From Chloroflexota bacterium (GTDB taxonomy: Bacteria > Chloroflexota > Limnocylindria > Limnocylindrales > CSP1-4): DNA of 64,000 nucleotides. Of this stretch, positions 1-64,000 are shown one piece after another; within the stretch, counting starts at the first letter, position 1, and the number at the start of each line of letters is the position of its first letter. A model generated the notes under the pieces. It did not search any database and was not told the origin of the DNA. It was given only the letters and a program-made list of their open reading frames with translations. The stretch lies in assembly GCA_016191395.1 (NCBI GenBank), contig JACPOS010000017.1, forward strand, positions 124,001 through 188,000, in the 5' to 3' direction. Made by a program: the position numbers and the translations under genes.

Positions 1-2
1 TC

Positions 3-656
3 CTGCTCCTGTGCCGGCTGAACAGCTGGTCCACGGACGGGTACTGGCTGGACGAGCATCCGGCCCAGGTCGCGTATCGCGAGGCCGTGGCGACGGCGTT
101 CGGGACCACGCCCGCAAAGCTCCGACTGGGCATCGATGGCTGCGGCGTCGCGACCTACGCGTTCCCGTTGCGGGAGATCGCGCGGGCGTACGCGTTCCTC
201 GCGGATCCATCCGCGGTGGCGTCCTCGGATCCGCGGGCGGCGCTCGCCGGCTCGCTGACGCTCGTACGCGACGCGATGCTCGCTCACCCGGACCTGGTCG
301 CCGGCACGCGTGACCGGATCGACACCTCGATCATGAAGGCGCTCCCCGGCCGGATCATCTCCAAGGGCGGGATGGAGGCGCTGCGCGGCCTCGCGATCCT
401 CCCCGGCCCGCGGGCTCGCAGCCAGTCCGCCGCCGCCTCCGGCATGGCCATCAAGATCGAAGACGGCGATGGCTACGACCGGGGCACGTGGGCGGCCTCG
501 ATCGAGGCGCTGGCACAGGCCGGCGTGCTCGACGGCCAGCCGCTGCGCGTCCTCGGTCGGTACCACCGCCCGATCACGCCGGATCCGCACGGTCGTGCGG
601 CCGCGGAGGCGGTGGCCGCCTTCGAGCTCGCGCCGGTGGGTGAGCTCGCGCGGTAG
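3..656 (+). CDS. L-asparaginase II family protein (5' truncated by window edge)
   Basis: Frame 3 stays open to the window edge (LLLCRLNSWSTDGYWLDEHPAQVAYREAVATAFG...); motifs GIDGCGVATYAFPL and SKGGMEAL resemble the AnsA/asparaginase II family. Confidence 0.8.
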   Translation: MLLCRLNSWSTDGYWLDEHPAQVAYREAVATAFGTTPAKLRLGIDGCGVATYAFPLREIARAYAFLADPSAVASSDPRAALAGSLTLVRDAMLAHPDLVAGTRDRIDTSIMKALPGRIISKGGMEALRGLAILPGPRARSQSAAASGMAIKIEDGDGYDRGTWAASIEALAQAGVLDGQPLRVLGRYHRPITPDPHGRAAAEAVAAFELAPVGELAR

Positions 657-865
657 GCGCCGCTTCGAGCGCCCCCGAACCCCACGTTGAGCGCCTCTTC
701 GAGCGCGCCGCCACGATCGATGTCTCGGTCGTGATGCAAGTGGGATCATCAAACCCCGCGGTGATTACCCCACGGGCATCACCGGCGAGATAGGTCCACC
801 GCCGGGAAGCGTGGGCGGCGGCCGCATGCGCGACCGGCGCCGCGCTCTCGGCATACGCTTGCGCC

Positions 866-2167
866 ATGCGCGGCCAGCCTGATCCGACCGAGGACCCGTA
901 TCGAACGCTTGGCCTGGAGCCCGGCGCGTCGGCGGCCGAGGTCAAGCGCGCCTACCGGCTCCTGGCCAAGGCATTCCATCCCGATTCGGCCGGGGAGGCG
1001 GCGGTTCCGCGCTTCCTCGCCATCCATGCGGCCTACGAGCAGCTGAAGACCGGCAAGCCGGTCGCCGGCCCGCGGACATCGCGGCCGGCGCCTCCGCCCG
1101 CTGCCGAGCCGTGGCGAGCCGATCCATCGAGAGCACGTGCCGCGCGCGAGCGAGCGAGGTCGGCACGGAGCGGACCCACGACCGGCGCGCGGCCGACGGG
1201 CGCGACCGGGTCGGCCGGACCGACCGGCCGGACCGGTCGAGCGAACCCGACGGGCACCGGAGCTGCCTCGGGATCCGGCGGCGGGTCCGCGGGCAGCTCG
1301 TCGAGCGGGACACGCAAGTCGGGTCGGCGACGCGATACGCGCAAGGCGACGATGGGCTCCACCTCGTACGACGAGGCGCGGGACCCAAGCGACGCGACGT
1401 GGAGTGGTGCGTCCTGGTATGGCCCCTCGTCGGGCGAGTACTGGATCGTCAACCCACGGGAGTACGCGGACCCGCGCAAGCACGGGCCCGAGTACCTCCA
1501 GCGCGCCCGACGACCGCTCGCAGGCGACGCTCCCGATGAGTCCCACGCCCGGCCCGGAACGGCGCCAGAGTCATTTGCGACGGGCGGGGCGGCGAGTGGC
1601 AGCGAATCCGCGCGGTACGCCGGCACAGCACGTCCCGCAGGTGGCGCATGGCGTGCTGGGCCCGTGCCGGCGCCAGGCGTCGGAATCCATCGATCTGTAC
1701 CGGCCGAGTCGGCAGCCGAGCCGGACCAGGCAGAGGCCCTCGGCGCTGCGTCACGCGCCTGGCTCGGTGGACCGGCAGACGACCCCATCCGACGGCTCGG
1801 CCTCGCGCTCGTGGCCTGGCCGCCGATCGGCATCGCGGCCGCCGCGGCAATCGGCGAGGTCACCGGGTGCGCCTCCTTCTCGGCCGTGTGCAGCGGCCCC
1901 GAGCCGCTCCTTCCGTGGCTTGCCCAGGCCGCGATCCTCGGCCTGCTCCTGCTCCTCCCGCCGATCGCACGGCTGCTCGCGGGCGGCGCCATCGGCGTCC
2001 TGATCGCGCTCGTGCCGATCACCGTGTTCCTGCTGTCCATCGGCGGCGGCTCGGCGCCCCAGGCCGGCGTCGTCCTCGCGGTGCTGCTCGGGGTCGCCTG
2101 GTTGGTCGGCATCGGCTGGGCGGCGAGGACCCTTCGATGGCGCCCCGGCGCGGGACCGACCTCGTGA
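866..2167 (+). CDS. J-domain (DnaJ-like) protein with low-complexity linker and C-terminal transmembrane segments
   Basis: DPYRTLGLEPGASAAEVKRAYRLLAKAFHPD (J domain with HPD), Gly/Ser/Thr-rich linker, hydrophobic C-terminus. Confidence 0.8.
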   Translation: MRGQPDPTEDPYRTLGLEPGASAAEVKRAYRLLAKAFHPDSAGEAAVPRFLAIHAAYEQLKTGKPVAGPRTSRPAPPPAAEPWRADPSRARAARERARSARSGPTTGARPTGATGSAGPTGRTGRANPTGTGAASGSGGGSAGSSSSGTRKSGRRRDTRKATMGSTSYDEARDPSDATWSGASWYGPSSGEYWIVNPREYADPRKHGPEYLQRARRPLAGDAPDESHARPGTAPESFATGGAASGSESARYAGTARPAGGAWRAGPVPAPGVGIHRSVPAESAAEPDQAEALGAASRAWLGGPADDPIRRLGLALVAWPPIGIAAAAAIGEVTGCASFSAVCSGPEPLLPWLAQAAILGLLLLLPPIARLLAGGAIGVLIALVPITVFLLSIGGGSAPQAGVVLAVLLGVAWLVGIGWAARTLRWRPGAGPTS

Positions 2168-2913
2168 GCCACTCGAGCGGGCACGGGAGCGAGAGCCGGC
2201 ATCGATCGCCGAGCGACCTCTCCAGCACCGCACAGGAGTACCTGCTCACGCTCCGGATCATGGCCGGGGACGGCTCCCGGATCACCGCGTCGCAGGTCGC
2301 GCGGAAGCTCGGCGTGAGCACGCAGGCAGCGAGCGAGATGTTCCGCAGGCTGGCGAACGACGGGCTGGTCGCCCTCGCGGAGGGCCGTGAGCTGCAGCTG
2401 ACGAAACCCGGTCGCACGGCGGCGGATGGCATCTTCCGCCGGCACGCCCTGTGCGAGTGGCTGCTCGCCGAGATCGTGGGCCTCGGCTGGGCGGAATCGG
2501 ATGTCGAGGCGGAGCGGCTCCAGGCCGCAATCTCGCCACGCGTCGAGGCGCAGCTCGACGAGCTCCTGGGCCATCCCGAGACGTGCCCGCATGGCAACCC
2601 GCTCGATGCCGAGACGGCCAGGCGGAGGCCCGCCGGCGTCCCCCTGGCATCGATCGAGGCCGGCCAGCGTGCGACGATCTACCGGATCACCGAGGCTGCC
2701 GAGGAGGATGCGGGGCTGCTGTCGTACCTCGAGGCGCGCGGGCTTCGGCCTGGCGCCCACGTGAACGTCCTCGCACGATCGGAATCGCTGGACTCGCTCA
2801 CGCTCGATGGCCCGCTCGGTCGCGCCACGTTGGGCCTCCGGCCCGCGGCGCTCGTCCTGGTGCTGCCCGGCGAGGCCGATCCCGCGCTCTTCCACCGCGT
2901 TCCGGGCCGCTGA
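2164..2913 (+). CDS. DtxR/MntR-family metal-dependent transcriptional regulator
   Basis: STAQEYLLTLRIMA...ITASQVARKLGVSTQAASEMFRRLANDGLV...; HPETCPHGNPL; C-terminal FeoA/SH3-like region. GTG start overlaps the upstream stop. Confidence 0.85.
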   Translation: MSHSSGHGSESRHRSPSDLSSTAQEYLLTLRIMAGDGSRITASQVARKLGVSTQAASEMFRRLANDGLVALAEGRELQLTKPGRTAADGIFRRHALCEWLLAEIVGLGWAESDVEAERLQAAISPRVEAQLDELLGHPETCPHGNPLDAETARRRPAGVPLASIEAGQRATIYRITEAAEEDAGLLSYLEARGLRPGAHVNVLARSESLDSLTLDGPLGRATLGLRPAALVLVLPGEADPALFHRVPGR

Positions 2914-2940
2914 CGGGTCGTACCCGCTAGGCTTCCGGCG

Positions 2941-4446
2941 ATGCCAGCACCACGCGTCCGCATCGCGCCCAGCCCCACCGGCCCGCTGCACATCGGAACG
3001 GCGCGGACGGCGCTGTTCAACTACCTGTACGCGCGCCGGACCGGTGGCACGTTCGTCCTCCGACTCGAGGACACGGACGTCGTGCGAAGCACCGTCGGGT
3101 TCGAGGCCGACATCCTCGACCAGCTCCACTGGCTGGGGCTGACGTGGGACGAAGGCCCGGATGCAGCCGGCGGCGACGACCGCGGCCCGTTCGCGCCGTA
3201 CCGGCAGATGCAGCGACTGGACAGCTATGCCGCGGCCGCGGCGGACCTGCTCGCCCGCGACCTCGCCTACCCGTGCTTCTGCACGCCCGACGAGCTGGAG
3301 GCGGATCGCAAGGCCAGCGAGGCCGCCCACCTGCCGCCCAAGTACATCGGGCGCTGCTCGGCGCTCACCGTGGACGAGCGCGCCGACCGCGTCGCGAAAG
3401 GATTGCCCGGCGCGCTCCGCTTCCGCGTCCGCGCGGACAAGATCAGGTTCGACGACCTGGTCCGCGGCGAGGTGGAGATCGATACCGCCAACCTCGGCGG
3501 CGACTTCGTGATCGTCCGCGGCAACGGCACGCCGCTGTACCACTTCACGGTGGTGGTCGACGACGCGGCGATGGAGATCACCCACATCATCCGCGGCGAG
3601 GACCACCTCTCGAACACGCCGAAGCACATCCTGCTGTTCCAGGCGCTTGGGCACGAGGTGCCGAAGTTCGCCCACCTGCCGCTCATCCTCAACCCGGACC
3701 GCACGAAGATGAGCAAGCGCAAGAGCCAGACCGCGATCGCGGACTACCGCGCGCAGGGCTTCGTGCCGGAGGCGATGGTCAACTTCCTGTCGCTGCTGGG
3801 CTGGTCCATCGGGACGGAGGAGGAGATCCTCACGCTGGACGAGCTCGCCGGCCGGTTCGACCTGGAGCACGTCCAGAAGGGCGGTGCCGTCTTCGACAAG
3901 GACCGCCTGGAGTGGCTGAACGGCCAGTGGATCCGCAAGCTCTCGTCCGAGGAGCTCATCGAGCGGCTCCTGCCCTTCCTCGAGGCCGACCGGCAGGCCG
4001 GCCGGATCGACCGCGTGCCGGCCCCCGAGGAGCTTCGCCCGCTGGTCCCGATCATCCAGGAGCGCCTGCCGACGCTCGGCGCGATCGGCGAGCTGATCGG
4101 CTTCCTGTGGGTGGACCACGTGACGCTCGATCCGTCGATGCTGGTGCCGAAGCGCTGGGATCGCGCGACGGCGCTCGCGGGGCTCCGTGCCGCGCGGGAG
4201 ACGATCAACGATTCGGTCGGCGCGGTGACCTTCGAGGCGGACGCGCTGGAGCCGCCGATGCGCGCCCTCGCCGAATCGAGCGGCTGGAAGGCCGGGGACC
4301 TGTTCATGGCCATCCGCGTCGCGGTCACCGGTCGAACCGCCACGCCGCCGCTGTTCGACTCGCTCGTCGCGCTCGGGCGCGACCGGGTCCTCGAGCGGCT
4401 CGACGCCGCCATCTCGACGCTCGCCGGAGTGGAGGACGCTGCCTGA
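2941..4446 (+). CDS. gltX: glutamyl-tRNA synthetase
   Basis: VRIAPSPTGPLHIGTARTALFNYLYAR and KMSKRKSQ class I signatures. Confidence 0.97.
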   Translation: MPAPRVRIAPSPTGPLHIGTARTALFNYLYARRTGGTFVLRLEDTDVVRSTVGFEADILDQLHWLGLTWDEGPDAAGGDDRGPFAPYRQMQRLDSYAAAAADLLARDLAYPCFCTPDELEADRKASEAAHLPPKYIGRCSALTVDERADRVAKGLPGALRFRVRADKIRFDDLVRGEVEIDTANLGGDFVIVRGNGTPLYHFTVVVDDAAMEITHIIRGEDHLSNTPKHILLFQALGHEVPKFAHLPLILNPDRTKMSKRKSQTAIADYRAQGFVPEAMVNFLSLLGWSIGTEEEILTLDELAGRFDLEHVQKGGAVFDKDRLEWLNGQWIRKLSSEELIERLLPFLEADRQAGRIDRVPAPEELRPLVPIIQERLPTLGAIGELIGFLWVDHVTLDPSMLVPKRWDRATALAGLRAARETINDSVGAVTFEADALEPPMRALAESSGWKAGDLFMAIRVAVTGRTATPPLFDSLVALGRDRVLERLDAAISTLAGVEDAA

Positions 4447-4856
4447 TGTCGCATCACGTGACCCACGCGTCGGTCACCGCGTGGCTGGAGCGCTACATGC
4501 ACGCCTGGGAGACGTACGACCCGGCGGAGATCGGCGACCTGTTCAGCGAGGACGCCGAGTACCGCTGGCACCCGTGGGACGAGCCGGAGGTCGGCCGAGA
4601 CGCCATCGTCCATGCCTGGCTCAATCCTGGCGGCAATGCCAGCTCGCGCGACGTGCCCGGCACGTTCGTCGGCGAACTTCACCCATTCGTCGGCAATGGC
4701 AACCGCGCGGTCGCGGTCGGAACGTGCACCTACTGGACGGACGCGACCCGCAGCAAGGTCGACAAGGTCTACTACAACAACTGGCTCCTCGAGTTCGACG
4801 AGGACGGCAGGTGCAGCTCGTTCACCGAGTACTACATGAAGGCCCGCGTCAGCTGA
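4446..4856 (+). CDS. SnoaL/NTF2-like domain protein
   Basis: ATG overlaps the gltX stop; VTAWLERYMHAWETYDPAEIGDLFSEDAEYRWHPWDEP pattern. Confidence 0.75.
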   Translation: MSHHVTHASVTAWLERYMHAWETYDPAEIGDLFSEDAEYRWHPWDEPEVGRDAIVHAWLNPGGNASSRDVPGTFVGELHPFVGNGNRAVAVGTCTYWTDATRSKVDKVYYNNWLLEFDEDGRCSSFTEYYMKARVS

Positions 4857-4869
4857 CGCTGCGCCCAGG

Positions 4870-5691
4870 ATGTCCACCGACCGCGACGCGACGGGAACCT
4901 GGCATTACGGTCTGATCGCGCGCTGGTGGGCCGAGTTCAACGAGCCCGATCCGATCGAGGTCGAGTATCTCGTCTCGGCCATCCGGCGCTACGGCGAGCC
5001 CGCGCTCGATCTCGGCTGCGGCAACGGACGTGTCCTCCTGCCGCTCCTCGAGGCGGGCCTCGACGTCGATGGGGTGGACGTCTCGGAGGACATGATCGAC
5101 CTCGCCCGTACCGCCGCCGATGGGGCGGGCTTCAAGCCAATGCTCCTCGTCCAGGCCAAGCAGGACCTCGATCTCGACCGGCGCTTTCAGACGATCTTCA
5201 TGGTCGGCGTGTTCGAGATCGGCGGGACCAGGGCGTGGGACCGCGAAGGCCTCCGTCGAGTCTTCGAGCACCTGCTGCCGGGCGGTACCTTGCTGATCAA
5301 CCACGAGCTGCCGTACTCGGGCCTCGAGTCGGACCGATGGGCCCGCTGGCTACCAACGCGTCCCGTGCAATTCCCGGAACCGTGGCGCGAGCCAGGCGAC
5401 CGCCGGCGGCTCGCGGACGGCGACGAGCTGGAGCTGGTGGCCCGGCGGATCTCGTTCGACCCACTTGGGCAGCGCGAGACCCTCGAGATGCGGGCGCGGC
5501 TCTGGCACAACGGCGCCGTCGTCCGCGAGGAAACGGCTCGACTCGACGAGAACCTGTACTTCGCCCAGGAGATCGTGGCGCTCCTCGAAACAACCGGCTT
5601 CGAAGGCATTGAGGTGCAGTCGGGCTACAGCGGCAGCCCCGCCGGGCCGGACGATCCGATCGTCATGTTCGTCGCCCACCGTCCGCACTGA
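4870..5691 (+). CDS. class I SAM-dependent methyltransferase
   Basis: ALDLGCGNGRVLLPLLEAGLDVDGVDVSEDMIDLAR motif I. Confidence 0.88.
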   Translation: MSTDRDATGTWHYGLIARWWAEFNEPDPIEVEYLVSAIRRYGEPALDLGCGNGRVLLPLLEAGLDVDGVDVSEDMIDLARTAADGAGFKPMLLVQAKQDLDLDRRFQTIFMVGVFEIGGTRAWDREGLRRVFEHLLPGGTLLINHELPYSGLESDRWARWLPTRPVQFPEPWREPGDRRRLADGDELELVARRISFDPLGQRETLEMRARLWHNGAVVREETARLDENLYFAQEIVALLETTGFEGIEVQSGYSGSPAGPDDPIVMFVAHRPH

Positions 5692-5731
5692 GCCAACTCG
5701 CCGTTAACAATCGTCCTTATGATCGATCGCG

Positions 5732-6421
5732 ATGGCCAAGACGATCCTCGTCGTGGAGGACGAGCCGACACTTCGCGAGACACTCGCTGAATCCCTGGAA
5801 GCCGATGGCTATCGGGCCGTCCAGGCCGCGGACGGGCGCGCCGCGCTGGCGAGCTTTCGAGCGGAGAAGCCGGACCTGGTCCTGCTTGACCTGATGCTGC
5901 CGGAGCTGTCCGGGCTCGAGGTGACCCGCCAGATCCGTGCCGAATCAACCATCCCCATCGTGATGCTCACCGCGCGCGACAGCGAGGTTGACAAGGTGGT
6001 CGGGCTGGAGCTCGGCGCGGACGACTACGTCACCAAGCCGTTCAGCTTCCGTGAGCTGTCCGCCCGGATTCGGGCCGTGCTGAGGAGAGGCGAATCGACG
6101 GGCGATCCGCTGCCGCCGCGGGTTCCGCTCGGGCTGGTCCAGGTGGACCTCGCCGGGCATCGGGTGCTGCGCAACGGCGCGGAGATCCCGATCAAGCCCA
6201 AGGTGTTCGAGCTCCTGGCGTTCCTCCTGCGCCATCAGGGCCAGGTGATGAGCCGCGACCAGCTGCTGGAGCAGGTCTGGGGCTACGACTACGCCGGCGA
6301 GACCCGCACCGTGGACGTGCACGTCCACTGGCTCCGCGCGGCGGTCGAGCCGGACCCGGCGATCCCGACGCTGATCCAGACTGTCCGCGGCGTTGGGTAC
6401 GTGCTGCGCCGCCCCGCCTGA
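5732..6421 (+). CDS. OmpR/PhoB-family response regulator
   Basis: KTILVVEDEPTLRETLAESLE receiver, LVLLDLMLPELSG phospho-Asp, winged-helix RTVDVHVHWLRAAVE...VRGVGYVLRR. Confidence 0.93.
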   Translation: MAKTILVVEDEPTLRETLAESLEADGYRAVQAADGRAALASFRAEKPDLVLLDLMLPELSGLEVTRQIRAESTIPIVMLTARDSEVDKVVGLELGADDYVTKPFSFRELSARIRAVLRRGESTGDPLPPRVPLGLVQVDLAGHRVLRNGAEIPIKPKVFELLAFLLRHQGQVMSRDQLLEQVWGYDYAGETRTVDVHVHWLRAAVEPDPAIPTLIQTVRGVGYVLRRPA

Positions 6422-6456
6422 GCGCCGGCGGGCCGGGTCGGGGGATCGGGAGAGAC

Positions 6457-6489
6457 GTTCACGAAGCGATCACGGCCCGTTGACGGTGC
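6457..6489 (+). promoter_or_regulatory. candidate Pho-box array (three 7-mers at 11-bp period)
   Basis: GTTCACG-AAGC-GATCACG-GCCC-GTTGACG: 11-bp periodic units resembling GTTCACC-type direct-repeat Pho boxes. Confidence 0.5.
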
Positions 6490-6506
6490 CAGCCGACCAT
6501 GACGGC

Positions 6507-6929
6507 ATGGCGGCGATGATCTCGACAACCCAAGCTCCAACGGGCGGGGTCGCGCACGCCATGAACCTGCCGGTCGAGGTGCCGACCCGACGTGAGGGTC
6601 CAGCCGCGATCGAGCCCGGGGAGCCCGCTCGCGAGCTCGACACCGAGGTGACCCGCCTCCTCCGGGTCCGCGGCGGCGAGCTCGCCGAGCCGCTCCTCTG
6701 GCAGCGGCCGAGCCACCGGCGCGAGACGGAGGACGTCGTCGCGCACCTCGCCCCGATCCACTCTCGGCTTGCGCTCCTCTCGTCCTGGGGGCGCGAATCA
6801 CACCGCAGCTCAGCGGTTCGCCTGGCCTATGCAATCGTCTGGCTGCGCCTCGCCCAGCGTCGAGCCGGTGAGTTCGGGCCGCGGGCGGGTCGCAGCGCGC
6901 GCACGAGGGTCCTTAGAGCACGCGGCTGA
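6507..6929 (+). CDS. hypothetical small protein
   Basis: Open frame directly after the Pho-box-like array; start could be 6507, 6516 or 6561; tail overlaps the PiT 3' end. Confidence 0.45.
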   Translation: MAAMISTTQAPTGGVAHAMNLPVEVPTRREGPAAIEPGEPARELDTEVTRLLRVRGGELAEPLLWQRPSHRRETEDVVAHLAPIHSRLALLSSWGRESHRSSAVRLAYAIVWLRLAQRRAGEFGPRAGRSARTRVLRARG

Positions 6930-7917
6930 GGATCTCCCAGGAGAGCCAGGCCACCGCTCCGGACGCAGGGATCGTGAGCACCCAGGCGACGAGGATGTTC
7001 CCGGCGACGCCCCAGCGAACCGCCGAGAACCGGTCGCTCGCGCCAACCCCGATGATCGCCGACGAGATCACGTGGGTCGTCGAGACGGGCATGCCGAAGT
7101 AGGACGCGCCCACGATGATCGTCGCCGCCGTCGTCTCAGCGGCGAACCCATGCACCGGGTCCAGCTTCACGACACGCTGGCCCATCGTCTTGATGATCCG
7201 CCAGCCGCCGGCCGCGGTACCGAACGAGATCGCCGTCGCGGCCAGGAGGATCACCCACAGGGGCACGACCGGCTTCGCGATGACGCCACCCGCCACAAGC
7301 GCCAGGGTGATGATGCCCATCGTCTTCTGGCCGTCATTCGAGCCGTGGCTGAAGGCCATGTAGGCGGCGGACAGGAGCTGCAGTCGCCGGAAGCGGTCGT
7401 TGATGCGCTTCGGGTGGGCTTTCTTGAAGACGTTGAGCAGCAGGACCATCAGCCCGAAACCGACCATGACGCCCAGGATCGGCGAGGCAACGAGCGGGAA
7501 GATGACCTTGTCGTAGATGCCCTGCCCGTTGAGCGACGACAGGCCCGATGACGCGATCGCGGACCCGATCAGGCCGCCGATCAGGGCGTGGCTGGAGGAC
7601 GAGGGGATGCCGAGCCGCCAGGTGATCAGGTTCCAGGTGATCGCGCCGACGAGCGCTGCCGCCACCACGATCTGGCCGTCGTCGCCGGCCGGCGTCGTGG
7701 CGATCCCCGAGGCGATGAACTTGGCCACCGCCGTGCCGCTCAGGGCGCCGACGAAGTTCGCTGCCGCGGACATGAGGATGGCGTGGCTCGGCCGCAGGGC
7801 CCTCGTGGACACGGATGTCGCGATCGCGTTCGCGGTGTCGTGGAAGCCGTTGATGTAGTCGAATCCGACCGCGAGCACGACGACCAGAACCAGGAGGAGA
7901 CTCAAACCTTCGGGCAC
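6913..7917 (-). CDS. PiT-family inorganic phosphate transporter
   Basis: VGFDYINGFHDTANAIATSVSTRAL...; SSSHALIGGLIG; repeated GSNDGQKTMG. Confidence 0.93.
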   Translation of the reverse strand: MPEGLSLLLVLVVVLAVGFDYINGFHDTANAIATSVSTRALRPSHAILMSAAANFVGALSGTAVAKFIASGIATTPAGDDGQIVVAAALVGAITWNLITWRLGIPSSSSHALIGGLIGSAIASSGLSSLNGQGIYDKVIFPLVASPILGVMVGFGLMVLLLNVFKKAHPKRINDRFRRLQLLSAAYMAFSHGSNDGQKTMGIITLALVAGGVIAKPVVPLWVILLAATAISFGTAAGGWRIIKTMGQRVVKLDPVHGFAAETTAATIIVGASYFGMPVSTTHVISSAIIGVGASDRFSAVRWGVAGNILVAWVLTIPASGAVAWLSWEILSRVL

Positions 7918-7972
7918 AGTCCGAGGCTAGCAGCGGCGTCGTTCCGTCGCCGCCCGGTATCCTTCGCATCCC

Positions 7973-9688
7973 ATGCGACTGAGCGAGCTGTTCTTCAGCA
8001 CCCTTCGGGACGATCCGGGCGAGGCAGAGATGCCATCGCATCGGCTGCTGCTGCGCGCGGGCTATCTCCGCCAGCTCGGGTCGGGGATCTACTCGCTCCT
8101 GCCCCTGGGCAAGCGTGTCAGCGACCGGGTTGAGCAGGTCGTCCGCGAGGAGATCAACGCGATCGGCGGGCAGGAGATGGAGATGCCCGTCGTCCATCCG
8201 GCGGAGGTCTGGAAGGAGAGCGGGCGCTACTTCAAGATCGGGCCGGAGTTGGTCCGGTTCAAGGATCGCGGCGAGCGCGACATGGTCCTCGCGATGACCC
8301 ACGAGGAAGTGGTTGCGCTCCTGCTCCGCGACATCGTCCAGAGCTACCGCCAGCTGCCGATGATCGTCTACCACTTCCAGACGAAGTTCCGCGATGAGCC
8401 TCGCTCCCGCGGCGGCCTCATCCGCGTGCGCGAGTTCGTGATGAAGGACTCGTATTCGTGCGACCTCGACGACGCCGGCCTCGACGTGAACTACAAGAAG
8501 CACTACGTGGCCTACGAGAAGATCTTCAAGCGGCTCGGGCTCGATGCGATCGCCGTCGGCGCCGACGTCGGAATCATGGGCGGCACGGGCGCGCACGAGT
8601 TCATGGTCGTCAACGACTTCGGCGAGGACACGCTTGTCCTTTGCGACAGTTGCGGCTACGCGGACAACCAGCAGATCGCGATCGTCGGCAAGCCGGAGCC
8701 CGCGGCCGAGGACGCCCTCCCGATGGAGGACGTCGAGACACCCGGCGCCACGACCATCGACGCGCTCGCGACGTTCATGGGCATCCCGAAGTCAAAGACG
8801 GCGAAGGCCGCGTTCTTCATGACCGGCGACGACCGGTTCGTCGTCGCGATCGTCCGCGGTGACTACGACGTGAACGAGACCAAGCTCGTCAACACCGTCA
8901 AGGCTCGCCGCGGCCTGCGGCCCGCGACGGTCGAGGAGATCAAGGCGCGCGGCATGGAGGCCGGCTACGGCTCACCGATCGGCGCCCGGGATTCCGTGGT
9001 TGTCGTGGACGAGCTCGTCATGCGCTCACCGAACCTCGTCGCGGGCGCGAACCGCCTCGGCTGGCACGTGAAGAACGTCAATGTCCCGCGCGACTACACG
9101 CCGGACCACGTCGCCGAGATCACGAACGCGCGCGAGGGCGATCCCTGCCCCACCTGCGGGGCGCCCATCAAGCTCCGGCAGGGGATCGAGGTCGGCAACA
9201 TCTTCAAGCTCGGCACGGACTTCACGAACGCCTTCGGGTCCATGTACCTGGGCGAGGATGGCGAGCGCCACCCGATCGTCATGGGCTCGTACGGGATCGG
9301 GCTCGGGCGCAACGTGGCGTGCATCGTGGAGGCCCACCACGACGAGAAGGGCATCGCCTGGCCGGATGAGGTCGCGCCGTTCGCGGCACACCTGGTCACG
9401 ATCGGTGCGGCGCGCGACCCCAAGGTCCTCGAGACCGCCGAGCGCCTCCACCGGCTGGCGGCGGATGCCGGCCGGGACATCCTCTATGACGACCGCGACG
9501 AGTCGCCCGGCGTGAAGTTCACCGACGCCGAGCTCCTCGGGATGCCCTGGATCCTGACGGTGTCGCCGCGTTCCCTCGCCGCGGGCGGCATCGAGCTCAC
9601 CCGTCGCGCCACTGGCGAGCGCTCTACCCAGCCGATCGAGGCCGTCGAGGGCTACCTGCGCAGCGTGTTCCCCATCCCGATCGCCTAG
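7973..9688 (+). CDS. proS: prolyl-tRNA synthetase
   Basis: MRLSELFFSTLRDDPGEAEMPSHRLLLRAGYLRQLGSGIYSLLPLG; class II motifs plus YbaK-like insertion. Confidence 0.97.
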   Translation: MRLSELFFSTLRDDPGEAEMPSHRLLLRAGYLRQLGSGIYSLLPLGKRVSDRVEQVVREEINAIGGQEMEMPVVHPAEVWKESGRYFKIGPELVRFKDRGERDMVLAMTHEEVVALLLRDIVQSYRQLPMIVYHFQTKFRDEPRSRGGLIRVREFVMKDSYSCDLDDAGLDVNYKKHYVAYEKIFKRLGLDAIAVGADVGIMGGTGAHEFMVVNDFGEDTLVLCDSCGYADNQQIAIVGKPEPAAEDALPMEDVETPGATTIDALATFMGIPKSKTAKAAFFMTGDDRFVVAIVRGDYDVNETKLVNTVKARRGLRPATVEEIKARGMEAGYGSPIGARDSVVVVDELVMRSPNLVAGANRLGWHVKNVNVPRDYTPDHVAEITNAREGDPCPTCGAPIKLRQGIEVGNIFKLGTDFTNAFGSMYLGEDGERHPIVMGSYGIGLGRNVACIVEAHHDEKGIAWPDEVAPFAAHLVTIGAARDPKVLETAERLHRLAADAGRDILYDDRDESPGVKFTDAELLGMPWILTVSPRSLAAGGIELTRRATGERSTQPIEAVEGYLRSVFPIPIA

Positions 9689-9888
9689 CGGCCGGTCGTG
9701 CACTCGATGCACGATTGCGCGGGCGGGCCCGATACTTCACGGGTTTTCGAGCCGTTTTAGCCGCTGCGGCGGCCCAACCGTACGTCCGGCGCACGATCCA
9801 ACCGCCGGCGCGCCTCCCTCGTCCAACCGCCCGCGCTATCGAACATCTGCCGCACGATCAGCGGCTGCAACGCGCCTGGGTCGGAGCG

Positions 9889-10539
9889 CTATTCGTCGTC
9901 GTCGAGTGCATCGAGGACGCCGTCCTCCACCTCGGTGCCGTCGAGGCCGACGATCGTTCCGGAGGCAGCGCCGATGTCGCCCTCGCGCTCCTCGATCGCC
10001 TTGGCGAGCAGGATGCTGGAGTCGTGGAGCAGCTGCTCCGGGTCGTCCAGGCGCACGATGGAGAACTGGATGCTCGGCGGGAACGACGCGCCGATCGTGA
10101 TCTCGCCGATCCGATAGGCCGAGTCGCGGGCCTTCAGGCTCGCGTTGGCCTTCTCCTGCAGCGACGTCGCCTTCACCACCACGTCCGCAAGGATCTTGGG
10201 GTCGATGCGTTCGAGCGCGGTCGTGAACCCGTGCTTCGCCTTCTTGAGCGCCGCTCGGGCGCGCGCCTTGGTGGCGGGGTCCTTGATGGTTGCGGCAGTG
10301 GCAGCCGCCGCACGTCCGCCGATGTCCGCCCCGGCCTTCGCGGCCTGCGACCCGACGTCGACGGAGACCTTGGCGGCGGTGCTCGCCGCCGCGCCCGCAG
10401 CCTGCCTCGCCCGCTCGATGAAGGTCATCGGCCGGGGCTGGCCTGTCACCTGGTCGAAGATGTGACCGGGTGGCAGGGGCGCGGTGGCCGTTTCGGGCGT
10501 CGGCGATTCGTCGGGCGGTTGCTGGGCCTCGTCAGACAT
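9889..10539 (-). CDS. hypothetical Ala-rich helical protein
   Basis: Good coding frame with an acidic C-terminus (DALDDDE); no family recognised. Confidence 0.65.
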   Translation of the reverse strand: MSDEAQQPPDESPTPETATAPLPPGHIFDQVTGQPRPMTFIERARQAAGAAASTAAKVSVDVGSQAAKAGADIGGRAAAATAATIKDPATKARARAALKKAKHGFTTALERIDPKILADVVVKATSLQEKANASLKARDSAYRIGEITIGASFPPSIQFSIVRLDDPEQLLHDSSILLAKAIEEREGDIGAASGTIVGLDGTEVEDGVLDALDDDE

Positions 10540-10679
10540 GCGGTCCCCTTCGCGAATCTGGCTGGCCGAGATGATATGCCCACATCTCCGGAGGATTTGC
10601 CGAAGCCAACTGCCACGTAAGCCGGTGATAAGCGCCCGTTCTCATCCTTTGCGGAGCAACTTCGCACGGTGGGGAACCG

Positions 10680-11660
10680 ATGAGACGAGCACCTGTTGCG
10701 CTCCTCCTGTCCTTGCTCGGGGTCGCCGGCGCGCCGCCAGCCACCGCCGAGGCAGCATCCGCGCCGTTGAAGACCGTCAGCCGGTACATGACCACGCTGA
10801 ACTCTTCCACACTGTACGACGAGGGATGCGCCCAGGGCACGAAGGCATGGCAGACCTTCGCTGCCCAGAGCCTGGTGGTGGTGCTGGACTTCGGGACCCC
10901 GGTCAAGTTCACCGATGGGAGCTGGGGAGCCAGCATGTGGGGCGCTCCGAACCAGAGGACCTCGGCGATCCGCGACGCCGTGAAGTGGTACGCGACCGGG
11001 TTCCACCAGTGCTCCGCCGAGGACAACAGCGATCAGCTGCGGCTCGCCGTCGGGACGAGCAACGACGGATCCGCGGTCGCAGCCACCAGCGGTGCGGATG
11101 CCCACGGCCGGGCCTGGGCCACGATGATCAACGAGCTGCAGGCATGGGTCGCGGGGCGCTCGGAAGGGCAGACGGTCTCGTTCGCGGGGGCCAACGACAT
11201 CGAGCCCGGATTCGGCGACCCGGACGACGCGAGGGCCTGGGTCAAGGGGTATGACGCGGTCACCAACTGGCAGCTCTACGACTTCGGCAGCGCGGACGGC
11301 TGCTCCTCGACCGCCATCACGAGCTATGAGTGCGGGACCTCGGCGCACCCTGCCTGGTCCGCGGAGGACCTGTGGTTCGTCTCCTGGGGCGCCTCGGTGG
11401 CGTGGCCGCTGCCGGAGATCTACGTCAATCCGCCGCCCGGCAACCCGATCCAGGCCAAGCAGTGGTACTGGGTGAGCAAGTACTCGGTGGCGGTCCACGG
11501 CAGCAGGCTGCTGTTCAAGGGCGCATTCACCGAATACGCGGCAGACAGTTCCACCAACACTGCGGCGCAGGGCTGGACCCAGCTGTACACGCAGGTCAAC
11601 GCCGATTCGTCGACCGCGACGACACCGGCGTGGTCGACCGACATCACCTGGGCGAACTGA
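10680..11660 (+). CDS. hypothetical secreted protein
   Basis: N-terminal signal peptide-like sequence; Trp/Ser-rich mature region (ITSYECGTSAHPAWSAEDLWFVSWGASVAWPLPEIY). Confidence 0.75.
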   Translation: MRRAPVALLLSLLGVAGAPPATAEAASAPLKTVSRYMTTLNSSTLYDEGCAQGTKAWQTFAAQSLVVVLDFGTPVKFTDGSWGASMWGAPNQRTSAIRDAVKWYATGFHQCSAEDNSDQLRLAVGTSNDGSAVAATSGADAHGRAWATMINELQAWVAGRSEGQTVSFAGANDIEPGFGDPDDARAWVKGYDAVTNWQLYDFGSADGCSSTAITSYECGTSAHPAWSAEDLWFVSWGASVAWPLPEIYVNPPPGNPIQAKQWYWVSKYSVAVHGSRLLFKGAFTEYAADSSTNTAAQGWTQLYTQVNADSSTATTPAWSTDITWAN

Positions 11661-11672
11661 GGGGGTCGCGAC

Positions 11673-12227
11673 ATGCGTTCGAACCACTCCGGTCGGTCCG
11701 TCGTCTCGTCGCTCGTGGTGACGCTCGCGCTGCTGGCCGGTGGCGCGGTCGCACTCGCAGCACCCGGGACGTCGCGCGTGAGCTCGCTCGGCTCCGAGAA
11801 GGCGGCGATCGAGGCGAGCTACGACGCGCAGCGCCGCGCCGCCCCGACAGGCGGCCCCAAGGCCGCCGGGGCGCAGCGGCCGCCCGCCGCCTCCACGCCG
11901 GAGCCATGGCCGGCCGGAATCTTCGATGAGACCGAGGCGCCCTTCCCGGCCGGGCGCTACACGATCGTCAACCGTTGGCAGCAGGACTTCGGCGGCCACC
12001 ACGTCGTCGTCTACGCCGGCGCCCTCGGCACGGACCCGTCGCAGGGCGTGCTCGTGGTGATGGTCTACGCATTGGACAGCTCGAACGTCTCCATCCGCGA
12101 GATCAGGAGCTCGGATCGCCAGGGAGCGCTTCGAATCGGGAGCGCCCTCGGCCGCGTGCTCGCGGTGCGTGTTGCAACAGGCGCCGCCCTCACCTTCGAT
12201 GCGGAAGCCGGTCGCTTCCTGCCTTGA
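11673..12227 (+). CDS. hypothetical secreted protein
   Basis: Signal sequence SLVVTLALLAGGAVALAAPG; 12 nt downstream of the preceding ORF. Confidence 0.7.
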   Translation: MRSNHSGRSVVSSLVVTLALLAGGAVALAAPGTSRVSSLGSEKAAIEASYDAQRRAAPTGGPKAAGAQRPPAASTPEPWPAGIFDETEAPFPAGRYTIVNRWQQDFGGHHVVVYAGALGTDPSQGVLVVMVYALDSSNVSIREIRSSDRQGALRIGSALGRVLAVRVATGAALTFDAEAGRFLP

Positions 12228-12245
12228 GGCGGCTCTTGCGACAGG

Positions 12246-13235
12246 TCAGGCCTGTCCGGTCTCCAGGCCTTCCCACCGGGCGGCGATCTGCGGAGTGATC
12301 CATTGTTCCATCGGATCGCCGGCCCACGACCGAAACACCTTGTCGGTGCGCGTGAAGGCATCGCGAGGGAAGCTGCGGCTGCTCGCTTCGCTGCTCGGAT
12401 CGAGCCCTTCGAGGCTCCAGGAATAGGGCGCCCACGCCGCATCGATCGCGGCGTAGATGGCCGTATCCATCGGCTCGCCGTCGGCACGCCAGTCCGTTGC
12501 CTGAATCCGGAACTCCGTCCGGCTCGTGCGAACCCATCCGGCGGCTCCCATGGGCGCCGCCGCATCGTCGCTGTTCTGGATGCTTGCCTCGAGCAGCAGG
12601 TCGTGCGGGGAGTATCCATGCCGCTTCCCGGCATCGCGGACCGCCGCGCGCGCAAATGCCCGGATCGCTGCTGCGCTCTCGTCCTGCGTGGCGAACATCG
12701 GCCTCGGCGTCCGCCGGTCAACGCCGGACTGAACCGCGAGGAACGGGACGTCGGACAGGAAGCCGAGCTCGGCGCCGAGCGCCTCGGAGCCGACGATCCC
12801 GAGAACCGGAACGGTCCCCGTCAGGGCCCACCACTGGCTCTCGTTGAAGAGCTCGCCGTTCAGGCGGAGTCGTAGCCCCGGCAGGATCGTGTGCGAGGCG
12901 AAGCTCGGGCTGCCGCCGCGCGCATGGCAGCCGACCTGGAGGACCGCATCCGCGTGGTCTCGTAGTTCCGGCGTGTACCAATCGTCGATCTTGGTCACGC
13001 CTGATGGGAGCGAGTCGGTGATGAGGTTGGGCCACTCGATCTCGCCGGCGCCGTGGTGGTTGAGGATCGCGACCTCGGTCGCACCGCCGTCGAGCAGCCC
13101 GAGCGCCGCCGCCGTCACGTCGCTCGTCAGCTTCTGGCGGCCCGTGCGCCAATAGTCCTCGTAGATCGGGCAGAGCTCGGCGAAATCGCGGAGCTGCGCC
13201 ACGCCCTCCATGTCGAAGATGATCGCGACGCGCAC
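12246..13235 (-). CDS. M55-family (DppA-like) D-aminopeptidase
   Basis: MRVAIIFDMEGVAQL...; ILNHHGAGEIEWPNL; QVGCHARGG. Confidence 0.8.
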   Translation of the reverse strand: MRVAIIFDMEGVAQLRDFAELCPIYEDYWRTGRQKLTSDVTAAALGLLDGGATEVAILNHHGAGEIEWPNLITDSLPSGVTKIDDWYTPELRDHADAVLQVGCHARGGSPSFASHTILPGLRLRLNGELFNESQWWALTGTVPVLGIVGSEALGAELGFLSDVPFLAVQSGVDRRTPRPMFATQDESAAAIRAFARAAVRDAGKRHGYSPHDLLLEASIQNSDDAAAPMGAAGWVRTSRTEFRIQATDWRADGEPMDTAIYAAIDAAWAPYSWSLEGLDPSSEASSRSFPRDAFTRTDKVFRSWAGDPMEQWITPQIAARWEGLETGQA

Positions 13236-13310
13236 GACGGCTCCCTTTTCGCAGGGCCCTCCCTGGGCTGCAGGGGGACCGAAGATACCGGATCCAACCC
13301 GCCTCGTGAC

Positions 13311-14741
13311 TCACTGCTGCGCAGGCGTGATCCATGCGCTAGCTGCTGGGAGCTGTCGACCATCGAACGACTGCACGATGATGCGGACGCTCCAGCGATA
13401 GACGTCGATGCCGTGCCCGAGCGTCGGTGAGGGGAGGGGAGACACGCCAGGGATGTAGGGCGGCGATGGCGGCCCGGCCACGACATCGAGCTGGATGGGG
13501 ATGTCGCAGTGCGATCCAGCCGTGCATCGGTTCGAGAGGTCGATGCCGTGCCATCGCGCCGCTCCGCCCAGGTCGAGGGGCATGGTCGAGGTGCCGATCC
13601 CCAGCGTGGCGTCGGCTCCCATGCCGGCCTTGTCATCGACGCCGGCGATGCGTGTCTGCAGGATCACGCGCAGGTTTGCATATGGCACCTGAAGGGCCGC
13701 AGCGGCGAGGTGGAGCGTGTAGCCGCCATGCCACGTCAGACGGACGTGATCCAGCTCGATCTGCGCCACCTGCGCGCCGGAGTCGGCGAGACCCATCTTC
13801 CCCGTGTAGTCGCCAACGCCGTCAGCCTTCAGCGAGAGCAACGAGTCGTCGCGTGCGCTGCCCGTGGTCAAGCGCATGACGAGGAGGGCGACCGTCGCGC
13901 TGACGAAGATCCGCGCTCCGCCGATGCAGCCCGCTCGGCAACTGTCGGTCAGGTCCAGCGCCGCCGTGGTGAACTCGTATTCGTTGCCGTCGCGCGTCAA
14001 GTCGGACACGAACCGCGGGTCGTCCGGCACGATCCGGATGGGCTCGAACGAATCGGTTTCTGGGCCGCTCCCGTACCGGTTGGTCGACGGCGTGGAATCG
14101 GGATTCTTGTCGCTGCCGGCGCGGGTGGATACCTCGAGGCGGAGTCTTGTGAACGGGCTTTCCGGCTTCGTGACCGACCAGGTGAGGTGGCGGACGGCGA
14201 TCTCGTCCGAAGCCACGCGGATCGGCTCCGAAACGACGACACCTGTCGGCGGCAACGGCGCTGGGGACGTGGCCATCGTCGCGGCCGCCATGAGGGCCCC
14301 CATCCCAATGGGCGCGAGCCGGCTGCGAGCGAGACGCGACACCACTCGGCTTTGGGATGCTGAAGGTCGCGGACGGCCGGCGACGGCCACGGCTGCTAGC
14401 ACGGCTGGAACCGCGAGAAGGTCTGTCGGGTCCATCACCACAACCACCTGCCGGAGGTCTCCGTGCCCGGTCAGCGACAGGGCTGCGATCCACTGCAAGG
14501 CGCCGAGTCCCCATGCGTAGGAAGCCGCGCCCGCTGGCGTGAGCTTGACGAGGGCGAAGGCAAGCGCGGTCAGCCCAGCCGCAGCCGGGAGGAGTCGCGC
14601 CGCGTCGCGTCGGAGTAGCAGTGCCGCCGACTCGGCCAGCAGCAGCGGAAAGAAGACCACCCCCGCCACATCGGAGAGCTTCCCGGTGGCGAATCCCGGA
14701 AAGGCGTCCTTCAGGACATGGTCGTTGAGCAGAAGTGCCAC
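13311..14741 (-). CDS. hypothetical membrane protein
   Basis: LLNDHVLKDAFPGFATGKLSDVAGVVFFPLLLAE plus several TM segments; frame is open upstream so the start is uncertain. Confidence 0.65.
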   Translation of the reverse strand: MALLLNDHVLKDAFPGFATGKLSDVAGVVFFPLLLAESAALLLRRDAARLLPAAAGLTALAFALVKLTPAGAASYAWGLGALQWIAALSLTGHGDLRQVVVVMDPTDLLAVPAVLAAVAVAGRPRPSASQSRVVSRLARSRLAPIGMGALMAAATMATSPAPLPPTGVVVSEPIRVASDEIAVRHLTWSVTKPESPFTRLRLEVSTRAGSDKNPDSTPSTNRYGSGPETDSFEPIRIVPDDPRFVSDLTRDGNEYEFTTAALDLTDSCRAGCIGGARIFVSATVALLVMRLTTGSARDDSLLSLKADGVGDYTGKMGLADSGAQVAQIELDHVRLTWHGGYTLHLAAAALQVPYANLRVILQTRIAGVDDKAGMGADATLGIGTSTMPLDLGGAARWHGIDLSNRCTAGSHCDIPIQLDVVAGPPSPPYIPGVSPLPSPTLGHGIDVYRWSVRIIVQSFDGRQLPAASAWITPAQQ

Positions 14742-14975
14742 GGCGGCGGCGATCGCAAACCGGATGCAGCAGCATCCTCCCGCGCGCCCGCCGCGGCAGC
14801 GTCATCATGTTCGATCCCCCCTCCACGAACATGGCGTGAGTGATGATCCACGGGTCCGCAACGGCCGAAAGGTCCCGATCGCGCGAAGTCGGACACACCA
14901 TCGCCGCGCTCGTCCCGTCGACATTTCCTCGCGATCTCTTGCGGAGCGAACCGCTCTAGGTCCAGCATTGACTCC

Positions 14976-15180
14976 ATGGGCCAAGCGTCTCGCCCAGCCT
15001 GGCTCACTGTCGGCGCCCCGCGCCTCGCCATCGCCGGGGTGGTCATGCCGCTGTGGTTCCTGGGCTTCTCGACGATCCTCGCCCTCACGCGCACCGGCTA
15101 CGACCTGGTCTGGGACCCGATCAGCAGGCTGGGCGCGAATGGCGCGGCGGATCCGCTGATCTGGCAGGTCGGCGGCTTCC
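14976..15180 (+). pseudogene. DUF998-like membrane protein, N-terminal fragment
   Basis: LAIAGVVMPLWFLGFSTILALTRTGYDLVWDPISRLGANGAADPLIWQVGGF, then loses membrane-protein character and stops early. Confidence 0.5.
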
Positions 15181-15389
15181 TCGCGGCCGCCGTACACGAG
15201 GTCCTCGACCGATCCGGTGGAGTGGTCTTTGGCGAGGGCGATGCAGTCAACGGCGGCTGCGAGCTTGGTGATTCCGGGATCTGGCAGGTCGACCGGAACT
15301 AGGCGCTGTCCCGCACCGCGAGCGGCCTCAGGACCTCTCCACTCGAGGATGATCAATGCAGCGCAAGGGCCCATCGGAGTTCACCGACC

Positions 15390-15899
15390 CTACCGTAGGT
15401 GAGCCCGGATGCGCTCGGCGGCTGCAATCATCGCGGCCGGCTCCATCTGCTCGCCGGCCCTGAACATTCGAACCTGAAGCTCCGGACCGTGCGCATCATG
15501 CTCAGCCATCAGGGCATCACTTACCGGTTGGACGACGAAGTGGATATGGCCTGGCTTGCGATCGGCGTGTGACCAGAGGGTCGCGTACACCTGCCCGGGA
15601 CCGTTTCCGACCTCTGATGCCGCGAGCGTGACGGCCTGAGCAACGCGGGCGAGCACGGCGCCAAGCTCGGTCGCCTCGGCGGCATTGAGGTCGGCGAGGT
15701 GGACGACGTGTCGGGCCGGCTTGACGATGACGGTTCCAACGCCGAGTGGACCGATGCAATGCTCGACGACCCAATTGCCGAGGGTGGCGATGCGCCCGCC
15801 TGCAACCCCTTCAGGCCGCTCGATCAATTCGCAGGCGAAGCAGTCCGCGACCTCACGCATGTGCCGAGGCCAGTCTCCGATGCGGCGCCAGCAGGTCAA
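15390..15899 (-). CDS. HIT-family protein
   Basis: CFACELIERPEG...NWVVEHCIGPLGVGTVIVKPARHVVHLADL...GHIHFVVQPV. Confidence 0.8.
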   Translation of the reverse strand: MTCWRRIGDWPRHMREVADCFACELIERPEGVAGGRIATLGNWVVEHCIGPLGVGTVIVKPARHVVHLADLNAAEATELGAVLARVAQAVTLAASEVGNGPGQVYATLWSHADRKPGHIHFVVQPVSDALMAEHDAHGPELQVRMFRAGEQMEPAAMIAAAERIRAHLR

Positions 15900-15935
15900 G
15901 CGCCGATAGCGCGGAGAGTGGAGGTTCGGGCGCCG

Positions 15936-16871
15936 TCATGGGCTCCGCCGCTCAACGACAGCGAAGGCAAAGGTCAGCGCCGCCATCCCGAGGAGCAGAT
16001 GGAACAGGGCATACCGGGCGGCCACCTGGGGATAGATCTCGATCGGCACGTAGCGGGCCATCTGGACCACCGCCGGGTCGAGCTCACCGGTCATGGGGTC
16101 TCCGAACTCGGCGAACCCTTCGTCCCAACTCACGATCCGTCCGTCGGGCGTGCGAAGCATGAAGTCGATAGCGCGGCCTGCTCCGACGGAGGCGTACTCG
16201 GCGACGAGGCTCTCGCCGGCCATAAGGCGCTCATTGCCCTGGCTGACCAGCAGGTTCGCGATGACGACGAGCGCGGCCGCGGCCAAGAGGGCCGGGAGCA
16301 GCCTGCCGAGCACTGCGCCGACGACCATGGCAATCCCGAACGCCGACATGCCGGCCGCCATCGGGCCGAACCCCGAGTAGGGAAGCGCCTCGAAGCCGAT
16401 AGGTTGCGACAGGTCGATGCCGGGGGCTTGCAGGCCCAGCATCGCTTTCATGACCTCGGCGCTGACCACCCCGAGCACGACGATGACGGCGAGCAGCGGG
16501 AGCGTCCGCTGCGCGAGCCAATGGCGCCGCGACACGTCGACCGACCAGGCGAGCACAGCGGTTCGCTGGTCGAGCTCCTTCGCAATCGCCACGATCCCGA
16601 GGATCAGGCCGGCGACGGCCGGCAGCGCGATTGCGAAGATCCCGACGAGGCCACTCCACTTGCTGGCAAACGACGCGTAGGCCTGCGCATCGAACTGGCG
16701 CCCGAAGCAGATCGCCGAGGTTGATTCCGTGTCGAGGCAGGCGATGGGGAGATCGAACGCGAGCAGCCGTACCGCGACCCCGGCGGCCGCGAGCAACAGG
16801 AGCGCGGTCACCCCGGCAACACCGAGCAGCTCCGTTCGCATCGGCCGCATCGCCGCGCGTAGGCTCGTCAT
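15936..16871 (-). CDS. ABC transporter permease
   Basis: Multiple TM segments; start overlaps the end of the adjacent ABC ATPase. Confidence 0.8.
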   Translation of the reverse strand: MTSLRAAMRPMRTELLGVAGVTALLLLAAAGVAVRLLAFDLPIACLDTESTSAICFGRQFDAQAYASFASKWSGLVGIFAIALPAVAGLILGIVAIAKELDQRTAVLAWSVDVSRRHWLAQRTLPLLAVIVVLGVVSAEVMKAMLGLQAPGIDLSQPIGFEALPYSGFGPMAAGMSAFGIAMVVGAVLGRLLPALLAAAALVVIANLLVSQGNERLMAGESLVAEYASVGAGRAIDFMLRTPDGRIVSWDEGFAEFGDPMTGELDPAVVQMARYVPIEIYPQVAARYALFHLLLGMAALTFAFAVVERRSP

Positions 16872-17725
16872 GCGGCTTGCCGCCCGAGCGCCAAGTAGCC
16901 GATCACGACCTCCTCGAGTGAGCTGCGTCGCCCGATCGACTGGTCCGTCGACCGCACGAGGAGGTGGCGCGCGTTGCCCTGGCCCGGGAAGCCAGCGACG
17001 ACATCGAGGCCAACGACCGGCGCACCGTCCTCGAGGATCCGGTGGTTGCCGAGCGACGACGCGACCGTGTCCTGGAACAGGACGCGGCCGTCGCCCAGGA
17101 CAAGCAGCCGATCCGCGACCGATTCGATCTCGGAGATCACGTGGGATGACAGCACGATGCTGACGTCGCCGCCCTTCGCCGCGTCCGACGCGACCCCGAG
17201 GAACTCCCGTCGCGCCAGGGGATCGAGGCTCGCGAGCGGCTCGTCGAGGAGGAGCAGCGGTGCGCGCGTCCCAAGGGCGATCGCAAGGCTGATCTGGGCC
17301 TGTTCGCCACCGCTGAGCTGGCCCGCCCTCGACGCCGGCGAGATGCCGAGCGCGACCAGGCGCTCCCGGGCATGCGCGATGTCGAACGTCGGCCGCAACG
17401 CGAGGCACAGTCGAAGGTGATCCTCGACGGGCATGTCCCGGTACAGCGCGGGCGCCTGCGGCACGTAGCCGAGCCTGTGGAGGGCGTCGCCGCGCCGTCG
17501 GGCGGGGTCGACCCCGAGGACGCGCAGGCCGCCCTTGGTCGGCCGCTCGAAACCGACGCACATCTTCAGGAGGGTCGACTTGCCCGCGCCGTTCGGGCCA
17601 AGCAGGGCCGTGATACCACCCGCGGGAATGGTCACGGTGAGGTCGCTCACCGCCACCGTCCGTCGGTAGCGCTTCGTCAGCGAGTGCGTCTCGAGCACCG
17701 GTCCGTCGGACGCGGTTCCGCTCAT
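16868..17725 (-). CDS. ABC transporter ATP-binding protein
   Basis: LLGPNGAGKSTLLK Walker A, LSGGEQAQ signature, LLLLDEPLASLD Walker B. Confidence 0.93.
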   Translation of the reverse strand: MSGTASDGPVLETHSLTKRYRRTVAVSDLTVTIPAGGITALLGPNGAGKSTLLKMCVGFERPTKGGLRVLGVDPARRRGDALHRLGYVPQAPALYRDMPVEDHLRLCLALRPTFDIAHARERLVALGISPASRAGQLSGGEQAQISLAIALGTRAPLLLLDEPLASLDPLARREFLGVASDAAKGGDVSIVLSSHVISEIESVADRLLVLGDGRVLFQDTVASSLGNHRILEDGAPVVGLDVVAGFPGQGNARHLLVRSTDQSIGRRSSLEEVVIGYLALGRQAA

Positions 17726-17741
17726 ACAGCGCGGGCGACTG

Positions 17742-18134
17742 TCACGCGAACGCCTCGCGCCCGGTGACATCGACCTCGGTTGGCCATGCCGTAATCCACG
17801 CCTCGCTGAAGGCCCCGTGCTCGAGGTGATAGACGTCGAGCCCGCGCCAGGCGTCGCCGAATGTCGAGCCTCGAGGCACGACGACGAGCGTCTCGTCATG
17901 CACCAGGACCTCGTACGGAGGCACCGTGATGGGACCGAGGGCAGCGAGAAATCGCTCGTACAGTGACCGAGCATCCGTGATGCCATGGAATGTCCCATCG
18001 AATTGGCCGGCGCTTCGAACGTGAATGACGATCTCCGGCGAGAAGGGTGCAACTATCTCGTCGACCTTCCCCGACTCAAGGCCCTGATACAGGCGTCGCA
18101 AGAAGGCGAGGTTCCGAGTTCGCTCCGCGTTCAT
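17742..18134 (-). CDS. SnoaL-like ketosteroid-isomerase-fold protein
   Basis: NLAFLRRLYQGLESGKVDEIVAPFSPEIVIHV...; DVYHLEHGAFSEAWI. Confidence 0.75.
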   Translation of the reverse strand: MNAERTRNLAFLRRLYQGLESGKVDEIVAPFSPEIVIHVRSAGQFDGTFHGITDARSLYERFLAALGPITVPPYEVLVHDETLVVVPRGSTFGDAWRGLDVYHLEHGAFSEAWITAWPTEVDVTGREAFA

Positions 18135-18190
18135 GTCGTCTTCGCCCCTCCCTCGCCGTGATCTGATCCAGTCGGATCGGGCCGGAAACG

Positions 18191-18205
18191 CTGACAGCAT
18201 GTCAG
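18191..18205. promoter_or_regulatory. inverted repeat upstream of SnoaL-like gene
   Basis: CTGACA-GCA-TGTCAG: 6-bp arms, 3-bp spacer. Confidence 0.35.
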
Positions 18206-18289
18206 GGTCCCTGTCGATTGGAACGTCTGCCTATCGTGCGCATCGGCTCGGCTGCGGATCACCCCGGTTCGGCCCGTGTTAAGCACGAA

Positions 18290-18907
18290 TCAGGCGTGTT
18301 TAATGGTTATCCGCTCGATGATGTTGGCGACGTCCTCGGCCTTGTCGATCGTCTGCTCGAGGAGACCGTAGATCTCCTTCCACTTGATGACCTCGAGCGG
18401 ATGGCCGCCGCCACTGAAGAGGTCCGCGATCGCCTTGCGGGCGAGCTGGTCACCCTCGTTCTCCAGGCGATGGACCTCGATCCAGTACTTCTCCAGGCCC
18501 TTGAAGCCGCGCAGGTTCGTGAGCGCCTCGTGGAGCTGCTCGCATTGCTTGACGATGATCGCGGCCTGCTGGACCGCGACCGCGGTCGGCGCCTCGATGC
18601 GATAGAGGATGAACGTGTCCGCCGATTCCTCGATGAAGTCGATCACGTCGTCGAGGGCGCTGATCAGCGCGTGGATCTCCTCGCGGTCGAACGGGGTGAC
18701 GAACGTCTTCTCCAGCCGCCGGCCGATCTCGTGGCTGATCTCGTCGCCGACGTGCTCGGCGTCGCGGATCTCCCGCGCTCGGTCCTCGGGGTTGTCGTAC
18801 GTGCGGAGCATCGCCTCGAACAGGCGCGCCGCGCCGAGCACGTTCGCCGCGTCCTCCACGAACATGTCGTAGAAGCGCTCTTCCCGGGGGATCAGGTTCA
18901 ACCGCAT
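18290..18907 (-). CDS. DUF47/PhoU-like protein (PiT accessory)
   Basis: MRLNLIPREERFYDMFVEDAANVLGAARLFEAML...EHVGDEISHEIGRRLEKTFVTPFDREEIHALISALDDVIDFIEE. Confidence 0.9.
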   Translation of the reverse strand: MRLNLIPREERFYDMFVEDAANVLGAARLFEAMLRTYDNPEDRAREIRDAEHVGDEISHEIGRRLEKTFVTPFDREEIHALISALDDVIDFIEESADTFILYRIEAPTAVAVQQAAIIVKQCEQLHEALTNLRGFKGLEKYWIEVHRLENEGDQLARKAIADLFSGGGHPLEVIKWKEIYGLLEQTIDKAEDVANIIERITIKHA

Positions 18908-18986
18908 CGACCCAAGGGTAGCGTCCGACGGGGTGAGCGTCCGACGCGCAGCGCCGCGCGCCGGCGGTGTGTGCGATGCTCGCGCC

Positions 18987-20312
18987 GTGGATGGGCTCGT
19001 GCTCGCTTTCGTCGCCGCGCAGGCGATCGTCCTTGCGATCGCGCTCGGGATCGCGTGGTCGCGCGGCCGGACGCTTGAGGCGGTCGAGGAATCGCTGCGC
19101 GATGCCGAGCCTGCCGGTGCCACGGCGCCCGCCGACGAGGACGTGACCGATCGACTGCGGCGCCTCCGACGGCGCGCCGAGAACGCAGAGTTCACGCTGG
19201 GCCAGCGACTCCGCGACCTCGCCTACCTCGCGGACCTCGTGGGCGTCGGGATCGTGCGGCTGACCGACGAGCTGCGCGTCGAGGTCGCCAACACCGCCGC
19301 GCACGTGTTCCTCCGCCGCGCGCCCGGCTCGATGGTCGGGCATACCGCGATCGAGGCACTCGGTGACCATCGGGTCGAGGCGATCGCTCGCGGCGCGCGC
19401 GAGGCCGGCTGGTCGAGCGGCGAGGTGGCGCTGGCCGACGAGGCGGGCTCCACCGGCGCGACCCTCGTCGTCCGCGCTCGTCGATCGCCGATCCTCGGCG
19501 TATGGCTCGTGCTCGAGGACGTCGCGGAGCTGCGCCGCCTCCAGCGCATCCGCACCGAATTCATCGACAACCTGTCGCACGAGCTGCGCACGCCGATCAC
19601 GACGATCGGGCTGCTGACGGAATCCCTCGCGCGCGACGCCGAAGGGGCAGAGGCGGCGCTCGCTCCCGTGCCGCCGAAGATGCGCGAGCGCATCGGGAAG
19701 CTGGAGGTGGAAACGGGCAACATTGCGCAGATGGTTGCCGAGCTCCTGGACCTCGCGCGGATCGAGAGCGGCGGGCGCCAGCTGTTGCTCGACGACGTGG
19801 ATCTTGGTCGGATCGCGACGGAATCCGTGGAGCGGCTGCGGACGTTCGCGGACCGTCAGGGCGTCACGCTGCTGGTGGAGGTCGACCCCGGCCTGCCGCC
19901 GGTCCGCGGCGAGGCGTCGCGGCTGGGGCAGGTGTTCGCGAACCTCGTCCACAACGCGGTGAAGTTCGGCCCGTCCGGGACCGAGGTTCGGGTCCACGTT
20001 GCTCGTGCCGCCGGCAGCCGGCCGGCGATGCTCGTCGCGAGCGTCAGCGACAACGGGCCCGGCGTCTCCGCGGCAGATCAGGCGCGCATCTTCGAGCGCT
20101 TCTACAAGGCGGATCGAACCCGCACTGCGGGCGGCGGCACCGGCCTGGGCCTCGCCATCGCGCGCCACATCGTGGAGGGACACGGAGGCGTGATTCGGGT
20201 GGAATCCGAGGAGGGCAGGGGAGCCACCTTCGAGTTCACGATCCCGGTCTCGGACGCTCCGGCCGAGCGCGCACCCGCCACGGCCGCAGCGCCGGGAGCC
20301 GCCCGTGGCTGA
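18987..20312 (+). CDS. sensor histidine kinase
   Basis: N-terminal TM, PAS-like region, FIDNLSHELRTPITTIGLLTESL (HisKA), VSDNGPGVSAADQARIFERFYKAD and GGGTGLGLAIARHIVEGHGG. Confidence 0.93.
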   Translation: MDGLVLAFVAAQAIVLAIALGIAWSRGRTLEAVEESLRDAEPAGATAPADEDVTDRLRRLRRRAENAEFTLGQRLRDLAYLADLVGVGIVRLTDELRVEVANTAAHVFLRRAPGSMVGHTAIEALGDHRVEAIARGAREAGWSSGEVALADEAGSTGATLVVRARRSPILGVWLVLEDVAELRRLQRIRTEFIDNLSHELRTPITTIGLLTESLARDAEGAEAALAPVPPKMRERIGKLEVETGNIAQMVAELLDLARIESGGRQLLLDDVDLGRIATESVERLRTFADRQGVTLLVEVDPGLPPVRGEASRLGQVFANLVHNAVKFGPSGTEVRVHVARAAGSRPAMLVASVSDNGPGVSAADQARIFERFYKADRTRTAGGGTGLGLAIARHIVEGHGGVIRVESEEGRGATFEFTIPVSDAPAERAPATAAAPGAARG

Positions 20313-21063
20313 CGACCTCCACGTCGCGACGCTCAACCTGCGCAACATCGCGGATCGATGGCCGGAGCGGATTCCGCTGCTCCTGTCGGACATGGCCGCG
20401 CTCCAGCCGGACCTGATCGGGCTGCAGGAGTGCGTGTTCTCGGTCGGGCAGGATCGGCTGCTCGGCGCCGCCGGCGAAGGCCACTACGCCTCCCGCCAGG
20501 GCTGGGCCGGACGCCCGGAGTACGGCAACGCCGTCCTGGGTCGTGCGCCGCTCACGCTCGGGGACAGCGAGCGCATCGACCTCGGCCGCAATCGCTCCGC
20601 GCTCCGGGTCCCGGCCTCGCTCCCGAGTGGCGCGACCCTGAGCTTCGTCGTGACCCACCTCCACCATCTCGTCCCGGACGAGTCGGCTCGCGAGGAGCAG
20701 GCTCGCGCGCTGACCGAGTGGCTTGCGCCGGTGGAGGGGCCGCTCGTGGTCGTCGGCGACTTCAACGCGGAGCCCGTGGAGTCCACGTACCGGGTCATGC
20801 TCGATGCCGGCTTTCGCTCCTCGTCGGCGGAGGCCAACGGCGCCGAGCCGGCCGTGACGTGGCCGTCCGGCATCCAGGCGCCGGGCATGGACGTGGACGG
20901 GGAGCCCGGCTGCCTCGACTACATCTGGGTCCGCGGGCCGATCACCGTCCAGTCCTGCCGCCTCGCGTTCGACCGCCCCGCGGTGAACGACCCGACGCTG
21001 TACCCGTCGGACCACCTCGGGCTCAGCGCCCGAATCCGGATCGGCGACCAGGCGACCCGCTGA
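20305..21063 (+). CDS. endonuclease/exonuclease/phosphatase-family protein
   Basis: VATLNLRNIADRWPERIPLL...IGLQECVF; VVVGDFNAEP; SDHLGLSARI. Confidence 0.9.
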   Translation: MADDLHVATLNLRNIADRWPERIPLLLSDMAALQPDLIGLQECVFSVGQDRLLGAAGEGHYASRQGWAGRPEYGNAVLGRAPLTLGDSERIDLGRNRSALRVPASLPSGATLSFVVTHLHHLVPDESAREEQARALTEWLAPVEGPLVVVGDFNAEPVESTYRVMLDAGFRSSSAEANGAEPAVTWPSGIQAPGMDVDGEPGCLDYIWVRGPITVQSCRLAFDRPAVNDPTLYPSDHLGLSARIRIGDQATR

Positions 21064-21740
21064 TGCACACCCTCCGCCTGGCTCACCGCGGCGACTGGCG
21101 CGTGGCGCCGGAGAACTCGCTGGCCGCGATGGAAGCCGCGCTCAAGGGTCCGATGTGCGACGGCCTGGAGTTCGACGTCCGCAGCTCGTTCGACAACGTC
21201 CCGGTGCTCCTCCACGACGAGACCCTGGCCCGCGTCCAGCGCGTCCCGCTGACCTGCTCGACCCTCACCGCAGAACAGCTCGCCGAGCACGGCGTGCCGA
21301 CGCTGGCGCAGGTGCTTGCCGTCGCCGACTGCGAGTTCTTCCTCGACGTGGAGCTGAAGGAGCCGGTCGCCGCCGCACTCGACGCCCTCGAGCTGGAGCG
21401 CGGGAGAGTGGAGAACGACGGCCGGGCGGTGGTCTGCAACGCGGCCGTCTCGTCATTCAAGGCACCGATCCTCGCCTGGCTCTCCGTGCAGCGGCCCACC
21501 TGGGTCCGATGGCTGAACGCGCTCGACGTCTCGCCGACGACGATCGAGCTCGCGACGTCGCTCGGTTGCTCGGCGATCTCTGCCGAGTGGCACACGATCG
21601 ATGCGGAGGCCGTCGCCCGCGCGAGCGCGGCCGGCCTCCAGGTCGCCGCCTGGACCGTCCGCGAGCTCGAGGACTACCGCCGCCTCGAGGCGCTCGGCGT
21701 CAGCGCCATCTGCGTCGAGGCCGCCGCGCTCGACGGCTAG
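21063..21740 (+). CDS. glycerophosphodiester phosphodiesterase-family protein
   Basis: RLAHRGDWRVAPENSLAAMEAALKGPMCDGLEFDVRSSFDNVPVLLHDETLARV. Confidence 0.9.
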   Translation: MHTLRLAHRGDWRVAPENSLAAMEAALKGPMCDGLEFDVRSSFDNVPVLLHDETLARVQRVPLTCSTLTAEQLAEHGVPTLAQVLAVADCEFFLDVELKEPVAAALDALELERGRVENDGRAVVCNAAVSSFKAPILAWLSVQRPTWVRWLNALDVSPTTIELATSLGCSAISAEWHTIDAEAVARASAAGLQVAAWTVRELEDYRRLEALGVSAICVEAAALDG

Positions 21741-22594
21741 TTCGCGGCGACGGCGGGCTTCGTGGCCCGGATGATCGCGGAGTGCATGCCGTCGGTGAGC
21801 TGATGCGTGGGCACCACCTCGACGTTCGTAAGGCCGACCGCTCGCAGGCCGTCGCGCATCTCGCGGAACGACAGCGCGCCCGCGATGCAGCCCACGTACG
21901 AGCCGCGCTCGGCGCGCTGGGCCGGTGTCAGCAGGTCGTCGGCCACCACGTCGCTGACTCCCACGCGGCCACCGGGCCGCAGGACACGCGCGATCTCGGC
22001 GAACACGGCGTCCTTGTCGGACGCGAGGTTGATGACGCAGTTGCTGATCACGACGTCGACGCTCGCGTCGTCCAGCGGCAGGGCCTCGATGGTGCCCTTT
22101 CGGAACTCGACGTTGTCGGCGCCCGCCTCGGCGGCGTTGCGCCGGGCCAGGCTGAGCATCTCGTCCGTCATGTCGACGCCGATCGCGCGACCAGTCGGGC
22201 CCACGCGGCGCGCGGAGAGGAGGACGTCGATGCCGCCGCCGGAGCCAAGGTCCAGGACGGTCTCGCCCTCGCGCAGCTCGGCGACCGCGATCGGGTTGCC
22301 GCACCCGAGCGACGCGAGAACGGCCGCGTTCGGCAGGCCCTCGCGCTCTGCCGCGTCGTACAGCTCCAGGCCGTACGTGGCGGAGGCATCGCTGCAGCAC
22401 GCGTCGTCGCAGCAGTTGGCGGCGGTTGCCTCCGGCGCGGCCTTGACGATGTCGTGGACCGACGTTGCCGTGGCGGCCGCGATCGCGGCTTCCGCGTAGC
22501 GGTCGCGGACGGTCTGCTGGATCTCGTTGAGCTGGAGATTCTGGTCGGTCACGGGAGTGGCTCCTGCTGATGGCGGGACGCGCTGGTCAGTCAT
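21737..22594 (-). CDS. arsM: arsenite methyltransferase
   Basis: Cys-rich [71 protein letters not shown]. Confidence 0.92.
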
Positions 22595-22621
22595 GGGGCC
22601 CGGGGGCCGAACGGGCTTCGG

Positions 22622-22834
22622 TCAGGCCGGGCAGTTGCACGCGTCGGTCGCGGCGGGGCCGGCGAACGCGAGGCGGAGGCGGGTCAGGAAGCTCTCGCGG
22701 GCTGGCATGGCTGGCTCCGCCTGGCGGTGGTCGGTCGTGATGCGGGCCTCGCGAAGTGCCGTGTCGTGGAAGTGGTTGCGGGTGTCCGGGGTCTCGCCCC
22801 CGAACGACCAGTTGGTGAGGTATGCCTCGGACAT
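22622..22834 (-). CDS. small ars-operon ORF (about 70 aa) with C-terminal CNCPA
   Basis: MSEAYLTNWSFGGETPDTRNHFHDTAL...DACNCPA; sits between the divergent arsR promoter and arsM. Confidence 0.55.
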   Translation of the reverse strand: MSEAYLTNWSFGGETPDTRNHFHDTALREARITTDHRQAEPAMPARESFLTRLRLAFAGPAATDACNCPA

Positions 22835-22871
22835 ATCAGATGACTCCTGTCGGTCTGTCGATCGCCTGTCT

Positions 22872-22934
22872 GTATCGATGGACGTCAATATTGCACCCAT
22901 ATCGACGCTTGTCAATATCGACATTCATCGATAC
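22872..22934. promoter_or_regulatory. candidate ArsR operator/divergent promoter
   Basis: 9-bp perfect inverted repeat GTATCGATG (22872-22880)/CATCGATAC (22926-22934); internal palindrome CAATATTG; direct repeat GTCAATAT; AT-rich relative to surroundings. Confidence 0.6.
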
Positions 22935-22935
22935 C

Positions 22936-23310
22936 ATGCGGGTCATGGTCAAGTCACTCGACCCGGACATCCAGCTCCTCGCCGCCCTCGCCGACCCGAC
23001 GCGGATGGAGATCCTGCGCGAGCTCGCGGGCCAGCCCGAGGTCTGCGCCTGCGACTTCACATCGTGCTGCACGGTCTCGCAGCCCACGGTCTCGCACCAC
23101 CTCAAAGTGCTTCGGGACGCCGGCGCCGTCACCTCGGAGCGACGGGGGAACTGGGTCTTCTACCGGCTTGCCCCGAACCTGAAGGATCGTCTCGGCGCGA
23201 TTGCCCAGGGCCTTGCGCCCGGCAACGGCCTGATCCAGGTCTCAGGGCTTCGAGGGCGCGCCGCACGAACGCGGCCGACCCCCGTGCCGGCGCCTTCGGC
23301 GAGCGCCTGA
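22936..23310 (+). CDS. arsR: ArsR-family transcriptional repressor
   Basis: LLAALADPTRMEILRELAGQPEVCACDFTSCCTVSQPTVSHHLKVLRDAGAVTSERRGNWVFYRL. Confidence 0.93.
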   Translation: MRVMVKSLDPDIQLLAALADPTRMEILRELAGQPEVCACDFTSCCTVSQPTVSHHLKVLRDAGAVTSERRGNWVFYRLAPNLKDRLGAIAQGLAPGNGLIQVSGLRGRAARTRPTPVPAPSASA

Positions 23311-23314
23311 CGCC

Positions 23315-23764
23315 TTAGGGCGCGGCTCGGGCGCCACCCCTGCTCGCGAGCGCGAGCGGCACGAACGTCCGGATCCGGCCGGAGATCTCCGTCATCGCCT
23401 TCTCGAAGGCCTCCAGGCGCTGCGCGTCGGTGCCCTCCGCTTCCACGGGATCATCGATGCCCCAGTGGAGCGTCTCGCTGCCGCCGGGAAATACCGGGCA
23501 GGATGCGCGCGCCCGGTCGCAGACCGTGATCACGTAGTCGAACCGCTGGCCCAGGAACCGGCCCACGGACTTCGACTCCGCGCCGGAGATGTCGATGCCG
23601 GCCCTCGCGAGCGCCTTGATCGTCAGCGGATGGACGCCCCGGGGATCGACACCCGCGCTCACGACCTCGAACGCGGCGCCTCCGTCGCGACGCAGGATCG
23701 CTTCGGCCATCTGGCTCCGGGCGGAGTTCCCCGTGCAGACGAAGATCACGCGAATTGCCGTCAC
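23315..23764 (-). CDS. arsC: arsenate reductase (LMW-phosphatase fold)
   Basis: VIFVCTGNSARSQMAEAILR; ESKSVGRFLGQRFDYVITVCDRARASCPVFPG; HWGIDDP. Confidence 0.93.
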   Translation of the reverse strand: MTAIRVIFVCTGNSARSQMAEAILRRDGGAAFEVVSAGVDPRGVHPLTIKALARAGIDISGAESKSVGRFLGQRFDYVITVCDRARASCPVFPGGSETLHWGIDDPVEAEGTDAQRLEAFEKAMTEISGRIRTFVPLALASRGGARAAP

Positions 23765-24450
23765 GGGTTGAGGTCCTCGATCTGGCCGGTGGCCAGGTAC
23801 ACGACGTCCTCGGCGATGTTTGTGACCCGATCGCCGATGCGCTCGAAATCATGGGCCGCGAACAGGATTCGCGTGCCGCGTTCCACGTTGGCCGGGTCTG
23901 CGCGCATCAGCTCGACGACCTCCGAGAACACGCGGTGATAGAGGTGATCGATCTCGTCGTCGCCGGCGGCTACCGCGCGCGCCTGGTGCTCGTCGACGTC
24001 GATGAGCGCGCCGGCGATCGCGCGGACGAGGTTGGCCGCGATCCTGCCCATTGCCGCGAGGTCGGCGTACGGGCGCATCGCGGGCGTTCCGGCGAGCTTG
24101 CGGGCCTGCTTCGCGACGTCGCCCGCGTGATCGCCGATCCGCTCGAGTTCGTACGTGACGCGATCCAGTGACAGCAGGAAGCGCAGGTCGCGGGCGACTG
24201 GCTGCTGCAGAGCGATCGTCGTCGTGATCAGCGCGGATGCCTCGCGCTGGGCCTCGTCGACGCGCGCGTCTCCGTCGATCACGGCGGTCGCGAGGGTCGC
24301 GTCGCGCGCCTCCATGGCCTGGATCGCGGCACGGATCTGCTGCTCCACCAGGGAGGCCATGCGCAGGACCTGGTCCTTGACCTCCCGCTCGCCGCGGTCG
24401 AGTGCCTCGCGCCGTGCGGAGAACGCGGCACCCACCGGCTCGGTGGCCAT
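23761..24450 (-). CDS. phoU: phosphate uptake regulator PhoU
   Basis: FSARREALDRGEREVKDQVLRMASLVEQQI...; ELERIGDHAGDVAK; DFERIGDRVTNIAEDVVYL. Confidence 0.95.
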   Translation of the reverse strand: MATEPVGAAFSARREALDRGEREVKDQVLRMASLVEQQIRAAIQAMEARDATLATAVIDGDARVDEAQREASALITTTIALQQPVARDLRFLLSLDRVTYELERIGDHAGDVAKQARKLAGTPAMRPYADLAAMGRIAANLVRAIAGALIDVDEHQARAVAAGDDEIDHLYHRVFSEVVELMRADPANVERGTRILFAAHDFERIGDRVTNIAEDVVYLATGQIEDLNP

Positions 24451-25304
24451 CAGCCGAACCGCCCGGAGATGTAGTCCTCGGTCAGGCGCTCGCGGGGGTT
24501 CGTGAAGATCTTCACCGTGTCGTCCACCTCCACCACGTAGCCGGCCCGATCCTCGCCCATGGTGAGGAAGACCGTGCGATCCGAGGCGCGTGCCGCCTGC
24601 TGCATGTTGTGGGTCACGATGACGATCGTGTAGTCGCGCTTCAGCTCGGCCATCAGCTCCTCGATCTGGAGCGTGGAGCGGGGATCGAGCGCGGAGCACG
24701 GCTCGTCCATGAGGATGACCTCTGGCTCCACGGCGATCGTGCGCGCGATGCACAGACGCTGCTGCTGCCCGCCGGACAACGCCATGCCGTGCTGCTTCAG
24801 CTTGTCTTTGACCTCGTTCCAGAGCGCCGCGCGCCGCAGGCTCTGCTCCACCAGTTCGTCCAGGTTGCCCTTGAACCCGTTGATCCGCGGCCCGAACGCG
24901 ACGTTGTCGTAGATCGACTTCGGAAACGGGTTCGGCTTCTGGAAGACCATGCCGATCCGCCGCCGGACGGCGACCGGATCCACGCCCGGCCCGTACAGAT
25001 CCTGGCCTCCGAACTGGATATGCCCGTCCGTCCGATACGAGGGGATGAGGTCGTTCATCCGGTTCAGGGTGCGCAAGAGCGTGGTCTTTCCGCAGCCCGA
25101 CGGGCCGATCAGCGCCGTGACCTCGCGGGCGCCGATGTCGATCGATACGTCCTTCACGGCCCGGAACGAGCCGTACCAGCAGCTGACGCCGTGCATTCGA
25201 AGGACGGTCTCGCGCTCCGCTACCGGGAGCGTGGGCGTGATCGGTGGCAGCGGCGCGATCGTGACGCCGATCGCCGGCTGCCGTGGCGCTAACAGGCTGG
25301 GCAT
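24450..25304 (-). CDS. pstB: phosphate ABC transporter ATP-binding protein
   Basis: [76 protein letters not shown]. Confidence 0.97.
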
Positions 25305-25318
25305 CGAGCCGGACTCCT

Positions 25319-26221
25319 CTACCACTGGAGATGCCGCGACAGGCGGGCGCGGACGATGATCGCGAGGCCGTTGAGCAGGAGCATGAGGACCAGGAGGACG
25401 AGGATCGCCGCCGCCGCGATGCCGTGGAACGCGTCCTGCGGGCGGCTGGCCCACTGGTAGACCTGGATGGGCAGGACCGTGAAGCCCTCCTGGAATGGGG
25501 TCGGGAGGAAGGTCACGAAGCTGGCCGCGCCCACGACGATGATCGGGGCCGCCTCGCCGATCGCCCGCGCCATGGCCAGGATGATCCCGGTCATGATCCC
25601 GGGCGCTGCGGCCGGGAGGATGGATCGGCGGACCATCTGCCAGCGCGTCGCCCCGAGCGCGTACGCCCCCTCTCGCTGCGAATCCGGCACGGATCGGAGC
25701 GCCTCCATCGTGGCGATGATCACGACGGGCATGATCAGGAGGGCGAGGGTGAGCGCGGCCGCGATCGGCGAGCGGCCGAGCTGGAGTGCCCGCGCGAAGA
25801 GCGCAAGCCCGAAGATCCCGTACACGATGGATGGCACGCCGGCGAGATTCGAGATGTTCGTCCGCAGGATCCGGTTGAACAGCGTGTTCGCCGCGTACTC
25901 CTCGAGGTAGATGGCCGCAGCCACGCCCAGCGGGAAGCTGATCGCCCCGACCATCAGGCCGATCTCGATCGAACCGACCAGGGCCGGCAGGATGCCCGCC
26001 TGCTCCGGGCGCCTCGACGGCGTGCCGGTGATGAAGTCCAGGTCGATGTACGGCAGGCCCTTCGTGATGACGTCGTACAACAGGAGGACGAGGGCGAGCA
26101 GCAGGAGCCCGATTGCGGCCATGCACGCGCCGAGGAAGCTGGTCCCGGCGAGCTTGCGCCGGGCAATCTGGGGTTCGAAGCGGGGCCGGGCCCCGACGGC
26201 GGGCGGGGAAGCCGTGCTCAC
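25319..26221 (-). CDS. pstA: phosphate ABC transporter permease PstA
   Basis: Multi-[19 protein letters not shown] and [37 protein letters not shown]. Confidence 0.95.
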
Positions 26222-27129
26222 GAGTACCGATTCCGGAACCGGGCGACGATCCGGTTGCTGATCAGGTTGAGCCCGAGCGTGATCGCGAAGAGCACGAGCC
26301 CCACGGCGAACAGCGACTTGAACTGGAGCGAATCCTGGGGCGTGTCGCCGCTGGTGATCTGGGCGATGAAGCCAGCCATGGTGCCGCCCTGCTCGAGCGG
26401 ATCGAGCGTCAGGCGTGGGTTGAAGCCCATCGCGAGCACGACGGCCATCGTCTCGCCGACGGCGCGCGACATGGCCAGGATGATCGAGGACATGATCCCC
26501 GACAACGCCGCCGGGAAGATCACCTTGCGCGTCACTTCGAAGCGGGTGGCCGCCATGGCAAAGGCACCCTCGCGGAGGCCGCGCGGCACGGCCCGCAGCG
26601 CATCCTCGGACAGCGACGCGATGAGCGGCGTCACGAGGAGCCCGACGACGAGGCCCGCCGACAGCATGTTGAACGTCCCGATCTCGGGCAGGATCGGCTT
26701 CAGCAGCTCCGGCGTGATGAAGTTGAGGGCGAAGAACCCGAGCACGATCGTCGGGATCCCGGCGAGCGTCTCGAGGACCGGCTTCACGATCGTCCGCGTC
26801 CGGTTCGACGCGTATTCGCCGAGGTACACCGCTGCCAGGAGGCCGAGCGGCACCGCCACGACGAGCGCGATGAGGGCGACGCCCAGGGTCCCGGCGACGA
26901 GCGGGATGACGCCGAACCTGAACGGCAGGATGGAGGCCGACCAGACGGTCCCGGTCAGAAAGTCGATCGGGTTCACGAAGGCGAAGAACTGGACGGCCTG
27001 GAGCAGGAGCACGAGAACGATCCCGGCGGTCGTCACGATGCCCGCGCCCGCGGCGGAGGCGAGGAGCAGCTCGATCACGCGCTCGGTCGCGGATCGCCGC
27101 AGGACGAGGGGCCGGCCGTCCGTAGTCAT
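26218..27129 (-). CDS. pstC: phosphate ABC transporter permease PstC
   Basis: [47 protein letters not shown]. Confidence 0.95.
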
Positions 27130-27211
27130 GCCGCGGTGCTGAACCTCCAGGAACGACGGGAACGCACCGACCCGGTTGCCCGGGCCGGTGCGTCAGCGGT
27201 GATCGATCGGC

Positions 27212-28222
27212 CTACTTGAGTGCCGCCTCCAGGGCCGCCTTCGACTTGGCCAGGACATCGGGCTGGGCCTCGATGTACCCGGTCTCGTCGACGAACGTGT
27301 TGACGTTGTCGAGGTAGTAGCGAACGAAGGCCGCGACCTCCGGTCGAAGCAGCGCCCTCGTGGATGGGTAGATGAACAGCGGGCGGGCGAGTGGCTTGTA
27401 GGTCCCGTTGTTCACGTTTGCGGCGGAAGGCTCAACGCACCCCTTGCCGCTGTCGATCGCGACCGCCTTGATCTTGTCGAGGTTCTCCTCGAGGTAGGCG
27501 AAGCCGAAGTAGCCCAGCGCATCCTTGTCACCGGCGACGCCGGTCACCAGGGCGTTGTCGTCCTCCGATGGCGTGTAGTCGGAGCGACTCTGCTTTGCCT
27601 TGCCGTTGATGACCTCGGTGAAGTAGTCGAAGGTCCCGGAGTCCGGGCCGGGCCCGAACAGCTTGATCGGCTCGGCCGGGAACATCGGGTCGACCTGGTT
27701 CCAGGTGGACACCGTGCTGCCCTGATCCCACATGAGCTTGAGCTGCGCCGTGGTCAGGCAGGTCGCCCACGTGTTGTTCTTGTTGACGACCACCGACAGT
27801 GCGTCCGTCGCGATGCCGAGCTCGAGGTAGCTCACCCCGGCGTCCTTGCACAGGGTTGCCTCCGACTTCGCGTCCGCCGTGTCTGCGGTCTTGATCGGGC
27901 GCGACGCGTCGTTCATGTCCGTCTCGTTGTTGCAGAAGCGCTTGAACCCGCCGCCCGTGCCCGCGAAGGCGACGGTCACCTTGACCCCGCTGTTCGCCTT
28001 CTGGAACTCCTCGGCCACGGCCTCGGTGATCGGGTAGACCGTGCTGGAACCGTCGATGTTCACGGCGCCGGACAGTGGCGCGGCGGCTGTTGCGCCGGGT
28101 GTCATTGTGGGGGCCGTGGTCGCTCCGGACGTCGGTGCCGTCGCGGCGCCGCCGCCACACGCGGCGATCACGAACGCCGCGGTCGCGAGCAGCGCGAGAC
28201 CCCTGGTTCTGGATGTGGTCAC
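27212..28222 (-). CDS. pstS: phosphate ABC transporter substrate-binding lipoprotein
   Basis: Lipobox AACGG; INIDGSSTVYPITEAVAEEFQK-type start; FAGTGGGFKRFCNNETDMNDASRPI. Confidence 0.95.
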   Translation of the reverse strand: MTTSRTRGLALLATAAFVIAACGGGAATAPTSGATTAPTMTPGATAAAPLSGAVNIDGSSTVYPITEAVAEEFQKANSGVKVTVAFAGTGGGFKRFCNNETDMNDASRPIKTADTADAKSEATLCKDAGVSYLELGIATDALSVVVNKNNTWATCLTTAQLKLMWDQGSTVSTWNQVDPMFPAEPIKLFGPGPDSGTFDYFTEVINGKAKQSRSDYTPSEDDNALVTGVAGDKDALGYFGFAYLEENLDKIKAVAIDSGKGCVEPSAANVNNGTYKPLARPLFIYPSTRALLRPEVAAFVRYYLDNVNTFVDETGYIEAQPDVLAKSKAALEAALK

Positions 28223-28281
28223 TCGATGCGTCCTCCCTGGACATGCACACAGGCGTTGTCGTACGAGGAGATCGTCGAGTT

Positions 28282-28325
28282 GAGGCGTGAACGGGGTGTC
28301 GGCCCCGTGTTAACAGTCGATCAAC
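28282..28325 (-). promoter_or_regulatory. candidate Pho-box array upstream of pstS
   Basis: Reverse complement reads GTTGATCgact GTTAACAcggg GCCGACAcccc GTTCACGcctc: four consecutive 11-mers. Confidence 0.65.
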
Positions 28326-28348
28326 GGCGCCCTATGCCCAGCGCGGGT

Positions 28349-28702
28349 TCAGCCCTCGGCGACGTACCGCCGTTCGCCGTTCGCGGGGTCGATGAGCACG
28401 CGCATGCGCCGGCCCGTCGTCGGGTCGATGAACAGCTCGGGGGTAGGGCGGAAGCGAGGCTCCAGCTGGGCCCCCGCCGGCTCGCCGCCGCCCGGCCCGG
28501 TCGGCCCGTTGGTGATCTCCGCCGAGGCTGACCGGTAGCGATGCCGCTCCACCGCGACGATCACGACCAGGAACGCGCCGAAGCCAGCAAGCTCCAGCCC
28601 GGGGATCGCGCCACCGCCGGGCAGCGCCGCGATCACGCCGATGCCCGCGAGCATCAGGAGCAGCCCGAAGACGACGAGGATCCCCCGGATGACGGCGCTC
28701 AC
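28349..28702 (-). CDS. hypothetical two-TM protein
   Basis: MSAVIRGILVVFGLLLMLAGIGVIAALPGGG...; FIDPTTGRRMRVLIDPANGERRYVAEG. Confidence 0.7.
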   Translation of the reverse strand: MSAVIRGILVVFGLLLMLAGIGVIAALPGGGAIPGLELAGFGAFLVVIVAVERHRYRSASAEITNGPTGPGGGEPAGAQLEPRFRPTPELFIDPTTGRRMRVLIDPANGERRYVAEG

Positions 28703-28714
28703 CCCGCGGCCGCT

Positions 28715-29077
28715 CTACTCGCTTGCCTGCGTGGCCGAGGCGTCTGGCTCCACGACCACCGCGGTGCCGTACGCGACGATCTCGGACATCGTGCCGGCGA
28801 GCCCGCTGCTGTCGAAGCGCATCGAGATGACCGCGTTCGCGCCCATCAGGGTCGCGTTCTTGACGAGGCGGTCCAGCGCCTGTCGGCGGGTGTCCTCGAG
28901 AAGCTGGGTGTACTCGTGGATCTCGCCGCCGCCGAGCGAGCGGAGGCCGGCAATCAGGTTGCCGGAGAAGCCGCGGCTGCGGACCACGAGGCCGAACGTC
29001 TGGCCCTTCGTCTCGACGACGCGGTGACCGGCGATGAACGGTGCGGTGCTGACGATCACGATCTGACCCCCCTGCAT
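28715..29077 (-). CDS. YbjQ/UPF0145-family protein
   Basis: IVSTAPFIAGHRVVETKGQTFGLVVRSRGFSGNLIAGLRSLGGGEIHEYTQLLEDTRRQALDRLVKNATLMGANAVISMRFDSS. Confidence 0.88.
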   Translation of the reverse strand: MQGGQIVIVSTAPFIAGHRVVETKGQTFGLVVRSRGFSGNLIAGLRSLGGGEIHEYTQLLEDTRRQALDRLVKNATLMGANAVISMRFDSSGLAGTMSEIVAYGTAVVVEPDASATQASE

Positions 29078-29451
29078 TCGGGACATGAGCAGCGCTCGCG
29101 CAGCAGCGCGAACGGGTAGTAGCCGGTGTGATGGCCGTCGCCCCAGGTGGGTGCGAGGGCGTACGAGCCGACGAGGTGCACGTCGACGAGCCGGGTCTGC
29201 TCGTCGGTGAGGGTCGGCGATGTGTCCAGCCAGCCCGGCAGGCCGGCCTCGCCGCGACAGAAGGCACATGGGCACAGCCAGCGCAGGTCGTGCGCGCCGT
29301 ACATGGTCACGTGGCCGTCCGCCCACGCGAGCTCCAGGGTGCCGGCACCCCGGTCCGCGTGGATCTTCGTCGGGGTCGTCCGGTCGCCGGACGGCATGGA
29401 GCGCTCGATGGGCGCGCCGCCGGGCATTGCGTGGTTGTCCGCAGTGGTCAT
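29056..29451 (-). CDS. DUF971-family protein
   Basis: LELAWADGHVTMYGAHDLRWLCPCAFCRGE...YALAPTWGDGHHTGYYPFALLRERC. Confidence 0.85.
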   Translation of the reverse strand: MTTADNHAMPGGAPIERSMPSGDRTTPTKIHADRGAGTLELAWADGHVTMYGAHDLRWLCPCAFCRGEAGLPGWLDTSPTLTDEQTRLVDVHLVGSYALAPTWGDGHHTGYYPFALLRERCSCPECRGVRS

Positions 29452-29490
29452 GCCGTGGATTCTGCGCCGGAATCGGGACCATCGGCTAAC

Positions 29491-29507
29491 GGACCCCCCG
29501 GGGGTCC
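29491..29507. promoter_or_regulatory. perfect palindromic operator-like site
   Basis: GGACCCCC-C-GGGGGTCC in the divergent gap between a DUF971 gene and an ABC ATPase. Confidence 0.5.
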
Positions 29508-29528
29508 CGGGCTATGCTCCGGCGCACC

Positions 29529-30532
<1,004 letters not shown>

Positions 30533-30536
<4 letters not shown>

Positions 30537-31873
30537 GCGCGCCCCAGTCGGCCATTCCGGAACGCGTGGAGCCGGGCACGGTGGCGAACTCGTGGCTCGT
30601 CGCCCGGCGCGAGTTCCGCGAGCGTGTCCGCAGCCGGCTGTTCTTCGTGTCGACGCTCCTGCTGGCCGGCCTTGCCGTCGCGGTGTCGCTGACACCCGTG
30701 CTGGTCCAGTTCGCCGATCGTGGCACGACCACCAAGATCGCCGTGGTCAGCGACGACCCCGCCCTCACGGCCTCGTCCATCCAGATCCTCAACGGGATCC
30801 TGAACCCGACGCCCGTACCGGGCAAGGCGGATCTCTACTCCTTCGAATCTGCGACCGCTGGCCAGGCGAACGCCGAGACCGTCGCCGGCGGCGCCTACGA
30901 TGCGGCGCTCGTCGCGACCCGCCTGCAATCGGGGCAGATCACGTTCCAGCTGCTGACCAGCGAGCGGATCGGCACGGATCGGGTCCAGCTGATCCAGGTC
31001 GGCTCACTCGCCATCGGCATCTTCGACTGGATCAAGGTCAACGGCGCCGGGGTGACGGGGCCATTCCTTGCGCCGCGGTTCGACTCCGCCCAGGTCTCGG
31101 GTGGGGGCGGCGGAACCGCGGGGCCGGTCGGGGCGAGCGAGTTCGCCGGCCGCCGGATCGTCGGCGTCGTGTTCGTCGTCCTCATCTTCATCACGCTCGT
31201 GATCTACGGGATGTGGGTCGCGGCCGGTGTCGTCGCGGAGAAGTCCAGCCGGGTCATGGAGCTCCTCATCAGCGCCGCCACGCCGGCACAGCTGATCACC
31301 GGCAAGGTGGTCGGGATCGGGCTTGCCGGGCTCGTCCAGTACGTCGCGATCCTGATCCCGGCGCTGACGACGCTGTTCCTCCAGGACCGCATCGCGGGCG
31401 CGTTGCTCGGCGGCTCCAGCGGCGTCCAGCTGTCCCTCTCCGCCCTCAGCCCGGGCCTGCTCGCGGCCTACGGCGGCTTCTGGATCCTGGGATTCATCCT
31501 GTACGCGCTGATCTACGCGGCGGCCGGCTCGCTCGTGAGCCGGGCGGAGGATCTCCAGGTCCTCGCGCTGCCGCTCAGCATCATCGCCATCGTCGGCTAT
31601 CTCATCGCCGTCATGGCCCTGTCAGGTGGGATCAGCGGCGAGGTCCGCTTCGCATCCTGGGTGCCGTTCTGGAGCCCGTTCGTGATGCTCACCCGCCTCA
31701 CCGTCGCGCACGTGGAGCCGTGGGAGATCGCGCTGTCCTACGGGCTGTTGATCGCCGCGATCCCGCTCGTCGGCATCGTCGCGGTCCGCGTGTACTCCGC
31801 CGGCGTGCTCCTGTACGGGCAGCGCCCCGGCGCGCGAGCCATCGTGGGGGCCATCCTCCGACCACCCGTCTGA
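30533..31873 (+). CDS. ABC transporter permease (NatB/ABC-2 type)
   Basis: [68 protein letters not shown]. Confidence 0.92.
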
Positions 31874-31896
31874 TCCGGCGGCATCTGGGGCGCGCT

Positions 31897-31931
31897 GCGC
31901 CGCGCCGCGCCGCGCCGCGCCGCGCCGCGCC
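31897..31931. repeat. pentanucleotide tandem repeat (CGCGC-type unit, about 7 copies)
   Basis: gcgccgcgccgcgccgcgccgcgccgcgccgcgcc read directly. Confidence 0.85.
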
Positions 31932-31958
31932 CATGTGCGTCTCTTGTCGGCGCAATTC

Positions 31959-32046
31959 GATGACCGTCGCTGCATCATGGGCTCGGGCGGCTCCAACGGA
32001 GGGGGACGCACCTCCCCCGCACCACCTTGATGCAGCGAATGTCATC
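31959..32046. repeat. long imperfect inverted repeat, 19-bp arms
   Basis: Left GATGACcgtCGCTGCATCA (31959-31977); right TGATGCAGCGaatGTCATC (32028-32046). Confidence 0.7.
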
Positions 32047-32087
32047 AAAATCCGTCGTCGGGGACATCGACGGGCGGTGGCTGACGC

Positions 32088-32828
32088 CTACTCCTCGTCG
32101 AACTCCAATGGAAGGCGGCGGATGAGTGCCAGGACGTGCTCGCTCCGGCCGGTGGCGTAGCCGGCGATGTCCGTTGCCGCGGCCATCGCAGCCGCATCCG
32201 CCCGGGCGCTCGTCGCGCCGCCCACCGCCACGCTGCGCCAGAGCCTGCTGCGGACGCCGGGCAGGTATGGGCTGGTCCGCTGCCGAGCTCGGATCCCGAA
32301 GAGACCCTGGCCGGTGACGGCCTCGAACAGGGCCTTTCCTTCGGCCGCGATCGACGGAACCGCGACGACCTCGTCGCCGGGTCGGAGGGCCTGGCGGAGG
32401 AAGGCGCGCCGCTTATCCAGGGTGAGGTTCAGGAGCGACCGCCCGTCGAGGTCGAGGATGTCGAACGCGAGGTAGGAGAGGGGACGCCCCGGCTCGCCCG
32501 CGAACCGCCGCGCGAGCTCCTCGTGATCCAGGCGTCCGGCGTCATCGACGACCACGATCTCGCCGTCGAGGACGGCCGACCGTGCGGCCACGCGTGCGGC
32601 GAGCCCAGCCAGATCCAGCGGCGCCGGGCCCCGCGTGCCGTCCTCGGCCACGAGCGCGACGTCGCCCATGCCGGCCTCGGCCGCAGGACCGATCAGCGCC
32701 AGTGCGCGTGCGCCGCCCCAGATCGGCTCGAACAGGTGCGCCGACGAGTCGAATGCCTCCGGCAACGGCCGCGCGAGCATCGGTCGCAACCCCGACGGCA
32801 GCCTCGGCACCGGCGGGTCGAGCCGCAT
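32088..32828 (-). CDS. ATP-dependent DNA ligase-like protein with degenerate catalytic motifs
   Basis: LRPMLARPLPEAF...LFEPIWGGARALAL...AVLDGEIVVVDDAGR...ELARRFAGEPGRPLSYLAFDILDLDGRSLLNLTLDKRRAFL...RTSPYLPGVRSRLWRSV. Confidence 0.8.
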   Translation of the reverse strand: MRLDPPVPRLPSGLRPMLARPLPEAFDSSAHLFEPIWGGARALALIGPAAEAGMGDVALVAEDGTRGPAPLDLAGLAARVAARSAVLDGEIVVVDDAGRLDHEELARRFAGEPGRPLSYLAFDILDLDGRSLLNLTLDKRRAFLRQALRPGDEVVAVPSIAAEGKALFEAVTGQGLFGIRARQRTSPYLPGVRSRLWRSVAVGGATSARADAAAMAAATDIAGYATGRSEHVLALIRRLPLEFDEE

Positions 32829-32876
32829 GGTGAGCTGGTCTGAAACGCCGTCCACGCGGTGTATCCTGCCACTCCC

Positions 32877-33857
32877 ATGGCCGTCCGCCAGCCAGACACC
32901 CTCTCCCGCGAGCGCGCCAGCGAGCTCGTCAGCGCGTGGGCGGGCGGGCGCCCCGGGCCGCTCGGGAGCGTGCTCGGGCGCCAGACCGCGGTGGACCAGG
33001 TTGGGGTGGAGCTGCGCGTCGAGACGCTCAAGAAGCGCTCGATCAAGAAGGCCTCCAAGCTGTGGGCCCTGGACCTCGCGATCCGGATGATGGATCTGAC
33101 GACCCTCGAGGGCCGCGACACCCCGGGCAAGGTCCGCGCGCTGTGCGCGAAGGCGATGCACCCCAGGCCCGGCGATCCCACCATCCCGAGTGTCGCCGCG
33201 ATCTGCCTCTACCCGTCGCTCATCGCCGAGGCGAAGGATGCGCTGCGCGGCTCCACCGTCCGGGTGGCGAGCGTTGCCACCGGCTTCCCGTCCGGCCAGA
33301 CGTTCCGGGACATCAAGGTCGCCGAGGTCAAGGCTGCCGTTGCCGCGGGCGCAGACGAGGTCGACATGGTCATCGACCGCGGTGCGTTCCTCGCGGGCGA
33401 CTACGCGACCGTCTACGACGAGATCGTCGAGATCAAGGACGCGTGCGGCGAGGCGCACCTCAAGGTGATCCTGGAAACGGGAGAGCTGGGCACGTTCGAC
33501 CAGGTCCGGCGCGCGAGCATCCTTGCCATGGCTGCCGGCGCCGATTTCATCAAGACCTCCACGGGCAAGATCCAGCCGGCGGCGACGCTGCCGGTGACGC
33601 TCGTCATGCTCGAGGCGATCCGCGACTTCGAGAAGGCGACGGGGCGCGCCGTCGGGATGAAGCCGGCCGGCGGGATCCGGACCGCCAAGGAGGCCGTGCA
33701 GTACCTCGTGGTGCTGTACGAGACGCTCGGCCCCCGGTGGATGACGCCGGAGCGGTTCCGCTTCGGTGCCTCGACCCTGCTCAACGACGTGCTGATGCAG
33801 ATCGAGAAGGAGCGCACGGGCCGCTACCAGGACCCCGACCACTTCACGATCGACTGA
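32877..33857 (+). CDS. deoC: deoxyribose-phosphate aldolase
   Basis: MMDLTTLEGRDTPGKVRALC; VASVATGFPSGQTFRDIKVAEVKAAVAAGADEVDMVID; ADFIKTSTGKI; MKPAGGIRTAKEA. Confidence 0.95.
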   Translation: MAVRQPDTLSRERASELVSAWAGGRPGPLGSVLGRQTAVDQVGVELRVETLKKRSIKKASKLWALDLAIRMMDLTTLEGRDTPGKVRALCAKAMHPRPGDPTIPSVAAICLYPSLIAEAKDALRGSTVRVASVATGFPSGQTFRDIKVAEVKAAVAAGADEVDMVIDRGAFLAGDYATVYDEIVEIKDACGEAHLKVILETGELGTFDQVRRASILAMAAGADFIKTSTGKIQPAATLPVTLVMLEAIRDFEKATGRAVGMKPAGGIRTAKEAVQYLVVLYETLGPRWMTPERFRFGASTLLNDVLMQIEKERTGRYQDPDHFTID

Positions 33858-33898
33858 CCGGCCGGAACCCCACGGGTCTCCCGACCGTCAGCGCATCG

Positions 33899-34846
33899 AT
33901 GGCCACCTTCCGATCTGTCCGAGCCGCGACGACGAGACTCGCCGTTTCGCTCCTTGTCGTCCTCGTCGCGGCCGGTTGCGGCGGGGCGGCGAGTGGAACC
34001 GCCGGACCCTCGACGGTGCCGGCACCGACGGGCGGCGCCACGCTGACGGCGGGCCAGCTGCGCCTCCTCGTCATCGAGCGGTTCGGCGAGCGCTGGTATT
34101 GCGACCCGGACGAGTACCCGATCGCACGCGGCACCGAGCAGCAGCGCGCGATCGAGCGCTACGCGGAGATGGTCGCCGAGGGCGACATCTACAGGGCCGT
34201 GGCCGCGAAGCTCGGCATCAACGTCGCCGGCGCCATCACCGATGCGCAGAAGGTCGCGATCTACCATCTCTGGAAGGTCGCCCTGTCCATCCCGTTCGAC
34301 CCCATCGGGGACGGCCGGTACCGCTTCGACTACCTCGCGGCGCCGAAGGACGGCGGCGTCCAGGGCCTGCGCACCGCGGGCATCGTGAGCGCGGATGGCT
34401 CGATGGTGATCGAACAACAGGCGCCCGCCGGCGAGCCGAACTGCCCGATCTGCCTGGCGCGCGAAACCCGCATTGACACGCCCGGCGGGTCCATCGCGGT
34501 GCAGGACCTCCGCCTGGGCGACACGATCTGGACCCTCGATCGCGACGGCCACCGCGTCGCGGGCACGGTGATCGCGCTGGGATCCACCACCGCGCCGCCG
34601 GACCACCGCGTGATCCGGCTCACCCTCACCGACGGCCGGACCGTCACCGCGTCGCCCGGTCACCCGCTGGCGGATGGGCGCCAGTTCGGTGATCTCGCCG
34701 TCGGCGACCCCGTCGACGGGAGCGCGATCGCGAGCCTCGAAACCCTGCCCTATTCGGGCGGAGAGACGTTCGACCTCGTCGCGTCGGGCGCTACGGGGAT
34801 CTACTTCTCTGACGGCATCCCGCTCGGGAGCACGCTGAACCGCTAG
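33899..34846 (+). CDS. lipoprotein with C-terminal Hint (hedgehog/intein-like) domain
   Basis: Lipobox LVVLVAAGC; CLARETRIDTPGGSIAVQDLRLGDTIWTLDRDGHRV...LTLTDGRTVTASPGHPL...DGIPLGSTL. Confidence 0.75.
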   Translation: MATFRSVRAATTRLAVSLLVVLVAAGCGGAASGTAGPSTVPAPTGGATLTAGQLRLLVIERFGERWYCDPDEYPIARGTEQQRAIERYAEMVAEGDIYRAVAAKLGINVAGAITDAQKVAIYHLWKVALSIPFDPIGDGRYRFDYLAAPKDGGVQGLRTAGIVSADGSMVIEQQAPAGEPNCPICLARETRIDTPGGSIAVQDLRLGDTIWTLDRDGHRVAGTVIALGSTTAPPDHRVIRLTLTDGRTVTASPGHPLADGRQFGDLAVGDPVDGSAIASLETLPYSGGETFDLVASGATGIYFSDGIPLGSTLNR

Positions 34847-36735
34847 GCGGACGCGGCGGAGCCTGCGGGTTCCGGCGCCGCCCCGGCCTCGCGCGCGGCG
34901 ACCCCCGCGAGTCGCTCCACCCCGGGCACCGTTCGGGCCAGGAAGTCCATCACCACGCCCAGCTGGCGGATGCGCTCCTCGATGTCGAACGAGGAGTGGC
35001 CGGTCGGGAACAGGTACAGCTCGTGCGGGTGATTGCGTGCCTTCAGCCGCTCCACGTAGTTGAGGATCTGCGGCAACGGGCAGCGGCTGTCGTTCTCGCC
35101 GGCCGTGATCAGCAGCGGCGAGGTGACCCGGTCCACGTACTCGATCGGGGAGCGCTCCCGCATCAGCTGCGGCACCTCCTTCGGCTCGCCGCCGAGCAGC
35201 GCCCGGTCGTACGCCTGGAGCAGCGGCGATTCGTCGCCGTACGCGGAGACGTAGTCGGCCACGGGCACGCCCGCGACGCCGGAGATGAACCGCCCGGGAT
35301 GCATGCCCTGCGTCAGGAGCGTCAGGTAGCCACCCCACGACCAGCCGGCGATGGCCGAGCGCGCCGGGTCGGCGAGGCCGCTCGCAAGCAGGTCGTCGTG
35401 GCCGGCGACGAGATCCTCGACCTCCGGCCAGCCGATGTTGCCGATGAGCGCGTCGCGCCATGCGGCGCCGAAGCCGATCGAGCCGCGGTAGTTGAGCATC
35501 GCGACCTGGAAGCCCATGTCCACGATGGCCTGGACGAGCGGGGACCAGGAGTCGAGGTCCACGGCGGTCGGGCCGCCGTGGATGAGCATGAGGGTGGGCC
35601 ACGGCCTGGCGCCGCCGTCCGGCTCCACGCGCCAGCCCTGCACGCGCTGGCCGTGTGGGTTCTCGTAGGTCCAGGGGATGTACGGCCTGCCCGGTGGCGC
35701 CGGCCGCGGTGCGGTGAGGACCGGCTCGTCGCGGCCAGTCTGGAAGATCACGCCGGGATGCTCGCCGCGCTGCAGGCGGTACCAGACCGTGCCATCGGGG
35801 CGGACTCGTGCGCCGGTCAGGCTCCCGATCTCGATCGGCAACGGGCTGACCTCATTCGTCGAGAGGTCGAGTCGGTGGAGGTAATGGCGGCCGTCAAGGA
35901 GCTCGAACAGCAGCACGGCCGAGGCGTCCGGCCACCAGTCCGCGACCTCCGTGAACCGGTCCCACGGGATCGGCAGGTCCATGACCTCACCGGTCTCGAT
36001 GTTCCAGATCGCCGGCGCGCGCTCCCCACGTCGCTCGTGGCCGATGGCCAGTCGCTGATCGCCCGGGATCGGCGACCACGCGAATGCGCATAGCGCGAGG
36101 CCCTCGTCACGCAGGTCCGCGACCACGGCGCCGGTGCGGGCGTCGAGGATCCGGAGGGACGGGTGGATCTGGTCGCCGTGCTCGGAGTGCTCGATGCAGA
36201 CGAGGGTCTCGTCCGCCGAGAGCGCGCCCTGATCCGTGCCGGCCATGAGCGCGCCGGACCCGCCGAGCTCGATCGATTCCGGGCTGCTGGCGAGCATCCG
36301 CACATCGCCGTTCGCCTCGGCTCCGTACACGGCGAACTTCTCGTGGTCGCTGACGGCCGCGAACGTGCGCTTCCGGCCGATGGCGAGGCCATCGTCCCAC
36401 CCGCTCGGAAGTCCCTCGAGCAGCGGCTCGGCGTCACCGCCGGCGAACGGGGCGGCGACCCACATTCCCGATTCGTCGCCGGTGAGGTCGCGATGCCACA
36501 CGACCCACTCGCCGTCCGGCGTGATCTCGCCGGAGATCAGGCCAACAGGCTCCGTCGTGATCTGGCGGCGCTCGCCGGTCGCGCGATCCCACGCGTGGAG
36601 CTGGTAGATGCCGCTCTCCGACGACGTGTACACGAGGCGGTCCGGCGCATGGCTGGACCAGATCGGGAAGCCGACGATGGGGGCTCGAAAGCGGCGCTTC
36701 CAGAGGGGTTCGGGATCGGGCACGCCGGGCAGCAT
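34843..36735 (-). CDS. S9-family (prolyl oligopeptidase-like) peptidase
   Basis: LMLIHGGPTAVDLDSW; NYRGSIGFGAAWRDALIGNIGWPEVEDL; AIAGWSWGGYLTL; FPTGHSSFDIEER. Confidence 0.92.
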   Translation of the reverse strand: MLPGVPDPEPLWKRRFRAPIVGFPIWSSHAPDRLVYTSSESGIYQLHAWDRATGERRQITTEPVGLISGEITPDGEWVVWHRDLTGDESGMWVAAPFAGGDAEPLLEGLPSGWDDGLAIGRKRTFAAVSDHEKFAVYGAEANGDVRMLASSPESIELGGSGALMAGTDQGALSADETLVCIEHSEHGDQIHPSLRILDARTGAVVADLRDEGLALCAFAWSPIPGDQRLAIGHERRGERAPAIWNIETGEVMDLPIPWDRFTEVADWWPDASAVLLFELLDGRHYLHRLDLSTNEVSPLPIEIGSLTGARVRPDGTVWYRLQRGEHPGVIFQTGRDEPVLTAPRPAPPGRPYIPWTYENPHGQRVQGWRVEPDGGARPWPTLMLIHGGPTAVDLDSWSPLVQAIVDMGFQVAMLNYRGSIGFGAAWRDALIGNIGWPEVEDLVAGHDDLLASGLADPARSAIAGWSWGGYLTLLTQGMHPGRFISGVAGVPVADYVSAYGDESPLLQAYDRALLGGEPKEVPQLMRERSPIEYVDRVTSPLLITAGENDSRCPLPQILNYVERLKARNHPHELYLFPTGHSSFDIEERIRQLGVVMDFLARTVPGVERLAGVAAREAGAAPEPAGSAASA

Positions 36736-36796
36736 AGCGCCCGCTCGTGATCCTTCGCGTCGGCAACGGCTGACGCTCTCCGGTACCGTTGCCGGG

Positions 36797-37723
36797 ATGG
36801 CAACCGGCATCGGCGGGATCGGTGGGCGCGCGCTCGCGGCACGGCTCGGTCGTGTCGGCGTGTGGAACTTCGCGCTGCAGCGGCTCGGCGCGCGAGATGA
36901 GGGCGCCGCGATCCGCGAGTACGAGCGCCTCGGGTACAGGGCCGTCTGGATGCCCGAGAGCCTCGGCAGCAAGGAGGTCTTCGCCCACGCCTCGATCCTG
37001 CTTGCCGCGTCGGAGCGCGTCGTCGTGGCGCCGGGCATCGCCAGCATCTACGCCCGCGACCCGATGGCGATGGCCAACGGCGCGCGCGCCGTCGCCGAGG
37101 CGTTCCCGGGCCGGTTCGTGCTGGGCATCGGCGTGAGCCACGCGCCATCCGTGGCGATGCGAGGCGGCAGCTACGGCAAGCCCGTCGAGACGATGGCCGC
37201 CTACCTCGACGGGATGGCCGCCGCGTCCTACGCGGGCCCCGAGCTGGGCGAGCCCGTGCCGCTGGTCCTTGCGGCGCTGGGGCCCAGGATGCTGGAGCTC
37301 GCGGCGACGTGCGCAGACGGGGCGCATCCCTACTTCGTGCCGGTGGAGCACACACCCATCGCCCGCGCGACCCTCGGGGGCGAGCCATGCCTCGCCGTGG
37401 AGCAGACCGCGGTGCTGACGACGGACGCCGACGAGGCGAGGCGCATCGGGCGCGCGTTCGCGAAGCACTACCTCGCGCTGCCAAACTACGCCAACAACCT
37501 GCGCCGCCTCGGCTGGCCGGACGACGACATCGCCAACGAGGGCAGCGACGCGCTCATCGACGCGGTGATCGCCTGGGGCGACGTCGACGCGATCGTGGCT
37601 CGGGTCAAGGCGCACCTCGACGGCGGCGCGGACCATGTCTGCGTCCAGCTCCGCGCCGAATCGTCGTCGGACCCCGCCCTCGCCGGGTACGCGGAGCTCG
37701 CTGCGGGGCTGCTGGCGCTCTGA
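36797..37723 (+). CDS. LLM-class F420-dependent oxidoreductase
   Basis: VWNFALQRLGARDEGAAIREYERLGYRAVWMPES...VVVAPGIASIYARDPMAMANGARAVAEAFPGRFVLGIGVSHAP. Confidence 0.88.
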   Translation: MATGIGGIGGRALAARLGRVGVWNFALQRLGARDEGAAIREYERLGYRAVWMPESLGSKEVFAHASILLAASERVVVAPGIASIYARDPMAMANGARAVAEAFPGRFVLGIGVSHAPSVAMRGGSYGKPVETMAAYLDGMAAASYAGPELGEPVPLVLAALGPRMLELAATCADGAHPYFVPVEHTPIARATLGGEPCLAVEQTAVLTTDADEARRIGRAFAKHYLALPNYANNLRRLGWPDDDIANEGSDALIDAVIAWGDVDAIVARVKAHLDGGADHVCVQLRAESSSDPALAGYAELAAGLLAL

Positions 37724-37766
37724 CGACGACGCCGGTCCGGCCCGACCCGGCGCGTATCATGCCCGC

Positions 37767-39290
37767 GTGACCACGGATTCGAAGGCGCTCCGACCCTGGT
37801 CGGGGGATCGGGCCCCGGCGGACTGGGGCCTCGGCGATGGGCAGGCGGTGCCCTGGGAGTACGCGCCGGCGCCCGAATCCCGCGATGTCGTGACGCTGAA
37901 GCCGCGGTACGGGCTGTTCATCGACGGGCGCGAGGTCCAGGCCTCTGACGGCGGGATCTTCAGGAGCGTCAACCCGGCTACCGAGGAGGTCATCGCGGAG
38001 GTCGCGAAGGCGACGACGGCGGACGTCGATCGAGCAGTACGCGCCGCGCGCCGCGCGCAGAAGACGCGCTGGGGCAGCCTGCCCGGCAAGGAGCGCGCGA
38101 AGTACCTCTTCCGGATCGCGCGGATCCTCCAGGAGCGGAGCCGCGAGTTCGCGGTCCTCGAGACGATGGACTCCGGCAAGCCGATCAAGGAATCACGCGA
38201 CGTCGACGTGCCGCTCGCGGCGAACCACTTCTGGTACTACGCGGGCTGGGCGGACAAGCTCGACTACGCGTTCCCAGGGCGGGTCGCGAAGCCACTCGGC
38301 GTCGCCGCGCAGGTGATTCCCTGGAACTTCCCGCTGCTGATGCTGGCCTGGAAGATCGCGCCGGCCCTGGCCGCCGGGAACACGGTCGTCCTCAAGCCAG
38401 CCTCCACGACGCCGCTGACTGCCCTCCTGTTCGCGGAGGTGTGCCAGCAGGCGGACCTGCCGGCGGGGGTCGTCAACATCGTGCCGGGACCGTCCGACAT
38501 CGGGATGCACCTCGTGAGCCACCCCGACGTCGACAAGGTCGCGTTCACCGGCTCCACCGGTGTGGGCAAGCTGATCCACAAGGCCATCGCGGGCACCGAC
38601 AAGGCGCTGACCCTGGAGCTCGGCGGCAAGGCTGCGAACATCGTGTTCGAGGATGCCGCGCTGGACCAGGCGGTCGAGGGCATCGTCAACGGCATCTACT
38701 TCAACCAGGGCGAGGTGTGCTGCGCGGGGTCGCGCCTCCTCGTCCAGGAGTCCATCCAGGGCCCGCTCATCGAGAAGCTCAAGGACCGACTGTCCACGAT
38801 CCGGGTGGGGGACCCGCTGGACAAGAACACGGATGTCGGCGCGATCAACTCGAAGGCGCAGCTGGAGAAGATCACGGAGCTGGTCGCGGCGGGCGTCGCC
38901 GAGGGTGCGGAGCTCTATCAGCCTGCCTGCGACCTGCCGGAGCGCGGCTACTTCTTCCGGCCCACGCTGTTCACGAACGTCGCCCAGAGCCATCGGATCG
39001 CGCAGGAGGAGATCTTCGGGCCGGTGCTGTCCGTCCTGACGTTCCGAACGCCCGACGAGGCGGTCGAGAAGGCGAACAACACGCCGTACGGGCTGTCCGC
39101 GGGCGTGTGGACGGAGAAGGGTTCGCGAATCCTCTGGATGGTCCGCAAGATGAAGGCCGGCGTCGTGTGGGCGAACACGTTCAACCGCTTCGATCCTACC
39201 TCGCCCTTCGGCGGCTACAAGGAATCCGGCTTCGGGCGGGAGGGCGGCATGCAGGGCCTCCACGCCTACGTTCGCCTCGAGGACCGCTGA
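37767..39290 (+). CDS. aldehyde dehydrogenase (catalytically intact)
   Basis: VIPWNFPLLMLAWKIAPALAAGNTVVLKPAST; FTGSTGVGKLI; LELGGKAANIVF; NQGEVCCAGSRL. Confidence 0.95.
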   Translation: MTTDSKALRPWSGDRAPADWGLGDGQAVPWEYAPAPESRDVVTLKPRYGLFIDGREVQASDGGIFRSVNPATEEVIAEVAKATTADVDRAVRAARRAQKTRWGSLPGKERAKYLFRIARILQERSREFAVLETMDSGKPIKESRDVDVPLAANHFWYYAGWADKLDYAFPGRVAKPLGVAAQVIPWNFPLLMLAWKIAPALAAGNTVVLKPASTTPLTALLFAEVCQQADLPAGVVNIVPGPSDIGMHLVSHPDVDKVAFTGSTGVGKLIHKAIAGTDKALTLELGGKAANIVFEDAALDQAVEGIVNGIYFNQGEVCCAGSRLLVQESIQGPLIEKLKDRLSTIRVGDPLDKNTDVGAINSKAQLEKITELVAAGVAEGAELYQPACDLPERGYFFRPTLFTNVAQSHRIAQEEIFGPVLSVLTFRTPDEAVEKANNTPYGLSAGVWTEKGSRILWMVRKMKAGVVWANTFNRFDPTSPFGGYKESGFGREGGMQGLHAYVRLEDR

Positions 39291-39520
39291 TGCCGCTGCG
39301 CGCCTTCACCGGGCCGGACGGTCAGTCCTCGTATTGGCTCGCCGGTGACACGAGCGGGCCTCGTGGTCGGTTCCGTGACCGTTTCCTGGGTCCTGGCGCC
39401 GCATTCGTGCCTGATTCGAGACTGCCAGTCCTACCTGCAGCACGACCCGCCCGATTCCCGGACCTTCCGTCCCACCTGGACGCGTGCACTTGGTCGCATT
39501 CCTTGGGGAAGACGCTCTGA
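39290..39520 (+). CDS. possible small ORF bridging two ALDH genes
   Basis: ATG overlaps upstream ALDH stop (TGATG) and its TGA overlaps the next ATG (TGATG); codon bias looks atypical, so may be non-coding. Confidence 0.3.
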   Translation: MPLRAFTGPDGQSSYWLAGDTSGPRGRFRDRFLGPGAAFVPDSRLPVLPAARPARFPDLPSHLDACTWSHSLGKTL

Positions 39521-40509
39521 TGGCGGTCCCGAAGCGACCGTCCAAGGCGAGCGCCGCCGCGAAGGCTGGTGTCGCGAAGACGGGCGCCGTGGCACGCGCG
39601 GTGCGCGCCCGGGTCGAGCCGGCCGCCGCGCGGATCGACGTCCGCAAGACGTGGAAGCTGTATATCGGCGGCGCGTTCCCGCGCAGTGAGTCGGGGCGCT
39701 CGTACGTCGTGAGCGCCTCGGACGGGACGCCGTACGCCAACGCGGTCCGGGCCTCGCGCAAGGACCTCCGAGACGCCGTGCGTGCGGCGCGCGGCGCGTT
39801 CCATCCGTGGGCCGACCGCACGGCGATGAACCGCGGCCAGATCCTCTACAGAGTCGCCGAGCTCATGGAGGGCCGCCGGGACCAGTTCGAGGCGGAGGTG
39901 GCGCTCGCGGAAGGTCTCCGGGCGGACAGGGCGCGGGAGGTCGTCGCCAGGGCCATCGATCGCTGGGTCTGGTACGCGGGCTGGGCGGACAAGATCGCCC
40001 AGGTGCTGGGGTCGTCCAACCCGGTCGCATCGGACTACTTCAACTTCACGATCCCGGAGGCGACCGGCGTCGTCGGCATCGTCGCGCCGGAGTCGTCGTC
40101 GCTGCTCGGCCTGATTTCGCGCCTGGCGCCACCGCTGGTGGCCGGCAACAGCGTCGTGGTCCTCGCCTCCGAGACGCGGCCGCTTCCCGCGGTCAGCCTG
40201 ACCGAGGTGCTGGCCACCTCCGACGTGCCCGGCGGCGTCATCAACGTCCTGACCGGCCGAAAGCACGAGCTGGTGCCCGTCCTCGCGGCCCACGAGGATG
40301 TCGACGCGCTCGATGTGTGGGGCGTCCCCGACGACCTGCGCACCGCAGTGGAGCTCTCTGCCGCCGACAGCGTCAAGCGGGTTGCCCGCCGCCCCAAGGG
40401 CGTCGCGGACGCGAGGTTCGACTGGCTGGACGATCGCGCCAGCGAGCGCCCGGAGTGGATCGCCGCGTACCTGGAGATGAAGACGGTCTGGCACCCGATC
40501 GGGGTCTAA
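39520..40509 (+). CDS. truncated aldehyde dehydrogenase-like pseudoenzyme
   Basis: ALDH N-terminal fold (LYIGGAFPRSESGRSYVV...; WVWYAGWADKIAQVLGSSNPV) but PWN replaced by PES, KPAST by ASETR, and no catalytic-Cys domain; ends EMKTVWHPIGV. Confidence 0.85.
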   Translation: MAVPKRPSKASAAAKAGVAKTGAVARAVRARVEPAAARIDVRKTWKLYIGGAFPRSESGRSYVVSASDGTPYANAVRASRKDLRDAVRAARGAFHPWADRTAMNRGQILYRVAELMEGRRDQFEAEVALAEGLRADRAREVVARAIDRWVWYAGWADKIAQVLGSSNPVASDYFNFTIPEATGVVGIVAPESSSLLGLISRLAPPLVAGNSVVVLASETRPLPAVSLTEVLATSDVPGGVINVLTGRKHELVPVLAAHEDVDALDVWGVPDDLRTAVELSAADSVKRVARRPKGVADARFDWLDDRASERPEWIAAYLEMKTVWHPIGV

Positions 40510-40525
40510 GGATTTCCTACATTCG

Positions 40526-40551
40526 GATCGTTCAGTATTGACTGAACGATC
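40526..40551. promoter_or_regulatory. perfect operator palindrome upstream of GbsR/MarR-type regulator
   Basis: GATCGTTCAGT-ATTG-ACTGAACGATC: 11-bp arms, 4-bp spacer. Confidence 0.75.
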
Positions 40552-40573
40552 TGAACGGCATACCGTCGGGCAC

Positions 40574-41041
40574 ATGACCCCGGGCGAGAGCCGCTTCGTG
40601 GAGGAGATGGGCCAGTTCCTGGGCTCGCTGGGGATGACCCCGATGTCGGGCCGGATGTGGGGTTGGCTGCTCATCTGCGAGCCGGCGGAGCAGACCGCCG
40701 CGGAGATCGCCGAGGCGCTCCAAGCGAGCCGCGGCGCGATCAGCGGAACGGCCCGCCTCCTGGCGACCAGCGGACTCATCCGTCGCTCGACGCGCGGCGG
40801 CGACCGGCGCGAGTACTTCAGCGCCCCGCCCGAGGGCCTGGACTCGCTCCTCGGCAGCGCCGCCGGGATCTATCGGCAGATGCGAACGATCGCCGAACGC
40901 GGCCTCGAGGCGGTCTCCGATCGCTCGGTCGAGTCGCGCACCCGGCTCCAGGAGTTCCACGATGTCATGGCGTTCGTCGAGCGGGAGGTCCCGCGAGTGA
41001 TCGCCACGTACCTGAGCGAACGCTCGGAAGGAAGGCGATGA
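40574..41041 (+). CDS. GbsR/MarR-family transcriptional regulator
   Basis: FVEEMGQFLGSLGMTPMSGRMWGWLLICEPAEQTAAEIAEALQASRGAISGTARLLATSGLIRRSTRGGDRREYFS. Confidence 0.85.
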   Translation: MTPGESRFVEEMGQFLGSLGMTPMSGRMWGWLLICEPAEQTAAEIAEALQASRGAISGTARLLATSGLIRRSTRGGDRREYFSAPPEGLDSLLGSAAGIYRQMRTIAERGLEAVSDRSVESRTRLQEFHDVMAFVEREVPRVIATYLSERSEGRR

Positions 41042-41955
41042 CCGCGATCATCCAGGCAGAGAAGCTCACGAAGTCGTACGGCCCGTTCCGCGGCATCGTC
41101 GACGTGGACCTGGAGGTCAACCAGGGCGAGATCTTCGGGTTCCTCGGGCCGAACGGCGCCGGCAAGACCACGACGATCCGGATCCTCCTGGACCTCATCC
41201 GGCCCACGTCTGGGCGCGCACGGGTCTTCGGGATCGACGCCGCCGACGACCCGGTCCAGATCCACCGCCGCCTCGGCTACCTGCCGGGGGAGTGGAACCT
41301 GTACGACCGGCTCACCGGCATGGAGACCATCACCTACTTCGCGAACCTTCGCGGCGGCGTGGACCGGAAGTACGTGGAGGAGCTCGTCCAGCGCCTGGAC
41401 CTCGACCCGTCCCGCCGGTTCCGCGAGTATTCGAAGGGCAACAAGCAGAAGGTCGGGCTCATCTGCGCACTCCAGCATCGTCCGGAGCTGCTGATCCTCG
41501 ACGAGCCGACGTCCGGCCTTGACCCGCTCGTCCAGCAGACGTTCAACGAGCTGCTGTTCGAGGGCCGTGCCGCGGGACGCACTGTGTTCCTCTCCTCGCA
41601 CATCATCAGCGAGGTCGAACGGACCTGCGACCGTGTCGCGATCATCCGCGAGGGCCGCATCGTCCGGCTGGACACGGTCGAAGGAGTTCGGTCCCTGGCC
41701 GCCCACGAGGTGGAGCTGCGCTTCGCCGAGCCCGTGGCCGCGGCGCCGTTTGCGGCGATCGAGGGCGTGACGCACGTCACCGAGGAGGGCCGTACGCTGC
41801 GAATGCTCGTGACCGGGCCGATCGCGCCCGTCGTGCGCCTCGCCGGCCAGTACGACCTCGTGGACTTCGTCAGCCGCGAGCCCTCGCTCGAGGAGGTGTT
41901 CCTCGCCGAGTACGAGACCGTGCCGGCGACGCCGAGCACTCCTTCGGCTCGATGA
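41038..41955 (+). CDS. ABC transporter ATP-binding protein
   Basis: [62 protein letters not shown]. Confidence 0.94.
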   Translation: MTAIIQAEKLTKSYGPFRGIVDVDLEVNQGEIFGFLGPNGAGKTTTIRILLDLIRPTSGRARVFGIDAADDPVQIHRRLGYLPGEWNLYDRLTGMETITYFANLRGGVDRKYVEELVQRLDLDPSRRFREYSKGNKQKVGLICALQHRPELLILDEPTSGLDPLVQQTFNELLFEGRAAGRTVFLSSHIISEVERTCDRVAIIREGRIVRLDTVEGVRSLAAHEVELRFAEPVAAAPFAAIEGVTHVTEEGRTLRMLVTGPIAPVVRLAGQYDLVDFVSREPSLEEVFLAEYETVPATPSTPSAR

Positions 41956-43637
41956 GCAGCGCGCTCGCCACGACCGCGGTTCTCGACCGGGTGCCACCGT
42001 CCCTGCGCGCCCGCGTCCTCGGACTCGGGTCCGTCTTCGGGAAGGCGTTCCGCGACAGCCGCCGGACCGCCATCGGACTCGGCGTGGTCTTTGCCCTCGT
42101 CATGCTCGTGACCGCATCGCAGGTGGCGACCCAGTTCGCCACCATCGAGGAGCGCGTCCAGGTCGCCGTGCAGCTCCAGGCACTGCCGGCCATCTTCCAG
42201 GGCATGCTCGGCGAGCCGATCCACATCGAGCTGATGGGCGGCTTCCTGTCCTGGCGGGTCCTGAACTTCCTGCCCGTCATGCTCGGCATCTGGTCGATCG
42301 TCGCGCTGTCCGGCACGCTGGCAGGGGAGCTCGGCCGCGGCAGCATGGACATGCTCGCCAGCGCCCCGGTGAGCCGGGCACGCCTTGCCGTGCAGAAGCT
42401 GGCCGGCTACCTCGCCGCGCTCGGCGTGACCACGCTGATCCTGGTCCTCGGGCTGGTCGCCGCCTTCGCGGCGTTCTCGGTCCTGCCCGGCGACTCGGTG
42501 GGCCTCGGCGCGATCGCCGCCCATGCGGTCTGGATCTACCTCACGATCCTGGTCCCCGGCGCGGTGGCATTTGCCCTCGCGCCGATCACGGGGCGAAACG
42601 GGGCTCTTGGCGTCGGCGCGATCGTGCTGTTCGGCAGCTTCGTCATCAACGGCTTCGCGAGCAGCGTGTCGGTCTTCGAGACCCTGCGGCCGCTCTCGTA
42701 CTTCGGCCTGACCGCCGAGCATCGGCCGCTCGCGGACCGTTACGACTGGGGATCCGTCGGCGCGCTCGCCGTGATCACCGCCGCGCTGCTTGCCCTCGGC
42801 GTGCTCGCATTCGCACGCCGCGACCTGCTCCAGCCCTCGAGCGGGCGCCTGCGACTCCCGAGCATCGGTCTGTGGCTCCGCGAGCCCTTTACCCGCGCCT
42901 TCGGTGAGCGACTGCCGTCGGCGATCGTGTGGGGCCTCGGCCTCGGCCTGTTCGGCCTGGTCATCGCGACCTCGGCGGACCAGTTCGTCGCGAGCATGGG
43001 CGCGATCCCGCAGGTCACTCAGATGATCAAGCAGATCTTCCCGGGCCAGGACATCCTCTCGACGGGCGGCTTCCTGCAGCTCGCCTTCTTCTCCGAGGCG
43101 ATCATCGTCGTGGGCCTCGCGGCCGGCGGATTCGTCGGGGGCTGGGCCTCGGACGAGGCCGATCGACGCCTGGAGCTGATCCTCGGCGCGCCGGTGTCGC
43201 GTGCCCGCTGGGCGCTCCGTAGCGCGACCGCGGTGATGGGTGCGATCGCGGTCATGACGGCCGTCATGGCCGTCGGCGTGGTGATCGGGGCGGCGACCCA
43301 GGTCGGCAACGCGCTCAACCTCCTGCCCGGCATGGCGGTGCTCGGCCTGTACGGGATGGCGCTCGCCGGCATCGGCCTCGCCGTCGGCGGACTCATCCGG
43401 CCCAGCCTCGCGGCGCCGGTGACGATCATCCTTGGGTTGGCGTTCTACCTCATCGACCTGATCGGCTCGATCCTGGACCTCCCGGATTTCATCGTCGACC
43501 TCGCGCTCAACCGGCACCTCGGCCGGCCGATCCTCGGCAGCTACGACGATGTGGGCATCGTGGTGTCCGTGGCGCTCGCCGTCGGCGGCGTGATTCTGTG
43601 TGCCGTGGGCGTGCGCCGGCGCGACATCGGGCGCTAG
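41952..43637 (+). CDS. ABC transporter permease (multidrug/polyketide-export type)
   Basis: About 12 TM segments; ATGA overlap with upstream ATPase. Confidence 0.9.
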   Translation: MSSALATTAVLDRVPPSLRARVLGLGSVFGKAFRDSRRTAIGLGVVFALVMLVTASQVATQFATIEERVQVAVQLQALPAIFQGMLGEPIHIELMGGFLSWRVLNFLPVMLGIWSIVALSGTLAGELGRGSMDMLASAPVSRARLAVQKLAGYLAALGVTTLILVLGLVAAFAAFSVLPGDSVGLGAIAAHAVWIYLTILVPGAVAFALAPITGRNGALGVGAIVLFGSFVINGFASSVSVFETLRPLSYFGLTAEHRPLADRYDWGSVGALAVITAALLALGVLAFARRDLLQPSSGRLRLPSIGLWLREPFTRAFGERLPSAIVWGLGLGLFGLVIATSADQFVASMGAIPQVTQMIKQIFPGQDILSTGGFLQLAFFSEAIIVVGLAAGGFVGGWASDEADRRLELILGAPVSRARWALRSATAVMGAIAVMTAVMAVGVVIGAATQVGNALNLLPGMAVLGLYGMALAGIGLAVGGLIRPSLAAPVTIILGLAFYLIDLIGSILDLPDFIVDLALNRHLGRPILGSYDDVGIVVSVALAVGGVILCAVGVRRRDIGR

Positions 43638-43677
43638 CGGAGCGCGCCGCACGGGCTTCGCGCCGCACACTTAGCGC

Positions 43678-44631
43678 ATGCCAACGCTCGCCATCGCACT
43701 CGTCCTCATCGCCGCCGTGCTGCATGCCGGCTGGAACGTCCTGCTCAAGACGTCCGGGGACACGCTCTGGACGGCCGTCCGGCTCCAGGCGATCGGCACG
43801 GCGATCCTCCTGCCGGTCGGGATCTGGGCCTGGTTCGCGAACGGGATGCCCGGCGTACCTGCGGAAGCCATCGGCCTCGCGCTGCTGTCCGGCGTGCTCG
43901 AGGCCGTCTACTTCGTGTGCCTCTCGTCCGCCTACCAGCGTGGTGCGCTGTCGCTCGTGTATCCGCTGGCGCGCGGCAGCGCCCCGCTGCTGGCGGTGCT
44001 CGTGGGGATCCTGCTGCTCGGGGAGCACCTGGTGCCGCTGGCGATCGCGGGGGTTGCGAGCCTGCTCGCCGGGATCCTGCTCGTGTCCAGGCCGTGGCGG
44101 GCGCTCCAGGCGGCTGGCGCGGAGCACCGGGGCGCGATCGGGTTCGCGCTGGCGACCGGGGCATCGATCGCCGCGTACTCCGCGGTTGACCGGCTGGGTG
44201 TGCGGCTGACCGAGCCGTGGATCTATGGCTCCATGCTCGCGGTGATTGCGACGACGCTCCTTGCCATCGCCGTGATCGGCGGACGACGGCTGGGCGTGCT
44301 GGCGCCCGCTCCCGTGCCGGTTCCGGTGCTCGGCGAGCTGCCCGACGATCCGCCGCGGGCCGTCGTGCCGCGCCGCAGCCGTTCGGTGGTCCTTGCGCGC
44401 GACGCCGTTGCCGGCGTGCTCTCGCTGGGGGCGTACCTGCTGGTGCTGAGCGCCTACGCGATCGCACCGCTCGCCACCGTTGCCCCGCTGCGTGAATCGG
44501 GGATCGTGCTGGCGGCGGCGTGGGGGTCGCTGAAGCTCGGCGAGGCGGCTGGCGGGCGCGAGGCGACGACGCGCATCCTCGCCGCGGGCCTCGTGGTGAT
44601 CGGTGCGATCACGCTGGCCGTAGCGCGCTGA
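43678..44631 (+). CDS. EamA/DMT-family transporter
   Basis: ALVLIAAVLHAGWNVLLKTSGDTLWTAVRLQAIG...SSAYQRGALSLVYPLARGSAPLLAVL. Confidence 0.88.
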   Translation: MPTLAIALVLIAAVLHAGWNVLLKTSGDTLWTAVRLQAIGTAILLPVGIWAWFANGMPGVPAEAIGLALLSGVLEAVYFVCLSSAYQRGALSLVYPLARGSAPLLAVLVGILLLGEHLVPLAIAGVASLLAGILLVSRPWRALQAAGAEHRGAIGFALATGASIAAYSAVDRLGVRLTEPWIYGSMLAVIATTLLAIAVIGGRRLGVLAPAPVPVPVLGELPDDPPRAVVPRRSRSVVLARDAVAGVLSLGAYLLVLSAYAIAPLATVAPLRESGIVLAAAWGSLKLGEAAGGREATTRILAAGLVVIGAITLAVAR

Positions 44632-44906
44632 GCCTGGATCCCGGGCTGCAAAGAGACGCCTTTCCGTTTCATTCGAACGTGACCGGCCAGATCCGCGGTG
44701 CTCCCGCCGTCTCAGGGTCGGCCAACCGCCGCTCACCTCCCGAATCAGCCGCAGCTCCCGCTCCAGGGCGCCGAACGAGACCCGTCCGCCCAAAGCGCTC
44801 GGCATGTGGCGAGTTGTGACCGATTGAATCCGACCGAGTGGTTCGTTTCAAACGGAATGCTGCGGCGCGGGAACGCGAGGCTCTCGATCGGCACCGCGAG
44901 ACCGTC

Positions 44907-45839
44907 CTACGCGGTGGGCTTGGGCTCCGGGGCGCGGCGGCCGTAGAGCTGCCGCTGGAGGAAGCGCCCGTTCACGAGGGCGATGCCGCCCAGGACGAGC
45001 GCGGTGCCGGCGAGCACGACCGGGTCGATCTTCTCCTGGAACATGAGCGCGCCCGAGACGATGCCGATCACCGGCAGGAAGTAGGCGAGGATGGACGTCC
45101 TCGTCGCGCCGATGCGCGAGAGCAGCCGGAAGTTCAGCAGATAGGCCGCCCCGGACCCGAACACGCCCAGCCACGCCACGGCCAGCAGCGCGTCGCCGTT
45201 CCAGGCGACCGCGAATGGATGCTCGTTGATCAGCGCGAGCGCCGACACCATGACGAACGCGAACCCGACCTGGAAGACCGCGGGGATCATCGGGCGCAGG
45301 CCGCGCATGTTCCGCCGCGAGTAGACCGCGCCGATGCCGTACGAGATCGTGGAGCCGACGAGCGCGAGCTCGCCGGAGATCTCGCTGCCCGTGCTCGTGG
45401 CGAGCCCCGGACTGACGATGATGATCACGCCGGCGTAGCCCACGAGCAGGCCAAGGAGCCGCCCCAGGGTGATCGGCTCGTCGTGGAGGACGAGCGCCGC
45501 GACCACGATCACGACCAGCGGCGTGGCCCCGTTGATGATCGCCGCGATGGCGGAGTCGACGGAGCGCTCCGCGGTCGTGATGAGCGTGAACGGGATGACG
45601 ATGTTCACGACCGCCATCACGAGCAGGTGCATGTAGATGCGCGGGTTCCTGGGCAATGGCTCGCGCGCGACGGCGACCACGGTCGCCAGGAACACGAACC
45701 CGATGAACAGCCGCGTCGCGATCAGCGTGAACGTCGGCAGGGTCTGGACGCCGAGCTTGATGAAGGCGTAGCTCGTGCCCCACATCAGGGCAAGGACGAG
45801 GAGCGTGAGCCAGTCTCGCTGCGTCGGCCGGGCGATCAT
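44907..45839 (-). CDS. EamA/DMT-family transporter
   Basis: [36 protein letters not shown]...[26 protein letters not shown]. Confidence 0.92.
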
Positions 45840-45949
45840 CGCGGCAGTGTACCGTGACCTTGGCCTAGCGCATTGGGCCAAGAGCGCGAGCTGCTGCCCG
45901 CGCGATGGGAGCGTTTCAGCGCGCCGCCCGGGGCACGCTTGCCGGTTCG

Positions 45950-46378
45950 GGTCGCGCGTGGGCCGCGGCGCCGCCACCCTCGCGACCATCGCGGCGATCT
46001 CGGCGCGGCGCGAGCCACCGAGCTTGGAGAGGATAGTGCTCGATGTGAGCGTTCACGGTCTTCGGCGCCACGAACAGCTCCTCGCCGATCTCTCCGTTTG
46101 TCAGCCCTTCCGCAACCATGCGCGCGACCTCGAACTCGCGCACGGTCAACGGAGCCCAGGGCTCCTGCTCGCCGGCCCGGCTCCGTGCCGCTCGCTGGAG
46201 CTCCTCGGTCCGCCGCAGCAATGGCAGGCTCTCGAGCCGCCTGGCGGTGGGGAGCACCTCGTCGAGGACGGGAAGCGCCTCCGCGTGCCGGTGCGCGCGA
46301 ATCAATGCACTCGCCAAGTCCATGCGCGCCAGGCTGGACTCCCAGATCCTGCCGCGGGTGACCATCATCTTCCGCTGA
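45950..46378 (-). pseudogene. LuxR-type regulator C-terminal remnant, frameshifted
   Basis: [39 protein letters not shown] then a frame change; [20 protein letters not shown] continues in another frame. One extra base near 46035; N-terminal sensor domain missing. Confidence 0.7.
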
Positions 46379-46397
46379 CCTCGGCAGCGCCACGACC

Positions 46398-46431
46398 GAA
46401 GCCCGCCGGCGGCCGCGCCCCGGCGGGCTTC
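46398..46431. terminator. stem-loop between LuxR remnant and adenosine deaminase gene
   Basis: GAAGCCCGCCGG...CCGGCGGGCTTC, 12-bp perfect stem. Confidence 0.5.
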
Positions 46432-46467
46432 TCCCTGCCTGCCCGCGGGACTACCATCCCGCCACCG

Positions 46468-47568
46468 ATGCTCACGCTCGACACGATCCGGCAGGCGCCC
46501 AAGGCACTCCTGCACGACCATCTGGACGGCGGCCTGCGCCCGGCGACCGTCGTCGATCTAGCCCGCGAATTCGGCTACCGAGGCCTCCCCACGACCGACG
46601 TGGACGACCTCGCGACGTGGTTCCGGCGCGGCGCCGACCGCAAGTCGTTGGAGCTGTACCTGGAGACCTTCGCCCACACCGTTGGCGTGCTCCAGGACCG
46701 TGACGCGATCATCCGGGTCGCCGCCGAGTGCGCCGAGGACCTCGCAGCAGACGGCGTCGCGTACGCCGAGGTGCGCTACGCCCCCGAGCTGTCCACGGAG
46801 AAGGGCATGACGCTCGACGAGGTCGTCGAGGCGAACCTGGAGGGGTTCCGGATCGGGAGCGTGAAGGCCGCCGAGGCCGGGCACCCGATCGTCATGAAGG
46901 TCCTGGTGACCGCGATGCGCCAGGCCGCGCGATCGGTGGAGGTGGCGGAATGCGCCATCCGCTGGCGCGACGCCGGCGTCGTCGGGTTCGACATCGCCGG
47001 CCCGGAAGCCGGCTACCGACCCACCCGCCACCTGGAGGCGTTCGACAGGATCCGCCACGAGAACTTCCACATCACGATCCACGCCGGCGAGGGCTTCGGG
47101 CTGCCATCCATCTGGGAGGCGCTCCAGTTCTGCGGCGCGGAGCGACTGGGCCACGGCGTGCGGATCGTGGACGACATCAAGGTCCTGGACGACGGCTCGG
47201 TGGAGCTGGGCCGCCTTGCGGCGTTCGTCCGCGACCGACGCGTCCCGCTGGAGATGTGCCCGACCTCGAACATCCACTCCGGCGCCGCAACGTCCGTCGA
47301 GGAGCACCCGATCGACCTGCTGCGCAGGCTCCGGTTCCGCGTGACGGTCAACACCGACAACCGGCTGATGTCCAATGTCTCGGTCTCGAGCGAGTTCAAG
47401 GCGCTGGACGAGGCGTTCGGGATCGGGCTTGGCGAGATGGAATGGCTGACGATCAACGCCATGAAGTCCGCGTTCGCCCCGTTCGACGAGCGCCTCCGGA
47501 TCATCAACGAGGTCGTGAAGCCGGGCTACGCCCACCTCCGACAGGCGGCGGTCACCGTCCGGCCCTGA
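46468..47568 (+). CDS. add: adenosine deaminase
   Basis: [67 protein letters not shown]. Confidence 0.95.
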
Positions 47569-47589
47569 GTGCAGCGCCCCGGCGGGGCC

Positions 47590-48420
47590 TCAGCCGCTCG
47601 CGGCGGCCCGGGGCCGCGAGATCATCGGCCGGTCGAGCATGAAGAGGATCAGGACGGGTACGAGGTAGACGAGGTAGCCGATGAGCTCGAGCACCGTCGG
47701 CGCGGACCGGTAGCCGAAGAGCCCTTGCAGCACGCTGCCGAGCGGGCTCGTGTCCGAGAGGACAGCGTCCAGGTTGAACGCCTCGCCCGCGTTCGAGATC
47801 AGGCCGGACTCCCCGAGCTCGTTGATCGCGAAGGCGACGAGCCCTGCCGCAACGAAGATGAGGATCGCGCCCGTGACCGTGAAGAACCGGCGCAGGTTCA
47901 CCCGCGCGCCGGCGACGAAGATCGCCCAGCCTACGCCGATCGCCGCGGCGAGGCCCAGCACGCCGCCCAGCACGGTATCGATGCCGCTGCCGTTGAAGGA
48001 CAGGATCGGGACGAGGAAGAGCACCGTCTCCACGCCCTCGCGGATCACCGAGACGAACGCCAGGGTGACGAGCGCGAGCGTGCCCCCGTCGGAGATCGCG
48101 AGATCCACGCCGCGTTCCAGCTCGCCCTTCAGGGCCCGGCCCTGCCGGCGCATCCAGAACAGCATCCACGTCAGGACGACGACCGCGACGACCGCGGCGA
48201 TCGCCTCGGCGGTGGCCTGGATGATCTCGGGAAGCTCGGAGATCGTGAGCGACACGACGATGCCGATCGCCACCGACAGCGCGACGGCGGCGCCCACGCC
48301 GAGGGCGACCTTGCCGAGCGCGTCGCGTCGGCCGATCTTGACGAGGTACGCGGCGACGATGCCGACGATGAGGGCCGCCTCGAGGCCCTCGCGGAGCATC
48401 AGGATGAACGTGGCGAGCAT
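47590..48420 (-). CDS. FTR1-family iron permease (EfeU-like)
   Basis: MLATFILMLREGLEAALIVGIVAAYLVKIGR; VSVIREGVETVLFL. Confidence 0.92.
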   Translation of the reverse strand: MLATFILMLREGLEAALIVGIVAAYLVKIGRRDALGKVALGVGAAVALSVAIGIVVSLTISELPEIIQATAEAIAAVVAVVVLTWMLFWMRRQGRALKGELERGVDLAISDGGTLALVTLAFVSVIREGVETVLFLVPILSFNGSGIDTVLGGVLGLAAAIGVGWAIFVAGARVNLRRFFTVTGAILIFVAAGLVAFAINELGESGLISNAGEAFNLDAVLSDTSPLGSVLQGLFGYRSAPTVLELIGYLVYLVPVLILFMLDRPMISRPRAAASG

Positions 48421-48440
48421 GTCGGGGACGCTTCCTCAGT

Positions 48441-48479
48441 GGTCAAGGTGTCTTGCGCGACAGGGTCAAGGTGCCTTGA
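48441..48479. promoter_or_regulatory. tandem operator-like repeats upstream of FTR1 gene
   Basis: GGTCAAGGTGTCTTG (48441-48455) and GGTCAAGGTGCCTTG (48464-48478); second contains TCAAGG-TG-CCTTGA. Confidence 0.6.
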
Positions 48480-48541
48480 GTTCCGAAGGTTAGCATGACC
48501 GTTCGGCGTTCGCCAACGCGGCCGGTCCGAGCCCTCCGGAC

Positions 48542-49033
48542 CTATGCGATGACGTCCGGCCTGCGGTACGGGCCGGTGACGACCACTTCGCCCTCGGACT
48601 CGAACGGCTCGGGTCCGGTGTTGCGGACCACGTACCGATGGTGCACCTCGGTGGCGCCGGCAGAGAGCATCGCGTTCACGGGGCAGTACTTCGTTGCCGA
48701 GAGCTCGATGGCGCGGCGGATGGCGGCCTCCTCGACGACCGGCCCCTCCACCTCGTGCGTCACGATCGCGAGCGTCAGCACCTGCGGGTATTCGTCGCGC
48801 TGCGTCGCTTCGACGTGGATGCGATAGGCGCTGATCACCTGGCGCTTCTTGACCGCGATGGCTACCACGTCCATGGCCGAGCAGGCGCCGAGGCTCACGG
48901 CCACCGTCTCCATTGGGCTGAGCTCGCCGGCCGTCGGGGTCTCGCCGTACACGATCGTGCGCTTCGAGCCGGTCGTCGCGACGAAGCGCATCCCGCCCTC
49001 GTGCTCGATCGTCGCCGAGCGGATCCGGCTCAT
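48542..49033 (-). CDS. OsmC-family protein
   Basis: GELSPMETVAVSLGACSAMDVVAIAVKKRQ...ATKYCPVNAMLSAG. Confidence 0.9.
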   Translation of the reverse strand: MSRIRSATIEHEGGMRFVATTGSKRTIVYGETPTAGELSPMETVAVSLGACSAMDVVAIAVKKRQVISAYRIHVEATQRDEYPQVLTLAIVTHEVEGPVVEEAAIRRAIELSATKYCPVNAMLSAGATEVHHRYVVRNTGPEPFESEGEVVVTGPYRRPDVIA

Positions 49034-51000
49034 GCTGCGCCCGCCGTCGCTCCGGCCGATGAGGTGTGCGCGGCTGCCTCCGCCTCCGCGATCTCGAACT
49101 GCTCATGGTAGAGGCGGGCGTAGAGGCCGCCCTTCGCGAGCAGCGAGGCATGGGTTCCGCGCTCGACGATGCGACCGCCTTCGTACACCAGGATCAGGTC
49201 GGCGCGGAGGATCGTGGACAGGCGGTGGGCGATCGCGATCGTGGTACGGCCACGCTCGAGCTGCTCCAGCGCCCGCTGGATGAGCCGCTCGCTGACGGTG
49301 TCGAGCGCCGAGGTCGCCTCGTCGAGGATCAGGATCCGCGGGTCCTTCAGCAGGACGCGCGCGATCGCGACGCGCTGCTTCTCGCCGCCCGAGAGCTTGT
49401 AGCCGCGCTCGCCGACGATGGTGTCGTAGCCCTGCGGCAGCTCCATGACGCGGTCGTGGATCGCGGCGGCACGCGCCGCGGCCTCCACCTCGGCCTGGGT
49501 CGCCTCCGGCTTCGCGTACATCAGGTTCGCGCGCACCGTGTCGTGGAAGAGGTATGTCTCCTGGGTCACGAAGCCGATCACCCGCCCAAGCGACACGAGG
49601 CTGAGCTTGCGAACGTCGATACCGTCGATCTCGACCGCGCCCTGCTCCACGTCGTAGAGCCTCGGGACGAGGTAGGTCGTGGTCGTCTTGCCCGAGCCCG
49701 ATGGGCCCACGAGCGCCACCAGGTCGCCCGGCCGGGCCTCGAAGTCGATGTCGCGGAGGCCGAACGGCGTGAGGTCGAGCAGCGGAGGGACCACGACCGG
49801 CTCGACGGGAAGGGGCGCATCGGCCGCCTCGCCGGCGCCGGCCGCATCGCCCGCGCCGGATCCGTCGGCCGCGGCCGGAACGGGCGGCGGGGTGGGGTAC
49901 GTGAACGAGACGTCGCGGAAGCGGATGCGGCCCGCGACGGGCTGCGCGGCGAGGTCGATCGCGTCCGGCGCGTCCACGATCTCCGCGTCGAGCTCCAGGT
50001 ACTCGAAGATCCGGTCGAACAGGGCCAGCGCGCCCTGGATCTCGACCTGCACGTTGAGCAGCTGGCCGAGCGGGAAGAAGAGCCGCGACTGGAGCGTGGT
50101 GAACGCGACGATGTCGCCGATGGTCGGCGCCGTTGGGTCGCCCTGCACCGCGAGGTAGCCGGCGAGCCAGTAGACGAATGCCGGCGTGATCGAGAAGACG
50201 GTGCCGATGATCATGAAGAACCAGCGCCCCACCATGGCCTGGCGGACCTGGAGCGTGGCCAGCCGGCGATTGAGCTTGCTGAACCTGTCGATGGCCGTCT
50301 GCTGCTGGCCGAACGTCTTGCTCAGGAGCATGCCCGACACCGAGAGGGTCTCCTCGGTCGCGGCGGACATCTCGGCGAGCGATCTCTGCGTCTCGCCGCG
50401 CACCTCGCGGTTGACCTTCCCGACGCGGAAGGTCAGGTACATGAAGAACGGCAGCATCCCGAGGCTCAGGAGCGTCAGCCGCCAGTCGATGATGAACATC
50501 GCGATGACCGTGCTGATCGCGATCGCGACGTTGGAGGTCAGCGAGGCCGCGGTGTCGGTCACCACCGACTGCACGCCGCCGACGTCGTTCGCGAGCCGGC
50601 TCTGGATCTCGCCAGTCCTGGTCTCCGTGAAGAACCGCAGCGGCATCTTCTGGAGGTGGGCGTACAGGGCCGTCCGCAGGTCGTGCATGACGTTCTGGCC
50701 AATGATGTTGTTGAGGTAGCTCTGGCCCACGCCGATCAGCCCGGACACGATCGGCAGGACGATCATCAGTCCGACGAACAGGTTGAGCAGGCCCCAGTCG
50801 CGCTGCGGGATGGCGACGTCGATGAGGAGCTTGAGCAGGATCGGGTTGATGAGCCCGACGAAGCTCGTGAGCAGGATCGCGACGAGGACGACGCCGACCT
50901 TGGCCCGGTACGGGCGGAAGAACGCGACGATCCGCCGGACGGTGTGGCCCCGACGCTCCCTCGGAACGGCCGGCTGGTCGCCGGAGCCGCCGCGGAACAT
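49030..51000 (-). CDS. ABC transporter, fused permease/ATP-binding protein
   Basis: N-terminal TM domain; LVGPSGSGKTTTTYLVPRLYDVEQG; YKLSGGEKQRVAIARVLLKDPRILILDEATSALD. Confidence 0.95.
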   Translation of the reverse strand: MFRGGSGDQPAVPRERRGHTVRRIVAFFRPYRAKVGVVLVAILLTSFVGLINPILLKLLIDVAIPQRDWGLLNLFVGLMIVLPIVSGLIGVGQSYLNNIIGQNVMHDLRTALYAHLQKMPLRFFTETRTGEIQSRLANDVGGVQSVVTDTAASLTSNVAIAISTVIAMFIIDWRLTLLSLGMLPFFMYLTFRVGKVNREVRGETQRSLAEMSAATEETLSVSGMLLSKTFGQQQTAIDRFSKLNRRLATLQVRQAMVGRWFFMIIGTVFSITPAFVYWLAGYLAVQGDPTAPTIGDIVAFTTLQSRLFFPLGQLLNVQVEIQGALALFDRIFEYLELDAEIVDAPDAIDLAAQPVAGRIRFRDVSFTYPTPPPVPAAADGSGAGDAAGAGEAADAPLPVEPVVVPPLLDLTPFGLRDIDFEARPGDLVALVGPSGSGKTTTTYLVPRLYDVEQGAVEIDGIDVRKLSLVSLGRVIGFVTQETYLFHDTVRANLMYAKPEATQAEVEAAARAAAIHDRVMELPQGYDTIVGERGYKLSGGEKQRVAIARVLLKDPRILILDEATSALDTVSERLIQRALEQLERGRTTIAIAHRLSTILRADLILVYEGGRIVERGTHASLLAKGGLYARLYHEQFEIAEAEAAAHTSSAGATAGAA

Positions 51001-51059
51001 CCGGCCCGACGGCCCGCCGCCCGCCTGGGCCCGGCGCTGGAAGCCCATCCCGGACCGGC

Positions 51060-52232
51060 CTACCAAGCCGTCAGCGTGTTGGCTTCGGTGATGCCCTGCG
51101 ACTCGAGCCAGCGCTCCGCATCGATCGCCGCCATGCAGCCGTCGCCGGCGGCGGTGACGGCCTGGCGGTAGCGATGGTCGTGGACGTCGCCCGCGATGAA
51201 CACGCCCTCGATCTCGCTGTTGGTCTTGTCGCGGACCACGAGATAGCCCTTCGCGTCGAGCTCCAGCCACTCGCGGAAGGCCTCCGTGTTGGGCTGGTGG
51301 CCGATGGCGATGAACAGCCCGTCGGCCGCCATCTGGCGCTCGACGCCGGTCTCGGTATCCACGAGCCGCAGGCCGGTGACGCGCTCCTCGCCGAGGACCT
51401 CCTCCACTTCCGTGTTCGTATGGATCTCGATCTTGGGGTTCTGTCGCGCGCGCTCCACCATGATCCGGCTGGCCCGGAACTCGTCACGCCTGTGGAGCAT
51501 GTGCACCTTGGACGCGAAGCGCGTGAGGTAGGACGCCTCCTCGAACGCGGTGTCGCCACCGCCGACGACGGCGATCTCCTTGTCGCGGAAGAAGAAGCCG
51601 TCGCAGGTCGCGCACGCGGACACGCCGCGGCCGCGCAGCCGCGTCTCGCTGTCGAGACCCAGCCACATCGCTGACGCACCGGTCGCGACGATCACGGCCT
51701 GCGCCTTGTACTCGACGCCGCGTGCCCAGATCCGGAACGGCCGGGACGAGAGATCGACCCGGTCGATGTCGACGTCCACGATGTGCGTGCCGAAGCGTTC
51801 CGCCTGGGCGCGGAACAGGGCCATGAGGTCTGGACCCTGGATGCCGTCAGGGAAGCCCGGGTAGTTCTCCACGTCGCTCGTGAGCATGAGCTGACCGCCC
51901 GGCGTGGACCCGGCAAGCACGATGGGCTCCAGGTTCGCCCGCGCGGCGTAGATCGCCGCCGTCAGGCCCGCCGGCCCCGAGCCGACGATGAGCAGCTTGG
52001 TCTCGGTCCGGCCCTCCGATGCCGAGACGAAGCCCGGGCCGCCCGGAGCGGCCGCGACGGCCGGCCCGCCGAAATCGATGGCCAGGTCCGGCAGGGGAGC
52101 GGGCGCGTACGGCGCCGCGACGGAGGTGTCCGAGGAGAAGTCGATCGAAAGACCGCCGAAGCTGGGCAGGGTGGTCGGGTTGGCCGGCGCAGGGGGGAGG
52201 CCCACCGCGTCGTCCGTTTGCTGTTTGCTCAT
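51060..52232 (-). CDS. trxB: thioredoxin reductase with N-terminal extension
   Basis: LLIVGSGPAGLTAAIYAARANLEPIVLAG; SACATCDGFFFRDKEIAVVGGGDTAFEEA; GVFIAGDVHDHRYRQAVTAAGDGCMAAIDAERWL; about 75 aa N-terminal extension. Confidence 0.95.
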   Translation of the reverse strand: MSKQQTDDAVGLPPAPANPTTLPSFGGLSIDFSSDTSVAAPYAPAPLPDLAIDFGGPAVAAAPGGPGFVSASEGRTETKLLIVGSGPAGLTAAIYAARANLEPIVLAGSTPGGQLMLTSDVENYPGFPDGIQGPDLMALFRAQAERFGTHIVDVDIDRVDLSSRPFRIWARGVEYKAQAVIVATGASAMWLGLDSETRLRGRGVSACATCDGFFFRDKEIAVVGGGDTAFEEASYLTRFASKVHMLHRRDEFRASRIMVERARQNPKIEIHTNTEVEEVLGEERVTGLRLVDTETGVERQMAADGLFIAIGHQPNTEAFREWLELDAKGYLVVRDKTNSEIEGVFIAGDVHDHRYRQAVTAAGDGCMAAIDAERWLESQGITEANTLTAW

Positions 52233-52254
52233 TGACGCAAGTCTACCATGCGGG

Positions 52255-52271
52255 ATACCCCCAGGGGGTAT
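52255..52271. promoter_or_regulatory. CsoR/CstR-like operator upstream of trxB
   Basis: ATACCCCC-A-GGGGGTAT, perfect palindrome 23 nt upstream of the trxB start. Confidence 0.6.
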
Positions 52272-52273
52272 GG

Positions 52274-53173
52274 CTAGGAATCGCGCATCTGGGGCAGGAG
52301 CGTGCTCCCGAGGAGCTCCAGCGTGTCTGTCCGCCAGACGTCGGCGACGCTGAACAGGATGTGCTGGGCGCCAGCATCGGCCAGCTCGCCGTACCGGTCG
52401 ATGATCCGTGCCGGCGTCTCCGTGCCGCCGGTCCCGTCGCGACTCACGCGCAGGTTTCCCTGGAGCGTGGATCGCTCGATGTCGTCGTAGGGCCGGCCAA
52501 CTGCCTCGCAGTGTGCCTTGAGCACCTGCCACTTGTGGTGGATCTTCTCCGGTCCGCCGAAGACGTTCGTGGCGTCGCCGTACTGCGCCACGAGCCGCAG
52601 GGTCTTCTGCTCCCCGCCGCCGCCGATCATGATCGGGACGCGCGGCCGCGAGATGGACTGGGGGGAGTTGAGCAGCCGCGTCGGCCGGTAGAGGCGCCCG
52701 TGGAGGGCGCGCTGCGAGCCCAGGTCGCCCTCGAACATCGCGTGCGCGATCTGGAGCGTCTCCTCCAGCATCTCGAAGCGGACGCCGAGGGGCGGAAAGT
52801 CGAACCCGAGACCCTCCGACTCCTCCTGGTTCCACGCGGCCCCGAGGCCGAGCCAGGCCCGCCCGCCGGACAGCACGTCCAGCGTGGTGGCGGCCTTCAC
52901 CCAGATGCCGGGGTGGCGGTAGTGGATGCCGCCCACCATCAGCCCGATCCGCGCGCGCTTCGTGTGCGCCGCGATGAATCCGAGCGCGGTCCAGCCCTCC
53001 AGCATCGGCTCCTCCGGGCGGCCCACGCCTCGGATCTGGAACAGGTGGTCCATGACCCAGATGGAATCGAAGCCCACCTCGTCGGCCGTCCGGACGATGC
53101 GCTCGAGGTGCCCGGCGAGCTCGCGGGCTCCGCCCGGAAAGGTGAACGACGAGACCTGCAGGCCGAACTTCAC
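52274..53173 (-). CDS. LLM-class F420-dependent oxidoreductase
   Basis: FGLQVSSFTFPGGARELAGHLERIVRTADEVGFDSIWVMDHLFQI...GGRAWLGLGAAWNQEESEGLGFDFPPLGVRFEMLEET. Confidence 0.92.
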   Translation of the reverse strand: MKFGLQVSSFTFPGGARELAGHLERIVRTADEVGFDSIWVMDHLFQIRGVGRPEEPMLEGWTALGFIAAHTKRARIGLMVGGIHYRHPGIWVKAATTLDVLSGGRAWLGLGAAWNQEESEGLGFDFPPLGVRFEMLEETLQIAHAMFEGDLGSQRALHGRLYRPTRLLNSPQSISRPRVPIMIGGGGEQKTLRLVAQYGDATNVFGGPEKIHHKWQVLKAHCEAVGRPYDDIERSTLQGNLRVSRDGTGGTETPARIIDRYGELADAGAQHILFSVADVWRTDTLELLGSTLLPQMRDS

Positions 53174-53197
53174 GAGGGCAGCGTATCCGCGGATGCG

Positions 53198-54274
53198 CTA
53201 GGCGGGATCGCTCGCCGGGAAGCCCGCCGAGAGTCGACGGTCGACGGCCCGGACGATGCGCCATTCGGGCGCGGTCGCGAGGACCGCCACCGCGGGGACC
53301 ACGAACCAGTTGGCCCACAGCTGGGGCGTCAGGAGCAGGGACGCGCTGACCGCCAGGAGGAAGCCACCGGGCCCATCCAGGCGCCGGACGAGGACGAGCA
53401 ACGGCACCCCGAGCCCCACCACCCACGACAGCAGCTTCGCGACATCTGGGCCCAGCAAGGGCGCGAGGCGAACCTGGGGCGCGAAGTTCGTGGCACCGGG
53501 CCAGGGCACCATGTTGAGCTGGCTCCTGATCATGTCGTAGATCGCTCCAGGGTCCTGGACCAGGACGATCACCGTCAGGACGGCAAGGATCCCCCCGGCA
53601 ACCACGACCGACTTCCGCGCCGGGCCGGGCCGGTCGCGTGCCGCGAGCAGCCACAGGCCCAGCGTGGCCGCCGGCAGGATCTTGACCGACGCGAGCACGA
53701 GCCCGGCGGCCATGAGCGCGGTCGATCCCCGGCGCCGTCCGATCCAGACCAGCGCGACCCCGAGGGCCACGATGGCGTTCGGATTCGCGTAGTGGATCTG
53801 GTCGATGAGGCCCAGCCAGGCGCCGTTGATCGGGGGCCGGAGCAGGATCGTCGCGATGAGCAGGCCGGTGCCCCACCACAGCCGTCGCGGCCAGGCCACG
53901 GCAACGGCGGCGGCCAGGGTCGCCGCCATGACCGCGGCCCAGGTGACCGCCCGGATGGCCGCGGGCACGAGCATGAACGGCTGGTAGAGCACGGCGCTGT
54001 AGGGCGGGTGGAGGGACCACGTGTAGGTGGGGATCTGGGCTCCCACCGCGAACTGTGACCATGGCCCGGTGACGTACTCCGGCCTGGTCAGGGGGAGGCC
54101 CGCGGCGAGGCGCTTGAGCCCATCCTCCAGCCACCTCCAGTCAGAACCCCAGTCCGAGGCGGGCAGGAGCACCACGATGCGTTCCACGTAAGGCATGACC
54201 GTGATGATGAACAGCACGACGACCGCATTGGCCAGGATCAGCCGTCGGAGCAGGTCCCAGCGTTCGGGCGACAC
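53198..54274 (-). CDS. DUF2029/GT87-like integral membrane protein
   Basis: Multi-TM; WSLHPPYSAVLYQPFMLVP; YANPNAIVALGVALVW; SVKILPAATLGLWLL. Confidence 0.78.
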   Translation of the reverse strand: MSPERWDLLRRLILANAVVVLFIITVMPYVERIVVLLPASDWGSDWRWLEDGLKRLAAGLPLTRPEYVTGPWSQFAVGAQIPTYTWSLHPPYSAVLYQPFMLVPAAIRAVTWAAVMAATLAAAVAVAWPRRLWWGTGLLIATILLRPPINGAWLGLIDQIHYANPNAIVALGVALVWIGRRRGSTALMAAGLVLASVKILPAATLGLWLLAARDRPGPARKSVVVAGGILAVLTVIVLVQDPGAIYDMIRSQLNMVPWPGATNFAPQVRLAPLLGPDVAKLLSWVVGLGVPLLVLVRRLDGPGGFLLAVSASLLLTPQLWANWFVVPAVAVLATAPEWRIVRAVDRRLSAGFPASDPA

Positions 54275-54276
54275 GG

Positions 54277-55083
54277 TCAGCGAAACAGGTCCATGGATTC
54301 CGGCATGAGCACGTCGCGAATGGAGCCTTCGGCGCGGATGAACCGGGCGCCACGGACCAGCGCGACGGGGCGCCCCGACCGCTTCCCGAGCGTCAGCTCC
54401 GCCGCCGAGGCGAGCTCGTCCGCAACGCCGCGGACCGTGGACTTCATCACTCGCCCGTCACGGTCAGGCGTGCCGCGGAGGTCCTCTAGAGGTTGCAGGC
54501 CCGAGACGCCGATCGCGACGTCGACGATCCCGTAGCGCCACGGGCGCCCGAACGAGTCCGACACGATCACCGGGACATCGACCCCGGTGGCCTCGCGAAC
54601 GGCGACACGGATTCGGCCGGCCGATGCGTCCGGATCGTCCGGCAGCAGGGTGACGATGGTGCCCCTGTCCGGCCCCACGTTCGAGGCGTCGATACCGCCG
54701 TTCGCGCACACGAACCCGTGGGTCGTCTCCGTGATCACGACCCCATTGTCCATTCGCACGACGCGCTTCGCGTGACGGAGCACCAGCTCCACCTGCCGGG
54801 CGTCTCGATCCCATCGCTCGGCGAACGCGACGGCCTCCGGGCGCGGCTCGATGGCCGTGAGGTCGGCGATCGCGCCCTCCGCCTTCGAGACGACCTTCTG
54901 GGTGACCACGAGCACGTCGTCGCCATGCGCGGGCAGCGCCCCGGGCGTTGCGCGCAGGGCATCGACCACGATCTGGGCGAGGTCGTCGTCCGTCTGGATC
55001 TCGGGAATGCCCTCCAGTGCGATGACCTCGAGGTGCGACGGCTCGCGAGGCGGTCTCGACCCTCCCGGCGTGGGGTCAACCAT
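54277..55083 (-). CDS. cofE: F420-0:gamma-glutamyl ligase
   Basis: IPEIQTDDDLAQIVVDAL; VVTQKVVSKAEGAI; IVSDSFGRPWRYGIVDVAIGVSGLQPLEDLRG. Confidence 0.93.
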   Translation of the reverse strand: MVDPTPGGSRPPREPSHLEVIALEGIPEIQTDDDLAQIVVDALRATPGALPAHGDDVLVVTQKVVSKAEGAIADLTAIEPRPEAVAFAERWDRDARQVELVLRHAKRVVRMDNGVVITETTHGFVCANGGIDASNVGPDRGTIVTLLPDDPDASAGRIRVAVREATGVDVPVIVSDSFGRPWRYGIVDVAIGVSGLQPLEDLRGTPDRDGRVMKSTVRGVADELASAAELTLGKRSGRPVALVRGARFIRAEGSIRDVLMPESMDLFR

Positions 55084-55726
55084 GGATCGCCCCCAGGGCC
55101 GCCTCGGCGACCACGAGGTCGTCGGGCGTGTCGACGTCCAGGGCCAGCGGCCCATCGCCCTCGAGGAAGGTCGCCCCGGCTCGAGCGGCGGCGGACCGGT
55201 GGACATCGCGGCTGGCCACGCCGAACCGGGGATCGATCACGTTCGGCGGGCTCATGAGCAGGGCATTCGTGCCGCTGCCGTGCTGGTCGGTCACGAGCAC
55301 CACGAGACCGGCGGTGCGCGGAGCGACTCCGACCGCGGCCGCCTCGACAAGGGCGTCGACCACCGTGGCGCTGATCCCGGGCAGGTCCGCGGGCAGGACG
55401 ACGACGGCGGTCGCGCCTCTTGCGACGGCAACGGATCGGGCGGCCGCGATGGCGCCGTTCAGCCCGGGCACCCGCTCCACGAGGCCCACGGCCCGGTTGT
55501 CGCGCGCGATGCCCGCGGCGTCGGGGTCCATGGTCACGACGATGGTTCCGACGATGCGCCCGGCGTCGCGGGTCGCCACCAGGGTCCGGCGGAGCATGTC
55601 CACGACCAGGTCCCGCCGCTCCTCCGCATCGAGGTTGCCGCCGAGTCGTGTCTTGGCGGTCTCGAGTCCCCGGATAGGGACGAGCGCCCACGTGCGCGAG
55701 AGATCGGCGCGGGTGCTGGGCTCCAC
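55076..55726 (-). CDS. cofC: 2-phospho-L-lactate guanylyltransferase
   Basis: ALVPIRGLETAKTRLGGNLDAEERRDLVVDMLRRTL; VVVLPADLPGIS; overlaps cofE. Confidence 0.92.
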   Translation of the reverse strand: MEPSTRADLSRTWALVPIRGLETAKTRLGGNLDAEERRDLVVDMLRRTLVATRDAGRIVGTIVVTMDPDAAGIARDNRAVGLVERVPGLNGAIAAARSVAVARGATAVVVLPADLPGISATVVDALVEAAAVGVAPRTAGLVVLVTDQHGSGTNALLMSPPNVIDPRFGVASRDVHRSAAARAGATFLEGDGPLALDVDTPDDLVVAEAALGAIHG

Positions 55727-55754
55727 GCCGCCATCCTACCGGCGCGCGGGCCGG

Positions 55755-56705
55755 TCAGCGATCGAGCGCCGGCTGGAGGATCTCGCCCGCGAGCCGGGCG
55801 CGCCCGGGGTCACCGGCCATGATCGTGTCGGTCACGAGGGTGCGCATGCCGAGCGCCTGGATGGGCGCCTCGAGTGCTGCGTCGATCCGGTCGAGCACGA
55901 ACAGGTCGATCAGGCCGACGTATTGCCGCGCCACGCCCAGGGCGCTCGCCTCGTGTCCCAGCGAGACCAGCATCCGGTCCGCGGGGCCCTTGAGCGCCGC
56001 GCCGCCGATGATCCCGGACACGGCGACCACCGGCACTCTTCGCGCGCGCGCGCCCTGGACCGCGGCCGCCACGCCCGCCACGTCGAGGATCGGTCGGATG
56101 GAGACGAACGGGTTCGATGGCGCGATCACGATCGCCTCGGCCGCCTGGATCGCCGCCTCGACCTCCGGGGTCGCGCTCGCGTCCTCGATCCCCTGGAACC
56201 GAACCTCGTGGACCGTCGGCTCCTGGTGGAGGCGCACGAAGTAGTCCTGGAACGCGAGCCAACCGTCGTCGGTGCGGACCTCGGTCCGGACGGGCGCATC
56301 GGACATCGGGAGGATCGTGGCCGCGACGCCGAGCGAGCGCTGCAGGTCGCGCGCGATCACGGTCGGGCGGTCGCCGCGACGCAGGCGCGCGGTTCGGACG
56401 ATGTGGGTCGCCAGGTCTCGATCACCGAGCCGGAACCACGTCTCCTCGCCGTACCGACCCAGCATGTCCGCCGCGGCGAACGTCTCGCCGGCGAGGCCCC
56501 AGCCCCACTCGCGGTTGTCGATGCCGGCGAGCGTGTACATGACCGTGTCGTGGTCCGGCGACACGAGCAGCCCGTGGCGCTCCACGTCGTCAGCGGTGTT
56601 GACGATGACCGTGAGCCCCGGGCCCAGGTGGGCCTGGAGCCCGTGCGCCAGGCGCGCGCCGCCGACGCCACCGGCGAGAAGGACGACCTGGCCGTTGCTG
56701 CTCAT
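55755..56705 (-). CDS. cofD: 2-phospho-L-lactate transferase
   Basis: VVLLAGGVGGARLAHGLQAHLGPGLTVIVNTADDVERHGLLVSPDHDTVMYTLAGIDNREWGWGLAGET; IAPSNPFVSIRPIL. Confidence 0.95.
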   Translation of the reverse strand: MSSNGQVVLLAGGVGGARLAHGLQAHLGPGLTVIVNTADDVERHGLLVSPDHDTVMYTLAGIDNREWGWGLAGETFAAADMLGRYGEETWFRLGDRDLATHIVRTARLRRGDRPTVIARDLQRSLGVAATILPMSDAPVRTEVRTDDGWLAFQDYFVRLHQEPTVHEVRFQGIEDASATPEVEAAIQAAEAIVIAPSNPFVSIRPILDVAGVAAAVQGARARRVPVVAVSGIIGGAALKGPADRMLVSLGHEASALGVARQYVGLIDLFVLDRIDAALEAPIQALGMRTLVTDTIMAGDPGRARLAGEILQPALDR

Positions 56706-56717
56706 TCAGGGGTAGAT

Positions 56718-56750
56718 GATGAGGCCCGCCGGGAACCGGCGGGCCTCATC
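56718..56750. terminator. 15-bp perfect stem-loop between repeat-protein gene and cofD
   Basis: GATGAGGCCCGCCGG-GAA-CCGGCGGGCCTCATC. Confidence 0.7.
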
Positions 56751-56773
56751 GGGTTCGTGACGGACGGTTTGCG

Positions 56774-59536
56774 TCAGTCGAGCAGCGCCTCGAGGTTGAA
56801 GCGCCAGATCCCGCGGCCGTGGGTCGCGGCGTAGAGGTAGCCGTCCGGGCCAACCTCGACGTCCGTCGTCACGGTGACCGGGAGCGCCGTGCCGAGCCGG
56901 AACCAGGTCCCCGAGGGACCGGGAGTCCGGTACACGACACCGAGGTCGGTGCCCACGACGAGCCCACCGTTGGACAGCACCTTGATGCTGTTCGCCGGGA
57001 CATCGGGGAAGTCACCGCCGGCCGTGTTGTCGAGCGAGGTCCAGGTCGCACCGTGATCGGTGGACTTGAACACGTGCCCGACGCCCGCACCCGGGCCCTC
57101 GGTGAAGCGGCGGCTGAAGCCGTTCATCACCACGTACAGGTTGCCGGAGCCATCGACGGCGGCGCCGCCGACGTACCGGTTCGGGATGCCGGCAGCCTCG
57201 AGATTCGCCGACGACACAGGCTGAGTCCAGGTCCAGACCCCCGCCACGTAGTGCCCGACGGCGATGCCTCGGGTGAAGCCGCTGTTGTTGCACGTGCCGC
57301 ACCAGCCGGCGATGGCCCATTCGCCGTTGTAGGCCATGGCAGTGGCGACCTTGGTCGGGTCCGCAAAGGTATAGACCTTCGTCCACTCGGAGCCGGACCG
57401 GATGGCGAAGCCCTTCTTCTGGAACCAGATGGAGTTGCCGCCGGCAAGCCAGTTGTTGATGTTTCCGGCATCGGCCACGAACGGCGCGATGAACCGGGCA
57501 TTGATGTCCGGGGGCGCGACCTTGAAGGTCGTCGACTGGGACAGGTCGAGGAAGGCGTTGGGGTTCGTGACCGGGTCCGGGTTGGCGCAGGTCTGCGTCA
57601 CCGAGAGTGACAGGACCACGTACTCCTGGAGGATGTTGCAGCCGTCGTTCGGGTCGACGAGGACGTCGCCGCCATCGCCGCCGAAGTTGGAGCTCATCTT
57701 GGCGCCGCCGATCCGGTAGATCGAGCCGCCGTTGTCCTGCAGTCCACCGCTGATGATCACGCCGCTACCCGCGGGCGTCCGCGGGTTCGCGCCGTTGGCA
57801 TTTCCGATGCCCACCGCGTAGTACTGGAGGGCGTCGATGGTGCCGTCATTGAGGCTCTGCCAATCGGTGGCGTTGCCGTTCTTGTTGACGGAGCCGTTCA
57901 GCGGCCGGCGGTAGACGCCACCGTCGTTGCCGGCGAAGAAGTACTTGACGCCGTTGTACGTGCCGACCGCCGCGGAGTGCTGGTCGGGGTGCGTCGTCTG
58001 CGGGCAGCGGTTCGGCGTGCCGGTGTTGGGCGGGTACAGCGAATCGGGTGCCCAGCAGGGGAAGTAGAAGTTCCAGTACGGCCCGACGGTGGTCCAGGTC
58101 GAGCCGCCGTTCTTCGTCTCGTAGATCTCCTCGAGCCCGGCGTAGACGTGGTTGGCGTCCGTCGGGTCGACGAGCAGGAACTGGTTGTACCAGCTCTGGA
58201 TGCCGGGGCCGTAGCCCTTGCCGCCGACGCTCTGCTTGAGCGCGGAGCCGGCGTTCGCGAGCTTCGTGGACTCCGCGATCTTGGTGTACGGCCCGGCGAT
58301 GGACCCGCTGTTTGAGACATAGATCCCGTCGAGGTAGCTGTTCACAGTTCCGACTGGCTTCTGCAACAGGATCGGGGACTGGTTCATGACGTACAGCTTC
58401 TGGCCGTCGGAAGACCAGGCGAAGCTGACGTTGCCGATGTCCTTGGGGTTGATCGCGCCGCCCGGGTTGACCTTGGTCCAGGTCGCGCCCGCGTCCTTCG
58501 ACTCGTAGAAGCCGTTGTAGGCATCTCCGTTGCGCCAGCCGGCCGCGGCGATGATGTGGGAGGCGTTCGCCGGGTCGACGGCGATGTCGTTCACGATGTT
58601 CTTGTACGCCGCGTTGGGGTCGCCCGCGCTCGCGCCGCCCGGCATGAACGCCGGGTTCGGGGCGAAGGCGAGGGTCCAGGGGCCGGCGTTCGTGTTGTCG
58701 GCGTGGGACCAGACGCCCCGCAGCGTGGCGGCCCAGACCTTGCCGCGGCCGTCGAAGCGAAGGGCGTTGATGGTCGTGCTCTCGAGCTCCGTTCCGCCGA
58801 CGCGGTCGCTCGGAGCGAACGTGCCGGAGGTCGGGCTCGCGAGGCGGTAGACGCCGCTGCCCACGTAGCTCGTGCCGCCCGTGTTGGCCTCGCCGGTGGC
58901 GTACCAGAGCGCGCCGTCAACGGCCGCGATCTGGAGGTCGCCGGACGAGAGCGAGGGAAGCGAATCCGCGATCGGGGTCCAGTTGCCGCCGCCCTGCGAC
59001 GAGCGCCAGACGCCGCCGTCGGCGCCGCCGACGTAGACATGGCCGCTGTTGTCGGCCGCGAGGGCGGTAATGCGGCCCGTTACGAGGCCGGAGCCGCCGC
59101 TGGAGTTGGAGTAGTAGTCGCGGTACATCGGATCATCCGCGTCGTACCGGACGGCGGTGACGTCCGTCCAGGTGCCGGCGATCGGGGTCAGGGCCGTCAG
59201 CTGCGCGAACGCCGTGCTGTACGCGCCGGGGGCGACGATGCCGGGGGCCGTGCGGGCCTCCGCCCACTGGGCGGCGATGGTGGCCGCCTCGGCGGACTCG
59301 CTGGCTGCGCCACCCTGGACGGAGCCTGCGACCATCTCCTCGAACGGCTTCGACTCGCCTGCCTTGGCGGCCTCGGCGGCCTCGCCGGCCTCGTCGAGGA
59401 AGTCCCGGGCGACACGCGGAAGGCCGTTGTCGCTGGCGGGGGGGTGGATCATGCCGGCCACGGTCAGCGCTGCGCCGACCAGGACCAGCACCGCCGCGAA
59501 CACGAGGACGCGGCGGAACGTCAGTGAATTGGTCAA
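56774..59536 (-). CDS. large exported BNR/sortilin-like repeat protein (about 920 aa)
   Basis: N-terminal TM/signal (RVLVFAAVLVLVGAALTVAGMIHPP); repeated GGVWRSSQGGGNWTPI, SKDAGATWTKV, TKNGGSTWTTVGP, KSTDHGATWTSLD motifs; probable TTG start at 59536 with GGAGG upstream. Confidence 0.8.
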   Translation of the reverse strand: MTNSLTFRRVLVFAAVLVLVGAALTVAGMIHPPASDNGLPRVARDFLDEAGEAAEAAKAGESKPFEEMVAGSVQGGAASESAEAATIAAQWAEARTAPGIVAPGAYSTAFAQLTALTPIAGTWTDVTAVRYDADDPMYRDYYSNSSGGSGLVTGRITALAADNSGHVYVGGADGGVWRSSQGGGNWTPIADSLPSLSSGDLQIAAVDGALWYATGEANTGGTSYVGSGVYRLASPTSGTFAPSDRVGGTELESTTINALRFDGRGKVWAATLRGVWSHADNTNAGPWTLAFAPNPAFMPGGASAGDPNAAYKNIVNDIAVDPANASHIIAAAGWRNGDAYNGFYESKDAGATWTKVNPGGAINPKDIGNVSFAWSSDGQKLYVMNQSPILLQKPVGTVNSYLDGIYVSNSGSIAGPYTKIAESTKLANAGSALKQSVGGKGYGPGIQSWYNQFLLVDPTDANHVYAGLEEIYETKNGGSTWTTVGPYWNFYFPCWAPDSLYPPNTGTPNRCPQTTHPDQHSAAVGTYNGVKYFFAGNDGGVYRRPLNGSVNKNGNATDWQSLNDGTIDALQYYAVGIGNANGANPRTPAGSGVIISGGLQDNGGSIYRIGGAKMSSNFGGDGGDVLVDPNDGCNILQEYVVLSLSVTQTCANPDPVTNPNAFLDLSQSTTFKVAPPDINARFIAPFVADAGNINNWLAGGNSIWFQKKGFAIRSGSEWTKVYTFADPTKVATAMAYNGEWAIAGWCGTCNNSGFTRGIAVGHYVAGVWTWTQPVSSANLEAAGIPNRYVGGAAVDGSGNLYVVMNGFSRRFTEGPGAGVGHVFKSTDHGATWTSLDNTAGGDFPDVPANSIKVLSNGGLVVGTDLGVVYRTPGPSGTWFRLGTALPVTVTTDVEVGPDGYLYAATHGRGIWRFNLEALLD

Positions 59537-59679
59537 AGCCAGGTTTCCTCCACCTGCATGTCGTCGTTCGACGACCTTCCGTGCCTCCTCCGGCACCGGG
59601 CGTTGGCCGAGTCTAGTCCTGCAGGCAGATCCGTGGATATCGGTCCGGTGCCGGATCGCACCGCCGATTCGACCGGAGG

Positions 59680-60612
59680 TCAGCCGAGGAGCGCGCGGAC
59701 CTCCGGCAGGCGGTCGATGGTCTCGTGATCGAAGGGTGCCGGCATGCGCACGATGACCGTCGAGAAGCCGAGGTCGAGATACGGCTGGAGGGTCGCGGCG
59801 ATCGTCGCCGGCGAACCGAGCAGCAACGGAACGCCACCACCACCGTCGGTGATGCCGTTGAAGTCGAGCTGTCTGGCGCGTGCGGCCTCGGCGGCCTTGA
59901 CGGTGTCGCGGATGATGGTGGGGAAGCTGACAGTCAGCTCGATCGTGGACATGTCCCGACCGGCGTCCGCGCAGTGCGCGGCGAGGATGTCGAGATAGCC
60001 CTTCAGCGTGTCGATGTCGCCGCTGGTGTTCCACGCATCCGCGTGGCGCGCGACCGTTCGCAGGGTCTTCTTCGGCCCGCTGCCGCCGACCAGGATCGGG
60101 AGATGGGCCTGCACGGGGCGCGGCTCGCACAGCGCGTCCTTCAGCGTGTAGAAGCGGCCCTCGTGGCTCACGAGCTCCCCGTCGAAGAGGCGGCGCATCA
60201 GCGGCACCGCCTCCTCCAGCTTGTCAAGGCGCTCGCCGACGCTCGCGCCGAAGTCGATGCCGAAGGCCTCGTGCTCGCGCTCGAACCAGGCGCCGCCGAT
60301 GCCGAGGATGGCCCGCCCGTCCGAGACGTGGTCCAGCGTGACCGCGAGCTTCGTCGTCACGCCCGGATTGCGGAACGTGTTCGCACCGACCATGAGGCCC
60401 ACTCGGACGCGCTTCGTGATCGCGGCAACGGCGGTCAGGAGCTCCCAGCCCTCGAAGATGGGCTGCTGCCAGGGGCCCTGGATGGCGAGCAGGTGGTCCC
60501 ACGTCCAGATCGAATCCCAGCCGGCGGCCTCGGCGGCGAGGGCCGAGTCGCGGTACTCCGGCCACGTCGTGGACTGGGGCCACAGCTGCAGCCCGAACTG
60601 GACGCGTGCCAT
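59680..60612 (-). CDS. LLM-class F420-dependent oxidoreductase
   Basis: VQFGLQLWPQSTTWPEYRDSALAAEAAGWDSIWTWDHLLAI...ILGIGGAWFEREHEAFGIDFG. Confidence 0.93.
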   Translation of the reverse strand: MARVQFGLQLWPQSTTWPEYRDSALAAEAAGWDSIWTWDHLLAIQGPWQQPIFEGWELLTAVAAITKRVRVGLMVGANTFRNPGVTTKLAVTLDHVSDGRAILGIGGAWFEREHEAFGIDFGASVGERLDKLEEAVPLMRRLFDGELVSHEGRFYTLKDALCEPRPVQAHLPILVGGSGPKKTLRTVARHADAWNTSGDIDTLKGYLDILAAHCADAGRDMSTIELTVSFPTIIRDTVKAAEAARARQLDFNGITDGGGGVPLLLGSPATIAATLQPYLDLGFSTVIVRMPAPFDHETIDRLPEVRALLG

Positions 60613-60619
60613 GGGACGC

Positions 60620-61048
60620 CTACTCCTCGAGGTGGTCGTGGACGGCGGTGATGCGCAGCCGGAACGAGATCCGCTCCTGGGTCCGGAAGCTGGCGACGCT
60701 CTCGTCATCGTCCTCGTCGTAGCGGACGGCGAGGGACACGATGTCCTCGCGGGCGGTGGCGACGTCGTCGATCACCTGCTCCACGACGACCTGCAGCCCC
60801 ACCCAGCGCATCGCGTCCTCGGGGTCCGTGACGGCAAGGGACGCCCGACCAGCCGCGCGCAGCTCCGCCGGCCAGCGCCGCGGACTCCGGCTGTTGACCA
60901 GGATCCGGTCGTCCGGCTCCAGCCGGAACCAGATCACCGCCTGGTGCGGCGTCCCGTCGGCACCGGCGGTCGCGAGCGTCGGGTAGAGCGGCTTCTCGAG
61001 GAACTCGCGGACACGCTCGGACAGGGGTGCCGGAGGTGGGAGGTCCAT
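60620..61048 (-). CDS. pyridoxamine 5'-phosphate oxidase-fold protein (possible F420-dependent)
   Basis: VREFLEKPLYPTLATAGADGTPHQAVIWFRLEPDDRILVNSRSPRRWPAELRAAGRASLAVTDPEDAMRWV. Confidence 0.85.
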   Translation of the reverse strand: MDLPPPAPLSERVREFLEKPLYPTLATAGADGTPHQAVIWFRLEPDDRILVNSRSPRRWPAELRAAGRASLAVTDPEDAMRWVGLQVVVEQVIDDVATAREDIVSLAVRYDEDDDESVASFRTQERISFRLRITAVHDHLEE

Positions 61049-61300
61049 CGCCCGGATGGTACGGCGGGGAGCCGGCCACTGCGGAGATCGTGCTCGGTGC
61101 GTCGAGGTGCAAGCGTGCACCAGAGTTTCGGTAGCACCGGCGAACCCGCCGAGACCCGGCTTCGCATGGCCCTCGACGGCTGGATCGAACCGCAGACGCA
61201 CGGTGCGATGTCTGCAATGGCCACGTGACGGTCGTGCCGGGTCGACGCACGCCCGCCGCCCGCCCTAGCGTGCCTTCGATGCACGATCGTCCGTTGGCTC

Positions 61301-61969
61301 CTACGCCAGGCGCTCGCCGGCCTCGATGGGGATGTCCAGGCGGTTCTCCGGTGGCGCGAGCGGACAAGACCATCGCGGGTCGAACGCGCACGACGGGTGG
61401 AACGCGAAGTTGAAGTCGAGGATGAGCGAGTCTGGTGCCGTTCCGGCGCCGAGATCCGCGCTCTTCGCGGTGTCCAGCAGGTACCGGCCTGCGCCGTACG
61501 TCTCGCGGCCGTTCGTCGCGTCGCGGAACGGGAGGAACAGGCCGCCCGCGTAGCCCGCCATCCAGTAGAGCCCCAGCCTCCGCGCGCCTTCGGGGAACGG
61601 CACCGCCACCCGCCCGATCCGTGTGAACGCCTCCTCGCCGCCGGTGCTGATCGGGAGGGCGAGGCTGAAGCCCCCGAATCCGGGAGCCACGGTCTCCACG
61701 GGGTCGGACTCCACGGCCACCTCGAATCGCAGCCGCGGATCGTATGGCCAGTGCCGCGCTCGGAAGGACGCGCGATCCGCGACCGGGACCGGCGACTGCG
61801 AATGACCGCGGAGGAGCTCCTCGCGCGCCTCGCGCCAAAGCTGCCACGCGGCGGACGGGTCGCGAGCGGCCTGGGCGCGGACGGTCGCGTACAGGTCGGA
61901 GACGCGCCGGCGCCACTCGGCCAGCGCAAGCCGCTCGGCCGCCGTCGGCTCGCCGCCGGTCTTGTTCAA
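61301..61969 (-). CDS. DUF1684-family protein
   Basis: FTRIGRVAVPFPEGARRLGLYWMAGYAGGLFLPFRDATNGRETYGAGRYLLDTAKSADLG...LDFNFAFHPSCAFDPRWSCPLAPPENRLDIPIEAGE; start uncertain. Confidence 0.85.
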   Translation of the reverse strand: MNKTGGEPTAAERLALAEWRRRVSDLYATVRAQAARDPSAAWQLWREAREELLRGHSQSPVPVADRASFRARHWPYDPRLRFEVAVESDPVETVAPGFGGFSLALPISTGGEEAFTRIGRVAVPFPEGARRLGLYWMAGYAGGLFLPFRDATNGRETYGAGRYLLDTAKSADLGAGTAPDSLILDFNFAFHPSCAFDPRWSCPLAPPENRLDIPIEAGERLA

Positions 61970-61982
61970 GGGTGGCCGGCGG

Positions 61983-62354
61983 TCAGGCGCGGCGGCGGCC
62001 CATCCCGCGTACGACGATGAAGACGCCGAGCAGGATGAGCCCGGGCGGCCAGACGTCGTCCCACGGCACATTCGGCATGTCCACCTTCAACGTCACGTCG
62101 GCGAGGAACCACAGCCCGGCCGCAAGGACGATGAGGCCCCACAACCGGACGGCCGTCTCCCCGGCACGCTGGATCGTGGGGTCGTTGGCCAGTCGCTGGC
62201 CGGCCGCCTCGGCCTCCCGCCCCAGCCGCTCGCCGGCGGCGCCCATCTCGCGCCCGAAGCCCTCGACGCGCTGCTCGAACGTTGGCTTCGGCGTTATGGT
62301 GTCGGCACGACCCGCGCCTGGAGCTGCGTTTGGATCCGGCGTTGCTTCCGTCAT
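61983..62354 (-). CDS. hypothetical membrane-anchored protein
   Basis: N-terminal helical region and two TM-like segments. Confidence 0.6.
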   Translation of the reverse strand: MTEATPDPNAAPGAGRADTITPKPTFEQRVEGFGREMGAAGERLGREAEAAGQRLANDPTIQRAGETAVRLWGLIVLAAGLWFLADVTLKVDMPNVPWDDVWPPGLILLGVFIVVRGMGRRRA

Positions 62355-62449
62355 CGCGGTCTCCTCCAGCCGATCGGAACGCAGCGATCATCGTATTCCG
62401 ATCCGCGACTAGAATCCGCGGGCACATCGGCTCGCGGGAGGTAGGCGCA

Positions 62450-63298
62450 TTGGCACACCAGGCCGAGATCGGGGTCTTCGGCGGCTCCGGTTTCTACTCG
62501 CTGCTGGAGGACGTCCGCGAGGTCAAGGTGGACACGCCGTACGGCGCGCCATCCGACTCCTTCTTCCTCGCCACCGTCGCGGGTCGTTCCGTGGCGTTCC
62601 TCCCGCGCCATGGGCGCAGGCACACGATCCCGCCGCACAAGATCAACTACCGGGCCAATGTCTGGGCGATGCGCTCGCTCGGCGTGAAGGCCGTGATCTC
62701 GCCCTGCGCCGCGGGGTCGCTTCAGCTCCACGTCAAGCCGGGTGACTTCGTGGTCTCCGACCAGTTCGTCGATCGAACGCGGAACCGGGTCGACACGTTC
62801 TACGACGGCCCGATCGTGACCCACCTGTCGTCCGCGGACGTCTACGACCCGGTGCTGCGCGCGCTGGCGGTCCAGACGATCAAGGATCACGGCATCGAGG
62901 TCCATGACGGCGGGACGGTGGTCGTCATCTCCGGCCCGCGGTTCTCGACCAAGGCGGAGTCGAAATGGTTCAGCGACGCCGGCTGGGAGGTCATCAACAT
63001 GACCCAGTACCCGGAGGCATGGCTGTGCCGCGAGCTCGGGATCGCGGTCGTGAACATCGCGCTCATCACGGACTACGACGCGGGCGTCCACGAGGGCACC
63101 GAGGCGGTGGACGCGATGAGCGTCCTCGAGGTCTTCGCCCAGAACGCGGACCGCATCCAGAAGGTGGTGCTGGATCTCATCGGCCGCTTCCCGGCGGATC
63201 TCGACGCCCTGGGCGCGGCCGCCGCGCTCGGTCCGACGCGCGGCGACGGGCACACGATCTCGCCCGAGGACATCCGGCTGTTCGAAACGGGGCTGTGA
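62450..63298 (+). CDS. mtnP: S-methyl-5'-thioadenosine phosphorylase
   Basis: IGVFGGSGFYSLLEDV; FLPRHGRRHTIPPHKINYRANVWAM; DQFVDRT; NMTQYPEAWLCRELGI; TTG start after GGAGGT. Confidence 0.95.
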   Translation: MAHQAEIGVFGGSGFYSLLEDVREVKVDTPYGAPSDSFFLATVAGRSVAFLPRHGRRHTIPPHKINYRANVWAMRSLGVKAVISPCAAGSLQLHVKPGDFVVSDQFVDRTRNRVDTFYDGPIVTHLSSADVYDPVLRALAVQTIKDHGIEVHDGGTVVVISGPRFSTKAESKWFSDAGWEVINMTQYPEAWLCRELGIAVVNIALITDYDAGVHEGTEAVDAMSVLEVFAQNADRIQKVVLDLIGRFPADLDALGAAAALGPTRGDGHTISPEDIRLFETGL

Positions 63299-64000
63299 CG
63301 CTTCCGATCGGTGTCTCGCTCGGGACGATCGGCGCGACGGCGTCGTGGTGGCTCGAGAGTGCACGGCGGCTCGAGGCGGCCGGCTATCGGACGGTCTGGG
63401 CGTGGGACCACTTCGTGGGCGGCAAGGACAGGTCCGTGCCGGTGCTGGAGCAGTGGACGATCCTCGCGGCGGCGGCCGGTGCGACCTCCCGGATTGGCAT
63501 CGGGACGTTCGTCACGAACGTCATGAACCGCCACCCCGCCGTGGTCGCGCGCATGGCGGCGACGCTCCAGGCAGCGAGCGGTGGGCGACTGACGGTTGGC
63601 ATCGGGATCGGCGGGAACGAGGCGGAGCACCGGGCGTACGGCATCGGGTTCCCCGAGGTCCCCGAGCGCGCGGATCGCCTCGAGGAGGCGGTGCAGGTGA
63701 TCACGGCGCTCTGGACCGGCGGGCCGGTCACGCGGCCAAGTCCCTTCTACCCGCTCGCGGATGCCCACGCGGTCCCCGTGCCGGAGCCGGCTCCGCGGCT
63801 GTTGATCGGCGCGGCGTCGCCTCGGGGCCTGCGAATCGCCGCTGCGCACGCCGACGGCTGGGCCGCCGAGGTCGGGGATTTCGAGCGCCTCATGCCGGTC
63901 TACCTGGAGGCCCTGGCGGCTGCGGGCAGGTCGCGCTCGGATGCGTGGATCGCCGTCGGATTCGGGTCCGGGAAGAGCGGTCAGGACGTGCTGACCGACA
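63295..64000 (+). CDS. LLM-class F420-dependent oxidoreductase (3' truncated by window edge)
   Basis: GTG start; TLPIGVSLGTIGATASWWLESARRLEAAGYRTVWAWDHFVGGKDRSVPVLEQWTILAAAAGATSRIGIGTFVTNVMNRHPAVVARMAATLQAASGGRLTVGIGIGG; open to window end. Confidence 0.93.
   Translation, partial: MTLPIGVSLGTIGATASWWLESARRLEAAGYRTVWAWDHFVGGKDRSVPVLEQWTILAAAAGATSRIGIGTFVTNVMNRHPAVVARMAATLQAASGGRLTVGIGIGGNEAEHRAYGIGFPEVPERADRLEEAVQVITALWTGGPVTRPSPFYPLADAHAVPVPEPAPRLLIGAASPRGLRIAAAHADGWAAEVGDFERLMPVYLEALAAAGRSRSDAWIAVGFGSGKSGQDVLTD

Follow-up and report, generated by a model that had tools for sequence, protein, structure and literature searches.

End joining in bacteria (NHEJ) is usually pictured as the work of two proteins, Ku and LigD. 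Among the eukaryotic non-catalytic end-joining factors, XLF, PAXX and APLF carry C-terminal Ku-binding peptides; bacterial Ku is without the vWA domain that these peptides use. The window analysed here, a 64,000-nucleotide stretch of a Chloroflexota genome, encodes a protein that resembles the ligase domain of Mtb LigD (Rv0938; PDB 1vs0 and 6nhx) in its NTase fold, with 30% core identity by structure alignment, and in the presence of motif III and the motif I Arg. In contrast to LigD, it has no nucleophile lysine, motif IV Glu or motif V Lys, it lacks the OB, polymerase and phosphoesterase domains, and it carries added terminal peptides. LigC and other stand-alone ATP-dependent ligases are comparable as lone NTase cores encoded outside LigD, but LigC keeps NTase plus OB and all of the motifs, and the copy in the window's own genome has the motif I Lys. 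A further likeness is to clamp-binding proteins of the Hda type (QLSLPL), where a QLxLxL peptide also sits at the extreme N-terminus before a folded domain; that domain is AAA+ in Hda and a ligase NTase here, and clamp binding by our protein is predicted from its sequence. Full-text searches of the open-access literature found no description of such a pseudo-ligase family, and a term search of PMC10140301 gave no mention of pseudo-ligases.

The original prediction placed a pseudo-ligase with an intact reading frame at 32088–32828. We confirmed the open frame on the minus strand, where it encodes 246 aa if read from the ATG at 32828 to the stop at 32088. The stop end of this span stood, whereas the translation start is probably the GTG at 32855, which gives a gene of 32088–32855 (minus strand) and a protein of 255 aa. 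We preferred the GTG on the evidence of the orthologues, almost all of which start with M/V-x-DQLxLxL: only the longer reading contains DQLTMRL, and with its opening VDGVSDQLTMRLD it shares this start. A probable Shine-Dalgarno sequence, AGGA (32864–32867, minus strand), reads 8 nt before GTG 32855; ATG 32828 has none.

Landmarks of a LigD/ATP-dependent ligase adenylation domain had been recognized in the predicted protein, and profile and structure searches upheld them. The Pfam model DNA_ligase_A_M matched at 2.1e-15, above its curated cut-off, and NCBIfam LigD/NHEJ-ligase models matched at 1.9e-25 and 5.5e-24, far below theirs. In the PDB the protein matched the Mtb LigD ligase domain (2.7e-12). 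An AlphaFold2 model made with 24 orthologues showed the NTase fold with a core pLDDT of about 90, and among the Foldseek matches listed for it all were DNA ligases (Mtb LigD 6nhx: E 1.4e-11, 30% identity). The OB domain is wholly missing, and the protein ends ~50 aa past the NTase core with a disordered linker and a tail. The variable linker (32139–32225, minus strand; pLDDT <50) lies where the OB domain would be, and its dN/dS is 0.44 against 0.17 in the core. We concluded that the window protein is a LigD-type adenylation (NTase) domain without an OB domain.

We mapped active-site residues by PDB alignment with Mtb LigD and by the LigD residue roles given in PMC8656161. Motif I reads FEPIWGGAR (32706–32732, minus strand) against FExKWDGxR in ligases, so that the nucleophile K481 is I36 and D483 is G38, just as originally proposed; the motif I Arg (R486) is kept. 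LigD R501 corresponds to E62. Motifs IV–V (GLFGIRAR...LWRSVA, 32226–32306, minus strand) are degenerate as well: E613 is F177, K618 is R182, K635 is S199 and K637 is A201. The claim that the motif IV Glu and Lys are both changed was borne out, with Glu to Phe and Lys to Arg, the latter change being conservative; WRSVA does stand at motif V where ligases have WLKIK. Besides R486, the protein keeps R629 and, by alignment, the motif III Glu in DGE (32559–32567, minus strand), and the window clade keeps the motif IIIa Phe-Asp.

These losses extend across the relatives. The motif I Lys was absent in 50/50 intact, non-identical aligned orthologues, and each window-clade member has something else at this position (I/V/A/M/L/S/W/N/T/R); the motif IV Glu is replaced by F or A, and K635 and K637 are gone. 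No orthologue with intact catalytic motifs was found, and the LigD and the LigC-like ligase of the window genome have the motif I Lys and intact motifs. An alternative lysine nucleophile was rejected, since 16/50 aligned orthologues contain zero lysine and no column has Lys in >30% of rows. It is also unlikely that GC-rich composition caused the loss, because LigD and the LigC-like protein of the same genome keep the motif I Lys and because most window-clade proteins have a hydrophobic or small residue there, not Arg. The catalytic residues have been lost family-wide, and the adenylation domain is dead by this measure. Its fold puts the window protein in the ligase superfamily, but the residues that define a ligase are gone.

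The gene is nevertheless under purifying selection: pooled dN/dS of the window clade was 0.19, and invariant codons of the gene show synonymous variation. Together with the absence of the Lys across orthologues, this supported the original view of a maintained pseudo-ligase, which also withstood both of the refutations proposed with it, intact motifs in relatives and another lysine as nucleophile. A profile search combined with a motif table placed the window-type gene in about 65–67 of the 107 genomes of its Chloroflexota family, named records put orthologues in Chloroflexota, and independent assemblies concur on the gene. The signature FEPxWGGxR occurred in 19/400 sampled Chloroflexota genomes, all from the window's family and one of them (G030) a false positive; a reversed-pattern control in the 400 genomes gave one match. 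The pattern matches in G030, G204 and G504 were discarded as false positives, read as VOC-like, protease-like and HisS-like frames.

Gene order at the locus is conserved across genera: deoC, the pseudo-ligase, an ABC permease, an ABC ATPase and a DUF971-like gene. In the window, the deoC-like gene (32878–33857, plus strand; deoxyribose-phosphate aldolase by reading) is the divergent neighbour, the ABC transporter permease-like gene (30533–31873, plus strand) is the convergent one, and the ABC transporter ATPase-like gene (29514–30536, plus strand) follows; all three are syntenic. The adjacency to deoC that had been pointed out is thus real, and syntenic in most close relatives, but it is probably not the functional clue. 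A link to deoC as the main clue was rejected: the neighbourhood is conserved, but several relatives carry further genes in the interval between the two. The functional clue is probably the Ku-linked sister clade described below. Among such insertions, eight relatives have a second S9-type peptidase-like gene in this interval. We also observed a lipoprotein-like ORF (33950–34846, plus strand), conserved near deoC in several relatives, whose C-terminal part reads as Hint/intein-type (CLARETRIDTPGGSIAVQDLRLGDTIWTL), and a short GC-rich ccgcg/cgccg repeat run (31894–31932) between the pseudo-ligase and the ABC permease gene, just 3' of the latter.

Profile searches revealed a second degenerate clade, marked by FEPWWPGxR. 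It occurs in other genera of the window's family and extends to one more family of the same class; the 400 genomes sampled across the phylum gave none beyond this class. Its predicted fold (pLDDT 84) again matches DNA ligases, and it has additionally lost the motif III Glu. Comparison of the two profiles gave 100% probability (E 2e-41) over a span that includes the C-terminal peptide, and by this measure of sequence the two clades are one family. In the tree, single branches set apart the window clade (99), the WWPG clade (96) and the intact ligases (96). If the root is placed among the ligases, this topology agrees with one shared origin for the two dead clades. No genome was seen to hold both. 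The WWPG gene lies in a Ku operon: in 29/32 genomes it comes after a co-oriented Ku gene at a distance of ≤1 kb, 13 of these genes start 5–11 nt past the Ku stop, and LigD also adjoins the gene in some genomes. Separately, five loci in genomes of family f4 encode a third ligase-like type, WLFEP[AFL]W[RP]G, which is without the motif I lysine, keeps the motif IV and V lysines (HYVAKHMNSRY...WLKLS) and forms its own well-supported tree group.

Both ends of the pseudo-ligase carry conserved peptides, and these are constrained more strongly than the linker: dN/dS was 0.13 in the N-terminal peptide and 0.07 in the C-tail. The N-terminal peptide is QLTMRL in the window (32820–32837, minus strand), with Met at the fourth position; the family consensus is [DE]QLSLRL, and in the pattern [DE]QL[STND][LMF]x[LF] the Q and L are invariant in 50/50 orthologues. 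Across the window clade this QLxLxL-type peptide occupies a conserved, exposed, disordered terminus and matches the motif for the bacterial sliding clamp (DnaN), for which a consensus of QL[S/D]LF and the tight hexapeptide QLSLPL of Hda have been described (PMC12309361). Such a motif lies ≤25 residues from the first start codon in 25/2,699 ORFs of the examined DNA, and about 21 of the 25 are pseudo-ligases. Most WWPG proteins have an N-terminal QLxLxL as well, five being without a clear one. At the other end, the peptide VLALIRRLPL (32106–32135, minus strand; VLALIxRLP[LF] overall) occurs in both clades, and no other segment is as constrained. Elsewhere in the window genome, on two contigs, a DinB has a C-terminal QLGLF and an ImuB-like protein has QLPLF; the latter adjoins a RecA/ImuA-like frame.

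The pseudo-ligase probably has a supporting role in DNA repair or replication that involves no ligation of its own; we consider such a role likely because the group keeps the gene intact and because the sister version is encoded directly behind Ku. More specifically, we tentatively favour an accessory of Ku/LigD end joining that is non-catalytic and tethered to the clamp, a reading that we hold with a little less than even confidence. The NTase body keeps the ligase fold without the adenylation nucleophile, the ligands for metal and phosphate, or the OB domain. The N-terminal QLxLxL peptide would tether the protein to DnaN, and the C-terminal ALIxRLPL, carried on its flexible linker, would dock another protein, for which Ku and LigD are the likeliest candidates. 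End-joining proteins might thereby be held or gated at clamp-loaded DNA. Clamp binding is predicted from the peptide; a second partner, a gating or scaffold function, and the extension of this role to the relocated window clade are proposed likewise. XLF, PAXX and APLF offer a likeness in that they combine a folded module, a flexible linker and a conserved terminal docking peptide with no catalysis; this is an analogy only, as the folds are unrelated.

Outside the Ku operon the association is looser. At its own locus the window gene is beside neither Ku nor LigD, and in the window genome Ku and LigD lie near each other on another contig with no pseudo-ligase between them. Presence of the gene was associated with Ku in the family (76/9 versus 7/15, p 1.5e-7). 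Among the window-clade genera, in which the two genes lie apart, the association held as well (59/8 versus 2/6, p 3e-4). The Ku link is shown for the sister clade; for the window clade it is statistical only, and suggestive, because incomplete genomes and shared ancestry affect the counts of both tests. In two Ku-less genomes the gene is damaged: it is split over two frames in G033, and motif I has decayed further in G407. Genus g6 speaks against a Ku/LigD accessory, having an intact copy in two genomes (89–90% complete) with no Ku or LigD match, though under a higher dN/dS of 0.35; the lack of a clear N-terminal QLxLxL in several WWPG proteins also counts against the favoured reading.

These observations bear on the strongest alternative, a clamp-bound regulator independent of end joining, exerting Hda-like replication or repair control, or a nucleotide sensor in the retained pocket. 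By this account the window clade has moved out of the Ku operon, and its clamp peptide now serves replication or repair control, as its relocated and fixed new locus, the g6 copies and the invariant clamp-like peptide would allow; the retained motif I Arg, motif III Glu and motif IIIa Phe-Asp are likewise in keeping with it. However, presence is still associated with Ku, the C-tail is common with the Ku-operon clade, and loss of the phosphate and metal ligands speaks against nucleotide sensing. We regard this alternative as unlikely, if the most serious of those weighed.

An improbable alternative is that the protein is a negative regulator or decoy, its dead domain occupying nicks, Ku or the clamp and so restraining the intact LigD paralogue. 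Co-encoding of the sister clade with Ku and the intact LigD in the same genomes are compatible with this, and PMC5201418 provides precedent for pseudoenzyme paralogues that regulate active partners. Yet with the OB domain and many of the ligase basic residues lost, competition for nicks would be weak, and the present evidence fits an activator as well as an inhibitor. Residual catalysis is very improbable. Some Lys-mutant ligases still join pre-adenylated ends, and a step-3-only enzyme that seals such AppDNA ends would not need the motif I lysine; the kept motif III Glu agrees with this, but the losses also take in the motif I Asp, the motif IV Glu, the two motif V Lys and the OB domain, and the sister clade is without even the motif III Glu. 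Finally, a decaying pseudogene or assembly artefact is hardly credible and recent decay is refuted by the selection data, for although catalytic residues are gone and at least one genome (G033) has a broken copy, frames are intact with a dN/dS of about 0.19 over many genera, the locus is conserved, the terminal peptides are invariant despite synonymous variation, and independent assemblies agree.

Returning to the end-joining accessory that we favour, a dead ligase domain has apparently been recruited to bacterial end joining; selection for a DNA-ligase adenylation domain after the loss of catalysis has rarely been described. The broader reading is possible, though we lean against it: that the clamp-tethered dead-ligase family is a third, non-catalytic component of bacterial NHEJ that joins Ku/LigD repair to the replication clamp, encoded in Ku-pseudoligase(-LigD) operons in one Chloroflexota class and at a separate locus in the window's lineage. 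If true, the usual two-protein picture would gain an accessory factor without catalysis, in the form of a conserved, Ku-co-encoded dead ligase with a clamp-type peptide, and end joining might be linked through it to the replication clamp.
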